Shown here in pieces: positions 1-64,000 of a stretch of 64,000 bases of DNA (the stretch's first letter is position 1; every line of letters begins with the position of its first letter). The stretch comes from Roseobacter fucihabitans (GTDB lineage Bacteria; Pseudomonadota; Alphaproteobacteria; Rhodobacterales; Rhodobacteraceae): the NCBI RefSeq assembly GCF_014337925.2, contig NZ_CP143423.1, positions 1,580,501 to 1,644,500 of the forward strand, given 5' to 3'. The notes under the pieces were generated by a model. It saw only the letters and a list, made by a program, of their open reading frames with translations, was not told the origin of the DNA and searched no databases. The position numbers and the translations under genes were made by a program.

Positions 1-33
1 CAGATCAGGCAGATGACAAGCGAAGGAAGCACA

Positions 34-738
34 ATGAGCAAGATCTATTCCACGGCGTCTTTGGCCCTTGAGGGGGTGCTGGAGGACGGCATGTTGATTG
101 CCGCCGGGGGCTTTGGGCTCTGCGGTATTCCGGAGTTGTTGCTCGGCGCGATCCGGGATGCGGGCACGCGCGATCTGACCTTTGCCTCCAACAATGCGGG
201 CGTGGATGATTTTGGCATCGGCATCTTGCTCCAGAGCAAACAGGTCCGCAAAATGATCTCCTCCTATGTCGGGGAAAACGCTGAATTCATGCGACAATAT
301 CTGAGTGGAGAGCTGGAATTGGAGTTCAACCCGCAAGGCACATTGGCCGAACGCATGCGCGCAGGCGGCGCGGGTATTCCGGGGTTTTACACCAAAACCG
401 GCGTTGGCACGGTGATCGCCGAAGGTAAGGAACATAAGGATTTCGACGGTCAAACCTACATCCTGGAGCGCGGGATCGTGGCGGATCTGGCCATCGTGAA
501 GGCCTGGAAGGCCGATGACACCGGCAATCTGGTGTTTCGCAAAACGGCGCGTAATTTCAACCCCCCGGCGGCGATGTGCGGGCGCATCTGCGTGGCGGAG
601 GTCGAGGAGATCGTGCCGCGCGGGTCGCTGGAACCGGATATGATCCATCTGCCCGGCATCTACGTGCACCGCATCGTGCAGGGCACCCACGAAAAACGCA
701 TCGAACAACGTACCACCCGCAAGCAGGAGACCGCATAA
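34..738 (+). CDS. scoA: 3-oxoacid CoA-transferase subunit A
   Basis: Alpha subunit of a succinyl-CoA:3-ketoacid-type CoA-transferase, which moves CoA from succinyl-CoA to acetoacetate or a related 3-oxoacid in the cytoplasm. The protein starts MSKIYSTASLALEG, carries the glycine-rich GGFGLCGIPE segment near residues 26-35, and at about 234 residues has the usual length. I chose the ATG at 34 because GAAGGA lies about 7 bases upstream; an in-frame ATG at 13 would add seven unlikely residues. The stop overlaps the start of the beta subunit (TAATG), as expected for a co-translated heterodimer. A PcaI-type beta-ketoadipate transferase is an alternative given the pobA/pcaQ genes 5 kb away, but the sequence reads more like ScoA. 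Confidence 0.9.
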   Translation: MSKIYSTASLALEGVLEDGMLIAAGGFGLCGIPELLLGAIRDAGTRDLTFASNNAGVDDFGIGILLQSKQVRKMISSYVGENAEFMRQYLSGELELEFNPQGTLAERMRAGGAGIPGFYTKTGVGTVIAEGKEHKDFDGQTYILERGIVADLAIVKAWKADDTGNLVFRKTARNFNPPAAMCGRICVAEVEEIVPRGSLEPDMIHLPGIYVHRIVQGTHEKRIEQRTTRKQETA

Positions 739-1361
739 TGCCCTGGGACCGCAACCAAATGGCCGAACGCGCCGCACAAGAGCTGAACGACGGGATGTAT
801 GTGAACCTCGGGATCGGCATCCCGACGCTGGTGGCCAATTACGTGGGCGACAAAGACATCACGCTGCAAAGTGAAAACGGCATGCTGGGCATGGGTCCGT
901 TTCCGTTTGAGGGCGAAGAAGACCCCGATCTGATCAACGCCGGCAAGCAGACGATCACTGAACTAGGGCGTACGTCCTATTTCGACAGCGCCACCAGTTT
1001 CGGTATGATCCGCGGTGGCAAGATCGCGGCGGCCATTCTGGGCGCGATGGAGGTTGCCGAGAACGGGGACCTGGCCAATTGGATGATACCGGGCAAGCTG
1101 GTCAAGGGCATGGGCGGCGCGATGGATTTGGTGGCGGGCGTGGGCCGCGTGATCGTGGTGATGGATCACACCTCCAAACATGGCGACAGCAAGCTGCTCA
1201 AGGCCTGCACCCTGCCATTGACCGGCAAGGCGGTGGTGGACCGGATCATCACGAACCTCGGTGTTTTGGATGTGGTGGCGGGCGGCTTGCGCATTGTGGA
1301 ATGTGCTGAGGGCGTCAGCGAGGAAGAGCTGCGCGCGGCAACCGACGCCACGATTGTTTGA
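738..1361 (+). CDS. scoB: 3-oxoacid CoA-transferase subunit B
   Basis: Beta subunit of the same CoA-transferase, about 207 residues. It opens MPWDRNQMAERAAQEL and contains NLGIGIPT (about residue 23) and the SENG motif (about residues 45-48), whose glutamate forms the glutamyl-CoA thioester intermediate in this family. The ATG shares its first base with the last base of the alpha-subunit stop codon (TAATG), so the pair is translationally coupled. Nothing recognisable follows in the operon: the next gene is convergent and starts its stop codon 126 bases later. The physiological substrate cannot be fixed from sequence. Confidence 0.9.
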   Translation: MPWDRNQMAERAAQELNDGMYVNLGIGIPTLVANYVGDKDITLQSENGMLGMGPFPFEGEEDPDLINAGKQTITELGRTSYFDSATSFGMIRGGKIAAAILGAMEVAENGDLANWMIPGKLVKGMGGAMDLVAGVGRVIVVMDHTSKHGDSKLLKACTLPLTGKAVVDRIITNLGVLDVVAGGLRIVECAEGVSEEELRAATDATIV

Positions 1362-1487
1362 CCCCTTCGTTGACGCCTTGTTCTTGGGATCGCCTGGGAT
1401 AGGCTGACCTGTCTCTTTGACGAAACCCATTTGTGTGCCTGGTCGCGGAGCTGCGTCGGGTGTGCTCATGGCAACGGGTGAACGGCT

Positions 1488-2858
1488 TTAGCCTAAAACG
1501 GCCTGAACCGCGTCTTTGGTCGCGGCCACGATCTTATCCGCCTCGCTTTGCGTCAGGCAGAAAGGCGGCGCGAAACCGACGATATCGCCCTGTGGCATGG
1601 CGCGCGCAATGATACCGTTTTGAAGCATCTGTGCCACCACCTGTACGTTGATTTTACGGGCGGGATCGAAGAAGGCCCGCGCGTCACGATCTTCGACAAA
1701 CTCCACGGCGCACAACAAGCCGGCACCGCGAATATCACCAACATGCGGATGTGTGCCAAGCGCGTCTTGTAGTGCCGCCAGAAGATAGGCCCCCATCTTC
1801 TCGGCATTCGCCACCAGCCCAAGCTTGTCGATCAGATTAAGGTTTGCCACGCCCGCCGCCGCCCCGATGGGATGCGCGGAATAGGTCCAGCCGTGACCAA
1901 AAGCTCCGTTTTCATCGGTACCTTGCTCCAGAACCTTCCACATCTTATCCGACACGATGGAGCCCGAAAGTGGCGCATAAGCAGAGGTCAACCCCTTGGC
2001 GATGGTCATCAAATCCGGCTCCAGCCCGTAATAATCCGACCCAAAAGGCGTGCCGAGCCTGCCAAATCCTGTCACCACCTCATCCACGATCAGCAGGATA
2101 TCATGCTTGCGCAGCACGGCCTGGATCGCGTCCCAATACCCCGCTGGCGGTGGCACGATGCCCCCGGTGCCCAGCACAGGCTCGCCGATGAAGGCCGCGA
2201 TCGTATCGGCCCCTTCGCGTGCGATCAGCGCTTCCAGTTCCGCCGCGCAATGGGCGGTAAATGCCGCCTCGTCCATGTCCAGATCGGCGCGGTGATAGTA
2301 ATAAGGCGCTTGCGTGTGTAGGACGTGCGAGAGGGGCAGGTCGAATTTCTTGTGGAACAAATCCAGTCCGGTCAGCGATCCGGTCATCAGCCCGGAGCCG
2401 TGATATCCACGCCAGCGCGAGATGATCTTTTTCTTTTGCGGACGGTTCAGGATGTTGTTGTAATACCAGACCAATTTGATGTTGGTTTCATTCGCATCCG
2501 ATCCCGAAAGCCCGAAATACACCTTGGACATATTGGCAGGAGCGCGCTCGATTACCATTTTCGCAAGCGTCACCGAGGCCTCCGTGCCATGCCCGGCGTA
2601 GGCGTGGTAATAGGCCAGTTCACGCGCCTGATCGGCGATGGCATCGGTGATCTCTGACTGCCCATAGCCCGCGTTCACGCAATAGAGCCCCGCAAAAGCA
2701 TCCAGCAGGCGCGTCCCGTCGCGGTCCTCAATGTAGACGCCGGAACCTGTCGTGATGATGCGCGTCGGCGTCTCGCCGCGCGCATGTTGGGCAAGGTGGG
2801 TCGAGGCATGAAAGAAATTCTCGCGGTCCCATTCGGCAAGCTGGTCGTTTCTGAGCAT
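1488..2858 (-). CDS. doeD: Class III PLP aminotransferase of the ectoine operon (DoeD-like)
   Basis: Fold-type I, class III omega-aminotransferase of about 456 residues. The pyridine-nitrogen aspartate is in LLIVDEVVTGFGR and the PLP-binding lysine in MTIAKGLTSAYAPLSG. It is the third gene of a leftward operon after doeA and doeB, so the likely substrate is L-2,4-diaminobutyrate, converted to aspartate semialdehyde in the ectoine pathway; this is inferred from context. I place the start at 2858 (MLRNDQLAEWDREN) because AAAGGA lies about 7 bases upstream; an upstream in-frame codon at 2885 abuts the doeB stop and has no such site. Roseobacters also carry a related aminotransferase (atf) in ectoine clusters, so the exact orthology to DoeD is uncertain. 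Confidence 0.75.
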   Translation of the reverse strand: MLRNDQLAEWDRENFFHASTHLAQHARGETPTRIITTGSGVYIEDRDGTRLLDAFAGLYCVNAGYGQSEITDAIADQARELAYYHAYAGHGTEASVTLAKMVIERAPANMSKVYFGLSGSDANETNIKLVWYYNNILNRPQKKKIISRWRGYHGSGLMTGSLTGLDLFHKKFDLPLSHVLHTQAPYYYHRADLDMDEAAFTAHCAAELEALIAREGADTIAAFIGEPVLGTGGIVPPPAGYWDAIQAVLRKHDILLIVDEVVTGFGRLGTPFGSDYYGLEPDLMTIAKGLTSAYAPLSGSIVSDKMWKVLEQGTDENGAFGHGWTYSAHPIGAAAGVANLNLIDKLGLVANAEKMGAYLLAALQDALGTHPHVGDIRGAGLLCAVEFVEDRDARAFFDPARKINVQVVAQMLQNGIIARAMPQGDIVGFAPPFCLTQSEADKIVAATKDAVQAVLG

Positions 2859-2885
2859 CGGTTTTCCTTTGGTCGTGGAGATCAT

Positions 2886-3881
2886 TCAGGGCGAGTGTTC
2901 TACAGAGAGCACGGTAAGGCAATCACCTGCCTGAATAAGGCCGGGATGATGGCGCGCGGTGACGATGCCGTCCATCTGGGCTGGCACGACCAATGGTGCG
3001 TGATTGAGGTGATGAATACCCCAGATACGGGCCAGGGTGTCACCTTCCGTCACCTTGTCGCCCAAATGGACGTGAAACTCGATAAGGCCCGCGTCCTGGG
3101 CGAAATGGAAACATGCGCCGTCCGGTTGTGACAGGTGGCGCGTCGGGGCCAGGTCAAGCTCTTCAGCCAAGATGCCCGCGTGGATCAGCAGGTTGCGCAC
3201 GCCCTTGCGCGCGATGGCGGTGGTATCGGGCGTCGCCGTCCCGCCACCGCCCAATTCCGTGGTCACGAAAATTTTACCAAGCCCTTCGGCGGCATCATCA
3301 TACATGCCCAGCGAGTCGATTTCGCGCATTTCCAGGCTGAACGGTGCGTTGAAAGCATCGCGCGCGGCGCGGCACTGTGCTTCCTGTGCCTTGTCTTCCA
3401 GCACATGCGAGGCCGCAAAAGGCAGGAAATCCAGCGTTTTGCCGCCTGAATGAAAATCAAGCACGATGTCGGCCATGGGCAGCAGAATGCGCTGGAAATA
3501 ATCCGCGATCTTCTGTGTGGGCGTGCCGTCGGGTCGGCCCGGAAACATCCGGTTCATATTGCCCTGATCCAGCGGGGAGACGCGTGTGCCAGCGGCAAAG
3601 GCCGGCTGGTTCATGAAGGGCAGGATGATCACGCGCCCCTTGATTTCGCGCGGTTGCAGGCTTTGCGCCAAGGCGCTCAGGGCCAAAGGTCCCTCATATT
3701 CATCGCCGTGGTTGCCCCCGGTGAACAACGCCGTTGGTCCCGCACCGTTTTTGAGCACACAGATCGGGATCATGACCGAGCCCCAGGCGCTGTCGTCCCG
3801 GCTGTGGGGCAGGCGCAGATGTCCATGTTGCACGCCGTCCTGGTCAAAATCAACGGATGCGCAGATCGGGTTATCCCGCAT
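2886..3881 (-). CDS. doeB: N-acetyl-L-2,4-diaminobutyrate deacetylase (DoeB/EutE)
   Basis: Zinc amidase of the succinylglutamate desuccinylase/aspartoacylase family, about 331 residues. The zinc-ligand motif GGNHGDEYEG (His and Glu) lies near residue 70 and the third ligand in DFHSGG near residue 148. TELGGGG in the second half resembles the catalytic-glutamate segment of the family. In ectoine breakdown it deacetylates the product of DoeA to diaminobutyrate. Start chosen at ATG 3881 (MRDNPICASVDFDQDG): an AAGGG site is just upstream and only two bases separate it from the doeA stop, typical of a coupled operon. The C-terminal third (FHVHLGDKVTEGDTLARIWG) looks like the biotinyl-like lobe known in this family. 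Confidence 0.88.
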   Translation of the reverse strand: MRDNPICASVDFDQDGVQHGHLRLPHSRDDSAWGSVMIPICVLKNGAGPTALFTGGNHGDEYEGPLALSALAQSLQPREIKGRVIILPFMNQPAFAAGTRVSPLDQGNMNRMFPGRPDGTPTQKIADYFQRILLPMADIVLDFHSGGKTLDFLPFAASHVLEDKAQEAQCRAARDAFNAPFSLEMREIDSLGMYDDAAEGLGKIFVTTELGGGGTATPDTTAIARKGVRNLLIHAGILAEELDLAPTRHLSQPDGACFHFAQDAGLIEFHVHLGDKVTEGDTLARIWGIHHLNHAPLVVPAQMDGIVTARHHPGLIQAGDCLTVLSVEHSP

Positions 3882-3883
3882 AT

Positions 3884-5059
3884 TCACCCTTTCACAACGA
3901 GTTCGCGCGGCGTGGTGCACAGGCACTCAGCGCCGGTTTCAGTGATAAAGATCGGTTCGGTAATTTCCAACCCGCCATCCTCCAACCAAAGCGCGGGCAT
4001 GAAGTGGAAAGTCATACCGGGTTGCAGAACGGTTTTATCCCCTGTGCGAAAGGACATGGTGCGCTCGCCCCAATCGGGCGGATAAGACAGCCCAATCGCA
4101 TAACCGCAACGGCTGTCCTTTTGAAATCCGAGCCGGTTGAGCGTGGCGTTGAAGGCAATGGCGATGTCTTCACATAAATTGCCGGGGCGGGCCTGCGCCA
4201 GACCGGCCTCAATCGCCTCCAAGACGGCCTGTTCTGCATCGCGGTATTTCTGTGGAGGCTTACCCAGGAAGAGCGTGCGCGATTGCGGGCATTGATACCG
4301 GCGATGCGCCCCGGCGATTTCGAAAAACGTGCTTTCCCCCGCGCGCAGCGGTTGGTCATCCCAGGTCAGATGCGGCGCGGTTGCATCCAGACCCGAGGGG
4401 GCCATGGGCACAATCGCCGGATAATCCCCCCAATGCCCCTGTGCGCCCTGCACGGAGGCGTGATAAATCTCCGCGATCAGTTCGTTTTTGGGCAGACCGG
4501 GCTCGGCGCGCTCCCGAATGACGGCATGCATCCGCTCCACGATACGCGCCGCGCGCCGCATGTAGGTGATTTCCGTCGCGGATTTGATTGCGCGTTGCCA
4601 ATTCACCAGCCCCGTTGCATCCGCAAAATTGGCCATCGGGAGGCCTTGGGCCAGCGCGCCAAAGGCTGCCGCCGTGAAGTAATAATTATCCATCTCCAAA
4701 CCGATCCGCGCACGCTCAAGCCCGCGCACCCCCAGCAGGGTCGATAAATCCGCCATCGGGTGTTTGTCCGGGTTCTGGACATAGCTGTCATCATACCCGT
4801 GGATGTTGTCGGGGTTCAGATAGGTGGTGCGCATCGCCCCGACCGCATCCATCGCGCGGCCCCACCATAGCGGATCGCCCGATTGTGTTATCAAAACCCC
4901 CTGATGCACGTAAAATGACCAACCGTCATACCCGCTTAGCCACGCCATATTCGAGGGGTCCGTCACAAAGAGCGCCTCAAGCCCGTCGGTTTCCATCGCC
5001 TTTCGGGTTTTCGCGAGGCGGTCATCATACTCGCTCCGCTCAAAAGATAGGGTCGCCAT
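3884..5059 (-). CDS. doeA: Ectoine hydrolase (DoeA/EutD), M24 fold
   Basis: Creatinase/M24-fold hydrolase of 391 residues that opens the ectoine ring. The N-terminal creatinase-like half starts MATLSFERSEYDDRLAKTR and contains DPSNMAWLSGYDGWSFYVHQ, a block I recognise from DoeA proteins. The C-terminal pita-bread half contains FFEIAGAHRRYQCPQSR and SYPPDWGERTMSF. Metal ligands are not those of a classical M24 aminopeptidase, as expected for DoeA. It is the first gene of the leftward doeA-doeB-aminotransferase operon, with GAAGGG about 8 bases before the ATG. The ectoine transporter, doeC and the AsnC-type regulator doeX are not in this window. Confidence 0.88.
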   Translation of the reverse strand: MATLSFERSEYDDRLAKTRKAMETDGLEALFVTDPSNMAWLSGYDGWSFYVHQGVLITQSGDPLWWGRAMDAVGAMRTTYLNPDNIHGYDDSYVQNPDKHPMADLSTLLGVRGLERARIGLEMDNYYFTAAAFGALAQGLPMANFADATGLVNWQRAIKSATEITYMRRAARIVERMHAVIRERAEPGLPKNELIAEIYHASVQGAQGHWGDYPAIVPMAPSGLDATAPHLTWDDQPLRAGESTFFEIAGAHRRYQCPQSRTLFLGKPPQKYRDAEQAVLEAIEAGLAQARPGNLCEDIAIAFNATLNRLGFQKDSRCGYAIGLSYPPDWGERTMSFRTGDKTVLQPGMTFHFMPALWLEDGGLEITEPIFITETGAECLCTTPRELVVKG

Positions 5060-5446
5060 CCGGTTTATCCCTTCATAGGTCCGCGCCGTAATGTGCAGTC
5101 GCTGCCGGTCGCGCCGCTCTCCAGGCTCAGAGTATGATCACGCTGTGCGATCCGAGCAGAGATGTGGAATTATCCATTCTCGAACCTGTTTGGCAAGGGG
5201 CGCGCGCGCCAAACCGATATGGGCCGTCAGGGCGCAAGTCGCCGTTTGGCCTGCGGTCCAACCCCCGCCGCGCAGAGCCAAAAAATCCGCCGCTGTAAAG
5301 GGATGTGCCTAATTGGACGGAAATTGCAAAACTGGTTTTGGCCTGCCTTGGAAGGCTGGGAAAAATTCCGACGTGACGCGTTTCAACGTCGTTGCACCCC
5401 ATTGAGCGATCATCTTGCCCCTCAAAAAGCGCGTTTTAGCCGATGT
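5060..5446. other. Intergenic region between doeA and the LysR gene
   Basis: About 390 bases without a convincing gene. It must hold the promoter of the leftward doe operon. The only structure I noted is an inverted repeat GTTTGG - 15 bases - CCAAAC at 5188-5214, whose spacer is a GC alternation. It could be a regulator site, but nothing else supports that. Confidence 0.35.
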
Positions 5447-6376
5447 TCAGGGGTGTTCCATGTGATGCAGGTTGCGCCCAAGAACATTCTGTACGGCGAT
5501 TTTGAACACCTGGAGCAGGGGCGAGGCGGTCTGATCAGGAGGGGTCATTAGCCCCACGGGGCCTTGGGTGATGGTGGTATCAAAGGGCAGTTCGATCAGC
5601 CTTCCTTCGGCAATGTGATGCCCGACGACGCCGCGCGACGTGATCCAGATCGCATCCGTTTGAAGCGTATAGGCCAGCCCGAAATCTGCCGATACCGCTT
5701 CGATGCGGTTGCGCAGGTGCCCGATGCCAAATCCGATCATCATGCGCTCGACCAAGGGATAAATAGCAGCACCTTTGGGTGGGTAAACCACGCGCCAGTT
5801 TTCCAGTTGCGAAACATCGGGCGTCGCCAGAGCCGGATGCTCAGGGCGTACCACGCAGGTCACGCGCTCATGATAAAGCTGGGTAAATGAAATATTTTGC
5901 AGTGTATCGGGTTGTCCCAACTGACCGATCACCAGATCCAGATCACCATGGCGCAGCCCGTCGATCAGGAACCGGTGTGGGCCATCAATAATGCTCAACA
6001 CCGCATCCGGCGCCAGCCCGGCAAACTCCACGGCCACCGCTGGCATGAACCACGCGGCAACACTGGGCCACAGGCCAATGGAGAGCCGCTCTTGTCCGGC
6101 ACTCGCCTGGTGTTCGAGCCCGTCGAGCCCTTGTTGCAGGCTGGCCAGTGACATTTGCGCGAAATGCACAAACAGATCGCCCTGCTTTGTCATGTGCACG
6201 CCGGACCGGCTGCGATGCATCAATCTGGTGCCCAGAATCTCCTCCAACTCCTTGAGCGTCTTGGAAATTGCGGGTTGCGTCAAACAGAGCCGGGCGGCGG
6301 CTGCTTTCAGACTGCGCTCTCTGGCGATCTCGACAAAACACTGGATGTGGCGAAATTTGATCCGACGGTCGATCAC
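5447..6376 (-). CDS. pcaQ: PcaQ-type LysR transcriptional regulator
   Basis: LysR-family regulator of about 309 residues. The N-terminal helix-turn-helix begins IDRRIKFRHIQCFVEIA and continues with the classic AAARLCLTQPAISKTLKELE. The C-terminal half is a substrate-binding domain. The opening is characteristic of PcaQ, the activator of protocatechuate genes. The most natural start is the GTG at 6376, with GGA about 9 bases upstream; the longer TTG-initiated frame from 6409 adds a non-family extension. It is divergent from pobA, so it probably controls 4-hydroxybenzoate conversion to protocatechuate. No pca structural genes are in the window. A PobR-like role is the alternative. Confidence 0.75.
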   Translation of the reverse strand: MIDRRIKFRHIQCFVEIARERSLKAAAARLCLTQPAISKTLKELEEILGTRLMHRSRSGVHMTKQGDLFVHFAQMSLASLQQGLDGLEHQASAGQERLSIGLWPSVAAWFMPAVAVEFAGLAPDAVLSIIDGPHRFLIDGLRHGDLDLVIGQLGQPDTLQNISFTQLYHERVTCVVRPEHPALATPDVSQLENWRVVYPPKGAAIYPLVERMMIGFGIGHLRNRIEAVSADFGLAYTLQTDAIWITSRGVVGHHIAEGRLIELPFDTTITQGPVGLMTPPDQTASPLLQVFKIAVQNVLGRNLHHMEHP

Positions 6377-6415
6377 ATTATTTCCAATTTGCGAAAGTAA
6401 CAGGGCCAAAAACTC

Positions 6416-6439
6416 ATTTTACTTATCCATTTGTGAAAT
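6416..6439. promoter_or_regulatory. Candidate LysR operator between pcaQ and pobA
   Basis: Imperfect 24-base dyad in the divergent promoter region: ATTT.AC..AT..AT..GT.AAAT, with 8 of 12 base pairs symmetric. It ends 24 bases before the pobA start codon and lies 40 bases upstream of the regulator start. It fits a LysR-type site (AT-rich dyad with T..A ends), but assignment to this regulator is inference. Confidence 0.35.
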
Positions 6440-6463
6440 TCAAGCTGCGCCAGGGAGAGTTTC

Positions 6464-7633
6464 ATGAGGACACAAGTGGCGATCATCGGGGGCGGCCCGT
6501 CAGGGTTATTGCTCAGTCAACTGCTGCATCGCCGCGGGATTGATACGGTCGTGATCGAGCGCAAATCCAAGGATTATGTGCTGGGCAGAATACGCGCTGG
6601 CGTTCTGGAAACCGGGCTGGTGGATCAAATGCAACGTGCGGGTGCTGGTGCCCGCATGCTGCAAGAGGGGCTTGTGCATAAGGGGACGGTGATTTCCTAT
6701 GGCGAGCGGCAGATCAACATCGACTTTGAAGCGCACACAGGCAAGCATGTGCTCGTTTACGGGCAAACCGAGGTCACGCGCGATCTATATGCTGCGCGCG
6801 AGGTCGTGAATGGGAAATTGATTTTCAACGCCGACCATGTGCAGATCTGTGACGTCGACACCGAGACCCCCTTTGTGAGCTATGTCAGTAAGGGCACAAC
6901 GCATCGGCTGGAGTGTGATTTCGTGGCCGGATGCGATGGTTTTCACGGGGTCAGTAGGCAGACCATTCCCAGATCTGCGCGACGTGAATACGAGAAGGTT
7001 TACCCCTTTGGCTGGCTGGGCATTCTGGCAGAAACCCCGCCGGTCCATGATGAGATTATCTACGCCAGTTCGGAGCGTGGCTTTGCGCTCTGCTCGATGC
7101 GCAACAGACACCTCAGCCGCTATTACATCCAGTGCGATCTGTCTGACAGCGTGCAGGACTGGAGTGATGACGCCTTTTGGGAGGCTCTTAAGCGGCGTAT
7201 CCCTGAGCAACATGCAGAGCGTTTGATCACGGGGCCGTCGGTGGAGAAATCCATCGCGCGGCTGCGCTCCTTCGTGAGCGAACCGATGCGTTGGGGGCGG
7301 CTTTTTCTGTGCGGCGATGCGGCTCATATCGTGCCGCCCACAGGTGCCAAAGGGTTGAACACGGCGGCCAGCGACGTGCATTACCTGTCTGAGGGTTTGA
7401 TCAGATATTATGCCGACAAGGATACAAGCGGTATTGATGGCTACTCGGCACGCGCATTGGCCAGGGTGTGGAAAGCGGAACGGTTCAGTTGGTGGATGAC
7501 GAGCCTGCTGCACCGCTTTCCGGATCAATCGGCGTTCGACCTGCGTATGCAGCGCGCGGAAATCGACTACCTGTCCGAGGATAAGAATGCGCAGGCAATT
7601 TTGGCCAGCAATTACGTCGGATTGCCCTACTAA
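6464..7633 (+). CDS. pobA: 4-hydroxybenzoate 3-monooxygenase
   Basis: FAD-dependent, NADPH-using hydroxylase of 389 residues that converts 4-hydroxybenzoate to protocatechuate. The FAD-binding GGGPSG is at residues 9-14, the PobA block RIRAGVLE near 43-50, the second FAD motif LFLCGDAAHIVPPTGAKG near 282-299, and the family segment SDVHYLSEGLI follows. Length equals that of characterised PobA. GGGAGAG lies 4-10 bases before the ATG at 6464. It diverges from the PcaQ-type regulator and is followed directly by a dead transposase. Downstream protocatechuate 3,4-dioxygenase genes must lie elsewhere. Confidence 0.93.
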   Translation: MRTQVAIIGGGPSGLLLSQLLHRRGIDTVVIERKSKDYVLGRIRAGVLETGLVDQMQRAGAGARMLQEGLVHKGTVISYGERQINIDFEAHTGKHVLVYGQTEVTRDLYAAREVVNGKLIFNADHVQICDVDTETPFVSYVSKGTTHRLECDFVAGCDGFHGVSRQTIPRSARREYEKVYPFGWLGILAETPPVHDEIIYASSERGFALCSMRNRHLSRYYIQCDLSDSVQDWSDDAFWEALKRRIPEQHAERLITGPSVEKSIARLRSFVSEPMRWGRLFLCGDAAHIVPPTGAKGLNTAASDVHYLSEGLIRYYADKDTSGIDGYSARALARVWKAERFSWWMTSLLHRFPDQSAFDLRMQRAEIDYLSEDKNAQAILASNYVGLPY

Positions 7634-7794
7634 AACATTTTGCATTTAATCTGCGGCATATCCGGCAGCTTTGAGGAGGTTCCGGCATTCGCTTGGATCA
7701 AACAGATCACAAATGTCGCCGAGGGCCTGGAAGAGTGCATCGAACGTTTTTAGCCCGATCGGTCTCAGATGGGCTTTGAGAAAGCCATCTCGAT

Positions 7795-7835
7795 CATTGG
7801 CCGTCAGGGTATTGTGCAGCAATGTCCCGAGAGGT
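7795..7835 (+). repeat. 41-bp palindromic repeat, copy A
   Basis: Outer arms CATTGGCC-GTCAGGG and CCCGAGAGGT surround the hairpin ATTGT-GCA-GCAAT. Removing these 41 bases rejoins the transposase codons for DLNP and IEMAF on the minus strand, i.e. next to the catalytic glutamate. No target-site duplication is visible. Confidence 0.8.
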
Positions 7836-7935
7836 GGGGTTGAGGTCGCGGGAGTAGGGCGGCAAGAACAGGAACCAGCACGCGCTTTCTTAACGCCTGC
7901 GCTGCGCGGGGGCTTTTGTGGGTGGAAAGATTGCC

Positions 7936-7975
7936 CCTTGCCCGGCAGTTGATTGCAAAGCAATTAAGGAGAGGA
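7936..7975 (+). repeat. 41-bp palindromic repeat, copy C (diverged, 40 bp)
   Basis: Arms CCTTGCCCGGCAG and GGAGAGGA surround the hairpin TTGATTGC-AAA-GCAATTAA. It lies inside the dead IS630 transposase between the codons expected to read VIL and DNLSTHKS. It is more diverged than copies A and B, and its borders are uncertain by one or two bases. Confidence 0.65.
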
Positions 7976-8182
7976 GAGAATGGCTACCGTTCCGGGTTCC
8001 AACGCAGGTGTCGAAGGCGCGCCCGTCCAGTGCACCCGTGATCACCCACGGCGCGATCAGCGCAGCCCGGCGATGAAAGTCTGCGTACCCCGTTTTCCAA
8101 AGGGCGCGGTGCCAAGGAGGCGCTCGCCTATAGGTGCCCGTCCGCACAGCCGCGTGACATTGGTTTTTACGGCTGTCTCATC

Positions 8183-8223
8183 CACTGGCCGTCAGGGTAT
8201 TGCGCAGCAATGTCCCCAGAAGC
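8183..8223 (+). repeat. 41-bp palindromic repeat, copy B
   Basis: Arms CACTGGCC-GTCAGGG and CCCCAGAAGC surround the hairpin ATTGC-GCA-GCAAT. Removing 41 bases rejoins the minus-strand codons for LVFI and DETA, so this copy sits immediately before the first catalytic aspartate of the IS630 transposase. It is very similar to copy A. Confidence 0.8.
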
Positions 8224-8885
8224 AATAAAGACCAGTCTGTGTGGCTCCTGGCGCATGCGCGGCTGGCGGTGGTTGATCCACCCCCGCCTTGCCCTGCGCA
8301 GGGCAGGCCGATTACGTTCCCGTGCGATAAGTCCTTTTTTCATATAAGAACCCGGCGCGTACCAAGGCGCGGTGAATTGATGAGAGGTGAACAGATACGC
8401 CAGACGTGTCTTCCAGCGCGCCGGATAGTTCATGCAATGTTATGTCTGGTTCGGCACGGATAACCCCGATTAAGAAATCCTTATACGGTGCCAGCTGGCC
8501 AAATCGGCCCACCGGCCTGCCCTGTGGTCTGGGCGTGACGTCGCGCCGCTCTCGTTTGTCCGCAGCATAACGCACCCCCGTTGCCGCACTGACACCAAAA
8601 ATACGCCCTGCTGCACGACAAAAGATCCCAGCAGCAACATACCCGCAAATCCGGTGCCGAAGATCTAAAGAAAGAGGTTTGCCCATCATCCACCTCCACA
8701 CTGAAAATGAAGCAGACAAAGACTCCTTTGGGAAACACAAATCAATTCAGATTAAACGCAAACCGCTTTAAGGCTGAGGTGGTCTGACCACCGCCAGGTC
8801 GGACATGCTATTGTAGCACAGCAGCAAATTTATATCCCGGCTTACTAAGGCGGATTATGAATTCTGCGGGTCGCGCCGTGTTATA

Positions 8886-9920
8886 TCACAAGACAACGGG
8901 GCGCACCGTTGCGCCGGGGATGAGATGAAAGCCAATGTCGCGGCAGGCGGCGACCGGCTCGCCAGAAAGGCGCGCGATCATCATTTCCGCCGCGGCCTGT
9001 CCAAGCTTCAGATGCGACACATGCACGGAGGTCATCCGTTTCTTTAGAACCGAGGCGATGGCCAAATCGCCCCATCCCGCGATGCCCATATCGCCTGGAA
9101 CATCCAACCCTTTTTGCTCACAATATTGCAGCCCCCCGAAAGCCATTGAATCGTTTTGATAAAATATGCATTCTACCGCACCGTCCGAGGCCAGCAGTTG
9201 TTCGGTTCCATAAAATCCAGGGTAATAACTGGCCGTGTCATGCAGGCAAAGCTGCTTCATGACCCTGCCGCCACCATCCTGCACCGCCTTGGTAAACCCA
9301 TCGAGCCTTGCGCTGGCCGCGTTTGCGGTGTCATGCGAGGTGCCGACAAACCCGAGGGCGCGATACCCGCGACCGATCAAGAACCGCCCGACGTCAAAGC
9401 CGCAATCAAAATGGTTGATCCCGACGCTCATATCGAGCGGGCTGGAGTTCAAATCCCAGATTTCCACAACAGGGATGCCCGCATTGCGCAACATATCATG
9501 GGAACGGGGCGAATGGGATCGGCCCGTCAGGATCAACCCGGCGGGTTGCCAGGACAATACGGTCCGTATCCAGTTCTCTTCTTCCTGAGCCGCGTGTTGC
9601 GTCAGGCCCAGAACGGTTTGATGCCCAAATGAGCCCAGCTTGCGATCGATGCCTTCGAGCACCTGGGCAAAAACCTCATTCCCCAGATCCGGAATGGATA
9701 CCCCGACGAACGTCGAGTTCTGATCCCCCGCAAAAACGCTCGCCAGCCGGTTGGGCAGATAGCCGAGCTGGTCGGCCTTGGCCATGACTTTGGCTTCGGT
9801 CTTTTTGGAATACCCGCCATCCCCGCGCAGCACGCGGCTGGCGGTCATCTTGGACACACCCGCCGCCCTGGCAACTTCGGACAGGTTAATCTTGCTGGTC
9901 TTACCTTGCTTTTCGTCCAT
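8886..9920 (-). CDS. LacI-family transcriptional regulator of the adjacent sugar ABC importer
   Basis: LacI/GalR regulator of about 344 residues. The N-terminal helix-turn-helix reads INLSEVARAAGVSKMTASRVLRG (about residues 10-32), followed by the hinge region YLPNRLASVFAG and a periplasmic-binding-like effector domain. The effector domain (SWQPAGLILTGRSH.., GFVGTSHDT, VECIFYQNDSMAFGGLQ) resembles GntR/gluconate-type regulators. Start at ATG 9920 (MDEKQGKTSKINLSE); longer frames run through the operator. It is divergent from a sugar ABC importer and is flanked by two GTTAC-type dyads, so it probably represses the importer and itself. The effector sugar is unknown. Confidence 0.85.
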   Translation of the reverse strand: MDEKQGKTSKINLSEVARAAGVSKMTASRVLRGDGGYSKKTEAKVMAKADQLGYLPNRLASVFAGDQNSTFVGVSIPDLGNEVFAQVLEGIDRKLGSFGHQTVLGLTQHAAQEEENWIRTVLSWQPAGLILTGRSHSPRSHDMLRNAGIPVVEIWDLNSSPLDMSVGINHFDCGFDVGRFLIGRGYRALGFVGTSHDTANAASARLDGFTKAVQDGGGRVMKQLCLHDTASYYPGFYGTEQLLASDGAVECIFYQNDSMAFGGLQYCEQKGLDVPGDMGIAGWGDLAIASVLKKRMTSVHVSHLKLGQAAAEMMIARLSGEPVAACRDIGFHLIPGATVRPVVL

Positions 9921-9935
9921 TCGGTGACAACCTAC

Positions 9936-9947
9936 GTTACCGGTAAC
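9936..9947. promoter_or_regulatory. LacI-type operator O1
   Basis: Perfect 12-base palindrome GTTACCGGTAAC in the divergent promoter region, 16 bases upstream of the regulator start. It has the central CCGG of LacI-family sites and matches the core of gluconate-repressor (GntR/IdnR) operators of enterobacteria. It is paired with O2. Confidence 0.65.
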
Positions 9948-9954
9948 TTTGTGC

Positions 9955-9960
9955 TTGACA
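9955..9960 (+). promoter_or_regulatory. Possible -35 element for the ABC importer
   Basis: A consensus TTGACA hexamer lies between the two operator dyads. No good -10 hexamer follows at 16-18 bases, so the promoter call is weak. Its position between O1 and O2 would suit repression by looping or occlusion. Confidence 0.3.
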
Positions 9961-9992
9961 CGTTCGGCCTTTGGCGGCGAGCATGGCACAAC

Positions 9993-10004
9993 GTTACGGG
10001 TAAC
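9993..10004. promoter_or_regulatory. LacI-type operator O2
   Basis: Near-perfect palindrome GTTACGGGTAAC, differing from O1 at one central position. Its centre lies 57 bases from that of O1. It is 51 bases upstream of the ATPase start codon. Confidence 0.6.
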
Positions 10005-10055
10005 TCAACTTCCTTCGATCTTGCCCGGACGTCGGTATCGCGTTTGGGGGCACGC

Positions 10056-11585
10056 ATGACTGAAAAGCTGCATATGGGTTTGTTTTTTGACGGGATCGAC
10101 AAGCATTTTGGCGGGACCTATGCACTGAAAGACGTCTCCCTATCGGTGGGGCGCGGTGAGATCGTCGCGCTTTTGGGCGAGAACGGTGCCGGTAAATCCA
10201 CTCTGATCAAGGTGTTGGGCGGCATTTATCAGCCCGACAGCGGACGGATGTTGATCGATGGTTTGACCTATCAACACCGGCCTGCGGGTTTTGGCGAACG
10301 CCAGAAGGTCGCGTTTATCCATCAGGACCTCGGCTTGATCGAGTGGATGACGGTGGCGGAAAACATTGCTTTGGCGTTGGGATATTCGAGACGTGGGGGG
10401 CTGATCCTTTGGCGTGACGTGGAGGAGTTCGCCGTTGCCGCGCTCGCAAAAGTCGATTGCGATTTTGATCCCACGACCCGCGTTGAGGACCTCACACGGA
10501 CCGAAAAGTCACTTGTCGCCATTGCGCGTGCGCTTGCCGTTGACAGCGAGTTTCTGGTGCTCGATGAGCCGACCGCTTCGCTGCCAGCCGACGAGGTTGA
10601 GCGCCTGTTCAAGGCGTTGCGCCCGTTGCGCGCGCGCGGTGTCGGGATGATCTATGTCAGCCACCGCCTTGATGAAATTTTCCAGATTGCCGACCGTGTT
10701 GCGGTCTTGCGTGATGGGGTGATGGTTGGCGTGCGCCGTATCGAACACACGACCCCCGAGGAGTTGGTGCAAAAAATCGTTGGGCGCAAAACCCGCGCCA
10801 CGATCAAATCGCAAACTGCCCCTGAAGACCCCATTTTACGGCTTCAGGATGTGAGCGTCGGGGAGGTCGGTCCGATGAGCATCACGCTGCGGCGCAATGA
10901 AATCGTCGGGCTTGTTGGTTTGCGCGGCGCGGGTCACGAGGTCATATCACGCGCGCTGTTTGGGCTGGCGAAACACACCGGCTCGATCACCCTTCTGAAC
11001 GAAACGCCGGACCTTGGGTCATCACAATCCGCCTTGGATGCGGGCATTGGGTTGATCGCACGCGATCGCACCGAAGAGTCCGTGGCCATGAACCTGACCA
11101 TCCGGGAGAATACATTCCTCAACCCTGCCGCGATCGGGCGTGGGATTTTGAATCTTTTGTCGTCCGGCAAGGAAGCGAAAAGGGCGGCACAAATCGGTGC
11201 CGATCTGGGGTTGTCGCCAAATGATCCTAGCCTCGCCATTGAGGCGCTTTCCGGGGGCAATCAACAAAAGGTCGTGATCGGGCGCTGGTTGGCGACGGGG
11301 CGCAAGCTGTTGATCTGCGAGGACCCGACGGCGGGGGTGGATGTTGGCGCGAAATCGGAAATCTATGCGCTGCTCAATCGTGCATTGGAGCAGGGGGTGG
11401 GTATTCTGGTGGTCTCCACCGATTTCGAAGAGATCGCAACCATTTGCCACCGGGCCATTGTTTTTAGCCAGGGCAAGCTGGTTGAGGAGCTGACAGGCAC
11501 GCGGTTATCGACGGAAAACCTCATTCAATCGGCCTCCGCCGGCAACATCGCCCCGCAAAAGGAGCATGCACATGCAGTCACTTGA
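10056..11585 (+). CDS. Sugar ABC transporter ATPase, two nucleotide-binding domains
   Basis: RbsA/XylG-type ATPase of about 509 residues with two ABC domains in one chain (CUT2 family), acting at the inner membrane face. Domain 1 has Walker A GENGAGKST and Walker B FLVLDEPTAS, with a weak signature (EDLTRTEKS). Domain 2 has a degenerate Walker A (LRGAGHEV), a clear signature LSGGNQQKV and Walker B LLICEDPTAGVDVG. This asymmetry is normal in the family. I chose ATG 10056 (MTEKLHMGLFFDGIDKHFG), preceded by a G-rich stretch; the open frame extends upstream through the operators but without family similarity. It overlaps the permease by 14 bases. Confidence 0.88.
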   Translation: MTEKLHMGLFFDGIDKHFGGTYALKDVSLSVGRGEIVALLGENGAGKSTLIKVLGGIYQPDSGRMLIDGLTYQHRPAGFGERQKVAFIHQDLGLIEWMTVAENIALALGYSRRGGLILWRDVEEFAVAALAKVDCDFDPTTRVEDLTRTEKSLVAIARALAVDSEFLVLDEPTASLPADEVERLFKALRPLRARGVGMIYVSHRLDEIFQIADRVAVLRDGVMVGVRRIEHTTPEELVQKIVGRKTRATIKSQTAPEDPILRLQDVSVGEVGPMSITLRRNEIVGLVGLRGAGHEVISRALFGLAKHTGSITLLNETPDLGSSQSALDAGIGLIARDRTEESVAMNLTIRENTFLNPAAIGRGILNLLSSGKEAKRAAQIGADLGLSPNDPSLAIEALSGGNQQKVVIGRWLATGRKLLICEDPTAGVDVGAKSEIYALLNRALEQGVGILVVSTDFEEIATICHRAIVFSQGKLVEELTGTRLSTENLIQSASAGNIAPQKEHAHAVT

Positions 11586-12594
11586 ATCCGGTGCTTTGGA
11601 GCCAACACGCGCCGAATTGCAGGGCCTCAGCCGCAGCAGAAAACTCCTGAGATTGCTGCCAACCTATGGCCTCGTCATCCTGACGGTTCTGTTGATCGTG
11701 CTGTTTTCGATCCTGTTGCCCAACACCTTTCCGACCATGCTGAACCTGCGCGCCATCGTATCGGACAAGGCGATCATTGCGCTCCTCTCGCTGGGGGCGA
11801 TGATCCCAATGGCTGCCGGGCGCATTGATCTGACTGTCGGATACGGCATCGTGCTGTGGCACATCCTCGCCATCAGTCTGCAAACGATGATGGGCCTTCC
11901 CTGGCCGATTGCGGTGGCGGTCGTTCTCGTGCTCGGCGCTGTTGCTGGTTTTCTCAACGGCCTGCTGGTTGAGGTTGCTAAGATCGATAGTTTCATCGCG
12001 ACACTTGGGACGGGCACGGTGCTCTATGCGCTCGCGCTTTGGCACACCGGCGGGCGGCAAATGGTTGGCGTCTTGCCAGATGGGTTCTACGCGCTGAACA
12101 CCACGTTTGTTTTTGGCCTGCCGATCACCGGATATTACCTGATCGCGATCACCATCGTGATGTGGATCGTGCTCGAATATACGCCGGTGGGGCGATATCT
12201 TTACGCCATCGGGGCCAATCAGCGCGCCGCCCAACTCAACGGCATCCCGACACGCAAATATGTCATCGCCGCTTTCGTGGCTTCTGGCACACTTACGGCA
12301 CTGGCGGGCGTGTTGCTGGCGGCGAAATTGCGTATTGGGCAGGCCTCAGTGGGGCTTGAATTTCTGCTGCCCGCGCTGGTGGGCGCGTTTCTGGGGTCAA
12401 CGACGATCAAGCCAGGGCGCGTGAATGTCTGGGGCACAATCGTTGGTGTTGCCATTTTAGCCGTCGGAATATCCGGCATCCAGCAGTTTGGCGGCTCATT
12501 CTGGGTCGAGCCGCTGTTCAACGGCGTCACATTGCTGATCGCGATCGGCATTGCAGGCTATGCACAGCGTCGTAAGGGTGCAAACAAGCGCTGA
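11572..12594 (+). CDS. Sugar ABC transporter permease (RbsC family)
   Basis: Inner-membrane permease of about 340 residues with many hydrophobic segments (YGLVILTVLLIVLFSILL, ISLQTMMGLPWPIAVAVVLVL and others). It has the RbsC hallmarks GRIDLTVGYGIVLWH near residue 84 and AIGANQRAAQLNGIP near 215. AAAAGGAG ends about 7 bases before the ATG at 11572, which decides against the ATG at 11566, where the spacing would be only one or two bases. It lies between the ATPase and binding-protein genes. Confidence 0.88.
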   Translation: MQSLESGALEPTRAELQGLSRSRKLLRLLPTYGLVILTVLLIVLFSILLPNTFPTMLNLRAIVSDKAIIALLSLGAMIPMAAGRIDLTVGYGIVLWHILAISLQTMMGLPWPIAVAVVLVLGAVAGFLNGLLVEVAKIDSFIATLGTGTVLYALALWHTGGRQMVGVLPDGFYALNTTFVFGLPITGYYLIAITIVMWIVLEYTPVGRYLYAIGANQRAAQLNGIPTRKYVIAAFVASGTLTALAGVLLAAKLRIGQASVGLEFLLPALVGAFLGSTTIKPGRVNVWGTIVGVAILAVGISGIQQFGGSFWVEPLFNGVTLLIAIGIAGYAQRRKGANKR

Positions 12595-12620
12595 AACAAC
12601 CATGAAACCGGGAGGAAAAC

Positions 12621-13670
12621 ATGAAGAGACGAACAGTTATAAGGACCTTATTGGCCAGCACTCTGATCGCAAGCTTTGCCGTGCCATCGCTTGCAGAGAC
12701 GGCCTTTGACGGACCCACGTCGGGGCCGAAAGCCGCCGAAGGTAAAACGATTGTGGTGCTTGCCGCAGATCTGAAAAACGGTGGCGTTCTTGGCGTCACA
12801 AACGGTGTCGAAGAAGCTGCCGATGTCATCGGCTGGGATATCCGGGTCCTTGACGGGGCCGGTTCGGTACAGGGTCGCACCGCGGCGATCGGGCAGGCGA
12901 TGGCTTTGCAACCTGACGGTATCGTCATAAACGGCTTTGATGCGGTGGAACAACAGGCCGCCCTGGAAGGGGTGGTCGCGGCAAACATCCCCATGGTGGC
13001 ATGGCATTCCGGTCCGAAAATCGGCTGTGATGCCCCCGGAGGTATCTTTGCCAATGTCTCCACGGATGCGATGACCGTGTCCGAAGTTGCGGCAAAATGG
13101 GCGATTGAGGACGCAGGCGAAGACGTTGGTGCCGTGATATTCACCGATTCTACCTATCAGATTGCCATCGACAAGGCAGATCGTATCAAGGAAACCATCG
13201 AGGCGATGGGCGGTACGGTTCTGGAATATGTCGACACACCAATTGCGGATACATCCACGCGGATGGGCCCATTGACGACCAGTTTGTTGCAGAAACATGG
13301 GGCAAGCTGGACGCATGCATTGGCGATCAACGATCTCTATTTCGACTTCATGGGACCGGCACTTGCAGCCGCTGGTATCCCCGGTGATGGCGCGCCGAAA
13401 GCGGGTTCGGCAGGGGATGGATCAGAGGCGGCATTTCAACGGATTAGAAGTGGGCAATATCAAACCATCACTGTTGCCGAACCGCTGAACCTGCAAGGCT
13501 GGCAGCTGGTGGATGAATTGAATCGTGCCATTCAGGAGGAGCCTTGTTCGGGTTACATTACGTCGCCGGCTCTGGTGACGACGGAGGGCTTGGCCAAACT
13601 CGGCGATAGCAACTCCTTTGATCCTGATAGCCCCTATCGTGCAGCCTATTCTGAGATATGGGGTAAATAG
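12621..13670 (+). CDS. Sugar ABC transporter periplasmic binding protein
   Basis: Secreted solute-binding protein of 349 residues with a signal peptide (MKRRTVIRTLLASTLIASFAV..SLA-ETAF). The mature part has a type I periplasmic-binding fold: TIVVLAADLKNGGVLGVTNGVEEAAD at the start, LQPDGIVINGFDA, and ALAINDLYFDFM in the second lobe. GGGAGGAAA lies just before the ATG. It is the third gene of the importer; the ligand is probably a monosaccharide or polyol but cannot be named. A hairpin follows directly after the stop. Confidence 0.87.
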   Translation: MKRRTVIRTLLASTLIASFAVPSLAETAFDGPTSGPKAAEGKTIVVLAADLKNGGVLGVTNGVEEAADVIGWDIRVLDGAGSVQGRTAAIGQAMALQPDGIVINGFDAVEQQAALEGVVAANIPMVAWHSGPKIGCDAPGGIFANVSTDAMTVSEVAAKWAIEDAGEDVGAVIFTDSTYQIAIDKADRIKETIEAMGGTVLEYVDTPIADTSTRMGPLTTSLLQKHGASWTHALAINDLYFDFMGPALAAAGIPGDGAPKAGSAGDGSEAAFQRIRSGQYQTITVAEPLNLQGWQLVDELNRAIQEEPCSGYITSPALVTTEGLAKLGDSNSFDPDSPYRAAYSEIWGK

Positions 13671-13677
13671 CTTTGGG

Positions 13678-13704
13678 GCGGCGGACCATTTTTTGGTTCG
13701 CCGC
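13678..13704 (+). terminator. Hairpin after the sugar-binding-protein gene
   Basis: An 11-bp stem, GCGGCGGACCA against TGGTTCGCCGC with one G-U pair, and a five-T loop, starting 8 bases after the stop codon. There is no clean run of T after the stem, so it may end transcription weakly or protect the 3' end of the message. Confidence 0.65.
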
Positions 13705-14583
13705 TTCAGGTTGAGTTGTTCCGCGCGCGCGATGCATGAAAACAATGAAGGCGCGCCATCCGGCACCTATTTGGAGTGGGCGCAACCTCTAGTCTTTGTG
13801 ATCATAAACAAGTCGTTCCAGCACTTGCGAGGTGAGGGTAATTTGCTGAAATACGGGCTGTTTTGAAACCAGAGCTAAAGCGGGGTGTGCAGATGTGGTG
13901 CTGATTGAACCTGCGCAACTGGGAATGCAGAGCAAAACAAATGAGATCCGGTCGTTAGTCTAGCCACGAGCAGGCACCGGTATTTTTCCGCTTCAAACAT
14001 CGCGCAATTGTCGCAAGGATGAACCTGAGAAGGGCGGGCTGGCGCAAACTCAGGACTTCGGCGTGACCGAACCTAAACAAGCCCGAAACCGGCGCCTACA
14101 CGGCGTCGTGAATTGATAGCACATGCAACTTCGACCAGATCAATGGCAGTGAGGTATATCGGGAGTTTAATTTCGCGGATTTTTCGAGCCTGTGACCATG
14201 CACGATCCGCTTAACCGCTAATTTCTACATCAAGCACCCAAAATGGAAGATTAAATGATTGAGGAAGTTTGTGGTTTTGGATTGCTTGCGGGCGCGTTTT
14301 GAGCTCAAATCATTATCTCTTCGAAGAGCCGCACCGTCCACATTTTAGCTTGCTGAAAAGAGGACGGTGTCAGATCACATCGAAACTAATTCGCTTTAGT
14401 TCACAAGAATGGACTTGGTCCAATGATGACTTCAACATTGAGCGATAGGTCGCTTATCCGAAACCTGAGGTCGGAAGTGCCGATATTCGTTTGTTACGTC
14501 CGTCTTATATATAATATAAAATTGGGGTTTTCATTTTACCCATTCGGCCTTATCAAATTTGTCTTTATCAGAATTTCCAACGT
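13705..14583. other. Gene-free stretch
   Basis: About 880 bases with no frame that I can defend on either strand. It is more A+T-rich than its surroundings, especially near 14505-14545 (TATATATAATATAAAA). I saw no IS ends, no repeat copies and no RNA gene. It may be degraded sequence. Confidence 0.5.
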
Positions 14584-17148
14584 CTAAAACTCATTCCACC
14601 CAGTATATGCATCGGCACCGACGGCTTTTTCGGGGATGGCTCGGATAGCGGATTGTTGTTTCGCCGGTTCTGGTTTTTTGATTTGTACCACATTTTTTTC
14701 TTCCTGGATCTGAAAACGCGACGTCGCTTTGCGCAGATCTTGAGCTTCTTTTGCAAGTACGTGGCTTGACGCAGTGACTTCCTCGAACGCAGCCGCTTGT
14801 TTTTGAGTATTGCTGTCGATCTGAGTGACCGCCGAAGTAATTTCGCTGATCCCTGCGGATTGTTCTGAAATGGCGGTTGTCACTGAGTCGACGCTTTCTG
14901 AAATGTTCACGACGGTCTTTGCAATGTTTTCCAGAGAGTCCTTTGCACTCGCAACATTTGTGACGCCCTCCGCCACGGCTGTATCGCTTTGCGTGATAAC
15001 TTCGGCGATTTCCTTTGCTGCGTTGCTCGCTCTTTGTGCTAATTGGCGCACCTCAGAGGCCACGACCGAGAAGCCGCGTCCCGCGTCGCCAGCGCGCGCA
15101 GCTTCAACACCTGCGTTCAACGCCAGCAGATTGATTTGGAAGGAGATGTCGTTGATTACACCGATAACGCGGGATATTTCTTTCGAACCATCTGCAATAC
15201 GATCCATTGACATCGCGGCCTCAGCAGCGATGATCTCGCTGTCTGACGCTGTTTTTCGAGCCTCTTTAGCGCTTGTGCTCACCCCGGCAATATTGGCGCT
15301 GACCTGCTTGATGCTGGCCGACAACTCCTCAAGGGCTGCAGAGGTTTCTTCGACAGAGGCAGCATTTTGTTCCGCTTGGCGCGAAAGCGAATCCGCCGTT
15401 TGCTGCAATTCACCAGACGATCCCGACAGGGTGGCACCACTTTCCGAAATTTCTCCGATCAAAGTGGTGAGCGAGTCGAGCATCTCATTTACGTTGCCCT
15501 GAAGGTCGGCAAAGGAACCTTGAAAATTGCCTTCCATCCGCTCCGTCAGATCACCTTTTGCGACGCGTGCCAAAAGTGCGCCGGTCTGAGACAGCCCGTC
15601 ATCTACGGCCTCCATCAGCATGTTGATGTTCTGCGCCAGCTCGATCAAAGTTTCATCCGCGAAATCGGATGCAACGCGGCTTGAAAACTTACCGGCAATC
15701 GCGTCGTTTACGACCTCGCCGAAGGAGCTTCCCAGGTTGCGCATCATTTCCGCGCGCTCTTGGGCCGCAATCTGGTCGGCTTCTTCCTTTTCTCTGGCCA
15801 TTTCGATTTCGCGCTGAGCGGATTTCTCCCGCTCGGCGTTCAATTCCGTCATCTTTTCAGTCGCTGCTTTCTGTTCTTCATTCATTTTTTCGATACGCAA
15901 TGCATTCTGCCTGAACACCTCGGCCGCGCGGGCAAGTTCACCGATTTCATCCTGGCGCTCGGTTTCAGGCACTTGGGCTTCGGTCGCGCCATTTGCCACT
16001 TCGTTCACTGCGTTCGTCAATGTTTGCAGCGGGCGGGTAATGCTGCGGGACAATAAGATCGAGATGAAAAGCGCGATTGCAAAGATCGCAACTGAAACAA
16101 TGATCGCAATCTTCAGAGCCCGCTGAAGACCAGCAAAGAGTTCAGCGTTATCTTGATGAAGCACATAAACCCAGCGCGCGCCGAGAAACTCCAAAGGGAT
16201 TTGATAACCAAGAACATCTTCTCCTGTGTGCGAAATAACGTCAAAGCTGCCTTCTTTCTGCCCGGCAAGCCCATGGGTGATGACGTCAAGATCAACAGAT
16301 GTCTCCAGGATGTCGTTGACCTCGGAGCGGCGGGTATCAGTTCTCATGATACCGTCAAGCCCCACAAGATAGCCATCCGCCGTTTCTCCAAGGCCTTCCA
16401 GGTCATTCGCGGCGTGGTTTAAATGCTCAATCGGCATTTGATAGGCCAGTACCCCGAGCAATGTGCCCTGTTCATTAAAAACGGGCCGGGAAATGAAGGC
16501 TGCGGGGGCCATGAAACTGGGTGCATAGGGCGCAAAGTCAATGAAAGCTGGGGGATCATCAGGTGTGAGGTTTATAGCACCCCGGAAAGCCTCGCCCAGG
16601 CCAGATTCACTCCATTTGCCCGTCAGGATGTTGGTTGCAAAATCGTTTTCCTTGAAGACGCTGTAGACCAGATTTCCCTCCGTATCGAAAAGAAACACAT
16701 CATAGTAGCCCATTTGTTGGCGCAGCGCCTCGAAGGAAGGATGGTAAACGGCGTGAATAAATCCGTAACTGGATCCGGTATCCGCTTTGACCAGTTGGTT
16801 TTTTTCACCCAGAGGAAATTCGCTTTCGGTAATGTAGACGCGGCGCAACACTTCTTCGGGGTTCTCGAGTGCGTTATAGCCATCTGCAAGTGCAATCAAC
16901 GCCTGACTGGTTGATGGTGCATTGGCGCGTATGTAGATTTCACGTTCAATGCCTTCCAGCAATGATATTACTCGTTTCGACTTCAACTGAGCAATGCCCT
17001 CCAGCTTTTCATTGGCACTTGCGTTGACGGTATTTTTTTTAGAAGCAACGTTGGTGATCGTAAGTGTGATGATCGTCAGGGCGACCAAAAGTGTCATGAC
17101 CGCCGGGAGCTTTACGCCAATTCGAATGGCGCTGATTGACTTTGGCAT
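14584..17148 (-). CDS. Methyl-accepting chemotaxis protein with large periplasmic sensor
   Basis: Transmembrane chemoreceptor of about 854 residues. A first membrane helix is near residues 10-33 ([19 protein letters not shown]). A double-Cache-like periplasmic sensor of about 300 residues includes [19 protein letters not shown] and [20 protein letters not shown] second membrane helix is near 340-362. HAMP segments follow ([19 protein letters not shown] and a second region with [12 protein letters not shown]). The signalling hairpin tip is [20 protein letters not shown] near residue 670. The chain ends in GWNEF, resembling the pentapeptide that tethers CheR/CheB. Start chosen at ATG 17148, with AAAGGAAG upstream; the frame stays open for 62 more codons without family features. 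The ligand is unknown. Confidence 0.88.
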
Positions 17149-17513
17149 CAAGAGCTTCCTTTTAAAAACCAGAGATGTCACAGGACTTCCAGAAATGCCC
17201 GCCGCGGTCATTTCCATTGTCGCTGCAACCTTGTTAGTCACGGGCATTAGACGGAAAATATTATCATTTTCTGAATCCGGATGAAGGCCGCCCGTGACAT
17301 TCATTAAAATGCGCAAAGCTACGACCAGGCGCATGACCGTGACGTAGTCACAGAGAAAACGAGGGATCGGACCCTATCGGATCGCCAAACATGCCGTTTC
17401 CGCCCCTACACCAGCTTTGCGTGTCTCACAGCTTGACCCAAACGCCATTGTTCATTTGACCCTTAGGGCCTGAGCGTCAATATTCATCCCTAACTGAATT
17501 TCATGGGGCTGTT

Positions 17514-18938
17514 ATGCCAAAAAACATTCTTATTTTTTCGGATGGTACGGGGCAGCTTGGCGGCATGCGCCCGGATCAGCGTCTTTCGAACATCTATAAA
17601 ATGTATCGTGCGATGCGACCGGGGCCAACATCACCCATCAGCCCTTTTGAACAGGTCTGTTTTTATGATCCGGGTTTGGGCACGGGGGAATCCGGGAGAT
17701 CAAGTCTCAAACGATTGCGCGACGCGGTTTCCGCAGCCCTTGGCACGGGGATCGATGAAAACGTTATCGATTGCTATGAGAAGATCATTTCCTATTACGA
17801 GCCGGGAGACCGGGTGTTGCTGTTTGGGTTTTCGCGCGGCGCTTATACCGTCCGGGCGGTTGCAAATGTCATGAACCTCTGTGGTATCCCGACCGCGATG
17901 CCGGATGGGACGCCCGTGCCACGCCACGGAGACAGGTTGCGCAAGATCGCCAGCGATGCCGTGAATTTCGTGTATAATCACGGAAATGGGTTTTCGCGCG
18001 GGCAGGAGCCTTATTTCAGCCGGCGTGAAGAGTTGGGGCGCAGGTTCCGCCGTAAATACGCCAGTTTCATACCGGGTGCGGCTGAGGATGTCCAAGGCAA
18101 CGTGCAACCCCATTTCATCGGCGTTTTCGACACAGTTGCAGCTCTTGGAAATGGGATCGTCCTCGCGGCTGCGCTGAGCGGAATTGTGGTATTGGTCCTG
18201 GCGCTGATTGGTGTGATCCTGGCGGGGCTGCATTGGGGGGGTGTCGGGGTCCTTGGTGCGGCTTTGGCGTTGATCCTGTATCATTATGCAAAGCTGCGGT
18301 GGTCTCAATTCAAGTATTTTTCGCCTGACCCGGAGCGACCGTTGAAGGTAACGAGATTGCGCGATTGGGCGGGTATCTGGAGACATGGCCATCACGCGGT
18401 CTGGAACCGAAGGAATTACGATAAATGGCTGGATTCGGACGTTCAATTTGCCCGCCACGCGCTTGCAATCGACGAAAACCGCCGCGACTTCCCACGGGTC
18501 AAATGGGGCATGGCTTCCGAGGCCAGAAAGACCACAGGGCGCAAGCCTGCATGGCTCAAACAGATGTGGTTTTCCGGTTGTCACAGCGATGTCGGTGGCA
18601 GTTATCCCGAACCGGAATCGCGGCTTAGTGATATTGCTCTGGGCTGGATGGTTGAAGAGCTGCGCGATTGCGTACCGCAGGTGCAGATCAATGAACAGAT
18701 GCTTCACGTGAGCCCGGATCCGATGGGAATGCAACATGCGGAGACCTTTGTCTTTCGTTTCTGGCGGTTTACGAAAAAATGGCCGGTGAAACCGCGTATT
18801 GTTGATGCCGGGTTTCCGCTGCATCCCTCCGTCTTGACGCGGCTGAATGCTGAAGCGGTGTCGCACTCTGGTGAGATGAAACCTTATAGGCCTGCCCAAC
18901 TGAAGGCCCACCCGGAGATGAAACAGTTTTATGAGTGA
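17514..18938 (+). CDS. DUF2235 alpha/beta-hydrolase with membrane segments
   Basis: Protein of 474 residues in the DUF2235 family, which includes Tle1-type phospholipase effectors of type VI secretion. Visible features: start PKNILIFSDGTGQ, nucleophile elbow GFSRGAYT (Ser107), a likely acid in GVFDTVAALG (Asp206) and a likely catalytic histidine in SGCHSDVGGSYPE (His357). Between residues 215 and 257 lie two hydrophobic stretches (GIVVLVLALIGVILAGL and VGVLGAALALILY), probably a membrane hairpin. No VgrG, PAAR or immunity gene is next to it, so an effector role is not supported. A housekeeping membrane lipase is as likely. Confidence 0.75.
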   Translation: MPKNILIFSDGTGQLGGMRPDQRLSNIYKMYRAMRPGPTSPISPFEQVCFYDPGLGTGESGRSSLKRLRDAVSAALGTGIDENVIDCYEKIISYYEPGDRVLLFGFSRGAYTVRAVANVMNLCGIPTAMPDGTPVPRHGDRLRKIASDAVNFVYNHGNGFSRGQEPYFSRREELGRRFRRKYASFIPGAAEDVQGNVQPHFIGVFDTVAALGNGIVLAAALSGIVVLVLALIGVILAGLHWGGVGVLGAALALILYHYAKLRWSQFKYFSPDPERPLKVTRLRDWAGIWRHGHHAVWNRRNYDKWLDSDVQFARHALAIDENRRDFPRVKWGMASEARKTTGRKPAWLKQMWFSGCHSDVGGSYPEPESRLSDIALGWMVEELRDCVPQVQINEQMLHVSPDPMGMQHAETFVFRFWRFTKKWPVKPRIVDAGFPLHPSVLTRLNAEAVSHSGEMKPYRPAQLKAHPEMKQFYE

Positions 18939-19142
18939 GCTTTCAAAAAGGGTGCCTCGGGGCGTGTCGATGCCCGTTTTGCGCAGGTGTCCTCAGGTCT
19001 TGGAGGGAAGCGACGCAGGGTCACGGACGGTTGGATAATTGCGCTCATCGCATCACGACCAGGACGGTCAATGAGAGGCACCGCCTTGGTTCCACACCAC
19101 GCCCATATTGCAATGCACCGAAAGCGCTGTCACGTCAGAGGC

Positions 19143-20132
19143 TTACGCGATTTTTATGACGGTATTCTCTGCAAGAGACTGCGCGGCGGCATCCGCAAGG
19201 ACCTGAGCGTGCAGCCCATCGCGAATACCCGGCAGGATTGGTTCACCCGCCGCGACGCTTTTTACAAAATGCCCCAATTCAGCCCGATAGGCTGCCGCGT
19301 AGCGTTCCAGAAAGAAATGCTGGGCGGGAGCTTTTTGGAAGCCATGGTGCGTGGCAATCTCAACGGTATTTTCGAGCATATTTTCCGCGCGCAGCAGGCC
19401 CTTGGAGCCATGCACCTCAATGCGCTGATCATAGCCGTAGGTGGCACGGCGCGAGTTGGAAATCTGGCAAATCTTACCGCAAGCCGTACTCAAAGTCACA
19501 GCGGCGGTATCCACATCCCCTACGACGCCGATGTCGGGGTCCACCAGCGCGGCACCAACGGCATAAACGCTGACCGGTTCCGCGCCCAATAAGAAACGCG
19601 CCATATCCAGGTCATGGATCATCATGTCGCGGAAAATGCCCCCGGAGCTTTTGATATAGCTGAGCGGTGGCGGGGCGGGATCGCGCGACAGGATCGTGAC
19701 GATTTCCACATCCCCGATGTCGCCCTGCATGATGCGGGCGTGAAGCGCGGCGAAATTGGGATCAAACCGGCGGTTGAAGGCGGTCATGAAGGGCACGCCC
19801 GCCGCCTCAACCATCGCCATGCAGGTTCGGATACGGTCGGCGGACATATCCACCGGCTTTTCGCAAAAGATGGCTTTACCCGCTTGCGCGGCGGCATGGA
19901 TCAGGTCGAAATGCGTATCCGTCGGGGTGCCGATGATCACCGCATCCACATCCGCGCTGGCAATCAGCGCCTCGGGCGACAAGACCTGCGCACCGGTATT
20001 CGCGGCCAGCGCCTCCGCGGGTTCGACAAAGGCATCGGCCACTGCGGTCACTCTTGCAGCGTCGATCTGGCTGATCGAGCGCGCGTGAACCTGTCCGATG
20101 CGCCCGCACCCCAAAATCCCGATGTTCAGCAT
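19143..20132 (-). CDS. iolG: Inositol 2-dehydrogenase
   Basis: Gfo/Idh/MocA oxidoreductase of 329 residues that oxidises myo-inositol to scyllo-inosose with NAD+. The Rossmann motif GILGCGRIGQVHA is at residues 5-17, the catalytic-lysine motif FCEKPVDM near 94-101, and the IolG-type segment IFRDMMIHDLDMARFLLG near 165-182. It is the last gene of the leftward operon iolD-C-B-aldolase-iolG; only one base separates it from the aldolase stop codon, and AAGGAG precedes the ATG. Confidence 0.9.
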   Translation of the reverse strand: MLNIGILGCGRIGQVHARSISQIDAARVTAVADAFVEPAEALAANTGAQVLSPEALIASADVDAVIIGTPTDTHFDLIHAAAQAGKAIFCEKPVDMSADRIRTCMAMVEAAGVPFMTAFNRRFDPNFAALHARIMQGDIGDVEIVTILSRDPAPPPLSYIKSSGGIFRDMMIHDLDMARFLLGAEPVSVYAVGAALVDPDIGVVGDVDTAAVTLSTACGKICQISNSRRATYGYDQRIEVHGSKGLLRAENMLENTVEIATHHGFQKAPAQHFFLERYAAAYRAELGHFVKSVAAGEPILPGIRDGLHAQVLADAAAQSLAENTVIKIA

Positions 20133-20133
20133 G

Positions 20134-20964
20134 TCATGCTCCTTTGAACCCTTTCAAAACCGTGCGTGTGGCCGCGACCAGCGGGTCATGGGTGTCCTTG
20201 AGGATCGCCACGCGGTCAAAACGGTCGGGATCGCTGTTTATCGCCACGCGCAGGGCCGCACCGAAGGCCATCCGCAATTCGGTGCCGATGTTGAATTTGC
20301 ACACAGACGAGCTGCGTGACAGCAGGCGGCGTTGTTCCAGCGGCACGCCGGAGCCACCGTGAATGACCAGCGGCACGGTTGTCACCGCCTCGATAGCGCG
20401 GATGCGATCCAGATCGAGCCCGCCTTCCTTATCTTGCTGCAAATGCACATTGCCGACCGATATGGCCATGGCATCCACACCCGTGTCGCGCGCAAATTCT
20501 GCGGCCTCTTCCGGGTCCGTCCCGGCGGAGGATTCACCCCCCGCATAACCGACAAAACCGATCTCGCCCTCACAGGAAACGCCCGCCTTATGCGCCATTT
20601 CGGCAATGGCTGCGGTTTGCGCGATGTTCTGAGCCAGCGGCTTGCGCGACCCGTCAAACATGATGGAGGTAAATCCGCTCTCAATCGCGATTTTGCACTC
20701 TTCAATCGTATAGCCATGATCCAGATGCGCCACCACGGGCACGCTGGCCAATTCCGCCAGATGCCGGAACATCGCCCCCAGGATCGGCAAGGGTGTGTGC
20801 GCTCGACAGGACGGGCCGGCTTGCAGGATCACGGGGACTCCCTCGGCTTCTGCGGCGGCCACATAGGCGCGCATATCTTCCCAGCCCAAGGTCACCAAAC
20901 CGGCCACTGCATGGCCGTTTTTCAGAGCGGGTTGGAGCACATCCGCGAGGGTCGCCAGTGTCAT
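20134..20964 (-). CDS. Class II fructose-bisphosphate aldolase family protein (IolJ-type role)
   Basis: Zinc-dependent class II aldolase of 276 residues. Motifs are VVAHLDHGYT (zinc histidine), SIMFDGSRKP, CEGEIGFVGY, LVIHGGSGVP and FNIGTELRMAF near the C-terminus. Within this operon it most probably cleaves 2-deoxy-5-keto-gluconate 6-phosphate to dihydroxyacetone phosphate and malonate semialdehyde, the IolJ step; this is inferred from the neighbours. Its start overlaps the iolB stop (ATGA). Confidence 0.83.
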   Translation of the reverse strand: MTLATLADVLQPALKNGHAVAGLVTLGWEDMRAYVAAAEAEGVPVILQAGPSCRAHTPLPILGAMFRHLAELASVPVVAHLDHGYTIEECKIAIESGFTSIMFDGSRKPLAQNIAQTAAIAEMAHKAGVSCEGEIGFVGYAGGESSAGTDPEEAAEFARDTGVDAMAISVGNVHLQQDKEGGLDLDRIRAIEAVTTVPLVIHGGSGVPLEQRRLLSRSSSVCKFNIGTELRMAFGAALRVAINSDPDRFDRVAILKDTHDPLVAATRTVLKGFKGA

Positions 20965-21803
20965 TTGAACTTCGCTACCATATCCATGATGCCCGGAATG
21001 GTGTGGAGTTGTTCAGCATGTGTGGGCTGAAAATATTGCTTCAGGCTGCGCTGTGACAAACCGCCCAGAATGGTGAAATAATACATCTCATAGCCCGGCA
21101 AAACGGCGCAAGGGTGATAGCCCTTGTCGATCATGATCGTTGACCCATCGACGATGTGATAGGCATCCCCGGCTCTACCTTCCTCGCGCTGCAACATCTG
21201 CACGCCCGAGCCGTAGTTCGGTTTGAATCGGAAATTATACGTTTCGTCATGGCGGGTTTCTTCAGGCAAACGGTCCGTGTCATGTTTATGCGAGGGAAAG
21301 CCAGACCAGCCGCCTTGGCCCACGGTATAAAGTTCGCTGACCAGCAAACGGCCAACCTTGTCGTGATGGCTCGCGCCAAGGATATGTTTGATTTTACGAT
21401 GGGTTTTTGTGTCATCCGAGCCGTATTGCACCTTGTCGAGCCCGTCTGCGCGCACGTCAAACGGCTCCAGCACCTTGTCATATTTCGCGCCCGCAATGAA
21501 GGTTTCGGTGGCATCGCTCAGGCAGGTGATGCGCACCCGCGCGCCCACAGGGACGTAAACGCCTTCGGGCTCGCCATCCCAGACATCGACCGTGCGATTG
21601 CCCAGTTTCGCAAAAGCCGCGCCCTCCACATCGACATCCACAGTACCCGTCGCAGGCACGATGCAGGTCTCATATCCGGGCACAGCATATTCAAACACTT
21701 CACCCTTCCTGAGCTTCACGATATTGAAGTAATTGAGCGGTACAAGGTCGTGATCCGCACCGACAATCGGTTTGTTCTGGTTGTCATAAGGCGCAATATG
21801 CAT
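20961..21803 (-). CDS. iolB: 5-deoxy-glucuronate isomerase
   Basis: IolB, 280 residues, converts 5-deoxy-glucuronate to 2-deoxy-5-keto-gluconate. The bicupin signature is clear: SGFPSHKHDTD and EETRHDETYNFRF carry the metal-binding histidines and glutamate, followed by DGSTIMIDKGYHPCAVLPGYEMYY. AAGGAAA precedes the ATG. It lies between iolC and the aldolase, with 11 bases to iolC and a 4-base overlap with the aldolase. Confidence 0.93.
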   Translation of the reverse strand: MHIAPYDNQNKPIVGADHDLVPLNYFNIVKLRKGEVFEYAVPGYETCIVPATGTVDVDVEGAAFAKLGNRTVDVWDGEPEGVYVPVGARVRITCLSDATETFIAGAKYDKVLEPFDVRADGLDKVQYGSDDTKTHRKIKHILGASHHDKVGRLLVSELYTVGQGGWSGFPSHKHDTDRLPEETRHDETYNFRFKPNYGSGVQMLQREEGRAGDAYHIVDGSTIMIDKGYHPCAVLPGYEMYYFTILGGLSQRSLKQYFQPTHAEQLHTIPGIMDMVAKFK

Positions 21804-21814
21804 GGCGTTTCCTT

Positions 21815-22792
21815 TTAGCTCTCTGTGGGGCCGGGGTGTGTGGCCAGAAAATCTTCGAGGCCCTTGGTGTCGGGCATGGCGGGGGCGCAGCCGGTTTTTG
21901 CGACCACGATAGAGGCGCAGGCAGACCCGCGCAAAACGGCGTCTTTCATCGCGCGCCCCTCGGACAGTCCAGCCAGAAAACCGGCCATAAAACTGTCGCC
22001 CGCCCCGGTGGGCTTGACCGCTTGGACCGGATAGATACCGGTGCGCAATTCCGTGCCATCCGCAAAGGTGATCGCGCCCGCGTGACCCATTTTATAGATC
22101 ACAATCGCCGCCGTTGTCGCGGCCAAGGCACGCGCCTTGTCGAGGCCCTTGTCGATGTCGCCTGCCATGAAGCCGAACTCTTCGTCATTGCCGACGATGA
22201 CGTCCGACAGGGCACCGGCACGTGACAACACATCTTCGGCAACCTCGGGGGTGGGCCAGCTATAGGGGCGGTAATCCACGTCGAAAATGATCGGCAGGCC
22301 TGCGGCGCGCGCCAGTTCAAAGGCGCGGAACGCGGCAGAGCGGGAGGGTTCAGCAGCAAAGACCGTTCCAGCCGTGATCAAAGCGCCAAAGCGGGTGTAA
22401 TCCACGGCTTCGACATCGTTTAGGTTCATTTGGAAATCAGCGGCATTATTGCGATAGATCACGCTTTGATGGTTGTCGACGCGCGTTTCATATACCGCGA
22501 GCGATGTGCGTTCCTCGCCGCTGATGCGCGACACATAGGTGCGCTCGACGCCGTAGCGATCCAATTGCCCCTCGCAATACCAGCCCACCGCGTCATCGGA
22601 AACGGACGTCACAAGTGCAGCCTTGCAGCCCAGTTTCACCAGCCCAGCGGCGATATTGGCGCTGCTGCCGCCCATGCCCACGACCATGGTTTCAGCATCG
22701 CGCGTGGAGGTGCCCGCAGGCTCGGGGCACAGGTCCATGCCGACGCGCCCAACCACCAGAAAGTTACGCTGTGCGATCCCCTCAAGCGTCAT
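21815..22792 (-). CDS. iolC: 5-dehydro-2-deoxygluconokinase
   Basis: PfkB-family kinase of about 325 residues that phosphorylates 2-deoxy-5-keto-gluconate. It has the PfkB N-terminal GMGGSSANIAAGLVKLG and the C-terminal anion hole and catalytic base PTGAGDSFMAGFLAGL. The ATG at 22792 overlaps the iolD stop (TGATG); a GTG one codon earlier is possible. It is the second gene of the leftward inositol operon. Confidence 0.9.
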   Translation of the reverse strand: MTLEGIAQRNFLVVGRVGMDLCPEPAGTSTRDAETMVVGMGGSSANIAAGLVKLGCKAALVTSVSDDAVGWYCEGQLDRYGVERTYVSRISGEERTSLAVYETRVDNHQSVIYRNNAADFQMNLNDVEAVDYTRFGALITAGTVFAAEPSRSAAFRAFELARAAGLPIIFDVDYRPYSWPTPEVAEDVLSRAGALSDVIVGNDEEFGFMAGDIDKGLDKARALAATTAAIVIYKMGHAGAITFADGTELRTGIYPVQAVKPTGAGDSFMAGFLAGLSEGRAMKDAVLRGSACASIVVAKTGCAPAMPDTKGLEDFLATHPGPTES

Positions 22793-24660
22793 CACACGCC
22801 CTTTCGCTGTTTGTCACGGCTGGCTTCCCAATCTTTGTGCGCCGCCGTCACCTTGGGGTTGTCGCTGACATGGGGCGTGCCGACCTCCCACCAGGTGTGG
22901 CCCTGCGTGGTCCAACCATCATAGGCGTCCACCTTCATAACGATTACATGGGTGCGCGGGCTGGCCTTGGCGCGCTTGAAGGCTTCGCCTAATTCGGCGG
23001 GGCTGGAGACCGTTTCGGCAATCGCACCCTGCGCTGCCGCATGGGCTTCAAAATCCACGCCAAAGGGTTCCGGAATGGTCGGGCAATCCGCGATCAGATT
23101 GTTGAAGCTTTCGTTGCCGGTGTTGTTTTGTAACTTGTTGATCACTGCAAAACCGCCATTGTCGAGCACAAGAATGATCAATTTCTTCTGGCTGAGCACC
23201 GAGGAATAGATATCAGAATTCAACATCATATAAGACCCGTCGCCGACAAAGACGATGGTATCCTTATCCGCCTCGCGCTCCACCTGGGCGATCCTTGCTC
23301 CCCAGGCCCCGGCGATTTCATAGCCCATGCATGAGAAGCCAAATTCCACATCCACCGTCCCAAATCCCAAGGTGCGCCAATTGGCGGTGACTTCGGCGGG
23401 TAACCCCCCGGCGGCGGCAACCACCCGGTCGCGCGGATCGCATAGCGCGTTCACCACGCCAATCGCCTGCGCATAGGAATTAGGCCGATTGCCATGCGCC
23501 ACGTTGTCGGCGACATAAGCGTCCCATTTCACGCGTTCTGATTGCGCAAATGCCACCCAATCGGGGGGTGTTTTGTATTCGAGGCCTTTTGCCATCGCCA
23601 AAAGGCTGGTTATCGCGTCCCCGACGATGGGCAAAGAGCGGTGTTTTGCAGCGTCATGGCGGGCTGCATTGAGTGAGATGATGCGCGCATCCTTGGCAAA
23701 GGCCGTCCAGGAGCCTGTCGTGAAATCCTGTAGGCGGGTGCCGACGGCAAGGATCACGTCTGCGGCCTCGGCGATGGTATTGGCGCTGTCTGATCCCGTC
23801 ACGCCGATGGGTCCGATGTTGAGCGGATGATCGTTCAGCAGGTTGGCCCGACCGGCAATGGTTTCAACGACCGGGATGTGATGCGCCTCAGCAAATTGCG
23901 TCAACTCAGCCACCGCGCGGGAATATTGCACGCCCCCCCCGGCGATGATTATCGGGCGTTTGGCGGATTTCAGCAGCTCAACCGCATCCGCGATTTCCGC
24001 CGGATCAGGGGTCAGCCGCCGGATACGGTGCACCTTCTTCTCAAAGAAAACAGCTGGATAGTCATAGACCCACCCCTGTACATCCTGCGGCAGGCCCAGG
24101 AAGGCTGGGCCGCAATCCGCCGGATCGAGCAGGGTCGCAAGGGCGGCGGGCAGCGATTGGATGATTTGTGCGGGATGCGTGATCCGATCCCAGTAGCGCG
24201 ACACGGGCCTGAAGGCGTCATTCACGCCCAAGGTCGGATCGCCAAAGTTCTCCATCTGTTGCAACACCGGGTCGGGCAGGCGGGTCAGAAACGTATCGCC
24301 ACACAGCAAAAGCATCGGCAGGCGGTTGGCATGCGCCAATGCCGCCGCCGTCAACAGGTTCGACGTGCCCGGACCGGCGCTGGCCGTGCAAAACATGAAC
24401 CGCTGGCGCAGCCATTGTTTGGTGTATCCGGCGGCGGCAAACCCCATGCTCTGTTCGTTCTGCCCGCGAAAAAGCGGCAATGCGTCCTGAACGCCATAGA
24501 GAGCCTCGCCAAGACAGGTAACATTGCCATGCCCGAAAATGCCAAAGCCGCCGCCACAAACGCGCATTTCCGCACCGTCAACTTCAATAAACTGATTGGC
24601 CAGCCAGCGAATGGTGGCCTGCGCCGTAGTCAGGCGAAGGGTGTCTGATGTGGATGTCAT
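22792..24660 (-). CDS. iolD: 3D-(3,5/4)-trihydroxycyclohexane-1,2-dione hydrolase
   Basis: Thiamine-diphosphate enzyme of 622 residues that opens the inositol ring. Visible are the N-terminal pyrimidine-binding domain with MRVCGGGFGIFGHGN, the middle domain, and the ThDP motif GDGSYMMLNSDIYSS followed about 25 residues later by LDNGGFAVINKLQ. It is the first gene of the leftward operon. GAGGAGG lies about 11 bases before the ATG. Its promoter region, shared with the divergent oxidoreductase, contains the perfect TTGCAACCGGTTGCAA palindrome. Confidence 0.93.
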   Translation of the reverse strand: MTSTSDTLRLTTAQATIRWLANQFIEVDGAEMRVCGGGFGIFGHGNVTCLGEALYGVQDALPLFRGQNEQSMGFAAAGYTKQWLRQRFMFCTASAGPGTSNLLTAAALAHANRLPMLLLCGDTFLTRLPDPVLQQMENFGDPTLGVNDAFRPVSRYWDRITHPAQIIQSLPAALATLLDPADCGPAFLGLPQDVQGWVYDYPAVFFEKKVHRIRRLTPDPAEIADAVELLKSAKRPIIIAGGGVQYSRAVAELTQFAEAHHIPVVETIAGRANLLNDHPLNIGPIGVTGSDSANTIAEAADVILAVGTRLQDFTTGSWTAFAKDARIISLNAARHDAAKHRSLPIVGDAITSLLAMAKGLEYKTPPDWVAFAQSERVKWDAYVADNVAHGNRPNSYAQAIGVVNALCDPRDRVVAAAGGLPAEVTANWRTLGFGTVDVEFGFSCMGYEIAGAWGARIAQVEREADKDTIVFVGDGSYMMLNSDIYSSVLSQKKLIILVLDNGGFAVINKLQNNTGNESFNNLIADCPTIPEPFGVDFEAHAAAQGAIAETVSSPAELGEAFKRAKASPRTHVIVMKVDAYDGWTTQGHTWWEVGTPHVSDNPKVTAAHKDWEASRDKQRKGV

Positions 24661-24736
24661 TGAGCCAAGGCCTCCTCAGAAAATTCGACAGGCGGATAAA
24701 ACCATCTTGCGGGATTTCGAATCCCACGATACTGAT

Positions 24737-24754
24737 TTTGCAACCGGTTGCAAA
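24737..24754. promoter_or_regulatory. LacI-type operator in the iolD / oxidoreductase divergent promoter
   Basis: Perfect 18-base palindrome with core TTGCAACCGGTTGCAA. It lies 76 bases upstream of iolD and 29 bases upstream of the GTG start of the divergent gene. The same core recurs at 29039-29060, upstream of the inositol importer, which defines a two-site regulon for the LacI protein encoded at 27960-28958. Confidence 0.85.
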
Positions 24755-24783
24755 TTGAATTTCCAAATAGGGGGAAGCCCACA

Positions 24784-25878
24784 GTGCCTCAGATCGGAAT
24801 TGGTATCCTTGGGGGTGGCTACATGGGCAAGGCCCATGCGGTGGCCATGTCTGCGGTTGGCGCGGTGTTCAATACGACGTTGCGTCCGAGATTGGAAATG
24901 GTCTGCGCGTCCTCGAGGTCGAGTGCTGATACATATCGCGAGGCCTATGGGTTTGAGCGCGCAACGGGCGATTGGATGGAACTGGTCGACGACCCGCGGG
25001 TCGAGGCGATTATCATCGCATCGCCACAAGAAACACACCGTGCGGTGGCCGAAGCCGCTTTCAAACTCGGCAAGCCTGTGTTTTGTGAAAAACCACTGGG
25101 GGCATCGCTTGAAGACAGTGCCGCGATGGTCGCTGCCGCACAAGCTGCGGGCGTGGTCAACATGGTCGGGTTCAATTACATTCGCACCCCGGCCAGCCAG
25201 TTTGCCCGCCAGTTGATCGCACAAGGCGACATTGGCGATATCACCTGGTTTCGCGGTGAGCATACTGAGGATTTTTACGCCGATCCCGACACGCCCGCGA
25301 CCTGGCGCACCCAGGGTCGCGCCAATGGCACAATGGGCGATCTGGCCCCGCATATGGTCAATGCGGCGCTGGCCTTGATGGGGCCGGTCACGCGGGTCAT
25401 GGCCGAGATTGAAACCGTCCATAAAACCCGTCCGGGCGGTGCAGTCGATAATGATGACCACGCGCAGATGATGTGTCGTTTTGCCAATGGAGCGATGGGG
25501 CAGATGTATTTCAGCCGCATCGCCACGGGGCGCAAGATGGGCTATGCCTATGAAATATCGGGCACAAAAGGTGCTATTCGGTTCGATCAGGAAGATCAGA
25601 ATGCGATCTGGCTTTACCGGATGGAGGGACCTGAAGCGGGGCGCGGGTTCACCAAGATTCTGACCGGTCCGGCGCATCCCGATTATCTGCCGTTTTGCCA
25701 GGGACCCGGGCATGGGACGGGCTATCAGGATCAGATCATCATTGAGGCGCGTGATTTTCTGCACGCGATTGAAACGGGCGAAAACCTCTGGCCCACGTTT
25801 CAGGATGGGCATGACGTGAATTGTGTGATTGATGCGGCATTTCGCTCGGCGCGGGCACAATCCTGGCAAAATATTTAA
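24784..25878 (+). CDS. Gfo/Idh/MocA oxidoreductase of the inositol island
   Basis: NAD(P)-dependent oxidoreductase of about 364 residues. Rossmann motif GILGGGYMGKAHA at about residues 7-19; catalytic-lysine motif VFCEKPLGA near 100; GTMGDLAPHMVNAALALMG carries the likely catalytic Asp/His pair. I chose the GTG at 24784 (VPQIGIGIL) because GGGGGAA lies about 7 bases upstream; the longer TTG-initiated frame begins inside the operator. With iolE-like and a third such enzyme downstream it forms a rightward operon. Candidate substrates are scyllo- or D-chiro-inositol or an inosose isomer; this is not resolved by sequence. Confidence 0.8.
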   Translation: MPQIGIGILGGGYMGKAHAVAMSAVGAVFNTTLRPRLEMVCASSRSSADTYREAYGFERATGDWMELVDDPRVEAIIIASPQETHRAVAEAAFKLGKPVFCEKPLGASLEDSAAMVAAAQAAGVVNMVGFNYIRTPASQFARQLIAQGDIGDITWFRGEHTEDFYADPDTPATWRTQGRANGTMGDLAPHMVNAALALMGPVTRVMAEIETVHKTRPGGAVDNDDHAQMMCRFANGAMGQMYFSRIATGRKMGYAYEISGTKGAIRFDQEDQNAIWLYRMEGPEAGRGFTKILTGPAHPDYLPFCQGPGHGTGYQDQIIIEARDFLHAIETGENLWPTFQDGHDVNCVIDAAFRSARAQSWQNI

Positions 25879-25906
25879 TCGGTATAGGCGGAGGAAAGGT
25901 CTCCAG

Positions 25907-26800
25907 ATGACAATCAGAATTGGCAATGCACCCTGCTCGTGGGGGGTCGAATTTGCGGATGATCCGCGTAACCCGTCTTGGCAATCGGTGCTCAAGGACT
26001 GCGCGGCGGCGGGGTATAAGGGCATCGAACTGGGGCCTGTGGGCTTTATGCCGGAAGACCCGGCAATTTTGGGCGATGCACTGGCCGAAAACGGTCTTGA
26101 ATTAATCGGTGGCGTGGTGTTTCGCCCGTTTCATGAGGTCGAGGCCTGGGCGGATGTGCTGGATGGTGCGACAAGGACCTGCAAGGCGCTGAGCGCGCAT
26201 GGGGCGCGGCATCTGGTGTTGATCGATTCGATTTCACCGCGCCGAGCGCCGACCGCTGGTCGTGTGTCTGAGGCGGAACAGATGGAGGCCGCGGAATGGG
26301 CCGCCTACCGCGACCGGATCGCAACAATCGCGCGGATGGGAGCGGAGGAATATGGCCTGAGCGTGGGTATTCACGCCCATGCTGGGGGCTTCATCGATTT
26401 TGAACCGGAACTGGAACGCTTGCTGGATGAGGTGGATGAAAACATCCTGAAAATTTGCTTTGATACCGGGCATCATTCCTACGCGGGTTTTGATCCGGTT
26501 GCCTTTATGAAACGGCATATAACGCGCATTTCCTATATGCATTTCAAGGATATTGACCCGACCGTCAAAGCGGATGTGATCGCCAAGCGAACCGGATTTT
26601 ATGATGCCTGCGGGCAGGAGATTTTTTGCAATCTGGGGCAGGGGGATGTTGATTTTCCCGCTGTGCGTCAGGTGTTGCTTGATGCGGGGTTTGAGGGCTG
26701 GTGCACGGTTGAGCAGGATTGCGATCCGATGCTGGACCCTGACCCCGTTGGGGATGCCCGGGCGAACCGTGAATATCTTGAATCTATTGGTTTTAAATAA
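25907..26800 (+). CDS. iolE: Inosose dehydratase-like TIM-barrel protein
   Basis: Xylose-isomerase-like TIM barrel of 297 residues. It starts MTIRIGNAPCSWGVEF, resembling the IolE opening, and carries metal-ligand segments GIELGPVGFM, VGIHAHAGGFI, CFDTGHHSYAG, YMHFKDIDP and WCTVEQDCD. IolE removes water from scyllo-inosose to give the substrate of IolD, and no other dehydratase is present in the island. GGAGGAAAGG lies upstream of the ATG at 25907. It is the middle gene of the rightward operon. An inosose isomerase (IolI-like) is the main alternative. Confidence 0.75.
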   Translation: MTIRIGNAPCSWGVEFADDPRNPSWQSVLKDCAAAGYKGIELGPVGFMPEDPAILGDALAENGLELIGGVVFRPFHEVEAWADVLDGATRTCKALSAHGARHLVLIDSISPRRAPTAGRVSEAEQMEAAEWAAYRDRIATIARMGAEEYGLSVGIHAHAGGFIDFEPELERLLDEVDENILKICFDTGHHSYAGFDPVAFMKRHITRISYMHFKDIDPTVKADVIAKRTGFYDACGQEIFCNLGQGDVDFPAVRQVLLDAGFEGWCTVEQDCDPMLDPDPVGDARANREYLESIGFK

Positions 26801-26812
26801 GGAAACCGGCGT

Positions 26813-27967
26813 ATGCAAAAACTGAACTGGGGAATGATCGGGGGCGGTGAAGGCAGCCAGATCGGACCGGCGCATCGCCTTGGTGCGGGGCTTGATGGCG
26901 CGTTTGATTTCGTTGCGGGGGCGTTGGATCACCGTCCCGAGGCGGGGATCACATATGGGCAACGCATGGGGCTCGCAGATCGTGCCTACGGGAGTTGGCA
27001 AGACATGCTGGCGGGGGAAACGGCGCGCCCAGACAGGGTGGATCTGGTCACGGTGGCCACGCCTAATGCGACCCATTTCGAGATCACCAAGGCGTTCCTG
27101 GAAAACGGGTTCAACGTGCTTTGCGAAAAGCCGATGACCATGACCGTGGAGGAGGGCGAGGAGATTGTTAAACTCGCGCGATCCACGGGTAAAATCTGCG
27201 CGGTGAACTACGGTTATACCGGCTATTCTCTGGTGCGTCACATGCGGGCGATGGTGGCGCGCGGCGACATCGGTAAGGTGCGACTGGTCAAGGCGGAATT
27301 CGCCCATGGCCATCACGCGGATGCGGCGGATGCGGATAACCCGCGCGTGCGCTGGCGCTATGATCCGGCACAGGTCGGGGTGTCCGCGCAATTTGCCGAT
27401 TGCGGGATACACGCGATGCATATGGCGTCTTTTGTCTGCGGACAGGAAGTCACGCGCCTCAGCGCAGACACGGTGTCCTGCATTGATGTCCGTGTGCTCG
27501 AAGATGACGCTATGGTCAATTTCCGCATGGATGGTGGGACTGTCGGGCGGTTGTGGACCTCCTCCATTGCACTAGGGCGTCAACACGGTTTGACTCTGCA
27601 AGTGTTTGGCGAAACCGGCGGGTTGCGTTGGGCGCAGGAGCAGCCCAATCAGCTGTATCACATGCCGCTGAACGGGCGTTTGCAGGTCATTGAGCGCGGT
27701 GAAGGCAACCTGTCCCCGGAAGCGGATCGCACGAGCCGTGTCACGGTCGGTCATGCTGAGGGCATGCCACTGGCCTTTGCCAATATCTACAGCGATCTGG
27801 CCGAAGCGATCCGCGCGCAAAAGGAAGGCAGCCCCATGGACCCGGCCGCAAACCTGTACCCGCGCGCCGAAGATGGGTTGCGGTCCATGGCCGCCGTTTA
27901 CGCCGTCGCGGCGTCGGGCCAGCAAGACGGCGCGTGGCTTGACGCGCGCCCGCCGATGTTCAGATAA
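26813..27967 (+). CDS. Second Gfo/Idh/MocA oxidoreductase of the inositol island
   Basis: Oxidoreductase of 384 residues with Rossmann motif MIGGGEGSQIGPAHR near the N-terminus, the catalytic-lysine motif VLCEKPMTMTVEE near 104, and SAQFADCGIHAMHMASFV with the conserved Asp/His. It belongs to a longer subfamily than IolG. AAGGAAA precedes the ATG, 12 bases after the iolE-like stop. The last 8 bases overlap the 3' end of the convergent LacI gene. Probable substrate is an inositol or inosose stereoisomer, by context only. Confidence 0.78.
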   Translation: MQKLNWGMIGGGEGSQIGPAHRLGAGLDGAFDFVAGALDHRPEAGITYGQRMGLADRAYGSWQDMLAGETARPDRVDLVTVATPNATHFEITKAFLENGFNVLCEKPMTMTVEEGEEIVKLARSTGKICAVNYGYTGYSLVRHMRAMVARGDIGKVRLVKAEFAHGHHADAADADNPRVRWRYDPAQVGVSAQFADCGIHAMHMASFVCGQEVTRLSADTVSCIDVRVLEDDAMVNFRMDGGTVGRLWTSSIALGRQHGLTLQVFGETGGLRWAQEQPNQLYHMPLNGRLQVIERGEGNLSPEADRTSRVTVGHAEGMPLAFANIYSDLAEAIRAQKEGSPMDPAANLYPRAEDGLRSMAAVYAVAASGQQDGAWLDARPPMFR

Positions 27968-28958
27968 GGGGACGCAATGTCCCCCGCTCCACCACGGAGC
28001 AGGGGAAGATGCGCGCCTCCGGGTAGCGGTCCGGCTCATCCAGCATGGCGACCATCAGCTCTATGGAAGACGTCACGATTTGCTGGATGGGCTGGTGGAT
28101 CGTGGTCAGATTGATGTTCTGCCAACGCGCCATTTCCATGTCGTTCAACCCGATGATGCCAATGTCACCCGGCACATTCAGATGGCTGTCCTTGATCGCG
28201 GATAAGACCCCAATGGACAGAACATCATCGCCACAAAAATAGGCCTCTGCCGGATCAGATTTGAGCAACCGTAGCATTTCGGTGCGGCCGGCATCGAATG
28301 AATAGGCCTCTGCAAAAGAGGAGCTGCTGTCGATTTCCGGCATCGTCTTGAGGACTTCAAAAAACCCGGCGAAACGGTCCTGCGTTGAGGTCGCATTTTC
28401 CGGCCCGCCCAGAAACGCCAGTTTGCGGTAACCGCGCGCGATCAACGTGCGGGCGGCCATGCGCCCACATTCGACGTTATCGATCCCGACGACATGCACC
28501 TGCGGCGCACTGGAAGAGCGCCCGAAACTATGCACCACCGGCACACCGGCATCCCGAAAGGCGCGCGCAAAATCAGGCAACAGCGTCGAGGAGGCCACGA
28601 CGACCCCGTCCACGGAATATTGCCGCAGCATCCGCACGGAGGCGTCCGGGTCGGTTTCATCGGTCAAATTGACCAGCAACGGGCGCAGGCCCCGATCCTG
28701 TAATCCGCGCGTAAAAAGATCAAACACCTGGAGGAAAATCGGGTTGTGGAAGTTATTGGACACCAGTCCGATCAGTTTTGTGCGCCCGGTGGTCAGTGAG
28801 GAGGCCAGCGCATTCGGGCTATAACCAAGTTCCTTGGCGGCTTTTTCGACCTTGCGGCGCATTTTTTCGGACACGGACGCCCCATCGGTAAACGCGCGCG
28901 ATACCGCCGAGCGGGAAACGCCGGCGCGTTCTGCAACCTCTTTCAACGTGATGGCCAT
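27960..28958 (-). CDS. LacI-family regulator of inositol genes
   Basis: LacI/GalR regulator of 332 residues. The helix-turn-helix is MAITLKEVAERAGVSRSAVSRAFTDG, followed by the hinge ELGYSPNALASSLTTG and an effector domain with VDGVVVASSTLLPDF and AYFCGDDVLSIGVLSA. It sits inside the inositol island, convergent with the rightward catabolic operon and divergent from the importer. Two identical-core palindromes (24737-24754, 29039-29060) mark its likely sites, one of them 81 bases upstream of its own start, so autoregulation is likely. Inositol genes in other bacteria are often controlled by DeoR- or RpiR-type IolR; here a LacI protein appears to do this. Confidence 0.85.
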   Translation of the reverse strand: MAITLKEVAERAGVSRSAVSRAFTDGASVSEKMRRKVEKAAKELGYSPNALASSLTTGRTKLIGLVSNNFHNPIFLQVFDLFTRGLQDRGLRPLLVNLTDETDPDASVRMLRQYSVDGVVVASSTLLPDFARAFRDAGVPVVHSFGRSSSAPQVHVVGIDNVECGRMAARTLIARGYRKLAFLGGPENATSTQDRFAGFFEVLKTMPEIDSSSSFAEAYSFDAGRTEMLRLLKSDPAEAYFCGDDVLSIGVLSAIKDSHLNVPGDIGIIGLNDMEMARWQNINLTTIHQPIQQIVTSSIELMVAMLDEPDRYPEARIFPCSVVERGTLRPLI

Positions 28959-29038
28959 GTTCGTTCTATCCGTTCATTGCGGTGTTCTGGGCCTGTTGTC
29001 TTGCGATAGGCTGCCCAGAGTATGAATTTCAAAGGGTA

Positions 29039-29060
29039 TTTTTGCAACCGGTTGCAAAAA
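29039..29060. promoter_or_regulatory. LacI-type operator upstream of the inositol importer
   Basis: Perfect 22-base palindrome: core GCAACCGGTTGC with five T before and five A after. It lies 81 bases upstream of the LacI gene and 85 bases upstream of the binding-protein gene, so it can serve both divergent promoters. It shares its 18-base core with the site at 24737-24754. Confidence 0.88.
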
Positions 29061-29144
29061 ATATTAAGGTATGCTTATCATGAGTCGTAAAGGCGGCAGA
29101 GGTCGCACTTTTGCCATGAGAACGATAATCCTTGGGAGGAAAAC

Positions 29145-30095
29145 ATGACATCACTGATGAAGAAACTGGTGCTGGCCACAGCCATTGTCGCCGCACCCTT
29201 CGTAACCGCCACCAGCGCGGCCGCTGAAGGCGAAAAATACATCCTGGTCAGCCATGCGCCAGACAGCGACAGCTGGTGGAACACGATCAAGAACGGCATC
29301 GCGCTCGCCGGAGAACAGATGGATGTCGAGGTTGAGTATCGCAACCCGCCGACCGGTGATCTGGCCGATATGGCGCGCATCATCGAACAGGCGGCGGCGT
29401 CCCAGCCAAACGGGATCATCACAACGCTGGCCGATTTTGATGTGCTCAGCGGACCGATCCGAAACGCCGTGGATCAGGGGATCAACGTCATCATCATGAA
29501 CTCCGGCACGCCCGAACAGGTGCGCGAAGTGGGGGCTTTGATGTTTGTGGGCCAACCCGAATATGACGCGGGACTTGCGGCCGGATTGCGCGCCAAGGGT
29601 GATGGCATTGGCAGTTTTGTCTGCGTCAACCACGTGATCTCGAACACGGTTGTCGGTGAGCGATGCCGCGGGTTTGCCGATGGGTTGGGCGTGGATCTGG
29701 GCGACAGCATGATCGATTCCGGCCAGGATCCGTCGGAAATCAAAAACCGTGTCATCGCCTATCTCACGGCCAATCCTGAAACGGATGCGATCCTGACACT
29801 GGGGCCGACCTCTGCGGACCCCACCATTGCGGCCGTCAAGGAAATGGGCATCGCGGGCGATATCTATTTCGGCACCTTCGATCTGGGCACCGAGATTGTG
29901 AACGCGATCAAGGAAGGCATCATCAATTGGGGCATTGATCAGCAACCCTTCCTGCAAGCCTATCTGCCGGTCGTCGTGCTGACCAACTATGACCGTTACG
30001 GCGTTCTGCCGGGCAATAATATCAACTCCGGGCCCGGCTTCGTGACCAAAGACGCGCTTGGCAAGGTTGAAGAATTCGCGGGCCAATACCGCTGA
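29145..30095 (+). CDS. Inositol ABC transporter periplasmic binding protein
   Basis: Secreted binding protein of 316 residues with a signal peptide (MKKLVLATAIVAAPFVTATSAAA). The mature part has a type I fold: YILVSHAPDSDSWWNTIKNG, NPPTGDLADMARIIEQAAAS, DAILTLGPTSADPT and GTFDLGTEIVNAIKEG. The DSDSWWN and D..PTGD segments are typical of myo-inositol and sugar binders of the CUT2 group. TGGGAGGA precedes the ATG. First gene of the importer operon, behind the LacI operator. Inositol as ligand is inferred from the surrounding catabolic genes. Confidence 0.85.
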   Translation: MTSLMKKLVLATAIVAAPFVTATSAAAEGEKYILVSHAPDSDSWWNTIKNGIALAGEQMDVEVEYRNPPTGDLADMARIIEQAAASQPNGIITTLADFDVLSGPIRNAVDQGINVIIMNSGTPEQVREVGALMFVGQPEYDAGLAAGLRAKGDGIGSFVCVNHVISNTVVGERCRGFADGLGVDLGDSMIDSGQDPSEIKNRVIAYLTANPETDAILTLGPTSADPTIAAVKEMGIAGDIYFGTFDLGTEIVNAIKEGIINWGIDQQPFLQAYLPVVVLTNYDRYGVLPGNNINSGPGFVTKDALGKVEEFAGQYR

Positions 30096-30106
30096 TTCAC
30101 ACCAAC

Positions 30107-30137
30107 GGGCGGCCCCTGCATGACGCGGGGGTCGCCC
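30107..30137 (+). terminator. Hairpin between the binding-protein and permease genes
   Basis: A 10-bp stem, GGGCGGCCCC against GGGGTCGCCC with one G-U pair, followed by CTTCTTTTCC. It lies 12 bases after the binding-protein stop. Such partial terminators usually raise the ratio of binding protein to membrane parts. A comparable hairpin follows the other binding-protein gene at 13678. Confidence 0.6.
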
Positions 30138-30180
30138 CTTCTTTTCCGCTCCCCGACATAAACCCGCAAAGGTCATTCAG

Positions 30181-31293
30181 ATGTCAGATGCCCCCGCAAC
30201 AGACGAACGCGTCAAGGAAATTTCCGGCCTGCGCAAGGCCCTGATCCGTCCCGAATTGGGCGGGATCGTCGGCACTGTCGCGGTCTTCACCTTCTTCCTG
30301 CTCTTTGCCTTTGACAGCGGCATGTTCAACGCCCAAGGCATCATGAATTGGACGGTTGTGTCCGCGCAATTTGTCATCATCGCCGTGGGCGCCTGCCTGT
30401 TGATGATCTCGGGCGAGTTTGATCTCAGCGTCGGCTCGATGATCGGTTTTGCCGGCATGATGATCGCCATTTTCGGGGTGACCATGGAATTCCCGATGTG
30501 GATGGCGATCCTGATCACCTTTGTGATCTGTGTCGGCTTTGGCGCGCTCAACGGGTATATTGTGGTCAAAACCGGCCTGCCAAGTTTCATTGTCACACTT
30601 GCCACGCTGTTCATCCTGCGCGGTTTCACGATCTTCATCCCGCAAACCCTCGAGCGCAAAACCATCATCGGCGGGATTCGCGAGGCAGCAGAGGGCGATT
30701 GGCTCGCGCCGCTCTTCGGGGCCAAGATATTTGGTGGCTTTTTCCAAATGCTGGGCGATGCGGGCATTATCGATGTGTTCGAGCGCGGCACACGCCAGGG
30801 TCAACCGGTTGTCGACGGTATTCCGATGCTGATCGTCTGGGCGCTGTTTCTGGTGCTGATCGGGCACATTCTGTTGACCCGGACCAAGTTCGGGAACTGG
30901 ATCTTTGCCGCTGGCGGTGATCCGGAATCGGCGCGCAATTCCGGGGTGCCGGTGGACCGCGTCAAAATCACAATGTTCATGTTCACCGCCTTTTGCGCGA
31001 CTGTTTTTGCGACCTGTCAGGTCATGGAATTCGGCTCCGCCGGGGCGGATCGCGGGTTGCTCAAGGAGTTCGAGGCGATCATCGCGGTGGTCATTGGCGG
31101 CGCGCTGTTGACGGGCGGCTATGGCTCGGTCATCGGCGCGGCTCTGGGTGCGCTGATCTTTGGGGTGGTGCAGCAGGGGCTGTTTTTCGCAGGCGTGGAA
31201 TCGAGCCTGTTCCGGGTTTTTCTAGGTGTGATCCTGCTCTTTGCGGTGATCCTGAACACCTATATCCGCCGCATCATCACAGGGGAGCGCTAA
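30181..31293 (+). CDS. Inositol ABC transporter permease
   Basis: Inner-membrane permease of 370 residues, RbsC/CUT2 family. Hydrophobic segments run throughout; family marks are ISGEFDLSVGSMIGFAGM near residue 76, GLPSFIVTLATLFILRG near 130 and AAGGDPESARNSGVPVDRVK near 242. It contains an extra hydrophilic stretch of about 50 residues (around 155-205) longer than in typical RbsC. The ATPase gene starts one base after its stop. Confidence 0.87.
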   Translation: MSDAPATDERVKEISGLRKALIRPELGGIVGTVAVFTFFLLFAFDSGMFNAQGIMNWTVVSAQFVIIAVGACLLMISGEFDLSVGSMIGFAGMMIAIFGVTMEFPMWMAILITFVICVGFGALNGYIVVKTGLPSFIVTLATLFILRGFTIFIPQTLERKTIIGGIREAAEGDWLAPLFGAKIFGGFFQMLGDAGIIDVFERGTRQGQPVVDGIPMLIVWALFLVLIGHILLTRTKFGNWIFAAGGDPESARNSGVPVDRVKITMFMFTAFCATVFATCQVMEFGSAGADRGLLKEFEAIIAVVIGGALLTGGYGSVIGAALGALIFGVVQQGLFFAGVESSLFRVFLGVILLFAVILNTYIRRIITGER

Positions 31294-31294
31294 G

Positions 31295-32074
31295 ATGTCC
31301 GATCCAATCATTCAAATGGTGAACATCGAAAAACACTTCGGGCGTGTGATTGCCTTGGCCGGGGTCTCTGTGGACGTCTTTGCCGGGGAATGCCACTGCC
31401 TGTTGGGCGATAACGGTGCAGGCAAATCGACCTTCATCAAGACCATGTCAGGTGTGCATAAACCCACATCGGGCGAGATCATCTTTGAGGGCAAACCGCT
31501 TGATTTTGCCGATCCGCGTGATGCGATTGCCGCCGGGATCGCCACGGTGCACCAGCATCTGGCGATGATCCCGCTGATGTCGGTTAGCCGCAACTTTTTC
31601 ATGGGTAATGAGCCGGTGCGCAAAATCGGGCCGATTGATTTCTTTGACCACGCCTATGCCAATCGCGTCACCATGGAGGAGATGCAGAAGATGGGCATCA
31701 ATCTGCGCGGTCCCGACCAGGCCGTGGGGACATTGTCGGGTGGGGAACGCCAGACCGTGGCCATTGCGCGCGCGGTGCATTTTGGTGCAAAGGTCTTGAT
31801 CCTGGATGAGCCGACGAGTGCATTGGGCGTGCGCCAGACCGCCAATGTCCTTGCGACCATCGACAAGGTGCGCAAGCAGGGCATCGCGGTGGTTTTCATC
31901 ACCCATAATGTGCGCCACGCCATGGCGGTTGGTGACAGGTTTACCGTGCTGAACCGGGGCAAGACTTTGGGCACGGCAGAACGCGGCGAAATCACGCCGG
32001 AAGAGTTGCAGGACCTGATGGCGGGCGGGCAGGATATGGTTGCGCTTGAGGGGTCGCTCGGGGGGACGGTCTGA
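31295..32074 (+). CDS. Inositol ABC transporter ATPase, single domain
   Basis: ATPase of 259 residues with one ABC domain: Walker A GDNGAGKSTF, Q-loop HQHLAM, signature LSGGERQTVAIARAV and Walker B VLILDEPTSALG, then the switch histidine FITHNVRHAM. Most CUT2 importers use a fused two-domain ATPase (as at 10056-11585 in this window); this one would have to act as a homodimer. Third gene of the inositol importer. Confidence 0.87.
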   Translation: MSDPIIQMVNIEKHFGRVIALAGVSVDVFAGECHCLLGDNGAGKSTFIKTMSGVHKPTSGEIIFEGKPLDFADPRDAIAAGIATVHQHLAMIPLMSVSRNFFMGNEPVRKIGPIDFFDHAYANRVTMEEMQKMGINLRGPDQAVGTLSGGERQTVAIARAVHFGAKVLILDEPTSALGVRQTANVLATIDKVRKQGIAVVFITHNVRHAMAVGDRFTVLNRGKTLGTAERGEITPEELQDLMAGGQDMVALEGSLGGTV

Positions 32075-32088
32075 GCCCAACGGGAGGG

Positions 32089-32105
32089 GCGCAAGACATT
32101 TGCGC
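32089..32105 (+). terminator. Terminator-like hairpin after the inositol importer
   Basis: A perfect 6-bp stem, GCGCAA-GACAT-TTGCGC, followed by TTT, 15 bases after the ATPase stop. It is short but well placed. Confidence 0.55.
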
Positions 32106-32381
32106 TTTGACACCCAAAGGTGGCTCAACGACAAACGGATTACCGGGGCAAGCCTCGCCGATCACAGAGTCGACCATCCGAAAATCGCGATCCATGAAGG
32201 TTGCGACCCTGCATTCGTGCCAGCGAGCGGGGCGGTTTTGACCCCTTCAAAACGCGAGCCTTGACACAAATGCCTGTGTGTTCTCTTTTAGGTAGCATCC
32301 AAACTTATATTTTTTGGAAAGATTTCAGATCGCATCGCCCTTATTTTATAGCGGTGCAAAGCACGTTGGAGGTATTGCGTG
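32106..32381. other. Intergenic region before the lipoprotein gene
   Basis: About 275 bases. The plus frame from 32106 to about 32264 is open and could be a decayed gene end, but I do not recognise it. GTTGGAGG at 32365-32372 is the ribosome-binding site of the lipoprotein gene. Confidence 0.4.
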
Positions 32382-32843
32382 ATGAACTCCCTGCGGCTGC
32401 CGATTCATATTTTATGGATTTTCGGGCTGGCATTCATGGTATTGGCCGGCTGTGAGAGGCTGGCGGATCCTTACTCTGCGGAAGCCTACAAACAGGCGAC
32501 ATCGCTCAAGGCGCGCAGTTTGGCGTTGGTGGCCAAAGGCACCGAACCCTATTCCAAACACGAGCAGATGGCGGATGCCTTGCTGATCGATGCCGCATCG
32601 GCTTTTGAATTTGCCAAGGGGCGCGGCAAGGAGGCGTCGCAAACCGCCGCCAAACAATGGGCCATCATCGTGGATCCCAATGGCGGATCGCTGGGCGATT
32701 TTGTGGCGCAATGGCGCAAGGCACCCAACCAGCGCATGGGGCAGTTTTTCGTGGATGAATTCTCGGAAATCCTAAGCGTTCAGTTCGACCGCATCATTGA
32801 ATTGGAAACCGGTCGTAGATCGACCAGCAGCGGGGAGGGTTGA
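32382..32843 (+). CDS. Predicted lipoprotein, unknown function
   Basis: Protein of about 153 residues with a lipoprotein signal peptide: hydrophobic stretch IHILWIFGLAFM and lipobox VLAG-C at Cys24, so the mature protein is probably membrane-anchored. The rest (SAEAYKQATSLKARSLALVAKG..) looks helical and I recognise no domain. TTGGAGG lies 9 bases before the ATG at 32382; a GTG one codon earlier is possible. It is coupled to the next small gene (2-base gap), and a peptidoglycan-binding protein gene lies 0.9 kb on. Confidence 0.75.
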   Translation: MNSLRLPIHILWIFGLAFMVLAGCERLADPYSAEAYKQATSLKARSLALVAKGTEPYSKHEQMADALLIDAASAFEFAKGRGKEASQTAAKQWAIIVDPNGGSLGDFVAQWRKAPNQRMGQFFVDEFSEILSVQFDRIIELETGRRSTSSGEG

Positions 32844-32845
32844 GC

Positions 32846-33187
32846 ATGCCAGACTTAGAGGATGCATGGGATGTATTTGGAGCAACGGTGCAAAAAGGTG
32901 CCGGTGATCTGGCCAAGAACCTGTTTTCGGACTGGCAGGAACCGGCCAAGCAGGATGCGGCGGAATTCATCGAACTAGCGCGCGACAAGCTGCCCAAATG
33001 GACCAGGGCCCTGGCGCAGGGGCATTTGAGCAAAAATGAGTTCAGTCTGTTGCTGAGAAGTCTGGAAGGGCTGGCCGAGCTGAACGCGCTCAAGGCGAAA
33101 GGTATTGCAAAACAGAAGCTTGAACAATTCCGTATGGGTTTGATCAGCATAGTCGTCAATGCAGCACTTGCCACTGTCGGGTTGTGA
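32846..33187 (+). CDS. Small protein of unknown function
   Basis: About 113 residues, mostly helical by composition (LEDAWDVFGATVQKGAGDLA, LARDKLPKWTRALAQG), with a more hydrophobic C-terminal end (GLISIVVNAALATVGL) that could insert in or lie along a membrane. GGGAGGG precedes the ATG, two bases after the lipoprotein stop, so the two are very likely one operon. No family recognised. Confidence 0.7.
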   Translation: MPDLEDAWDVFGATVQKGAGDLAKNLFSDWQEPAKQDAAEFIELARDKLPKWTRALAQGHLSKNEFSLLLRSLEGLAELNALKAKGIAKQKLEQFRMGLISIVVNAALATVGL

Positions 33188-33248
33188 ACGGGGGCGCGCT
33201 GATCTCACGTCCTATTGGATCGCATCGCCGGTCATGCGGGCGCGGTGA

Positions 33249-33653
33249 TCACTCGCTGGCGTGTGTCAAAATCGCCGGGTCCAAATCATACCGTTCAAGC
33301 CAGTCCATCGCGGGCATATCCGTGGAGCCAAAATCGAATTCGACCAATGCACCGCCATCTTTGGTATCTAACAGAGCGCAAAAATCATTGTTTTCATACG
33401 GTGCTGGGAGGCCTGTGGGTGCCACGACAAGGGGGGTACCATCAGGGTCGGTCACCGTGCCGCATATGAAACGCCAATTCTCAAACCTGCCGCGAAAATC
33501 GACGTCGATCGCCACAGGTCGCTCAAGCTTACCGGAGGCCGCGTTTTCAATCAGCGTCTCCAAACTGGCCGGGGACCGGTTGATCCACCACAACAGGAGG
33601 GCCGAAAACACGACCACTGAGATCAAAAGCAAGGGTTTCTGCGATAACGTCAT
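33249..33653 (-). CDS. Small membrane-anchored protein, unknown
   Basis: About 134 residues beginning MTLSQKPLLLISVVVFSALLLWW, a single N-terminal membrane helix or uncleaved signal, followed by a soluble part with two cysteines (WRFICGTVTD.., NNDFCALLDT) that could form a disulfide outside the cytoplasm. The ribosome-binding site is weak, so the start is uncertain; a longer frame reaches 33710. Function unknown. It lies on the opposite strand between the lipoprotein pair and the CHAP gene. Confidence 0.6.
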   Translation of the reverse strand: MTLSQKPLLLISVVVFSALLLWWINRSPASLETLIENAASGKLERPVAIDVDFRGRFENWRFICGTVTDPDGTPLVVAPTGLPAPYENNDFCALLDTKDGGALVEFDFGSTDMPAMDWLERYDLDPAILTHASE

Positions 33654-33733
33654 GGCGTGATCACTACCAGCAAAATCGGTGGGTCGCAATTTCGACTTCA
33701 CCCCATCCAATCAATTCAGAAAAGGGATTTCAA

Positions 33734-34513
33734 ATGCATATTTCTAATAATGGTTTCAATAAACTCTCCGCGTGGATCCGCGATGAGATCACATTTCCTG
33801 GCCCCGTCGCGCGCGGCAAGCGCGGTATGGTCGCCAAACGTGTTCAAGAATGGCTATGCCTTCATCATCACCAGGTCGCCGTGGATGCCGATTTCGGCGG
33901 GGTGACCGAAGATGCGGTCAAGGATTTTCAACAGGCCCAAGGTATCAAAGTAACGGGGAGTGTGGACAAGGCAACACATGCGGTAATGGTGGCACCCATG
34001 ATTGCGGTTCTGTCGATGCCAGTGACGGCGGGTATGACGCTTTCTCAAACCGCTCTGGCCTTTTCCAAGGTGCATCTGGCGCAGCACCCCCTGGAAGTGG
34101 GCGGGGCAAACGCCGGCCCTTGGGTGCGCCTTTATATGGAAGGCAACGAGGGAAGGCCCTGGGCCTGGTGTGCCGGTTTCACGAGTTTTTGCATGCATCA
34201 GGCGGCGCAGACCTTGGGGAAGAGCGTTCCGATCAGGGGGTCGTTTTCCTGCGATACCCTCGCCGCGCAAGCCAAAAAAGCGGGTCGCTTTTTGGCGGAG
34301 CGTGATGCGAAAGCGAATGGTATACCGGCGGGGTCGCTCTTTCTGGTGCGGCGGACCTCAACGGATTGGACCCATGTCGGCTTTGTCAGCGCCGCGCAGG
34401 CCGGCTCTTTCCAAACCATTGAGGGCAATACCAATGATGATGGGGACCGCGAGGGGTATGAGGTCTGCGCGCGCCGTCGGGGCTATGGAAAAAAGGACTT
34501 TATCCTGCTCTGA
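33734..34513 (+). CDS. Peptidoglycan-binding / CHAP-type amidase-like protein
   Basis: Protein of 259 residues. Residues about 25-90 form a PG_binding_1 domain (GMVAKRVQEWLCLHHH.., GVTEDAVKDFQQAQGIKVTG). Residues about 120-245 form a CHAP/NlpC-like domain with the probable nucleophile Cys146 in PWAWCAGFTSF, His214 in DWTHVGFVS and Glu230 in QTIEGNTN. No signal peptide is visible, so export would need another route, or the protein acts after lysis. AAAGGGA precedes the ATG. An endolysin or secreted cell-wall hydrolase is plausible; no phage genes are nearby. Confidence 0.75.
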   Translation: MHISNNGFNKLSAWIRDEITFPGPVARGKRGMVAKRVQEWLCLHHHQVAVDADFGGVTEDAVKDFQQAQGIKVTGSVDKATHAVMVAPMIAVLSMPVTAGMTLSQTALAFSKVHLAQHPLEVGGANAGPWVRLYMEGNEGRPWAWCAGFTSFCMHQAAQTLGKSVPIRGSFSCDTLAAQAKKAGRFLAERDAKANGIPAGSLFLVRRTSTDWTHVGFVSAAQAGSFQTIEGNTNDDGDREGYEVCARRRGYGKKDFILL

Positions 34514-34556
34514 TCGTTCTGAAGGTTGCAATGTGATGCACCACGTCTTGTGCGGT

Positions 34557-34589
34557 GGCATGTTGGCGCGTGGGCCTGCGCGCCATGCC
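34557..34589 (+). terminator. Hairpin after the CHAP gene
   Basis: GGCATG-TT-GGCGCG pairs with CGCGCCATGCC, leaving a two-base bulge and a 10-base loop. It starts about 44 bases after the stop. No good T tract follows, so efficiency as a terminator is doubtful. Confidence 0.45.
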
Positions 34590-35208
34590 GGGGCCGTTTT
34601 GGTAAAAGCAACGCTCTGGCTTGGACCAGCTAAGATCGCGCCTCTTGCAGGTTTTTGTTTTGCCAGTAGGCCCGCGTTTTAGACCCTGCAACCGCCGGGT
34701 GGTCCGCAGGTTGCTTTGGCGGATTGGGCGAAGCTGTGAGCGGCTCCGTTCGAGCCCGCATGTCGAACGTCTGACGATCCCCTACAGGGCCATCGCGTCT
34801 TGGCAAAACGCGCGTTAACGGCCTTGCGGCTTGTGCGGCCGACGCCCGGCCTACACCCCCAATTGCATTCACGCCCTGGGTCAGGATCGATCCTAACATT
34901 TGGCTCCCCACTGCCGACAGAATTGCGAATGACGCAGGGTTTGCGCAGAGGCGATTGCCTCCAGCTTGAGAACCCCGCGTCAAATCAATGCGATTAACCG
35001 AAAAAACCATTCAAATTTGATATGTATTCCATTAAATTGTATCAAGAACTTAAAGCGGGTTTTAGCGGACCTTTCGAGTGAAGGTCGCGCGGTCTGCAAG
35101 AGCTGAGACGAGGCGCGACGAGCCGAGCATTTTTGAGGGTCCGGATGGGATCAACAGATGGCCAGGCTGAGCAGCGCGACAATGGTAATCTGATGTTTTT
35201 ACATCCTT
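34590..35208. other. Upstream region of the giant adhesin gene
   Basis: About 620 bases with no defensible gene. The part near 35000-35045 is A+T-rich (for example TTTGATATGTATTCC) and could hold the adhesin promoter. I recognised no operator, repeat copy or RNA gene. Confidence 0.45.
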
Positions 35209-38200
35209 ATGAGGTATGTTCGGTTGAGCGATAAATTTGAAATTTCCGCAGAGACGACACAACAGGAATTGGCCGATATGATGGCCAGCTTCAAGGATGG
35301 GCAGGCCGATATCGATGTTGTGTTCATGGACGCCTCATCCAAGGCGGATGTGTATTTTCCCGAAGGCACCGTGATGTCCAAGCCTCTGTTGCTCGGGGAT
35401 GATCTGCTTTTTGTGCAGCCGGATGGCCGTATCGTCGGCCTGCTGGACGGGGCAAAGGGTGATTTTCTGGTCACCGCCGACACGCTGAGCGTACCGTCCC
35501 AGAACATCGTCACCGTTGCGTTGGATCAGGCCGATTGGGAGACCATCGCTGATGCAATCGAGGTCAGCGTTTTCGCCCTGGCCGGTGCCGGGGATGGCCC
35601 GGCGGGCGGATCGGGTGAGCAGGATCCGGTCGAAATTGGCGATCCGTTGATTGGCATCGGTATTTCGCCACTGCTGCCCCCGACGGATTTCGCTTTTCCA
35701 GAATTTCGCGAACGCGATTTCGGGGTGGATGATGGCGCGGCCTTAACGGGTGAGCCGGATGTGCAGCTGGCCCTGTTGGGTGAGGCGCGTCTGATCGAGA
35801 CGGACGCGGCGCTTGGCTTCCGCTTTGCCGATTACGTCGGTATCAGCGCGGGGAATGCAGCTGATGGAGAGCAGATCAGTGTGATCACCATCACGGTGCC
35901 GAACCTGCCATTTGGAACCACCGCAACGGGCGGGTCTTTCGTGTCCAACGGGGCCACGCAAACCTTTACGTTTACCGGCACACAGGCGGAATATGAGGCG
36001 TTGACGCTGAACTTCCCATCCGATTTCTCAAGCGAAAGCCGGGTGGACGGCACGCCGGGTGATCTGGACGTTGGCATCACGGCCACATCAAGCTTTGGCG
36101 GCAGTTCTGACGTGAATTTCCCGATCACGATTGAGGCGGAAGAAGACCTCGGCTTTGCGGGCACGGGTGTTTTGCAAGCGCTTGAAACGGATGGGCCGCT
36201 CGATGCGCCGCTCATTGTGCGCCCTGCGGATGCTTTGAGACCAATCGTCACGGATCCCGATGGCTCCGAGTTGATCGACAACGTTGAACTTGTTTTGAAT
36301 GGTTTGCCTGTCGGGAGCGAGGTTTCATTCGATGGCGGGACGACGTTCGGGCCGGTTAACGGTCCCATCACTTTTACCGGCACGCTTGAAGAATATGAAA
36401 ATTTGCAGGTGCGGCTGCCCAATGACTTCTCGACCACAAACCCGGATACGACCATCAGCGGCGTTCTGAGTGCCACAACCACCGAAGGCGGCAGCCAGAC
36501 ACGCCCGCTCGAGATTATTGTGCAGGCCGAACCCGATGTCGACATCGCGGCACCACCGGCAACCGGGATCGAGGATGGCGACGGGAGCGGCGTTACCGTC
36601 GATCTTGATTTGAACATTGCGATCAGTGACAGTGATGGGTCTGAATCCGACGCCTTGGTCAAGATTGATTTCACGAATATGCCGCCGAACACCGTCTTCA
36701 GCACGGGTTTGTTCAATCCAACTACGGGTCGTTGGGAGGGTACGCAGGCAGAAGCCAACGCGTTGAGCGTCACTTTCGAGGAGGATTTTTCTGGCATCAT
36801 CACCTCCGTGATCACCGCCACGACTGATGAAGGCAGCGTGACATCCTCACAGACGATTACGGTTACCCCCACGGGTGATGTGGATTTTGCGCCTGGCAAT
36901 ATTCAAGAGGCTGAAACCGACGCGCCGGTGATCGTGAACCCAGCGGTCACCTGGTCCGTGAGTGTCAGTGATACTGATCCAGCGTTGCCACGCGAAGTGT
37001 TAGAGTTTGTGAGGCTTGAATTAACGGGCCTGCCCGCGGGCGTGGTTGTGCAGGGCGTGCCAGCAACAAACATCACCTATGACCCGGTTGCGGGTGGCGG
37101 TTTTACGTTTGAGGGCACGCTCGCTGAATACGCTGTGCTATCCCTTGAGTTTCCAATCGATTATTCGACCGGGCCGAACCCGATCACCGGCACGCTTTTT
37201 GCGCGCTCAAATGAAGGTGATAACCAAAGACCGGTCGAATTGGTGATCAGGCCGGAAGGGGATGCCGCAATCGACGTCTTGCCCTTTGCCGATCTTGTTG
37301 AGGAAGAAACCGCGCAGAGTTTCACGCTGGGCCAGCTTCTCGACCCGCGCGCGACCGATCTGGATGGGTCGGAGGAAATCGAAACGCTGGTTCTGACCAT
37401 TACCGGTCTGCCCGGCGATACAACTTATACCCTGGCGGATTTTTCAGGCCTGCCCGCCAATGCTGCGCTCACCACAGCGGCGGATCAAACGCAAACACTG
37501 ACCGCGACCTTTGATACCGCGACCGTGGGCGATGTGCGCGCGGCCTTCGCGGCGGTCTCCGTGTCTGTTCCGGCGGATTTTTCGACGGCCAACCGGGACG
37601 ATGTGACAGGTGCCACGACCCTGCCAATTACCGTTACAGCCGCAATTACCACGGATGAGGATGCCCAGAACGGCGTGGATGGACCCGTGGATGGTCAGGT
37701 CACGGCATCAGCGCAGGTCAATGTCGGTTTCGTCAATGACATCGCCCTGACCGTGCCCCTGCGTGTGGATGCGCAGGAAGATGGCGGCGTCAATAACAGC
37801 AGCAGCGGTGTGCGTGTCCCGCTGGGTCTGAGCATTGCGATCACGGATGACGATGGCTCGGAAACCGAAGTGCCGGGCTCGGTGTTCAGCGCGGTTGTGA
37901 CCATTGATTTTGGCAATCTGCCCGCAGGCACCACCGTCACCCAAGGCACATTATCGGGCGCGCAATGGACCGGCACGGTGCAGGAAGCGCGCGATCTGGC
38001 GCTGGATTTGCCGGGCAATTATTCCGGCACGCTCACCGCGGATGTAGTCGTCACCACCCTTGAGGGCAGCCAGAGCGGCAGCCAGGTGATCGTAGTCACG
38101 CCCACGCCCGATATCAATTTTGCGATTACCGACATTATTACCGCCGAAACCGATGCAACGGTCGAGGTGAACCCCGCCCAGGCCTGGCAGGTTTCGGTCG

Positions 38201-41200
38201 GGGCTGGAGAAACGCTGCAATCCATCACCCTGGAGCTTTCGGACCTGCCGCCCGGTGTGGTGATCCAAAACGTTCCGGCCTCAAGCGTTTCCTATGATCC
38301 CGCGACTGGCGGCACATTTACCTTCACCGGTACGCCTGCGGAATACGGCGCGCTGCGTCTGCAATTCCCGACGGATTATTCAACCGAATCTGTGACAGGT
38401 CCGGCCTTGCCCGGCGGTGCTATTACCGGAAACATCGCGGCGGTATCCTCTGATGGGACGGCCAATGTGCCCGTGACCCTGCGCATCACACCCGAGGGGG
38501 ATGTGCGTATTGACGTCACCGCAACGGCGACGCTTCAGGAAACCGATGCCACGGTGGATTTCGCACCCTCCAGTTACCTCGCACCTGTGCCCACTGATGC
38601 GGATGGGTCCGAGACCGTGACGCAGGTGGATGTGACGTTCAACGCCCTGCCTTCGGGCACGCTGTTCTCGATCGATGGCGTGACTTTCACGCCGGCCTCG
38701 GCCACATTGAATTTCACCGGCACATTGGCACAATATAACGACCTGATCATCCGCCTGCCTGCGGATTACGCGACGCAATCGTTAAGCGGCGGGCTGACCG
38801 GCACCGTGGTCGCAACCACCAATGAGGGTGGTATCGCGACCGAGAGTTTCGACGTCACCGTGGCCCCGGAAGGGGATATCACGCTGTCGGGGCCGCGCAC
38901 CTTGGTATTGTCGGAAAACGATGCGCCCGGTGTGGTCGATTCTGATACGACCTCGCAGGCCCCGCTGCAGTTCGCCCTTGCCAGCGCCTTGAGCGCCGTC
39001 GCCAGTGATGCGGATGGCTCGGAATCCATTGCGTTGGTCGATGTGGCCTTGACCGGCCTCCCGACGGGCAGCCAGATATCCTTTGACAACGGCGCAAGTT
39101 TCGCGGCCCTGACCGCCAGCACCTTCCCGCTGAGTGTGTCATCGCTTGCCGCCTATGAGGACATTATCCTGCGTCTGCCGGATGATTTTTCAACTGAGAG
39201 CCCGGCCAGCACAATTTCGGGGCAGGTCACATTCACCACCGATGAGGCCCTTCTGAATGGCGAGACCTTGAGCACCCCGAACGGCGGTGTGGCCTCTGAC
39301 AATTTCTTCATCACCGTGACGGCTGAGGGCGATGTTGCCATCACCGGCTCCGAGCCGACCGTGATCGAAGACCTTGGCGCGCCGATTGATCTGGGTCTGG
39401 CCGTTGGGATCACCGACATTGATGGCTCAGAGGTCGCATTGGGCGGTGTGTCGGTCTCCTTCGCGGGGCTGCCTGCGAACGGGCCGACGTTGCTCTCTGA
39501 TGGCACGGTCCTGACTGCGACCTCCAACATATGGACCGGCTCGCCCGCTGATCTTAGCAATTTGCAGATCGCGAGCCTGCCGCAGCATTTCTCCGGTGTG
39601 ATCACCGTCACGCCGACGTTTGTGACCAATGAAACCGGCGCTGCGGGGCAATCTGCGTCCTTCCTGGTCAGCGTCACACCGGTCGCGGAGCCGGTTATTT
39701 CGTTGAGCGTGGATGCAAGCGAAGCGGCCGTCACGGCGGTCGGCACGGATAATTTCGTGGTAAAGGAGGATGCCTCTTTTCTGCTGGTGATTGAGGCCTC
39801 CACACCGGATATGGATGGATCAGAAGCGCTGCGTGATATCACGATTGAAAACGTCCCCGCCGGGTGGCTGCGGGCGGGCGACGGGGCGGTCAACCTGGCA
39901 CTCTTCGAGCAGGGTGCGGGTGATATTGCGAGCGCAACGATCACCGGCAATACGCTGAGTATCACGCTCAATCCGAATGTGACCAGTTTTGATGCCGCCC
40001 TGCGCGTCACCCCTTTGGCGGATGATGACAGGGACGTTGAAACAGTTGTTGGCGACGATCTTTTGGCCACGGTCACGGCCGTGGATACTGCCGCCGGTTT
40101 GACGAATAACATCGCAACCGCACAGGATGGCGTGGATCTCGACGTGGATGCGGTCGTGGATCAGATTACCCTGTCCACGGTTAATCGTACCGAAAATGAA
40201 AACATCAATAACTTCAAATTCATTGATGCAGGTATCCGGCGCTTGTCGTTGCAGGACACGGACGGATCGGAACGTTTTGACGCCGTCACATTCACGGTCA
40301 CGGTGGATACACAAAGTGCCGCTTTTGATCCGGCCAATGACGCTGATCTGTTTTTGAACTTTCGCGGTCGCAACCGTTTCGTGGATGTCACCAAGACCGA
40401 TGCGGTGGCCGGCGATAATGTCGTTGCCTTCGAAGTTGCCCGCGCGTCCGGTGTGTCAGATGCGGATTTTGCGCAAGCTATCACGCGCATGCGCTTGCGC
40501 CTTCCTGAGAACTTCTCCGGCGTTGCCACTTTGGAGGGGGATGTCTCCTGGAGCGAAACCCGCACCGGGGACAGTGAAATCGACACGGGCGACAATACCG
40601 CCTCTCAGGCGTTCCAGACCGTCGTGACGGTCAGGCCAATAGCAGAAGCCTCGCTGGAAGCGGGGCTCTTTGTGACGGACGGCAATTTTGTCGCCAGCGG
40701 CAGCCTCGAGGAGATCATCCCCCAGGTTCTGGCGCGCCGCAATGATGCCTCCGTTACTGGCACTGAGACAGTGACCCTGCTGGAGAGCACAGCAGATGGC
40801 TCCGGCCCCGGACAGGTGCAGGCCTTCTTGCATCTGAATGCCGACACACCGGATACCGACGGTTCGGAGGCATTGAACACGCTGGTGATTTCCAATCTGC
40901 CCTCCTCGTGGATCGGGATTACGCAGACCGCGTCCAACGTCACGCTGACACAGGCGGATTTCTTTACGCTGGATGGCAGCGGCCCGATTTCCGCGAGCGA
41001 ATTTGCCAAGATCGACAGCGCCGCCTATGACGCCAATACCGGCGAGCTGACGATTACCTTCCAGGCGGATGTGGTGTCGTTTGAGGGTGCCATCCCTGTC
41101 TACCCGGCGCTTTATGAAGATTATGACGTGGATCGCGGTGCGGGGGACCCGTTTAACGCGGATGGTACCTTCTTTGGGGGGGATCTGAACTTCGAATTGA

Positions 41201-44200
41201 ACGTGACCGATGGCAATACGCTGACCACAGCAGATGTTGAGGCGGATATCACCATTGATGTTGATGTCGACCCGGTCAATAACCGCGGCCAGGTGATTTT
41301 GTTCCAAATCGGAAACGAGCAGGTCATTGATGATGCGGGCGGTGTGCTCCCCTTTGGATTCACGCCGTTTATTGATGATATGGACGGGTCTGAGACGATT
41401 ATTTCCACGGTGCTGCGCGATATTCCCCGTGGCATCACGGTCTATGTGACCGATCCAGCCAACCCCACCGGACCCAAGGTCCCCGCCTTGCTGACCCGCC
41501 TGAACAGCGACGGTACAGCGGATTGGAGCCTTGAAAACGATCAATGGCTGGATGTGGAGCTCAGAGGCATCCCGCTGCATTTTGCCGGAAAAATCCCGAT
41601 CGAAGTCGATATCGTGACGCAGGAAGCGGATGGCGGCGGTATTGGCAAGACCACGCTGGTCGATGTGAACATTGAGGTGACCCCCGTTGCAGATGGCGGT
41701 GATCCTTCCGAAACCATCAGCACGACCGAAGACACGGCGGTGCTGGTGCAATTGGATGGCAATATCATCGACAACGCCGGCAATTCTGCGGGCTCGCCCG
41801 AGAGCATTGCAGGTGATTTCACGATCACGAATGTGCGCAGTGACGCCGAAGGCCGCCTGCCGCGCTTCTTTGACGGCGCGCCCGATCAAACCGGCGTGGA
41901 TGGCGCGGGAAATCCGCTCTACAGCAATGAGATTTTGCCGCAACCCGGCACGGTGGACACCTATCTGATATCGCAAACGCAAGCAGCGACCCTGTATGTG
42001 CTGCCGGGGCAGGACAGCAGCACTCTGGCAGGGCAACCCCCTGTCGTGTTTGATGTCACAGTGACCTATGTCGAGGATATTGACCCGCTGAACCCTGGCG
42101 ATCCCGTCAACCCCCAAGCGCAGACCACGGCAACCGGCACCGTGACGATCAACGTCAAGGGCATCGCGGATGATCCGGTGGTGGATCTACAGCAAGCCGA
42201 CCCCGATCAAACCTCGGGCGGCATTGCGGAATCGGACATCAATGCGGTCTACCTTCCAGGGCAGACAACGGATGGGATTTCGAATGCGGATTTGGTCTAT
42301 GCCTATGCGGGCTATGACAATACCATATTTTCCCTGACCGAGCGGGTCAGTGATACGTTCTTGCAGAATGGGTTTGCGGGTGTCGCCGATCCATTTACCG
42401 CCGCTGATCCGATTACCGGTGCACGCAGTGAGATCACATTTACGGATGGTGATCCGGACGGTTCGGAAACGATCTACTTTTTGATCTCCGACATTCCCGC
42501 CGGCATCAGGTTTGCCGGGGGCACTCCGGTTGATCCAACCGCAGACAGTTTTGTCGTCTCACAGTCGCAGCTTAACACTCTGACCATCCGCCCGACGGAG
42601 GTCACCGAGCCGACCTATTACAATATGACGCTCAACGCGATTATCCTGGAAGCCGATGCGGATACAGCCAGCATCCCCAGTGTCGGGCCAGGGGTCAGCG
42701 TTCAGAATGTACTGGATGCGATCGAAGCCTTGCCGGGTGGCGCGGTGCAATCCGAGCCGCTGTCCCTGCTTGTCTTGCCATCGGGGAACTTTGTCGGGCC
42801 GGTTGTGTGTCCGCCGGATGATCCGCGCGTTCTGCCCGTGCCGGAATTCCGCTTGGTTGGTGTTGGCGAAGAAGACACGGCAAATGCCTTTCAAATCGAA
42901 ATTGTGCCGAATGGTCCCTGGACGTCGATTGCTGATCTGACGAACCTGCCGCTTGGTGTTTCGGGCGACGTTGGTCTGGGCCTGAGCATCCCACCGGGTG
43001 CTACGCTTTCGGCTGATCCGGCAAGTGCTGTGTTGTTTGACCCGGTTACCGGCCAATATGTGATTGATTTCGCCCAATTGGGCGGCACCGGAACCGTGAC
43101 TACGGGGAGCATTATCTACACGCCTCCGCCCAATGAATCCTCGCCCGATCCGTTTAACCCCGGCGAGACCCTCGGGACTGCGGACCCTTACGATGCGCTG
43201 CCGAATATCGAATTCACGACCGTTCTGAACAATTACACATGCAATGTTTTCTCCAGCGATGTGGGTGAGTTGCTGACGGTGATCAACCCCGTGGTCGATG
43301 GACCGTTGATCACCTTTAATGGCCCCGATTCTGTCCTGGAGGACACGAATTTTGCTGCCAATATCGACATATCGAGTGCGGATGGCGGCGAGCGCCAGAC
43401 CGGTGATGTCATCGTCACGTTGGGCGGGGATACGGGCGCGCAACTTTTTGGTCCCTCTGGTTTGATCACACCGGATGGTGGCTCGGGCGCACAATATACA
43501 TTGACGCCCGCCGATCTTGCAGGGCTCGAAATACGGCCCACGACCCATTTCAGCGGGGCACTGACGCTGAGCGTCACGGCAACAACACAAGACGTCGATA
43601 ATTCCACGCTGACCAGTACCGTGACACGTACAATTGATGTGATCCCCGTCGCGGATACGCCGGTGTTTGATTACAATCCTGATCAGACGCCCACTGAGAC
43701 CGGCCTGCCGCTGGTTACGGATCCGACCGGTGCCGTGCCGATTGTCACGATCGTCGAGGACAAGCCGCAGCTGCTCTCCGACATTATCCTGCCGGGCATT
43801 GGGCCGGATCAGGACGGCTCAGAAGCGGTATCCGCCGTGATTGGTCCGCTGCCCGACTACGTGGTGCTTGGGGGGAGTTTCATCAATAACGGCGATGGGA
43901 CATTCACGGTGTCACGCGAGAATTTTGCAACGCTGACGATCGGCCTGAAGGATGAACACAGCCGCACACCGGACAGCCTGGATGCGGATATTCTGGCCGA
44001 AGTGCCGATTAACATCAGCGTGAATACGCTGGAACTTGCCAATTTCGACCAGGCATCCGCCTCGACTCAATTCATTCTGCGCGTCTTGCCGGATGCCGAT
44101 AAACCTGATCTCACGGCCAGCCTGTCATCCCCCACCGGTGTTGAGGGCGACAACGCCGTCTATACTGTGGAGCTTGTCGGGCGCACACCCGACCCGCATG

Positions 44201-46122
44201 AAACGGTTTCCTTTGAGATCGAGGTGCCCGCGGGCGGCACGATTTTCCTCGACGGGGTTGCGCAAACCACGCCTGCGAGCGGCATCGTAACGATCCCGGG
44301 CGTGCTCAGCGGCTCTGCGACGGATCCGAATGGGGCATTCTTTGCGCCAGCGGGTGTTGTTACGTTCAACGCAGGTCCCGATTTTTCCGGAACAGCCGGT
44401 CTGAATGTGACCGCCGTCTCCACCGATACCAATGCAACCTATGGCTATACGGATACCGAGGGTTCCGATGTCTCGGCGCTCGGCTTTGCCATTACGCCGA
44501 CGCCGGATCTGGCGATCACCATCACGGACCCTGTGCTCGAGGTTCAGGAATCCGATGCGCCGCTGAGCGTATCGCCGGCGTCCAACGTTGTGTTGCTGGT
44601 CTCTGACGCGGATGGCTCCGAGGTCATCTCTTCCGTGACCTTCACGCTGGCAGGGGTTCCTGCGGGCACTACCTATGATTTCGGCAATGGCCCGGTTTCA
44701 GTGTCCGGGACCTTGAATGTGACCCTCTCGGAGGCCGAATTCGCAGCCCTGTCGGTGACCTTCCCGGCCGATTTTGCCACCAACGCAACACCTCTGGCGG
44801 CCACCGTCCGTGCCACCACCAATGAGGGTGGCGATGTGACAGAGACCTTTGATCTCGCCGTATTGGGCGAGGTGGATATCGACCTGAGCACGTTAGTGAT
44901 CCAGACGCCGCAAGACGCATCCAACGCCTATGACGTGCCGCTCGGCATCAGCGCCAGCGTGACCGATACGCAAGCGACGCCCTCGGAAACGCTGGACGAA
45001 GTGGTCGTGCGTTTTGATGCGCCGCTGGCAGGCGGGATCACCGCATCCGCAGGGGTATTTTCCCCTGATCGCCAAACCCTGACACTCAGCCGTGCAGCAC
45101 TTGCGCCAGCGGATTTTGCACTGTTGGTCGCGGCCTTGGCCTTGACAGTGCCGCCGGGTTTCGCAGATCCGATTACGGGCACCGTGACAGCAACCTCCAA
45201 TCACGGCACAACCGGGCCAGAGCCTTTGGATGTGACATTGGTGGTAAATGCGCCGCCCGTGACCCCGCTGAATTTCGACGTGGCAATATCGCCAACACTT
45301 GGCGAAACCAGCGTCAATGTCGCCGAGCCCGAACTGCTATCGGGAATGCAAAACACCGCAGGTATTTCGCTTGCGGCATCCGGTCCGAGTGATGTGCCTG
45401 TGGCTCCTACAGGTTCCGTGGTTGCCGGAGGTGGCGAGGCTGATGCGGGCGAGAGCCCCGCTGCACTGCTGGCGGGCGTTTCGGCGCCAGAGGGCATGAA
45501 GATGCACGATAGCGGCACAACCGCAACGGGCCCGGATGGTTTGACGCGCGTGGTTCTGTCGGATGTGACGGGTGATGCCGGGCAGGGCGGTACAATCGCG
45601 ACCGGCACTGAGGCCGATGAGGCGGTCATCTGGGACGCGGTGGACCGGCCCTACGCGGGAATTGCCGAGTTCCAACTCATGGGCGGCAGCGATTTCGTGG
45701 ATCTGCGCGGCGCAACGACGGGCTTCACCGTCGATTTGGGTGCCGGTGCGGATATCGCTATCGGTTCGGATCATGCTGACGTGTTGCGCGGCGGGCAGGG
45801 CGATGATCGCCTTGAAGGTGGCGGTGGTCTTGATACGCTTACCGGCGGTGCGGGGGCGGATGATTTCGTGCTGTCCTCGGGTCCGATTGATCTGGCCGAT
45901 ATCATCACCGATTTTGGGGCAGGGGACCGGGTGGACCTCAGCAACGCGATCAACGGCGTTGATGATATCGGCGCGCTTGCAAGCTATAATGCGGTGACCG
46001 GGGATATGGACGTCGGTGGCGTGACCGCGTTCAATATCGCCTCAGCAGGCGGCGGTATTCCAAAGCAGGTCGAGGTGATCTTTGAGGACAGCGTTGGCGC
46101 GGCCCAGACCGCCATCCTCTGA
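35209..46122 (+). CDS. Giant RTX adhesin secreted by a type I system
   Basis: Surface or secreted adhesin of 3637 codons. No signal peptide. An N-terminal region of about 170 residues is followed by roughly 3300 residues of degenerate repeats of about 100-140 residues. These repeats share acidic D-x-DGSE (14 exact occurrences), LTGLPxGT, TFTGTxxEY and LPxDFST motifs, suggesting calcium-stabilised Ig/cadherin-like modules. Near residue 3520 an RTX calcium-binding block appears (DVLRGGQGDDRLEGGGG, LDTLTGGAGADDF), then a roughly 80-residue acidic/hydrophobic tail typical of type I secretion signals. The ATG at 35209 has no good ribosome-binding site; a TTG at 35224 (giving MSDKFEISAET) has GAGG 9 bases upstream and may be the real start. 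The three secretion genes converge on its 3' end with a two-base gap. Confidence 0.88.
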   Translation: MRYVRLSDKFEISAETTQQELADMMASFKDGQADIDVVFMDASSKADVYFPEGTVMSKPLLLGDDLLFVQPDGRIVGLLDGAKGDFLVTADTLSVPSQNIVTVALDQADWETIADAIEVSVFALAGAGDGPAGGSGEQDPVEIGDPLIGIGISPLLPPTDFAFPEFRERDFGVDDGAALTGEPDVQLALLGEARLIETDAALGFRFADYVGISAGNAADGEQISVITITVPNLPFGTTATGGSFVSNGATQTFTFTGTQAEYEALTLNFPSDFSSESRVDGTPGDLDVGITATSSFGGSSDVNFPITIEAEEDLGFAGTGVLQALETDGPLDAPLIVRPADALRPIVTDPDGSELIDNVELVLNGLPVGSEVSFDGGTTFGPVNGPITFTGTLEEYENLQVRLPNDFSTTNPDTTISGVLSATTTEGGSQTRPLEIIVQAEPDVDIAAPPATGIEDGDGSGVTVDLDLNIAISDSDGSESDALVKIDFTNMPPNTVFSTGLFNPTTGRWEGTQAEANALSVTFEEDFSGIITSVITATTDEGSVTSSQTITVTPTGDVDFAPGNIQEAETDAPVIVNPAVTWSVSVSDTDPALPREVLEFVRLELTGLPAGVVVQGVPATNITYDPVAGGGFTFEGTLAEYAVLSLEFPIDYSTGPNPITGTLFARSNEGDNQRPVELVIRPEGDAAIDVLPFADLVEEETAQSFTLGQLLDPRATDLDGSEEIETLVLTITGLPGDTTYTLADFSGLPANAALTTAADQTQTLTATFDTATVGDVRAAFAAVSVSVPADFSTANRDDVTGATTLPITVTAAITTDEDAQNGVDGPVDGQVTASAQVNVGFVNDIALTVPLRVDAQEDGGVNNSSSGVRVPLGLSIAITDDDGSETEVPGSVFSAVVTIDFGNLPAGTTVTQGTLSGAQWTGTVQEARDLALDLPGNYSGTLTADVVVTTLEGSQSGSQVIVVTPTPDINFAITDIITAETDATVEVNPAQAWQVSVGAGETLQSITLELSDLPPGVVIQNVPASSVSYDPATGGTFTFTGTPAEYGALRLQFPTDYSTESVTGPALPGGAITGNIAAVSSDGTANVPVTLRITPEGDVRIDVTATATLQETDATVDFAPSSYLAPVPTDADGSETVTQVDVTFNALPSGTLFSIDGVTFTPASATLNFTGTLAQYNDLIIRLPADYATQSLSGGLTGTVVATTNEGGIATESFDVTVAPEGDITLSGPRTLVLSENDAPGVVDSDTTSQAPLQFALASALSAVASDADGSESIALVDVALTGLPTGSQISFDNGASFAALTASTFPLSVSSLAAYEDIILRLPDDFSTESPASTISGQVTFTTDEALLNGETLSTPNGGVASDNFFITVTAEGDVAITGSEPTVIEDLGAPIDLGLAVGITDIDGSEVALGGVSVSFAGLPANGPTLLSDGTVLTATSNIWTGSPADLSNLQIASLPQHFSGVITVTPTFVTNETGAAGQSASFLVSVTPVAEPVISLSVDASEAAVTAVGTDNFVVKEDASFLLVIEASTPDMDGSEALRDITIENVPAGWLRAGDGAVNLALFEQGAGDIASATITGNTLSITLNPNVTSFDAALRVTPLADDDRDVETVVGDDLLATVTAVDTAAGLTNNIATAQDGVDLDVDAVVDQITLSTVNRTENENINNFKFIDAGIRRLSLQDTDGSERFDAVTFTVTVDTQSAAFDPANDADLFLNFRGRNRFVDVTKTDAVAGDNVVAFEVARASGVSDADFAQAITRMRLRLPENFSGVATLEGDVSWSETRTGDSEIDTGDNTASQAFQTVVTVRPIAEASLEAGLFVTDGNFVASGSLEEIIPQVLARRNDASVTGTETVTLLESTADGSGPGQVQAFLHLNADTPDTDGSEALNTLVISNLPSSWIGITQTASNVTLTQADFFTLDGSGPISASEFAKIDSAAYDANTGELTITFQADVVSFEGAIPVYPALYEDYDVDRGAGDPFNADGTFFGGDLNFELNVTDGNTLTTADVEADITIDVDVDPVNNRGQVILFQIGNEQVIDDAGGVLPFGFTPFIDDMDGSETIISTVLRDIPRGITVYVTDPANPTGPKVPALLTRLNSDGTADWSLENDQWLDVELRGIPLHFAGKIPIEVDIVTQEADGGGIGKTTLVDVNIEVTPVADGGDPSETISTTEDTAVLVQLDGNIIDNAGNSAGSPESIAGDFTITNVRSDAEGRLPRFFDGAPDQTGVDGAGNPLYSNEILPQPGTVDTYLISQTQAATLYVLPGQDSSTLAGQPPVVFDVTVTYVEDIDPLNPGDPVNPQAQTTATGTVTINVKGIADDPVVDLQQADPDQTSGGIAESDINAVYLPGQTTDGISNADLVYAYAGYDNTIFSLTERVSDTFLQNGFAGVADPFTAADPITGARSEITFTDGDPDGSETIYFLISDIPAGIRFAGGTPVDPTADSFVVSQSQLNTLTIRPTEVTEPTYYNMTLNAIILEADADTASIPSVGPGVSVQNVLDAIEALPGGAVQSEPLSLLVLPSGNFVGPVVCPPDDPRVLPVPEFRLVGVGEEDTANAFQIEIVPNGPWTSIADLTNLPLGVSGDVGLGLSIPPGATLSADPASAVLFDPVTGQYVIDFAQLGGTGTVTTGSIIYTPPPNESSPDPFNPGETLGTADPYDALPNIEFTTVLNNYTCNVFSSDVGELLTVINPVVDGPLITFNGPDSVLEDTNFAANIDISSADGGERQTGDVIVTLGGDTGAQLFGPSGLITPDGGSGAQYTLTPADLAGLEIRPTTHFSGALTLSVTATTQDVDNSTLTSTVTRTIDVIPVADTPVFDYNPDQTPTETGLPLVTDPTGAVPIVTIVEDKPQLLSDIILPGIGPDQDGSEAVSAVIGPLPDYVVLGGSFINNGDGTFTVSRENFATLTIGLKDEHSRTPDSLDADILAEVPINISVNTLELANFDQASASTQFILRVLPDADKPDLTASLSSPTGVEGDNAVYTVELVGRTPDPHETVSFEIEVPAGGTIFLDGVAQTTPASGIVTIPGVLSGSATDPNGAFFAPAGVVTFNAGPDFSGTAGLNVTAVSTDTNATYGYTDTEGSDVSALGFAITPTPDLAITITDPVLEVQESDAPLSVSPASNVVLLVSDADGSEVISSVTFTLAGVPAGTTYDFGNGPVSVSGTLNVTLSEAEFAALSVTFPADFATNATPLAATVRATTNEGGDVTETFDLAVLGEVDIDLSTLVIQTPQDASNAYDVPLGISASVTDTQATPSETLDEVVVRFDAPLAGGITASAGVFSPDRQTLTLSRAALAPADFALLVAALALTVPPGFADPITGTVTATSNHGTTGPEPLDVTLVVNAPPVTPLNFDVAISPTLGETSVNVAEPELLSGMQNTAGISLAASGPSDVPVAPTGSVVAGGGEADAGESPAALLAGVSAPEGMKMHDSGTTATGPDGLTRVVLSDVTGDAGQGGTIATGTEADEAVIWDAVDRPYAGIAEFQLMGGSDFVDLRGATTGFTVDLGAGADIAIGSDHADVLRGGQGDDRLEGGGGLDTLTGGAGADDFVLSSGPIDLADIITDFGAGDRVDLSNAINGVDDIGALASYNAVTGDMDVGGVTAFNIASAGGGIPKQVEVIFEDSVGAAQTAIL

Positions 46123-46124
46123 GA

Positions 46125-47432
46125 TCAACGCTCGCGCAGGGCCTCAAGACGGGCCTTGCGCAGCGGCTTCAACAGATAATCGAGCACGGTGCGTTCGCCC
46201 GTGAGGATGTCGATTGACGCGATCATACCGGTGCGAATTTCATTGGTTTCATTGTTGCGCCTGAGCGTATTTGTGTCGGTGCGCACGATGATCGGGAAAT
46301 AGGTCTCGCCTGTGGTCTCATCGCGTTCCGCATCCGCTCCGATGCGCACAACCGTGCCATCCAGCGCACCGTAGATCGTGAAATCAAAGGAGGTGAGTTT
46401 CACCTTGGCCGGTAAATCAAGCCGGATGAAGGCGATGTCCTCGGGGCGCACGCGCGCTTCGACCTCCAGCTTGTCCCCGGCGGGCACGATGCGCGCCACC
46501 TCTTCGCCCGGCGCAATGACCGAGCCCAGCGTATTGACGTTGAGCACGGAAATGATGCCACCGACCGGCGCGCGCAGGCTGGTGCGTGCCAGCACATCGG
46601 AGGCGCGTTTGAGCGTTTCGTCGATGATGCTAAGTTCGTTGAGTGTTTCGGAACGTTCCGCGTTGATTTCAGCGCGCCGGTTCAAGTTCAATTCCAACAC
46701 GCGCGCTTCGGCTTCGCCAAGCGCGGTTTTGGCCTGTGCGCGTCGGCTCAGCACGCCATCGCGCTCTTGGCGTTTGACGGTGCGTTCGCGCTCAATCGGG
46801 ATAATCTGTGCACGGGGTACGACGCCGGAATCGCTGCGCAGCTGGATTTCCTCATCCAGCAGCGTCAGGCTTTCGTCGATGCGGGCCAGAGAGCTGGTCA
46901 ATTCCTCGATTTCCTGGGCGCGTTGGGAAACCTGCGACATCAGGATCGTGCGCTGTGACAGATCGGCGGCTTTGCGGCTGTCAAACAGCGCCAGTTCCCG
47001 CAGCGCCAACGGGTGATCGCTGGCCAGATCAAGGCCCGAGAAATCGGGTGCATTGCGTTGTAGGAGTTCCGCCTCAAGCCGCATGGCGCGGGCGCGCAGG
47101 GCATCGCGTCGCGCCGTGATTTCGCCCATGCTGGCAGCGGCGCCGATGTCATCAATGCGGATCAAAACCTCGCCAGCCTCGACGGTATCGCCTTCGGAAA
47201 TCAAGATATCGCGGACGATCCCCCCCTCAAGGCTCTCGACATTGCGCGCCCGCCCGGAAGGGACGACAACACCCGTGGCGCGCGCGACGATTTCAACACG
47301 TGCCCAACTGGCCCAGGCGATGGCGAGCGCGGCAAAGGCCACCAGCAAGATCAGAAAGATCGTCAGAAACCATCCGCGCCCGGCGCGTGGGGCGGCGGGG
47401 TCCTGCTCAAAATTCCACTCGGACCCGCTCAT
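46125..47432 (-). CDS. Type I secretion periplasmic adaptor (HlyD/LapC family)
   Basis: Membrane-fusion protein of 435 residues. An N-terminal membrane helix (GWFLTIFLILLVAFAALAIAW) is followed by VEIVARATGVVVPSGRARNVESLEGG and the lipoyl half-motif VRDILISEGDTVEAGEVLIRIDD. A long coiled-coil hairpin spans about residues 110-260. The HlyD C-terminal segment contains LRAPVGGIISVLNVNTLGSVI and KVKLTSFDFTIYGALDG. Its start overlaps the ABC stop (ATGA). It should link the ABC exporter to the TolC-type channel encoded upstream in the same operon, for export of the adjacent adhesin. Confidence 0.92.
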   Translation of the reverse strand: MSGSEWNFEQDPAAPRAGRGWFLTIFLILLVAFAALAIAWASWARVEIVARATGVVVPSGRARNVESLEGGIVRDILISEGDTVEAGEVLIRIDDIGAAASMGEITARRDALRARAMRLEAELLQRNAPDFSGLDLASDHPLALRELALFDSRKAADLSQRTILMSQVSQRAQEIEELTSSLARIDESLTLLDEEIQLRSDSGVVPRAQIIPIERERTVKRQERDGVLSRRAQAKTALGEAEARVLELNLNRRAEINAERSETLNELSIIDETLKRASDVLARTSLRAPVGGIISVLNVNTLGSVIAPGEEVARIVPAGDKLEVEARVRPEDIAFIRLDLPAKVKLTSFDFTIYGALDGTVVRIGADAERDETTGETYFPIIVRTDTNTLRRNNETNEIRTGMIASIDILTGERTVLDYLLKPLRKARLEALRER

Positions 47433-49624
47433 GGCCTCGACTCCGGTGCAGGCTGTTTCAAGCGTGCCAGCACGTCATCCTTGGGACCGTGCTGTTGCAC
47501 TTCGCCCTGCGCCAGAACCGCGACATGGGTTACAAGCTGCAAGAGTGCCATGCGATGCGTGGAAATAATCAGCGTCATGGGGCGGCGTTGCAGAGCACGT
47601 TCGACACCCGCGATGAACAGGGCTTCGGATTGCATATCCATCGAGGAGGTCGGCTCATCCAATATGAGGACGCGCGGGCGCGGTAGCAGCGCGCGCGCCA
47701 GCGCGACCATCTGGCGCTGACCGCCCGACAGGTTGCGCCCGCGCTCCGCGATCTGCATAGCAAAACCATCGGGATGGGCGGCGGCAATCCGGTCCACACC
47801 CGCATCACGCGCGGCGCGCAGAATGTCCTCATCGCGCGCGCCGGGCAGGCCAAATGCGATATTTTCAGCCAGCGAGCCCGAAAATAAAACCGCTTCCTGT
47901 GGCACCAGTTGCACCATGCTGCGCAGCGTTGCGGGGGCGATCTGTTGCGTGTTCAGACCATCCAGCAAGAGCAACCCTTCGCTCGGAGGCCACAGCCCCG
48001 CGATCACGCGAATGAGAGAGGTCTTGCCTGCCCCAATCGGGCCAATCACACCCAGGCGGCTTTCGGCGGCAATAGAGAGTGTGACGGTTTTGAGGGCGGG
48101 CAACACCGCGCCCTGATAGGTCAATGAGACGCCTTTGAGCTCCAGCGCACCCGTGCGTGAGGTCGTGTTGAGTGCACGCGGACGCGGGTCCGCATCGGAG
48201 GGTTTGTTCATCAAGGCATCCAGCGCGCGCAGGGTAGAGAGCGCGAAGCTCCCCCTGACGAATAAACCGGTTACGGCGGCAGTGGGGGCCAGCGCGCGCC
48301 CCGACAGGATCATGGCCGCGATCACGGCCCCCATGGTAATCTGGCCTTCCAGGGCGAGATAGACGCCGATGACGACGATCCCAATCGAGGAGGCCTGCGT
48401 GGCCAGCGCGGTGGCGGTGGTGGCGAAGGTCGCCAGATTGCGGCTTTGGGCTTGTGCCTGGGCGGCCTGCGCGCTCTGGATTTCCCAGCGTGCCTGCATT
48501 CTTCCCTGACCTGAAATCGCCTTCAGGGTTTCGATTTCAGCCACGGATTCGGCGGCCACGGTTGTTTTGGCCCCTCCGGTTGCGCGGTTTTTCTCCGAGG
48601 CACCGCGCAGCGGGCTCAGGATCAAAAGGCCCATGATCAACACAAACCCAAGCGCCACAGCCGGGGGCAGGGCGAGCGGGCCGCCGATATAATAGATCAG
48701 CAGAATGAACAGCACGGCAAACCCAAGGTCGATCAGATTGGCCAGCGTCTGTGAGGAGAAGAACTCTGCGACCTGCTCGTAATCCTTGAGCGTGTTCATC
48801 AAGGCCCCCGAAGCCGGGACTTCACCGTCCAGTTGCAGGTTGGCGACATGGCGAAACACACTCGCCGACACGCTGCGATCAACCTTGCGCCCAATGCGGT
48901 CGATGATCCCGGCGCGCACAAGTTTCAGGATGGCGTCAAAAACCAGCGCCAACCCCACACCGGCAACCAGCGACCAGAGCGTGATCAATGCCGCATTTGG
49001 AAACACCCGGTCATAAACATTCATGGTAAAAAGTGGCACTGCAAGGGCGAGCAGGTTGATCAGGATCGAGGCCAGGATGACCTGCGTATATTCCGGCCAG
49101 TAGGGGCGCAGGGCCCCCCAGAGCCAATGCCGCTCACCATGGGTTCGCGTCGTATCGGGCTGCAACTGCGCTTGTGGCTGAAGCAGGATCGCATGGCCGC
49201 AGTAGCTCTCCTCAAGGGCGGTAATCTTGGCGGTGACCGCCTCGCAGGATTGATTGGCCCGGAAAATCACACATGTGCCGTCCGGGTTGCGCCTCAACAA
49301 AACGCAGGCATCCTTGCCATTCAACAGCAAAACAACCGGCAGGCTCTCATCTGAAATATCACTCAGCCGGCGTCGCACCAACCGCGCAGGCATCCCGTTA
49401 CGCTCGGCCGCAAAGACCGCAAGATCAGGCGTCAACCGGCCATCCGCTGGCAGGGCGAGCCCGTTTGTAAGCGTTTCAAGCGCCACATCCCGCCCGCAAT
49501 GGCGCATGGCTTCCGCAAGGCTGGCCGCCAGAGGGTCTTGTGGGGGTGTTTCAAGCGCCCAATCGGGAACCGCCGCGTTTTGGGGCGCGGGGCCGGCTTC
49601 TTGTGGCACAACACGAGCGGACAC
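47429..49624 (-). CDS. Type I secretion ABC exporter (LapB/HlyB family)
   Basis: Exporter of about 731 residues. The N-terminal C39-peptidase-like domain (about 30-150) lacks a catalytic cysteine, as in RTX exporters. A membrane domain spans about 165-460 (VILASILINLLALAVPLFTMNVYDRVFP). The ATPase domain carries Walker A GPIGAGKTS, signature RNLSGGQRQMVALARAL and Walker B VLILDEPTSSMD. The open frame starts with a GTG at 49624 that has no ribosome-binding site. An in-frame ATT at 49666 has CGGAGG exactly 6 bases upstream and would add 14 residues (ISDPPQQKKSRTAH). The downstream HlyD-type gene overlaps by 4 bases; the TolC gene ends 63 bases upstream of the GTG. Confidence 0.9.
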   Translation of the reverse strand: MSARVVPQEAGPAPQNAAVPDWALETPPQDPLAASLAEAMRHCGRDVALETLTNGLALPADGRLTPDLAVFAAERNGMPARLVRRRLSDISDESLPVVLLLNGKDACVLLRRNPDGTCVIFRANQSCEAVTAKITALEESYCGHAILLQPQAQLQPDTTRTHGERHWLWGALRPYWPEYTQVILASILINLLALAVPLFTMNVYDRVFPNAALITLWSLVAGVGLALVFDAILKLVRAGIIDRIGRKVDRSVSASVFRHVANLQLDGEVPASGALMNTLKDYEQVAEFFSSQTLANLIDLGFAVLFILLIYYIGGPLALPPAVALGFVLIMGLLILSPLRGASEKNRATGGAKTTVAAESVAEIETLKAISGQGRMQARWEIQSAQAAQAQAQSRNLATFATTATALATQASSIGIVVIGVYLALEGQITMGAVIAAMILSGRALAPTAAVTGLFVRGSFALSTLRALDALMNKPSDADPRPRALNTTSRTGALELKGVSLTYQGAVLPALKTVTLSIAAESRLGVIGPIGAGKTSLIRVIAGLWPPSEGLLLLDGLNTQQIAPATLRSMVQLVPQEAVLFSGSLAENIAFGLPGARDEDILRAARDAGVDRIAAAHPDGFAMQIAERGRNLSGGQRQMVALARALLPRPRVLILDEPTSSMDMQSEALFIAGVERALQRRPMTLIISTHRMALLQLVTHVAVLAQGEVQQHGPKDDVLARLKQPAPESRP

Positions 49625-49663
49625 ATGGGCCGTGCGCGATTTCTTCTGTTGAGGGGGATCGGA

Positions 49664-49678
49664 AATTTCAGACCTCCG
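49664..49678 (-). promoter_or_regulatory. Strong ribosome-binding site before an ATT codon
   Basis: On the minus strand CGGAGG is followed by 6 bases and then ATT, in frame with the ABC exporter and downstream of the tolC-like stop. No ATG, GTG or TTG in that frame lies at a workable distance. Either ATT is the initiation codon, as in infC-type genes, or this base was ATG in the recent past. Confidence 0.45.
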
Positions 49679-49687
49679 TTTCGCGCG

Positions 49688-51121
49688 TTATTCCGAGCGC
49701 AGGCTTTTGCGCCAGTCTCGAAAGCTGATCGCATCGTCACGAGACCTATCACCAGGTGCGTTAAGACCAGGTGCACGCTGATCATTCACCGCATAGGCCG
49801 CACTGTCTTCGGGCGGGGTGATGCCAAGGGCGGGCAAAAGGATACCCGCAGCGGCAAGCAGACGGTATTTCACAAAAACTTCAAGGGAGCGCGCATTCAT
49901 CAGATTAACCTCGGCCTGAAACAGAGCGTTTTGGGTGTTCAGAACGTCGATGAGGGAGCGCGCACCAACATCAAATTCCCGCTCATAAGAGGCCAGCAAG
50001 TCACGCGACAGGGTTGCCTGCCGGTCCAAAAGGCCGACGCGCCGTTGCGTCGATTTCAGATTGGACCATGATTGGCGTACTTCGCGCTCCACCAAACGCG
50101 ATTGGGTCAACAGGCGGGCGCGCTGCTCACTGACGCGCCGGATCTGTTCTTCACGCTGGCCACGTTTGCGGTTGCCCTGAATTTCATAGCGCAGCACCAG
50201 ACCGATGGAGGCGTCGTTAACCTCGCCCTCAAAGCCACGCACGTCTTCTCCGTAACGGGTCTCGGCCTCCAGATCGAGTGTGGGAAAACGGTTGGCATTC
50301 GCCTGGCGCGACAATGCCTCAGCGGCCCCGATGTCGGATTGAAAAAATAGGATCGTCGGGTTGTGGCGCCAGGCAGTCGCGAGCGTATCATCAAGATTGC
50401 CGGGCAGGCGCGCCCCGATTTCAGGTACGGATTGCAGATTGTCCGGCGTGACACCCACGGTTTCCAAAAACAGAATACGCGCGTCCGTATCGGTCAATTC
50501 GAACTGGATCAGTGTGTCTTCGGCCAGAAACAGGCGCTCTTCGGCCTGTTGCAAATCCGCAATGCCCAGAACGCCGTTGTCATAGGCGCTTTGAATTCTG
50601 GCCATAATATCGCGGTGGTATGCCAGATTGAGCCGGGCCTTTTCGGTCAGGGCTTGCGTGCGTATCACGTCACTGTAAACCCGGATGGCTTCCAAAGACA
50701 GGAATTCGGAGCGTTCAAGTACGCGGTAGGCCGCCGCATCAATGCGGTAGGCCTGGCGTTCTATCTCCGAGCGGGTTGATTTGCCATCATATAGACGCTG
50801 CGTGATCCGCGCGGAAACCTCATATCCGAACAACGCATCATCGGATGCGCCCTGATCGGTTGTGCGTGTCCCGTTATTGATGCTGCCTTCGGAGCGCCCC
50901 TCAAATTCAACCCGCGGCGCCCAGAAACTGCGCGCCTGATCAAGTTCAAACTCGATGGCCTGTTTGTTGGCCTCCGCGGCTTTGATCTCAGGGTTCGTCT
51001 CCAACACGAAGAGGATCGAGTCCTCCAGTGAAAGAGCACCAGCCTGGTGACCCCATGTCAGCGATGCGCATAGCGCAACGGTCGGCAGCGCCCGGAGGCC
51101 CTTCAGTAGACATCTATTCAT
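49688..51121 (-). CDS. TolC-family outer-membrane channel of the type I secretion system
   Basis: Protein of 477 residues with a signal peptide (LRALPTVALCASLTWGHQAGA) followed by LSLEDSILFVLETNPEIKAAEANKQ, the classic TolC opening with alternating helical repeats. The two halves contain SYDVIRTQ-like helices and NANRFPTLDLEAETRYGEDV, and GVGARSLIDVLNTQNALFQAE-type residues near 380-400, seen here as FDVGARSLIDVLNTQNALF. First gene of the leftward TolC - ABC - HlyD operon, which serves the giant adhesin. Confidence 0.9.
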   Translation of the reverse strand: MNRCLLKGLRALPTVALCASLTWGHQAGALSLEDSILFVLETNPEIKAAEANKQAIEFELDQARSFWAPRVEFEGRSEGSINNGTRTTDQGASDDALFGYEVSARITQRLYDGKSTRSEIERQAYRIDAAAYRVLERSEFLSLEAIRVYSDVIRTQALTEKARLNLAYHRDIMARIQSAYDNGVLGIADLQQAEERLFLAEDTLIQFELTDTDARILFLETVGVTPDNLQSVPEIGARLPGNLDDTLATAWRHNPTILFFQSDIGAAEALSRQANANRFPTLDLEAETRYGEDVRGFEGEVNDASIGLVLRYEIQGNRKRGQREEQIRRVSEQRARLLTQSRLVEREVRQSWSNLKSTQRRVGLLDRQATLSRDLLASYEREFDVGARSLIDVLNTQNALFQAEVNLMNARSLEVFVKYRLLAAAGILLPALGITPPEDSAAYAVNDQRAPGLNAPGDRSRDDAISFRDWRKSLRSE

Positions 51122-51262
51122 GTTTTTGCACCGATTACTGCTCAGTCACCCACCGTTGTGTGGGTATTATCATTGCATTAACAATAGGATCAGAACCAGC
51201 CTTGTTGCAACTGTGCAGGCAGTGGAATACGTTCGCGGCGAACAACCCAGAGGAAAACCCGC

Positions 51263-51940
51263 ATGTTGTGTCGTTTTTTTGCCACGCTTTTGTTAACTAT
51301 TTCCATGTCATTGCCGATGGTCGCCCTTGCTCAGGACGTCGGAACGATCAATTTTAAGTTCGACGCCGATCAACTGGATGCGCAAGGTTTGGCGCAGGTC
51401 GCGCAGATCGCAGAGCAACTCAAGGCACGTCAAAGCTATAAGCCGACCGTGGTTGTCGGCTTTACAGATGCAGTAGGAACAACGGGTTACAACGATGGCC
51501 TTGGATTGCGACGCGCCCAAAGCGTCGCCGCAGCACTCCAGGCGCAGGGGGTTCCGGTGGACCGGATCGGTTCCATTGCCTCGCGCGGGGAGCGTGAATT
51601 GCTTGTTAGCGTTACCGGCGCGGAGCGGGCCAATCGCCGTGTGACGGTGTCGCTTGAGGAAATCATGAGTGCTTGCCGCAGCTATCGCGAAATTCCGCTT
51701 ACGCCGGCCTCTATCGGCGAAGAATTGCAGACGGATTTGCGTGTGCGCCTTGCCGAGGCGGTTCAGTCTTTTGATCAGATGGCGATCACAAGGCGGGACG
51801 GGGCGGCGTTCCAGATGGCCGGTGCGGCCCGCGAAGATTGCGGTATTGCCGTGGGGTATGATGCGGATGCCGTGCGCAAGACTGAATATGCGCAGAAGTG
51901 TTTTTGCAGCTCAGCGCGTATGCAGGCCGCCCTCAGATAG
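51263..51940 (+). CDS. OmpA-like periplasmic protein
   Basis: Protein of 225 residues with a signal peptide (LLLTISMSLPMVALA-QDV) and an OmpA-type peptidoglycan-associating domain at about residues 27-130. INFKFDADQLDAQGLAQ begins it, VVVGFTDAVGTTGYNDGLGLRRAQSVAAAL carries the binding core, and GAERANRRVTVSLE ends it. The remaining 90 residues are not recognised and contain four cysteines, two of them adjacent in the CFCSS tail. It is divergent from the secretion operon and might anchor the secretion complex or adhesin, but this is inference. Confidence 0.82.
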   Translation: MLCRFFATLLLTISMSLPMVALAQDVGTINFKFDADQLDAQGLAQVAQIAEQLKARQSYKPTVVVGFTDAVGTTGYNDGLGLRRAQSVAAALQAQGVPVDRIGSIASRGERELLVSVTGAERANRRVTVSLEEIMSACRSYREIPLTPASIGEELQTDLRVRLAEAVQSFDQMAITRRDGAAFQMAGAAREDCGIAVGYDADAVRKTEYAQKCFCSSARMQAALR

Positions 51941-52022
51941 GCGAGAGCCCGGCAACGGCCAGCGCGCGATCTAAAACATGCAAAATGTGCCGCTTTGGCG
52001 CCAGCGGGGAAGGGCGTGGCGG

Positions 52023-52775
52023 TCAGAAGTTGAACGACACGCCCGCCATGAACCCTTGTTGCTGCAGGTCATGCGCTGATCCGGATGCGTTGCGCTCCAC
52101 GGACATGTAACGATATCCGAGAACACCTGAAACTGTGCCGGTAAATTCATAGCCAACACCACCGAGGACATCGATCATCGCCTCTGATCCAGTGCCAAAT
52201 CCACCGGCATAGGCCCATCCCGTTGCAAACCAGTGATGCCCCAAGTCGGAGCGGCCCCGCATCCCAAGGAGCGGATCAAACCAGCTGTCGCCCGCGGATA
52301 CCGTGGTCGTTGGCTCGATCCCGGCGGTCAGGTTCAGGTCGGTCGACACATCCCAATAACGTACCCCCCCGCCGAGCCAGAGCGTGGTGTCCGCATCCGT
52401 ACCCAGCCTGTATTCACCCAAGGCGGTTCCGATCACGGCGCTGGACGCGGTGTCTGTGCCAGCGGGATCCGTGGCGCGTGTGGTTGCCCCAGAGAGGGCA
52501 TTGACGTTGTGATAGCCCAGCGAGAGCCCGTATCGGCCCGTTGTTGCGCTGAACATGACCATTCCGGTACGGTCACGGTTGTTCTGCTGTTCGGGGAAGG
52601 TGATGTTGATGGCGGTGCTGGGCAGGTCCGCCTCATAGCCCCGAGGTGTGTTTTCGCCTGTTTTCCAGACCTGCGAGCTGGCTTGCTTGCCTTGATGGCC
52701 ATAAGATTGCGCCATCGCATAGGGGGCCGCCAGCAGCCACAGGCAGACCTGAAGACTTAACAGAAAATTATGCAT
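52023..52775 (-). CDS. Outer-membrane beta-barrel protein
   Basis: Protein of 250 residues with a signal peptide (FLLSLQVCLWLLAAPYAMA-QSY). Alternating hydrophobic and polar strands follow (GRYGLSLGYHNVN, TTLWLGGGVRYWDVS, VSGVLGYRYMSVE), and the last residue is a phenylalanine in GVSFNF, the outer-membrane assembly signal. Resembles small eight- to ten-stranded porin-like proteins. No specific function. Flanked by OmpA-like and eut-like genes. Confidence 0.75.
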   Translation of the reverse strand: MHNFLLSLQVCLWLLAAPYAMAQSYGHQGKQASSQVWKTGENTPRGYEADLPSTAINITFPEQQNNRDRTGMVMFSATTGRYGLSLGYHNVNALSGATTRATDPAGTDTASSAVIGTALGEYRLGTDADTTLWLGGGVRYWDVSTDLNLTAGIEPTTTVSAGDSWFDPLLGMRGRSDLGHHWFATGWAYAGGFGTGSEAMIDVLGGVGYEFTGTVSGVLGYRYMSVERNASGSAHDLQQQGFMAGVSFNF

Positions 52776-53028
52776 TGGAGACGCTTTTTGGCACGGGCGG
52801 CGGGCTTTCGCAGAGATGTGTTCACGGGCAACGGCTGTGTGACACTTCTTGCAATAAAGGAACGAATACAGGGTTAAGGGCGCGACAAAAAACGCGCCCC
52901 AGAGGGAAATGATTTCCTATTGCCGCTTATTGTCTCAAAAAACCGGCAAATCCGAAAATGCACCCGGCCAGAACATCACAAAGGGTATGGCGAGGATCAC
53001 GCAGGCGTCTAAGCGTTGCGATGAACGC

Positions 53029-53766
53029 TTACAGCAAATCACCCGGTTGGCTGTCTTGATCGATTGCACCGGTGGCCTGCAGCATGTGCCATGCCAAAAC
53101 GAGGTTACTGGACAGGATCGGCAAACCGGTTGACCGGCTCAGCTGCGGTATCACCTCCAGGGTGCGCAGGTTCGTGCAGGATAAAAACACGGCCTGCACA
53201 TTGGTCTCTTCGGCAAGTCGGCAGGTGGCGTCATAAATGGATGCGCTGTCGATCTGGGCGACGCGGGCTTCTTGTTCCTCGCAAAAGCTGCCAAAGGCGG
53301 GCGTCTGGATGCCGTGTGCGGCGAGCGTTTCGCGTAACGTGTTCGATACGCTTTCGATATAGGGTGATAAAAACGCGATCCGGGTCACGTCCAACGCGCC
53401 GCAAACGGTGACAAGAGCGGAAAGCGGCTCGCTCACCTGCCTGGCCTGCGTGCCCTGACGCAAGCACTGGGCAATCCGGGATGCGCCGATCTGTGCGGTG
53501 CCGGAGGTGCAGCCGTAGCCAAGCATGTCAAAACACAACCCCCGCGGGAACAGCCCTGCCGCTGCGGCCAGATGGTCTTCCATCTGCGCGAGGGTTTCGG
53601 CGGTAACGGTTTGCGCCGAGGGCACCCGCGAGACATGCAGGCTGACCGAGGCGGGCAGCAACTGGCGCATATCATCCTCAAGCGTCACATCTGATTGCAG
53701 GACGATCAGGCCTAATTGAGGCCGTTTTTTTGTGTCCAGCACGTAAGGAAATTGTTGGGAGGCCAT
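53029..53766 (-). CDS. Asp/Glu racemase-superfamily protein (EutA / maleate isomerase-like)
   Basis: Protein of 245 residues in the Asp/Glu racemase, arylmalonate decarboxylase and maleate isomerase group. The paired active-site cysteines are in FDMLGYGCTSGTAQIG and AVFLSCTNLRTLEVI. This is the family of EutA of ectoine-utilisation clusters. Its ATG overlaps the stop of the upstream M24 gene (TAATG), and it is the last gene of a three-gene leftward operon with M24 and PLP-dehydratase proteins. Substrate unknown. Confidence 0.8.
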   Translation of the reverse strand: MASQQFPYVLDTKKRPQLGLIVLQSDVTLEDDMRQLLPASVSLHVSRVPSAQTVTAETLAQMEDHLAAAAGLFPRGLCFDMLGYGCTSGTAQIGASRIAQCLRQGTQARQVSEPLSALVTVCGALDVTRIAFLSPYIESVSNTLRETLAAHGIQTPAFGSFCEEQEARVAQIDSASIYDATCRLAEETNVQAVFLSCTNLRTLEVIPQLSRSTGLPILSSNLVLAWHMLQATGAIDQDSQPGDLL

Positions 53767-54929
53767 TAGGCAAGCCTTGGAAGGTTGCGCGGCGCAGGTG
53801 TGGAAAGGTATTCAGCCCCCGTCGCGGTGATCACGATGTTCTCCTCATGGACCAATGTCTGGCCGGGGTTGATTTCGATGCCGGGCTCCAGGGTCAAGAC
53901 CATACCGGCCTTCAGAACGGTCTCATCCGCCGGAATAAGCGAGGGCCATTCGGTCAATTGCATGCCCAACCCATGGCCCAGGCGCCCGGCGTCCGAGCCA
54001 CCGGCACCACCCGTTACGATGACATCCATCCTCTGGAAAAGCTCTGATGCGGTAACGCCGGGACGCGCGCAGGTAAAGGCCTGATCACTGGCCTCGAGCA
54101 GGCGTGCATAGGCGTCATCTACGGCCCGATCGACCGTACCAATCGCGAAGTTACGATCAAAATCGCAGTAATACCCGTCATGCACCACACCGGTGTCCAG
54201 CATCAAAACATCACCCGGACAAAGTGGGCGCGCCACGGCCGGGGTGATCACATCGCCGTATCCACCCGGACCTGCGCCCCCGGCCAGATAACCGACCCAA
54301 TCCGCGCCTTCCTCAAGGCACAGGATCTGAAACTGACGGAACACATCCGCAAGCGGCACCCCGGTTTGCGCGATTTCGCCAATGCGCGCGAAACTCCGGT
54401 CGGCAATGGTGCAGGCTTCGCGAATCTTGGCGATTTCGTAGTCTGATTTGACCGCTCTGAGATCGCGCAGGATGGCGTGATCCGATACCATTCGGCGCGC
54501 ACCGATGGCCCCCCGCAAAGCATCCCAAGAGGCCAGCGGCATGCGCAAATGGCTTTCCAATCCACTAGGCACACCGATCCGCGCTTTTGCAGGCAGGCAT
54601 TCGGCAATGGTATCGACCAGAAGCGTCACGCCGTCATCGTCGTAATCCGGCGCGCGCCATGTGCGAATATCCGTGATCCAGCTCTGCGCCATCAAATGCG
54701 CGCCGATGGAGGGGATCACGGCAATCGGATCGCCGCTTTGCGGTAGGAGGAGAAACCAGGGCCGCGTCGGGCTTTCCCAGAACCGCGTCAGGAAACCAGT
54801 GAAATACCGCACTTCGGGCTCGGTGCTCAGGAACAGGGCATCAAGTCCTACAACCCCCATGCGTTCTTGTGCGGCCTGCAGGCGTTGGCGGAATTCGGCC
54901 TCGGGAAAGCCACGCGGCTTTGGGCTCAC
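53766..54929 (-). CDS. M24-family metallohydrolase (Xaa-Pro dipeptidase/creatinase-like)
   Basis: Protein of 387 residues. N-terminal creatinase-like domain starts VSPKPRGFPEAEFRQRLQAAQERMG and contains STEPEVRYFTGFLTRFWESPTRP. The C-terminal pita-bread domain shows metal-site segments LMLDTGVVHDGYYCDFDRNF (two Asp), GRLGHGLGMQLTEWPSL (His), LTLEPGIEINPG (Glu) and VHEENIVIT (Glu), so it looks like an active metal enzyme, unlike DoeA at 3884-5059. It begins with GTG overlapping the PLP gene stop (GTGA). Context recalls EutD-like enzymes. Confidence 0.83.
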   Translation of the reverse strand: MSPKPRGFPEAEFRQRLQAAQERMGVVGLDALFLSTEPEVRYFTGFLTRFWESPTRPWFLLLPQSGDPIAVIPSIGAHLMAQSWITDIRTWRAPDYDDDGVTLLVDTIAECLPAKARIGVPSGLESHLRMPLASWDALRGAIGARRMVSDHAILRDLRAVKSDYEIAKIREACTIADRSFARIGEIAQTGVPLADVFRQFQILCLEEGADWVGYLAGGAGPGGYGDVITPAVARPLCPGDVLMLDTGVVHDGYYCDFDRNFAIGTVDRAVDDAYARLLEASDQAFTCARPGVTASELFQRMDVIVTGGAGGSDAGRLGHGLGMQLTEWPSLIPADETVLKAGMVLTLEPGIEINPGQTLVHEENIVITATGAEYLSTPAPRNLPRLA

Positions 54930-55972
54930 GTCTCTGGGCTTTCGCTCAGGATCAGCAGCACGCGAGCGTTTTCATCCAAGCTCAATGTGGAACGATGGCG
55001 GGAACTGGCCAGCAATCCCGCCAACCCTGCCGCACCTGAAGGCGTTGAGGCTAAACCGCTTTCTTCTGCCAGGCGCGCGCCCTCCAACCCTTCCTCTTCA
55101 CTCAGCGTGACGAAAAAATCGCCGTCCCGCGCCAGGCCCTTCAGCGCAATATAAGATGGCTCCTTGCAATCCAGCCGCCCCATCTGTGAACTTGGCCCAG
55201 AGGTTGCAACCGGCGCACCCGCCTCAATCGAGGCAAAAAGCGCAGGAGCCGCTTCGGGCTCAACGACAACCACCCGCGGCCCGTCACCCCAGTGATCGCG
55301 CACCATCGCCGCCGCCGATCCGGCCAGACCACCGACTCCAGCCTGCAAAAACACATGCGTCGGGGTTTGCACCATCTGCTCAAATACCTCAGCCATAAGC
55401 GCCAGATACCCCTCCATCAGGCGGTGAGGGCGCTCGACATATCCGGGCCATGAACTGTCGGAGAGCAATATTGCACGCTGTGCCTTAGCGGCGCGCGCTG
55501 CGGCCTGCATGCTGGCCTCATAGTCCGCACCTTCGCGCACCACTTGCGCCCCGACCTGCGCCAGGCGATCTGCAAAAGACTGCGGTACCGTTTCCGCGAT
55601 ATAGACCACGGAATACGCGCCGAACGCGGCGGCACCAGCGGCCACGGACATCCCGTGATTGCCCGCACTTGCCGTGATATAAGTCGCGCCACGTGCGATC
55701 CCGGCAGCGTGATCACAGGCAATCACATAGGCCGCGCCAAGCGCCTTGAAACTACCCAACCCCATACGGCTGCGCTCATCCTTCAAAATGACCTCGGCGA
55801 CGTCACAGTGCTTGGCGAGCGTCTCAGACTGCGTCAGCGGGGTGACGCCTGCACGCGGACAGCGTTTGAGCAGATCCACAGGGCGTTGCCAGTCAAGGCT
55901 GGGGGCGGGAAAATCGGTCAGAGCCGGATTTGACATACCGACCCGGCGAAACGGGTTTTTGAGAATTTTCAT
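54926..55972 (-). CDS. PLP-dependent dehydratase / ammonia-lyase-like protein (EutB-like)
   Basis: Fold-type II PLP enzyme of 348 residues. The PLP lysine is in RMGLGSFKALGAAYVI, the phosphate-binding and substrate loop is ITASAGNHGMSVAAGAAAFG, and AGVGGLAGSAAAMV is the glycine-rich PLP-phosphate site. SFKALG resembles diaminopropionate ammonia-lyase; EutB of ectoine clusters belongs to the same superfamily. First gene of the leftward operon. The ATG at 55972 has only a weak ribosome-binding site; MSNPALTDFPAPS from 55936 is an alternative start. Confidence 0.8.
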   Translation of the reverse strand: MKILKNPFRRVGMSNPALTDFPAPSLDWQRPVDLLKRCPRAGVTPLTQSETLAKHCDVAEVILKDERSRMGLGSFKALGAAYVIACDHAAGIARGATYITASAGNHGMSVAAGAAAFGAYSVVYIAETVPQSFADRLAQVGAQVVREGADYEASMQAAARAAKAQRAILLSDSSWPGYVERPHRLMEGYLALMAEVFEQMVQTPTHVFLQAGVGGLAGSAAAMVRDHWGDGPRVVVVEPEAAPALFASIEAGAPVATSGPSSQMGRLDCKEPSYIALKGLARDGDFFVTLSEEEGLEGARLAEESGLASTPSGAAGLAGLLASSRHRSTLSLDENARVLLILSESPET

Positions 55973-56077
55973 CCACCAAGGCTGCGATAAAACCCGAGGC
56001 TCGTCAATTCAGCGTTCTGAAAATATGCATGCAAAAGCGAACTGCCTCCGCAAACGGCTTGAGGTAGGCTCGCGTGT

Positions 56078-57065
56078 ATGAAAATGCCCACATCCCCCCG
56101 CTTCGCAACGCGCCTGAATGCGTTCAAAATCGGTGCCGATGCCTATTGGCCTGGCAAGAATACCGTGACGACGGCCGATCTTCTGGCACGCGCGGCATCG
56201 GCGGATTTGAACGCGGCTGATCTCAACTGCCCGGACGATTTCACACAGGACCGCCCGCTTGATCTGTCGCATGCACTTGATGATAACGGTATGGTGCTCA
56301 ATGGCTTGGCGATGCGGTATTACACCGATCCGCGCTATAAATTAAGCGCTTTCACGCATCCGCAGGCCGACGTACGCCGCGCCGCGATTGAGGAAACCAA
56401 ACGGGGTCTGGGATGCTTTGGCGGAAATGGGCGGGCATCTGATGACGCTCTGGATGGGACAGGACGGGTTCGATTATTCGTTTCAAATGGATTATGCGCA
56501 GGCCTGGGACCACACGCTGGCCGCCCTGGCCGAAGTCGCCGATCACACCCCCGACATCGACATTGCGCTTGAATATAAACCTAACGAGCCGCGCGCCTTT
56601 GCGCTGATGCCGGATGCCGCAACCACCTTGCTGGCGATCAAGGACGTCGGGCGGCGCAACATGGGCGTCACGCTGGATTTTGTCCATGTGCTTTACGCCG
56701 ATGAAAGGCCCGCCTTTGCCGCCGCTCTTGTGGCGCGCCATTCGCGTATCTTGGGCGTGCATCTTAATGACGGTTACGGCAAATGGGACAACGGGTTGAT
56801 GGTCGGCGCGGTGCACCCGATCCAGACCATCGAGCTTTTGGTGGAGCTGGAACGCGCGGGCTATGACGGGGCGATCTATTTCGACACCCTCCCGGATCAC
56901 TCTGGCCTCGATCCGGTTGAAGAGGCGCGCACCAATATCGCGGTGGTGCAAAAACTGCGCGCGATCGCCGCGTGTTTGGTAAATGATACCGCTCTGCAAA
57001 CGGCCATCGCACGGCAGGATGCCCCGATGGCCATGCCTCTGGTACAGGGCGTGATGCTGGCGTGA
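56078..57065 (+). pseudogene. Frameshifted sugar isomerase (xylose-isomerase-like TIM barrel)
   Basis: Two overlapping frames make one protein. The first (from ATG 56078, MKMPTSPRFATRLNAFK through RAAIEETKRG) is followed in a different frame by DALAEMGGHLMTLWMGQDGFDY and on to the end at 57065, including ALEYKPNEPRAF, GVTLDFVHVLYADE and GVHLNDGYG with metal-binding residues. One extra G in the GGG run at 56410-56412 explains the shift. The family is TIM-barrel sugar isomerases or epimerases. It overlaps the following decayed kinase by 4 bases, as in an intact operon. Sequencing error is the alternative for this single lesion, but the next gene carries several more. Confidence 0.8.
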
Positions 57066-57899
57066 GCGTGTTTGTGGCGGGATCGCTGATCTGGACGTGG
57101 TTCTCAATGCGCCCCATCTGCCCGCGCTGGATGAGACCGTCACTGGGTCCTCGGTGGAATATGTCTTTGGCGGTAAGGGTGGCAATCAAGCGCTCGCCGC
57201 CGCACGGCTTGGCGCGTCGGTGGCATTTGCCGGGTGCGCGGGTCCCGACAGTTTCGGCGATATGATCCGCACCACCCTGCGTCAAAGCGGGATCGACCTG
57301 AGCCAATTGCAACGGGACGCAGGCCCAAGCGGCATGAGTGCGGCCATTGTGGATGCGCAGGGCGAGTACGGCGCGGTGATCGTTTCCGCGGCCAATCTGC
57401 ATATTCATGCGGCGGCCATCGCGGTGCCCGTGGGGACACGCGTGGTGCTGTTGCAAAACGAAATCCCGCAGGAAGTGAACAGGGCCTCGGCGCAAAGGCG
57501 CGCGCTGCGGGCGCTCAGGTCTGACTCAATGCCGCACCAGTGCGCGCATTGCCGGAGGCTTTCACTGACCTCCTCGATCTGGTGATTGTGAACCGGGTTG
57601 AGGGCGCGGCCTATGCGGGGTTGGACGTCACAACCCTTGAAACGCGCGGCGCAGCGGGTCTGCGGTATGAAGGCGCAGATTATCCCGGCCATCCGGTGGT
57701 GGTGATGTCGACCCATGGAGCAGGGAATATGTTTGTGGGCGCATTGGCCGCGCGCTTTGCGGCAGGTCACCCGATTTCGCAGGCTATTCCTTTTGCCTAG
57801 GCCGCTGCGGCCCTGCATGTGTCGCTACCCCTTTCGGAGCGTTCCGGGATTAACACCGCTCGGGTTGCGGATTTCTTCGCGGCTCAGCCCATGCGTTGA
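57062..57899 (+). pseudogene. Decayed PfkB-family sugar kinase
   Basis: Ribokinase-like gene with at least four lesions. It starts with GTG 57062 (VSVFVAGSLI); one base is missing at about 57090 before LDVVLNAPHLPALDE; one A is missing at about 57495 in CAAAGG; TGA at 57522 replaces a tryptophan codon in AQV-LNAAPV; TAG at 57798 replaces a likely glutamine in IPFA-AAAALHV. The body shows VFGGKGGNQALAAARLGA (substrate site) and STHGAGNMFVGAL, where the family has GAGD, so the catalytic Asp is also changed to Asn. The last codons read FFAAQPMR before TGA 57897-57899. A decayed partner of the isomerase just upstream. Confidence 0.85.
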
Positions 57900-58184
57900 A
57901 ACCGCGCAGCGATGGTGCCAAAAATATCGGCGTTCTCATATATCCTGAGATACGCAATCAATACGTCGACCGTGTCGTGCCAAGCATCATATTCCGCCTG
58001 CCACCGGCATATCGGCCACCAAACCTTGACATCATGCCACCCGGCCCAAAACTGTCACCCCATGGCGCGCCAGCATGGCGGCAAAATCATCCGGTCCGCA
58101 ACCACGGTTCAGCGTCACAGGATCCTGCGCCATCCCCTCGTGATCACCGCGCCGGGTCCCCCTCATACCTATGCGCGTGGATCT
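57900..58184. other. Degraded stretch between the dead kinase and the aldo/keto reductase
   Basis: About 285 bases without an intact gene. On the minus strand a fragment reads MAQDPVTLNRGCGPDDFAAM and then LARHGVTVLG before a stop near 58035, which looks like the end of a real protein, but I cannot name its family. This supports decay of a larger sugar-utilisation locus here. Confidence 0.4.
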
Positions 58185-59213
58185 TTATGTGGGCGCATCC
58201 TCGCGCATCAGGCCCTTGGCCTTTAGATCCTTCCAGAGCGCGTTCGGAATTTTGGCCTGCGCGGCTTGCAGGTTGGCGTGCATTTCGGATACGCCCTGAC
58301 CGCCGGGAATGACCGACACATGCGCCGGATGCAGCAGGGGGAAATGAAACGCCGCATCCACCATGCGCACGCCGTGATCCTTGCAGGTGGCCTCGATGGC
58401 ATTCACCCGCTCGATGATGGTCTGCGGTGCGGGATCGTAATTGTAAAACGCACCGGGCCTGGCACCCGTGGCGAGGATGCCCGAATTATAGGGCCCGCCG
58501 GTCACAATGCCGATGCCGCGTTTTTCACACAGCGGCAGGAAGCTGTTCAGCGCCTCCTGTTCCAGCAACGTATAACGTCCCGCCAGCAGGAAGAGGTCGA
58601 AATCACCGCGCTCAGCCAGCGTCTGGCAGACCTCCCATTCGTTCACACCGCCACCGATGGCCCGGATCATGCCCTGATCGCGCAAAGACACCATCGCGTC
58701 ATAGCCGCGCCCGCCAAAGAACTCCTCGATCCGCATGTCCGAGGCTTCCTTTGAGCCGTGGCTGAAGACGCACAGATCATGCACATAAAGAATGTCGATC
58801 CTATCCACGCCGAGGCGCGAAAACGAGTGTTCCACGGACCGCATGACACCATCATAGGTGTAATCATATTGCTCGCGCCGTTGCGGCACGTCGAACCATT
58901 TGCCCACACCGGCGCGATGCTCGGGCGCGCAATGCTGCATCAGGCGGCCGACCTTGCTGGAGAGCACGTAGTCATCGCGCGGCTTGTCGCGCAGAAACGG
59001 ATTGAGCCGGGTTTCCGACAGGCCCAGCCCATAAAGCGGCGCGGTATCGTAATAGCGCACACCGCCCTCCCAGGCCGCATCTAATGTGGCACGCGCATCG
59101 CCGTCCGAAATCGCGCGGTAAAGATTGCCAAGCGGTGCCGTGCCAAACCCCAGCTCGGTGAAGCTGACACCCCCGTTGTCGATCCGGTCCCAATGTCGTG
59201 TTTTCAGTGTCAT
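58185..59213 (-). CDS. Aldo/keto reductase (D-threo-aldose 1-dehydrogenase-like)
   Basis: TIM-barrel oxidoreductase of 342 residues. It starts MTLKTRHWDRIDNGGVSFTELGFGTAPLGNL. Catalytic tetrad segments are RYYDTAPLYG (Asp, Tyr), VLSSKVGRL (Lys) and DILYVHDLCVFS (His). The C-terminal SVIPGGQGVSEMHANLQ is the nucleotide-binding end. Most similar in pattern to D-threo-aldose or L-fucose 1-dehydrogenases and pyridoxal dehydrogenase. GGAGAG precedes the ATG at 59213. Opposite strand to the BtpA operon, with which it shares the upstream region. Confidence 0.82.
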   Translation of the reverse strand: MTLKTRHWDRIDNGGVSFTELGFGTAPLGNLYRAISDGDARATLDAAWEGGVRYYDTAPLYGLGLSETRLNPFLRDKPRDDYVLSSKVGRLMQHCAPEHRAGVGKWFDVPQRREQYDYTYDGVMRSVEHSFSRLGVDRIDILYVHDLCVFSHGSKEASDMRIEEFFGGRGYDAMVSLRDQGMIRAIGGGVNEWEVCQTLAERGDFDLFLLAGRYTLLEQEALNSFLPLCEKRGIGIVTGGPYNSGILATGARPGAFYNYDPAPQTIIERVNAIEATCKDHGVRMVDAAFHFPLLHPAHVSVIPGGQGVSEMHANLQAAQAKIPNALWKDLKAKGLMREDAPT

Positions 59214-59310
59214 GCTGCTCTCCGATTTGCTTTGATCGAACCATAGAACACTTTCCCTTTGCGTGAACAGGGCGCAAAACCTAAGCTGGGCGCGGGAAGA
59301 GGGAGAGATC

Positions 59311-60111
59311 ATGAATACACTTTTCCAAGCCGCCTTTGGCACGTCCAAACCGGTCATCGGGATGGTGCATCTGTGCGCATTGCCCGGCGCACCGCTTTTT
59401 GATCCGGATGTTGATCTGGTCGCGGCGGCGCGGGCGGATCTGGACGCCTTGCAGGGCGCGGGCTTTGATGCGGTGATGTTTGGCAATGAAAACGATCGCC
59501 CCTATGAGTTTCAGGTGGACCCTGCCTCATCGGCGATGATGGCCTATGTCATCGGGCAATTGCGCGGTGAGATTACCGTGCCTTTTGGCGTCAATATGCT
59601 CTGGGATCGGATGGCGAGCGTGGCGGTTGGCGCCACAACCGGGGCGGGTTTCATCCGCGAGATTTTCACCGGCACATATGCCTCGGATATGGGGCTTTGG
59701 TCGCCGGATGCGAGCAAGGCCATGCGCTATCGCGACCGATTGGGGCGCTCGGATATGGCGATGTTGTTTAATGTCTCGGCGGAATTCGTCCATTCGCTGG
59801 ATGCGCGCTCCCTGCCGGATCGCGCGCGCTCTGCGGTGTTTTCTTCCATCCCCGATGCGGTGCTGGTGTCGGGCCAGATCACCGGCGAGGCGGCGGCGAT
59901 GTCCGACCTTGAAGCGGTCAAAGCGGTGCTACCCGACACGCCCGTGATGACCAATACCGGCGTCAAACACGAGACCTTCGCGGATGTTCTGCGCGTGGCG
60001 GATGGCTGCATCGTCGGCTCGTCGTTGAAAGTGGATGGGGATACATGGCAAGCCGTTGATCCGGACCGCGCCCGCGATTTCATGGACCGGGTAAAGGCCG
60101 CACGCGGATGA
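59311..60111 (+). CDS. BtpA/SgcQ-family TIM-barrel protein
   Basis: Protein of 266 residues, starting MNTLFQAAFGTSKPVIGMVHLCALPG, with GVNMLWDRMASVAVGATTGAGFIRE and TNTGVKHETFADVLRVADGCIVGSSLK, all typical of the BtpA/SgcQ family. The biochemical role of this family is poorly known; SgcQ lies in a sugar operon of E. coli. GGGAGAG lies 5 bases before the ATG. First of three overlapping genes with an M42 peptidase-like protein and an FGGY kinase. Confidence 0.83.
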   Translation: MNTLFQAAFGTSKPVIGMVHLCALPGAPLFDPDVDLVAAARADLDALQGAGFDAVMFGNENDRPYEFQVDPASSAMMAYVIGQLRGEITVPFGVNMLWDRMASVAVGATTGAGFIREIFTGTYASDMGLWSPDASKAMRYRDRLGRSDMAMLFNVSAEFVHSLDARSLPDRARSAVFSSIPDAVLVSGQITGEAAAMSDLEAVKAVLPDTPVMTNTGVKHETFADVLRVADGCIVGSSLKVDGDTWQAVDPDRARDFMDRVKAARG

Positions 60112-61202
60112 CGGATCGCACCGAACATGACCTGATGGATTTGATGCAGGTGCCGGGGTTGTCGGGCCATGAGGACCGTGTGCGCCGCGCGATTGCTGCG
60201 CGACTGGAGGAGATGGGGCTGGCGACCCGCACCGAAAGGCTTGGCAATCTGGTCACCACATTTGAGGGGCCCGGCCCGTCCGTCATGGTGTTCACCCATA
60301 TGGATCAGCTTGGCTTCATCGTGCGCCGGATCGAGGATAACGGCTTCATCCGGTTGGTGCGTCTCGGTGGGGTTCCCGAACGCGCGTTGCTTGCCCGAGA
60401 GGTGTTGATCTGCGCAGCGCAGGGGTGTGATATCCTGGGCGTGATCGCCAACAAAAGCCACCATGCCACCGAACCGGATGAAAAATCCAGGGTGCTCGCG
60501 ACATCAGAGCTTTATGTAGATGCAGGCTTCACGTCGCGCGAGGATGCCGAAGCAGCGGGCGTCCGGATCGGCGCGCCTGTGGTCTATGCCCCGCGCGCCT
60601 TCGAGCTGGGGCCGGATCGCATTTGCGGCACAAGCGTGGATGATCGCGCGGGCTGTGCGGTGCTGCTGGAAGTCGCGCGGGCTTTGAAAGACCGCAGCGG
60701 TGGCCCGACCGTATATCTGGCATTTACCGTGCAGGAAGAATTCAACCTGCGCGGCGCACAGCCGGTGGCGCAGAGCTTGCAACCGGATATGGCGATCCAG
60801 ATTGATCTGATGCTGGCCAGCGACACGCCGGAAATGGGCGCGCGCGGTGACATGGTGCTCGGGGGCGGTCCGGGCATGAGCCTCTATTCCTTCCATGGCT
60901 GCGGTACGTTGAACGGGGTCATTCCGCATCCCGCCATTGTCGATTTGATCGAAAGGGCGGCAGATGCGGCAGGCATCCCGCTCCAGCGCTCCGCACAGGT
61001 GGGCATCTTGACCGACCTGTCTTATGTGCAATTGGTGGGGCAGGGTGTGGCCTGTGTCGATCTGGAGTTTCCCATGCGCTATTCGCATTTGGCGCGTGAG
61101 GTTTGTGATCTGCGCGACCTTGTGACTTTGGCGGATTTGCTGGTGCCTGCGCCGGCGCGGATTGACGCTGATTTTTTACTGAACCGGGATGAATACACCT
61201 GA
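60108..61202 (+). CDS. M42-family metallo-aminopeptidase-like protein (SgcX-like)
   Basis: Protein of 364 residues of the M42 glutamyl-aminopeptidase/endoglucanase group. Metal-site segments: MVFTHMDQLGFIV (His, Asp), GTSVDDRAGCAVLLE (Asp), VQEEFNLRGAQ (catalytic Glu and metal Glu), AIQIDLMLAS (Asp) and FPMRYSHLAREV (His). In the E. coli sgc operon an M42 protein (SgcX) also sits with SgcQ, so the pairing is likely functional, perhaps acting on an acylated or glycosylated metabolite. Start overlaps the BtpA stop (ATGA). Confidence 0.83.
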   Translation: MTDRTEHDLMDLMQVPGLSGHEDRVRRAIAARLEEMGLATRTERLGNLVTTFEGPGPSVMVFTHMDQLGFIVRRIEDNGFIRLVRLGGVPERALLAREVLICAAQGCDILGVIANKSHHATEPDEKSRVLATSELYVDAGFTSREDAEAAGVRIGAPVVYAPRAFELGPDRICGTSVDDRAGCAVLLEVARALKDRSGGPTVYLAFTVQEEFNLRGAQPVAQSLQPDMAIQIDLMLASDTPEMGARGDMVLGGGPGMSLYSFHGCGTLNGVIPHPAIVDLIERAADAAGIPLQRSAQVGILTDLSYVQLVGQGVACVDLEFPMRYSHLAREVCDLRDLVTLADLLVPAPARIDADFLLNRDEYT

Positions 61203-62689
61203 TGGCTTATACGCTTGGCATCGACATCGGCACCTATGAAACCAAGGGCGTTTTGGTGGATTTCACCGGGCGCATCATCGCGCAGGCCGCGCGTGGACAC
61301 AAGATGCTGGTGCCGCAACCGGGATGGGCAGAACACCGCGCCGAAGAGGATTGGTGGGGTGATTTCGTCTATGTCTGCCAGAGCCTTCTGGCCAATAGCG
61401 GGATAGACGCGCGTGAGATCAAAGCGGTTGCTTGCAGCGCCATCGGTCCCTGCATGCTCCCCGTGGACGCAAGCGGCGCGCCTTTGATGAACGGGGTTCT
61501 TTACGGCGTGGACGGGCGCGCAGAAGCGGAGGTGCGGGAGTTGAGCGCGCGCATCGGTGAAGACACCATCATCGCGCGTTGTGGCAACGCGCTGACGTCC
61601 CAATCCGTGGGGCCAAAAATCCTCTGGCTGAAACGGCATCGCCCCGACATATATGCGAAAACGGCGCATATCCTGACCTCCACCAGCTTTCTGGTGCAGC
61701 GGCTCACGGGCGAAACCGTGATCGATCACTACACGGCGGCGAATTTTTCACCGCTCTATGATATCGCCACGCAAACCTGGGTGGATGATTTGGCGGATGA
61801 CATCGTGGGGCTGGAAAAACTGCCACGGCTGATGTGGTCGGGCGATATTGCTGGGCAGATCACGCCCGAGGCCGCCGCGGCGACCGGGCTGGCCGCAGGG
61901 ACGCCCGTCACCGCCGGCACGATTGATGCGGCCGCAGAGGCGTTTTCAGTCGGGGTCGATAAACCGGGCGACATGATGATGATGTATGGCTCGACCATTT
62001 TCATCATTCTGCGCACCAAGACCCGCGTGGCAGACTCCGCGATTTGGTACGCGCCCTGGCTATTTGAGGGGGAGCATGCCTCTATGGCCGGGCTGGCCAC
62101 ATCGGGGACGCTGACCCATTGGTTTCGTGACCAAATGGCGCGGGATCTGGAGATGGCTGAGGCATTCTCCATACTGGCGCAGGAGGCGGGGACCTCGCAG
62201 CCCGGTGCCAATGGCTTGCTGTTCCTGCCCTATTTCTCGGGGGAACGCACACCCATCCATGACATCCACGCCAAGGGCGCGTTTTTCGGACTGAACCTGA
62301 CGCACACACGCGGTGACATGTACCGCGCCTTGATCGAAGGCATCGCTTACGGGACGCGCCATGTGACCGATACATTTGCCGATCTGGGACAACGCCCGAC
62401 GCGGCTACTTGCGGTGGGGGGCGGGACGAAAAACCGGCTCTGGTTGCAGGCGACATCTGATATCACGGATATTGATCAGGCGGTCTGCGAAAAAATCACC
62501 GGAGCGAGCTATGGCGACGCCTTTTTGGCGGCGCTGGCGATTGGCACTGTCGCGCGTGCGGACATCGCCGATTGGAACCCGGTTCAGGAAACCGTGCAGG
62601 CCAAGTCGGACCTGATCTATGAAAAGCACTACGCGCTGTTTCGCCGCCTCTATGAGCAGACCAAGGATATTGGGAGAGAGTTGGGGTAG
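61202..62689 (+). CDS. FGGY-family carbohydrate kinase
   Basis: Sugar kinase of 495 residues with the two-domain actin-like fold. LGIDIGTYETKGVLVD is the N-terminal phosphate loop, GWAEHRAEEDWW the substrate segment, GTPVTAGTIDAAAEAFSVG includes the catalytic Asp, and LLAVGGGTKNRLWLQ the C-terminal adenosine site. Closest in pattern to xylulokinase. The ATG overlaps the M42 stop codon by one base. Third gene of the operon. Substrate not determinable, but it is probably released or isomerised by the two upstream proteins. Confidence 0.87.
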   Translation: MAYTLGIDIGTYETKGVLVDFTGRIIAQAARGHKMLVPQPGWAEHRAEEDWWGDFVYVCQSLLANSGIDAREIKAVACSAIGPCMLPVDASGAPLMNGVLYGVDGRAEAEVRELSARIGEDTIIARCGNALTSQSVGPKILWLKRHRPDIYAKTAHILTSTSFLVQRLTGETVIDHYTAANFSPLYDIATQTWVDDLADDIVGLEKLPRLMWSGDIAGQITPEAAAATGLAAGTPVTAGTIDAAAEAFSVGVDKPGDMMMMYGSTIFIILRTKTRVADSAIWYAPWLFEGEHASMAGLATSGTLTHWFRDQMARDLEMAEAFSILAQEAGTSQPGANGLLFLPYFSGERTPIHDIHAKGAFFGLNLTHTRGDMYRALIEGIAYGTRHVTDTFADLGQRPTRLLAVGGGTKNRLWLQATSDITDIDQAVCEKITGASYGDAFLAALAIGTVARADIADWNPVQETVQAKSDLIYEKHYALFRRLYEQTKDIGRELG

Positions 62690-62722
62690 GGTCCGCTGTG
62701 CGGGTAACGCTGCCACTAAAAT

Positions 62723-63040
62723 CTAGGCCAAATATGGATTTATTTGGACGGAGGTGGTAAAAACCTTTATACAACTACCGGTCGAATTTGTTTCAAAGAC
62801 GACACAGGTAAGATCGTGAACTCTGAAAAATTCTTGAATTTTGAATAGCTTGGGATGCTCAGGTTCGATCCGTACAGCTGAAATTGTTTCAAACGCTATT
62901 ACACCGAAGTTCATTGTTATATCAAGCGCGTAGACCATCGCCAGCAGCGTCCCGTAGCCCATGTTAGAGCGGTCGCGGTATTCGCGGAAAATGAAGCTGG
63001 TGACGCTATCCGTGGCACTACATCGCGCCCATACAGAGGT
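62723..63040 (-). pseudogene. 3' remnant of an unidentified gene cut by the IS3 element
   Basis: The minus-strand frame is open from the presumed IS3 end at about 63040 down to a stop at 62723. It reads ATDSVTSFIFREYRDRSNMG and continues YGTLLAMVYALDITMNFG. An internal ATG at 62962 exists, but codons upstream of it look equally protein-like, so the real start was probably lost to the insertion. I do not recognise the family. Confidence 0.4.
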
Positions 63041-63341
63041 TGTCGCAAGATTTCGGACCAGTCGTTAAGGTGGATTAATTTGTGAAAGAAGTGATCCCAA
63101 ATGACGAAACGAAAGAATTATTCGCCCGATTTCAAAGCTAAGGTTGCGCTTGAAGCAATTCGCGAGGAGATGACGTTGGCGGAGCTGTCCAAGAAATATG
63201 GCATTCACCCGACGCAGATTGGGACATGGAAATGCGCGGCGATAGAGAACCTGGCGACGGCCTTTACGCGCCGAGGGTCCGTCGCTGAGCAGGTGCAGCC
63301 CCAGAACAGGTGAGCATTGCGGACGTCGACAAGTTGCATTC

Positions 63342-63380
63342 TGTCAACCGGCAGGTGATTGCCTGCAATCACTGAGAGGG
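63342..63380 (+). repeat. 41-bp palindromic repeat, copy D (39 bp)
   Basis: Arms TGTCAACCGGCAGG and CTGAGAGGG surround the hairpin GTGATTGCCTGCAATCAC, a perfect seven-base stem. It interrupts IS3 OrfA between DKLHS and KIGQL. Two bases shorter than the other copies, so either it has a deletion or its left border is misplaced. Confidence 0.7.
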
Positions 63381-63420
63381 GAAGATCGGCCAGCTGGTGG
63401 TGGAGCGGGATTTTTTGGCC

Positions 63421-63461
63421 CCCTCCCGGCAGCATGCTGCGCATGCGCCTGTCGGGCAGTG
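63421..63461 (-). repeat. 41-bp palindromic repeat, copy E
   Basis: Reverse orientation relative to D and F. Read on the minus strand: arms CACTGCCCGACAGG and CCGGGAGGG around the hairpin GCATGC-GCA-GCATGC. It interrupts IS3 OrfA just after VERDFLA. The arms match copy F closely while the stem sequence differs. Confidence 0.8.
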
Positions 63462-63498
63462 GATGCCTCGCATCAGTTGCTCGGGACGCGAGGCAAAA

Positions 63499-64000
63499 AT
63501 GGTGAGTAAGGAGCACAAGCTGAGTGTACGCCGTCAATGCAAGCTGCTGACGCTGACCCGATCCCACTTGTACTATGAACCGAAGGGGGAGAGCGCTGAG
63601 AACCTACGGTTCATGGAAATCATTCACTGCCCGGCAGGGTTATGCGAAGCATGATCCCGAGAGGGGATAAGCAATTCCTCGAAACGCCATGGTAGGGGTC
63701 ACGTCAAATGGCGCGGTGCATGCAACGCAACAACCACAAATGCGGTCGCCATTGCGTGCGCCCTCTCATGCGGCTCATGCGTTTGGTCCCGATCTATCAG
63801 GAACCCAACACGAGCAAGAAACATCCCCAGCATAAGATCTGGCCGTATTTGCTTAGGAAAGCCGTGATCGACCGCCCGAACCAGGTATGGTGTGCTGACA
63901 TTACCTACATCCCGATGCGGCGTGGCTTTCTGTATCTGGTGGCAATCATGGATTGGTACAGTCGCAAAGCCCTTGCTTGGCGGTTGTCCAACAGCATGGA
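63499..64000 (+). pseudogene. IS3-family OrfB (DDE integrase), broken and truncated by the window end
   Basis: Starts MVSKEHKLSVRRQCKLLTLT; RSHLYYEPKGESAENLRFMEI follows and is cut by a palindromic repeat at 63625. KQFLETPW then meets an in-frame TAG at 63693 where TAC (Tyr) is expected, and the frame resumes GSRQMARCMQRNNHKCGRH. The first catalytic Asp is in NQVWCADITYIPMRRG, and VAIMDWYSRKALAW follows to the window end. Typical IS3 order and spacing. Confidence 0.85.
63625..63665 (+). repeat. 41-bp palindromic repeat, copy F
   Basis: Arms CACTGCCCGGCAGGG and CCCGAGAGGG surround the hairpin ATGC-GAA-GCAT. Removing exactly 41 bases rejoins ATCATT and GATAAG, restoring the OrfB reading FMEIIDKQFLE. 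The cleanest example of precise insertion in the window. Confidence 0.85.

Follow-up and report, generated by a model that had tools for sequence, protein, structure and literature searches.

The window analysed here, 64,000 nucleotides of the Roseobacter fucihabitans genome (NZ_CP143423.1, positions 1,580,501 to 1,644,500, forward strand), contains a transposase gene of the IS630 family that is broken at three places by short, similar palindromes. The locus raises the question of whether these palindromes are a mobile element, how such an element would insert, and why it lies in a transposase. The original prediction had placed copies at 7795-7835, 7936-7975 and 8183-8223 and six copies in the window altogether. 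A covariance model, BLAST, and comparison with relatives confirmed the three places, and the six copies are divided equally between the IS630 copy and an IS3-type copy:

7630..8775, minus strand: dead IS630-family copy that carries copies 1-3 (limits converted from locus L047)
7795..7835, plus strand: copy 1 of the element (41 nt), interrupting the IS630 transposase at DLNP/IEMAF (covariance model, frame repair, read-through relatives)
7936..7975, plus strand: copy 2 of the element (40 nt), interrupting the IS630 transposase behind ...TVAIL (model, relatives; length by frame reading)
8183..8223, plus strand: copy 3 of the element (41 nt), interrupting the IS630 transposase at LVFI/DETA (model, frame repair, relatives)
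63028..64000, plus strand: IS3-type copy that carries copies 4-6 and extends past the window end
63342..63380, plus strand: element copy 4, 39 nt, in the IS3-type copy (model, empty relative)
63421..63461, minus strand: element copy 5, 41 nt, in the same IS3-type copy as copies 4 and 6 and in the opposite orientation (model, empty relative; gap split 34 + 7)
63625..63665, plus strand: element copy 6, 41 nt, in the IS3-type copy (exact 41-nt gap versus the empty relative)

The covariance model, R1, was built from the six window copies. Their E-values, 3e-12 to 3e-7, are therefore obtained by construction. With filters off, the next match in the window had an E-value of 0.34. Plain BLAST linked copies 1 and 3 at an E-value of 1.6e-9 and the other copies only weakly. 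Across the window, nothing in Rfam reached the gathering score, and the 101 bases around copy 6 (63600-63700) yielded no Rfam match up to an E-value of 5. The first and third inserts are exactly 41 bases long, as had been predicted: cutting 41 bases gave ...DLNP/IEMAF... and ...LVFI/DETA.... At the middle site, a 41-base cut left the frame broken; by reading of the sequence, a 40-base cut, which corresponds to the original limits 7936-7975, restored VAIL-GNLSTHKSP. The length of 41 bases thus holds for copies 1 and 3, not for copy 2, and the family ranges from 36 to 45 bases, as found using a search pattern that admitted about 34 to 46.

Two checks had been proposed for these inserts: alignment of the IS630 remnant with intact relatives, and a search of this and related genomes with a model of the six copies. 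IS630 transposases on Hoeflea and Azospirillum plasmids lack the inserts and are uninterrupted through LVFI/DET, VVIL/DN, and DLNP/IEM. Because these relatives read through all three places, the 41 bases are not normal transposase sequence. Alignment to both relatives also revealed two gaps in the window copy, of 8 and 3 residues, with stops. These lesions are additional to the inserts and support the description of the copy as dead. The first apparent frameshift is natural, as both relatives change frame at that place too. A search of 58 other genomes yielded no IS630 copy near enough to be compared at the DNA level. For the IS3-type copy, the draft genome of a relative (G001) contains a region that is 81% identical over the aligned bases and that lacks all three elements. 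The gaps were 39 bases at 63342, 41 at 63625, and 34 plus 7 for copy 5, equal to its 41 bases; a 15-base gap at 63280 is unrelated to the elements. The element itself had no model match in G001. In the R. fucihabitans genome, 148 of the 150 scored candidates reached E ≤ 1.4e-4, so the element is not limited to the two remnants. As 150 of 2571 candidates were scored, at least 148 is a floor. The 59 stretches around matches in this genome contained 220 model matches at E ≤ 0.5, and further genomes of the family were also positive (see below).

We evaluated the insertion junctions by comparing filled sites with empty relatives. An empty relative at least 70% identical in both flanks was available for 100 distinct filled sites. 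The net insert ran exactly from CAYTG to GAGAGGG at 71 of these, was off by one base at 26, and by two bases at 3. The left flank carried the motif Y-C-R-T-C, and the right side had no motif except G at +1 (211 sites). Of 205 sites queried, 47 could be paired with an empty relative that aligned without gaps at 75% or more. The motif was already present in these empty sites: 98% had A or G at -3, 66% had T at -2, 62% had C at -1, and 60% had C at -4. The absence of a visible target duplication, noted originally for the IS630 inserts, was general: none of the 47 exact filled and empty pairs shared three or more bases across the insert, and two pairs shared two bases. The G at +1 occurred in 87% of filled sites and in 51% of empty sites. 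This discrepancy is not explained by plain insertion, and one base may be exchanged.

A junction-spanning protein match was found at 72 of 216 sites, for which the exact cut was best at 46 and a cut longer or shorter by one base was best at 26; some of these matches are to spurious frames. The matched transposase stretch was free of stops in 36 of the 46 exact junctions. Insertion mostly shifts the frame, as had been expected from the window copies: the length was divisible by three at only 19 of 235 distinct sites and frame-shifting at the other 216. A test based on the length of the joined frames was not decisive due to the long chance frames in these GC-rich genomes, and the junction matches and empty sites were used instead. 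All of this evidence is sequence comparison: no insertion was observed, and we had no pair of strains with and without a given copy. The clean inserts, the empty sites, and the many copies at unrelated sites in many genera bear out the original interpretation of a small mobile palindromic element.

The outer arms and a central ATTGC/GCAAT hairpin had been proposed as the shared features of the copies. The arms were retained and could be resolved into a 5' tag, a covarying 3-bp outer stem, and an internal loop that hardly varies. In the central hairpin, the structure is conserved and the sequence is variable. Based on 211 distinct insertions recovered with a two-arm pattern, the unit consists of the tag CAYTG, then CCC GGCA GG, the inner stem, and CC GAGA GGG. 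The tag is followed by the outer stem and a nearly fixed 4x4 internal loop (GGCA/GAGA). Next comes the covarying inner stem, which usually measures 7-9 bp and often contains an extrahelical T; it is closed by a short loop that in most cases is GNA. The pattern demanded several arm letters (e.g., left CAG, right GA) and an inner inverted repeat, which in part imposes the constancy of these letters. The same arm letters are seen in the window copies, all six of which were aligned without this pattern.

Pairing was assessed in several sets of distinct elements. In 96 distinct 41-mers, 96.5% of cells over 12 pairs were Watson-Crick, versus 77.8% (maximum 79.6%) after column shuffles and 18-37% with slid partners. 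This set and a set of 171 elements of all lengths had been pre-selected for a five-base inverted repeat. Without this filter, which had excluded 21 of 130 distinct 41-mers, pairing was lower and still high: 92.9% Watson-Crick in the six inner pairs versus 66.9% (maximum 69.7%) in shuffles. Similarly, 70 elements recovered with the strict arm pattern used for named genomes (see below) had 94.5% Watson-Crick cells in the inner pairs versus 67.5% shuffled. The extrahelical T at position 31 was present in 90 of the 96 41-mers. The GNA loop occurred in 83 of the 130 filter-free 41-mers, for a composition expectation of 7.5%. C-GNA-G loops form unusually stable hairpins in single-stranded DNA. Among the 171 elements, there were 27 G.T mispairs versus 5 A.C mispairs. 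However, 11 of the 19 G.T cells in the 96 41-mers were in a single column, so common descent may account for part of the excess.

Analysis of mutual information revealed that positions 7 and 8 are coupled with their outer-stem partners and that position 1 is coupled both to position 5 and to target +1, the base that directly follows the insert. The latter three are mostly C, G, and G, with a minority having T, A, and another +1 base; perhaps they form a base triple. By the same measure, the CAYTG tag and the YCRTC target did not covary strongly.

The element is widespread in one bacterial family. Among 59 genomes, including that of R. fucihabitans, 25 carried it: 25 of the 35 in the family and none of the 24 in other families. 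Larger samples, each including R. fucihabitans, gave at least 68 carriers among 149 genomes of the family, at least 105 among 195 genomes of the order, and at least 13 among 289 genomes of the class, of which 4 belonged to the family and 9 to 8 other families. These counts are floors as scoring was limited and filters were strict. A strict pattern found at least 120 stretches in named genomes, of which 90 loci were scored. Among 80 stretches listed, nearly all were from Rhodobacteraceae or Roseobacteraceae; the exceptions were two unplaced alphaproteobacterial assemblies, one Labrenzia, and one Kitasatospora with a weak score. Two variants of the element matched 79 and 133 plasmid records, respectively, and we take the genus names among the matches listed to be all Rhodobacterales except Shinella (2 records). 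Five viral contigs also carry the element (L231-L235).

In the DNA examined, the element is sited almost exclusively in insertion sequences of many families. On the named contigs, 100 of 109 elements were within 150 nt of a recurrent gene cluster versus 8 of 190 control points chosen more than 2 kb from elements. At 300 nt, these numbers were 104 of 109 and 13 of 190. The recurrent clusters were defined from the neighbourhoods of elements, so this comparison favours enrichment. With only 12 Pfam-labelled proteins, and with their own loci excluded, 55 of 103 elements versus 3 of 267 controls were within 150 nt, and 72 of 103 versus 5 of 267 were within 300 nt. The clusters group protein frames found close to elements; of 20 cluster frames submitted, Pfam matches were obtained for 12 and not for the other 8. 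The labelled clusters were IS3, IS5 (two), IS21, IS66 (two), IS110, IS91, IS1595, IS240, a tyrosine recombinase, and a helix-turn-helix protein that we took to be IS630-like. In R. fucihabitans, the DNA on both sides of the element recurred in other fetched loci, own or foreign, at 49 of 55 distinct sites, to which overlap between some of the own stretches may have added a few.

Within the insertion sequences, orientation relative to the transposase was random, 71 elements lying along it and 80 against. Single elements accounted for 22 of 39 groups in R. fucihabitans and 57 of 92 groups in the named genomes, and neighbouring elements occurred in all orientations (68 and 150 distinct elements, respectively). 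The likeness of neighbours in the same copy was 0.744 versus 0.751 for random pairs (sd 0.012) in R. fucihabitans and 0.750 versus 0.775 (sd 0.010) in the named contigs. As neighbours were not more alike than random pairs, elements in one insertion sequence arrived independently, and local hopping inside an insertion sequence was rejected. In the named contigs (L111-L200), neighbours were slightly less alike than random pairs, as if similar ones had been lost by recombination.

After their interruption, insertion sequences were multiplied as entire units, elements included. Three more copies of the interrupted IS630 in the genome (L045, L056, L072) were 99.4-100% identical over 1031-1147 bases and had different flanks. 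The dead IS630, with its three inserts and other lesions, is present in four near-identical copies in different surroundings, moved by another transposase. The IS3-type copy occurred, whole or in part, at four other places in the genome (610-1441 bases at 99.9-100%). Other interrupted units had up to seven aligned copies, all 98.97-100% identical and with different flanks, and one element together with its flanks was seen eight times. At L037 (3006-3046), the left flank of copy 1 is fused to the right flank of copy 3. Such deletion forms of the IS630 were made by recombination between the first and third elements. Two more sites share the same 25-base flanks as the L037 form.

To identify a mobiliser, we compared the presence of transposase genes in carriers and in the matchless genomes of the family. 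Y1 genes occurred in 6 of 25 carriers versus 0 of 10 matchless genomes. There was no Y1 match at E ≤ 1e-5 in the other 19 carriers, including a one-contig genome with 27 matches to the element, and a Y1 or RAYT mobiliser was rejected on co-occurrence alone, which speaks against it. Y2 genes occurred in 10 of 25 carriers versus 0 of 10 matchless genomes. An IS91-type Y2 mobiliser was also rejected: Y2 genes were absent from genomes with 23 and 31 matches and are also among the victims. Neither type was found in 13 of the 25 carriers, including one with 31 matches. All ten family genomes sampled that have Y2 also carry elements. IS91-type Y2 transposase and tyrosine recombinase genes lie near elements, in part interrupted by them (L054, L201, L207, L210, L223).

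Of ten Y1 loci tested in the R. fucihabitans genome, six have no element and four have one inside the gene: three identical interrupted genes and an older copy with a decayed element. The three are IS200-type TnpA genes broken by the same element (L104, L105, L106), and L101 is an uninterrupted relative. By reading, the Y1 proteins of this genome resemble IS200 TnpA and not RAYT. In one relative, an element is located 155 nt from a Y1 frame (L267). Finally, the orphan arms in all fetched DNA (19 of 429 left arms and 9 of 310 right arms) included no longer, gene-bearing version of the element; they look like truncated or mutated copies or chance matches.

We consider it probable that the copies are non-autonomous, REP-like mobile palindromes of approximately 36-45 bases that hitch-hike in insertion sequences and whose mobiliser is unknown. 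The unit would move as a folded single strand, namely the CAYTG strand, an inference that rests on the loop type and the excess of G.T mispairs. A nuclease or transposase that recognizes the hairpin would cut it at both ends and join it behind YCRTC in a single-stranded target, in the manner of IS200/IS605 and REP elements. We infer that this unidentified enzyme is supplied in trans; it need not be a Y1 protein. A second mode of spread would follow when a broken insertion sequence, still moved by intact relatives, carries its element to new places and genomes.

The REP-like layout, with a 5' tag followed by an imperfect hairpin, together with the left-sided target motif and the lack of duplication, would also be expected of a conventional REP family whose mobiliser is a RAYT or some other Y1 (IS200/IS605-type) transposase. 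The restriction of Y1 genes to carriers and the element near a Y1 frame in one relative fit as well. We nonetheless regard this as improbable given the 19 carriers without Y1, the tested Y1 loci of R. fucihabitans, which either lack the element or have it inside the gene, the TnpA-like character of their proteins, and the absence of a GTAG/GTGG tag. It is even harder to credit that the element is a MITE belonging to a DDE insertion sequence, or that it arose by duplication of part of the transposases. It is palindromic and lies inside insertion sequences, but there is no target duplication, the families hit are many and unrelated, and the element is absent from the uninterrupted relatives looked at. 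Equally remote is the proposal that the elements are intron-like or translationally bypassed and the interrupted transposases still work. The multiplication of multi-element insertion sequences at 99-100% identity might suggest as much, but the window IS630 has four copies despite lesions unrelated to its elements. Transposition by intact relatives suffices, so a working interrupted transposase is not needed. Moreover, the elements occur in both orientations relative to the gene.

The siting itself permits another reading: the elements may target insertion sequences specifically, or selection may retain them there because they silence these sequences, which would make them a specialised parasite of, or brake on, mobile DNA and not random inserters. 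The enrichment over control points, also with Pfam-labelled proteins only, the recurring DNA on both sides of most R. fucihabitans sites, the number of unrelated families hit, the frameshifts, and the stop-free transposase stretches at exact junctions all speak for it. Yet hitch-hiking alone enriches insertions in mobile DNA, several insertions per copy are pointless for silencing, and orientation relative to the transposase is random; in addition, the clusters were defined near elements, and only 12 of the 20 cluster frames have a Pfam match. We judge aim or selection unlikely, without dismissing it. The broader proposal, that a hairpin element with an unknown single-strand mechanism is directed at or kept in insertion sequences as a hyperparasite or brake across a bacterial family, is similarly doubtful. 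Aim at insertion sequences versus hitch-hiking remains undecided; siting due to aim or selection would add a layer of parasitism or control on mobile DNA.

The probable hitch-hiking palindrome resembles several known systems in part, and reads as a REP-like kind that constitutes a new family. Rickettsia palindromic elements are also palindromes inside genes. However, those elements tend to keep the reading frame and lie in expressed genes, whereas the present element shifts the frame at most sites and its hosts are mostly transposase copies. The SDR of cyanobacteria, reportedly described by Elhai and co-workers in 2008, are very small mobile repeats with an unknown mobiliser; they belong to a different phylum and differ in sequence and structure. 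No description of the present element was found in the open-licence literature searched, figures not being covered.

As described in two sources (PMC3116915, PMC6006769), GTAG REPs are imperfect hairpins that carry a 5' tag at their foot, and REPINs are inverted doublets of them. The element shares with these the tag at the hairpin foot, an imperfect hairpin within the expected range of about 20-60 nt, the many copies, and a probable single-strand transposition. It differs in its tag, CAYTG, having no GTAG or GTGG, and in inserting as single units inside genes. Membership in the GTAG-RAYT system fails on tag and transposase: most of the carriers have no Y1 gene (PF01797), and at the four of ten tested R. 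fucihabitans Y1 loci that hold an element, it lies inside the gene, although one relative has an element 155 nt away. In IS200/IS605, according to PMC6006769, the hairpin has a guide 5' of its foot. This arrangement, the left-only target motif, and the lack of duplication are common to these insertion sequences, their derivatives, and the present element, which in contrast is a single geneless hairpin of approximately 36-45 bases found mostly, among the carriers tested, without Y1.

The nearest kind is the CGTC-REPs (Di Nocera et al. 2013, PMC3733652). These are short palindromes found mainly in Alphaproteobacteria with no dedicated transposase known, a dedicated mobiliser having been proposed there only for GTAG-type REPs. 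A CGTC/TGTC-like motif lies beside one end in both cases, but the CRTC of the present element is part of the target. CGTC-REPs have a stem of 8-9 bp that starts with paired A and T, a loop of 4-5 bases, and a CCA tail, and they are mostly intergenic, head-to-head dimers predominating. In contrast, the present element has neither the AT stem start nor the CCA tail: its outer stem starts with CCC, its inner stem mostly with GG or T, and its end is GAGAGGG. Its loop is mostly 3 bases, it has an additional outer stem and internal loop, and it occurs mostly as single units that lie within transposase genes or next to them. The main text of PMC3733652, figures not being covered, nowhere mentions Rhodobacter, Roseobacter, Ruegeria, Dinoroseobacter, Paracoccus, or Rhodobacterales.

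REP-like palindromes are very common small repeats in bacteria, yet to our knowledge there is little direct evidence that a single palindrome inserts cleanly. The dozens of empty sites described above reveal both the target rule and the moving unit. CRTC, next to the 5' end of the element, lies outside the insert and is already present in the empty sites, a further difference from the CGTC-REPs. This presence ahead of insertion suggests that what is taken for the 'tag' of the orphan CGTC-REPs may likewise belong to the target.
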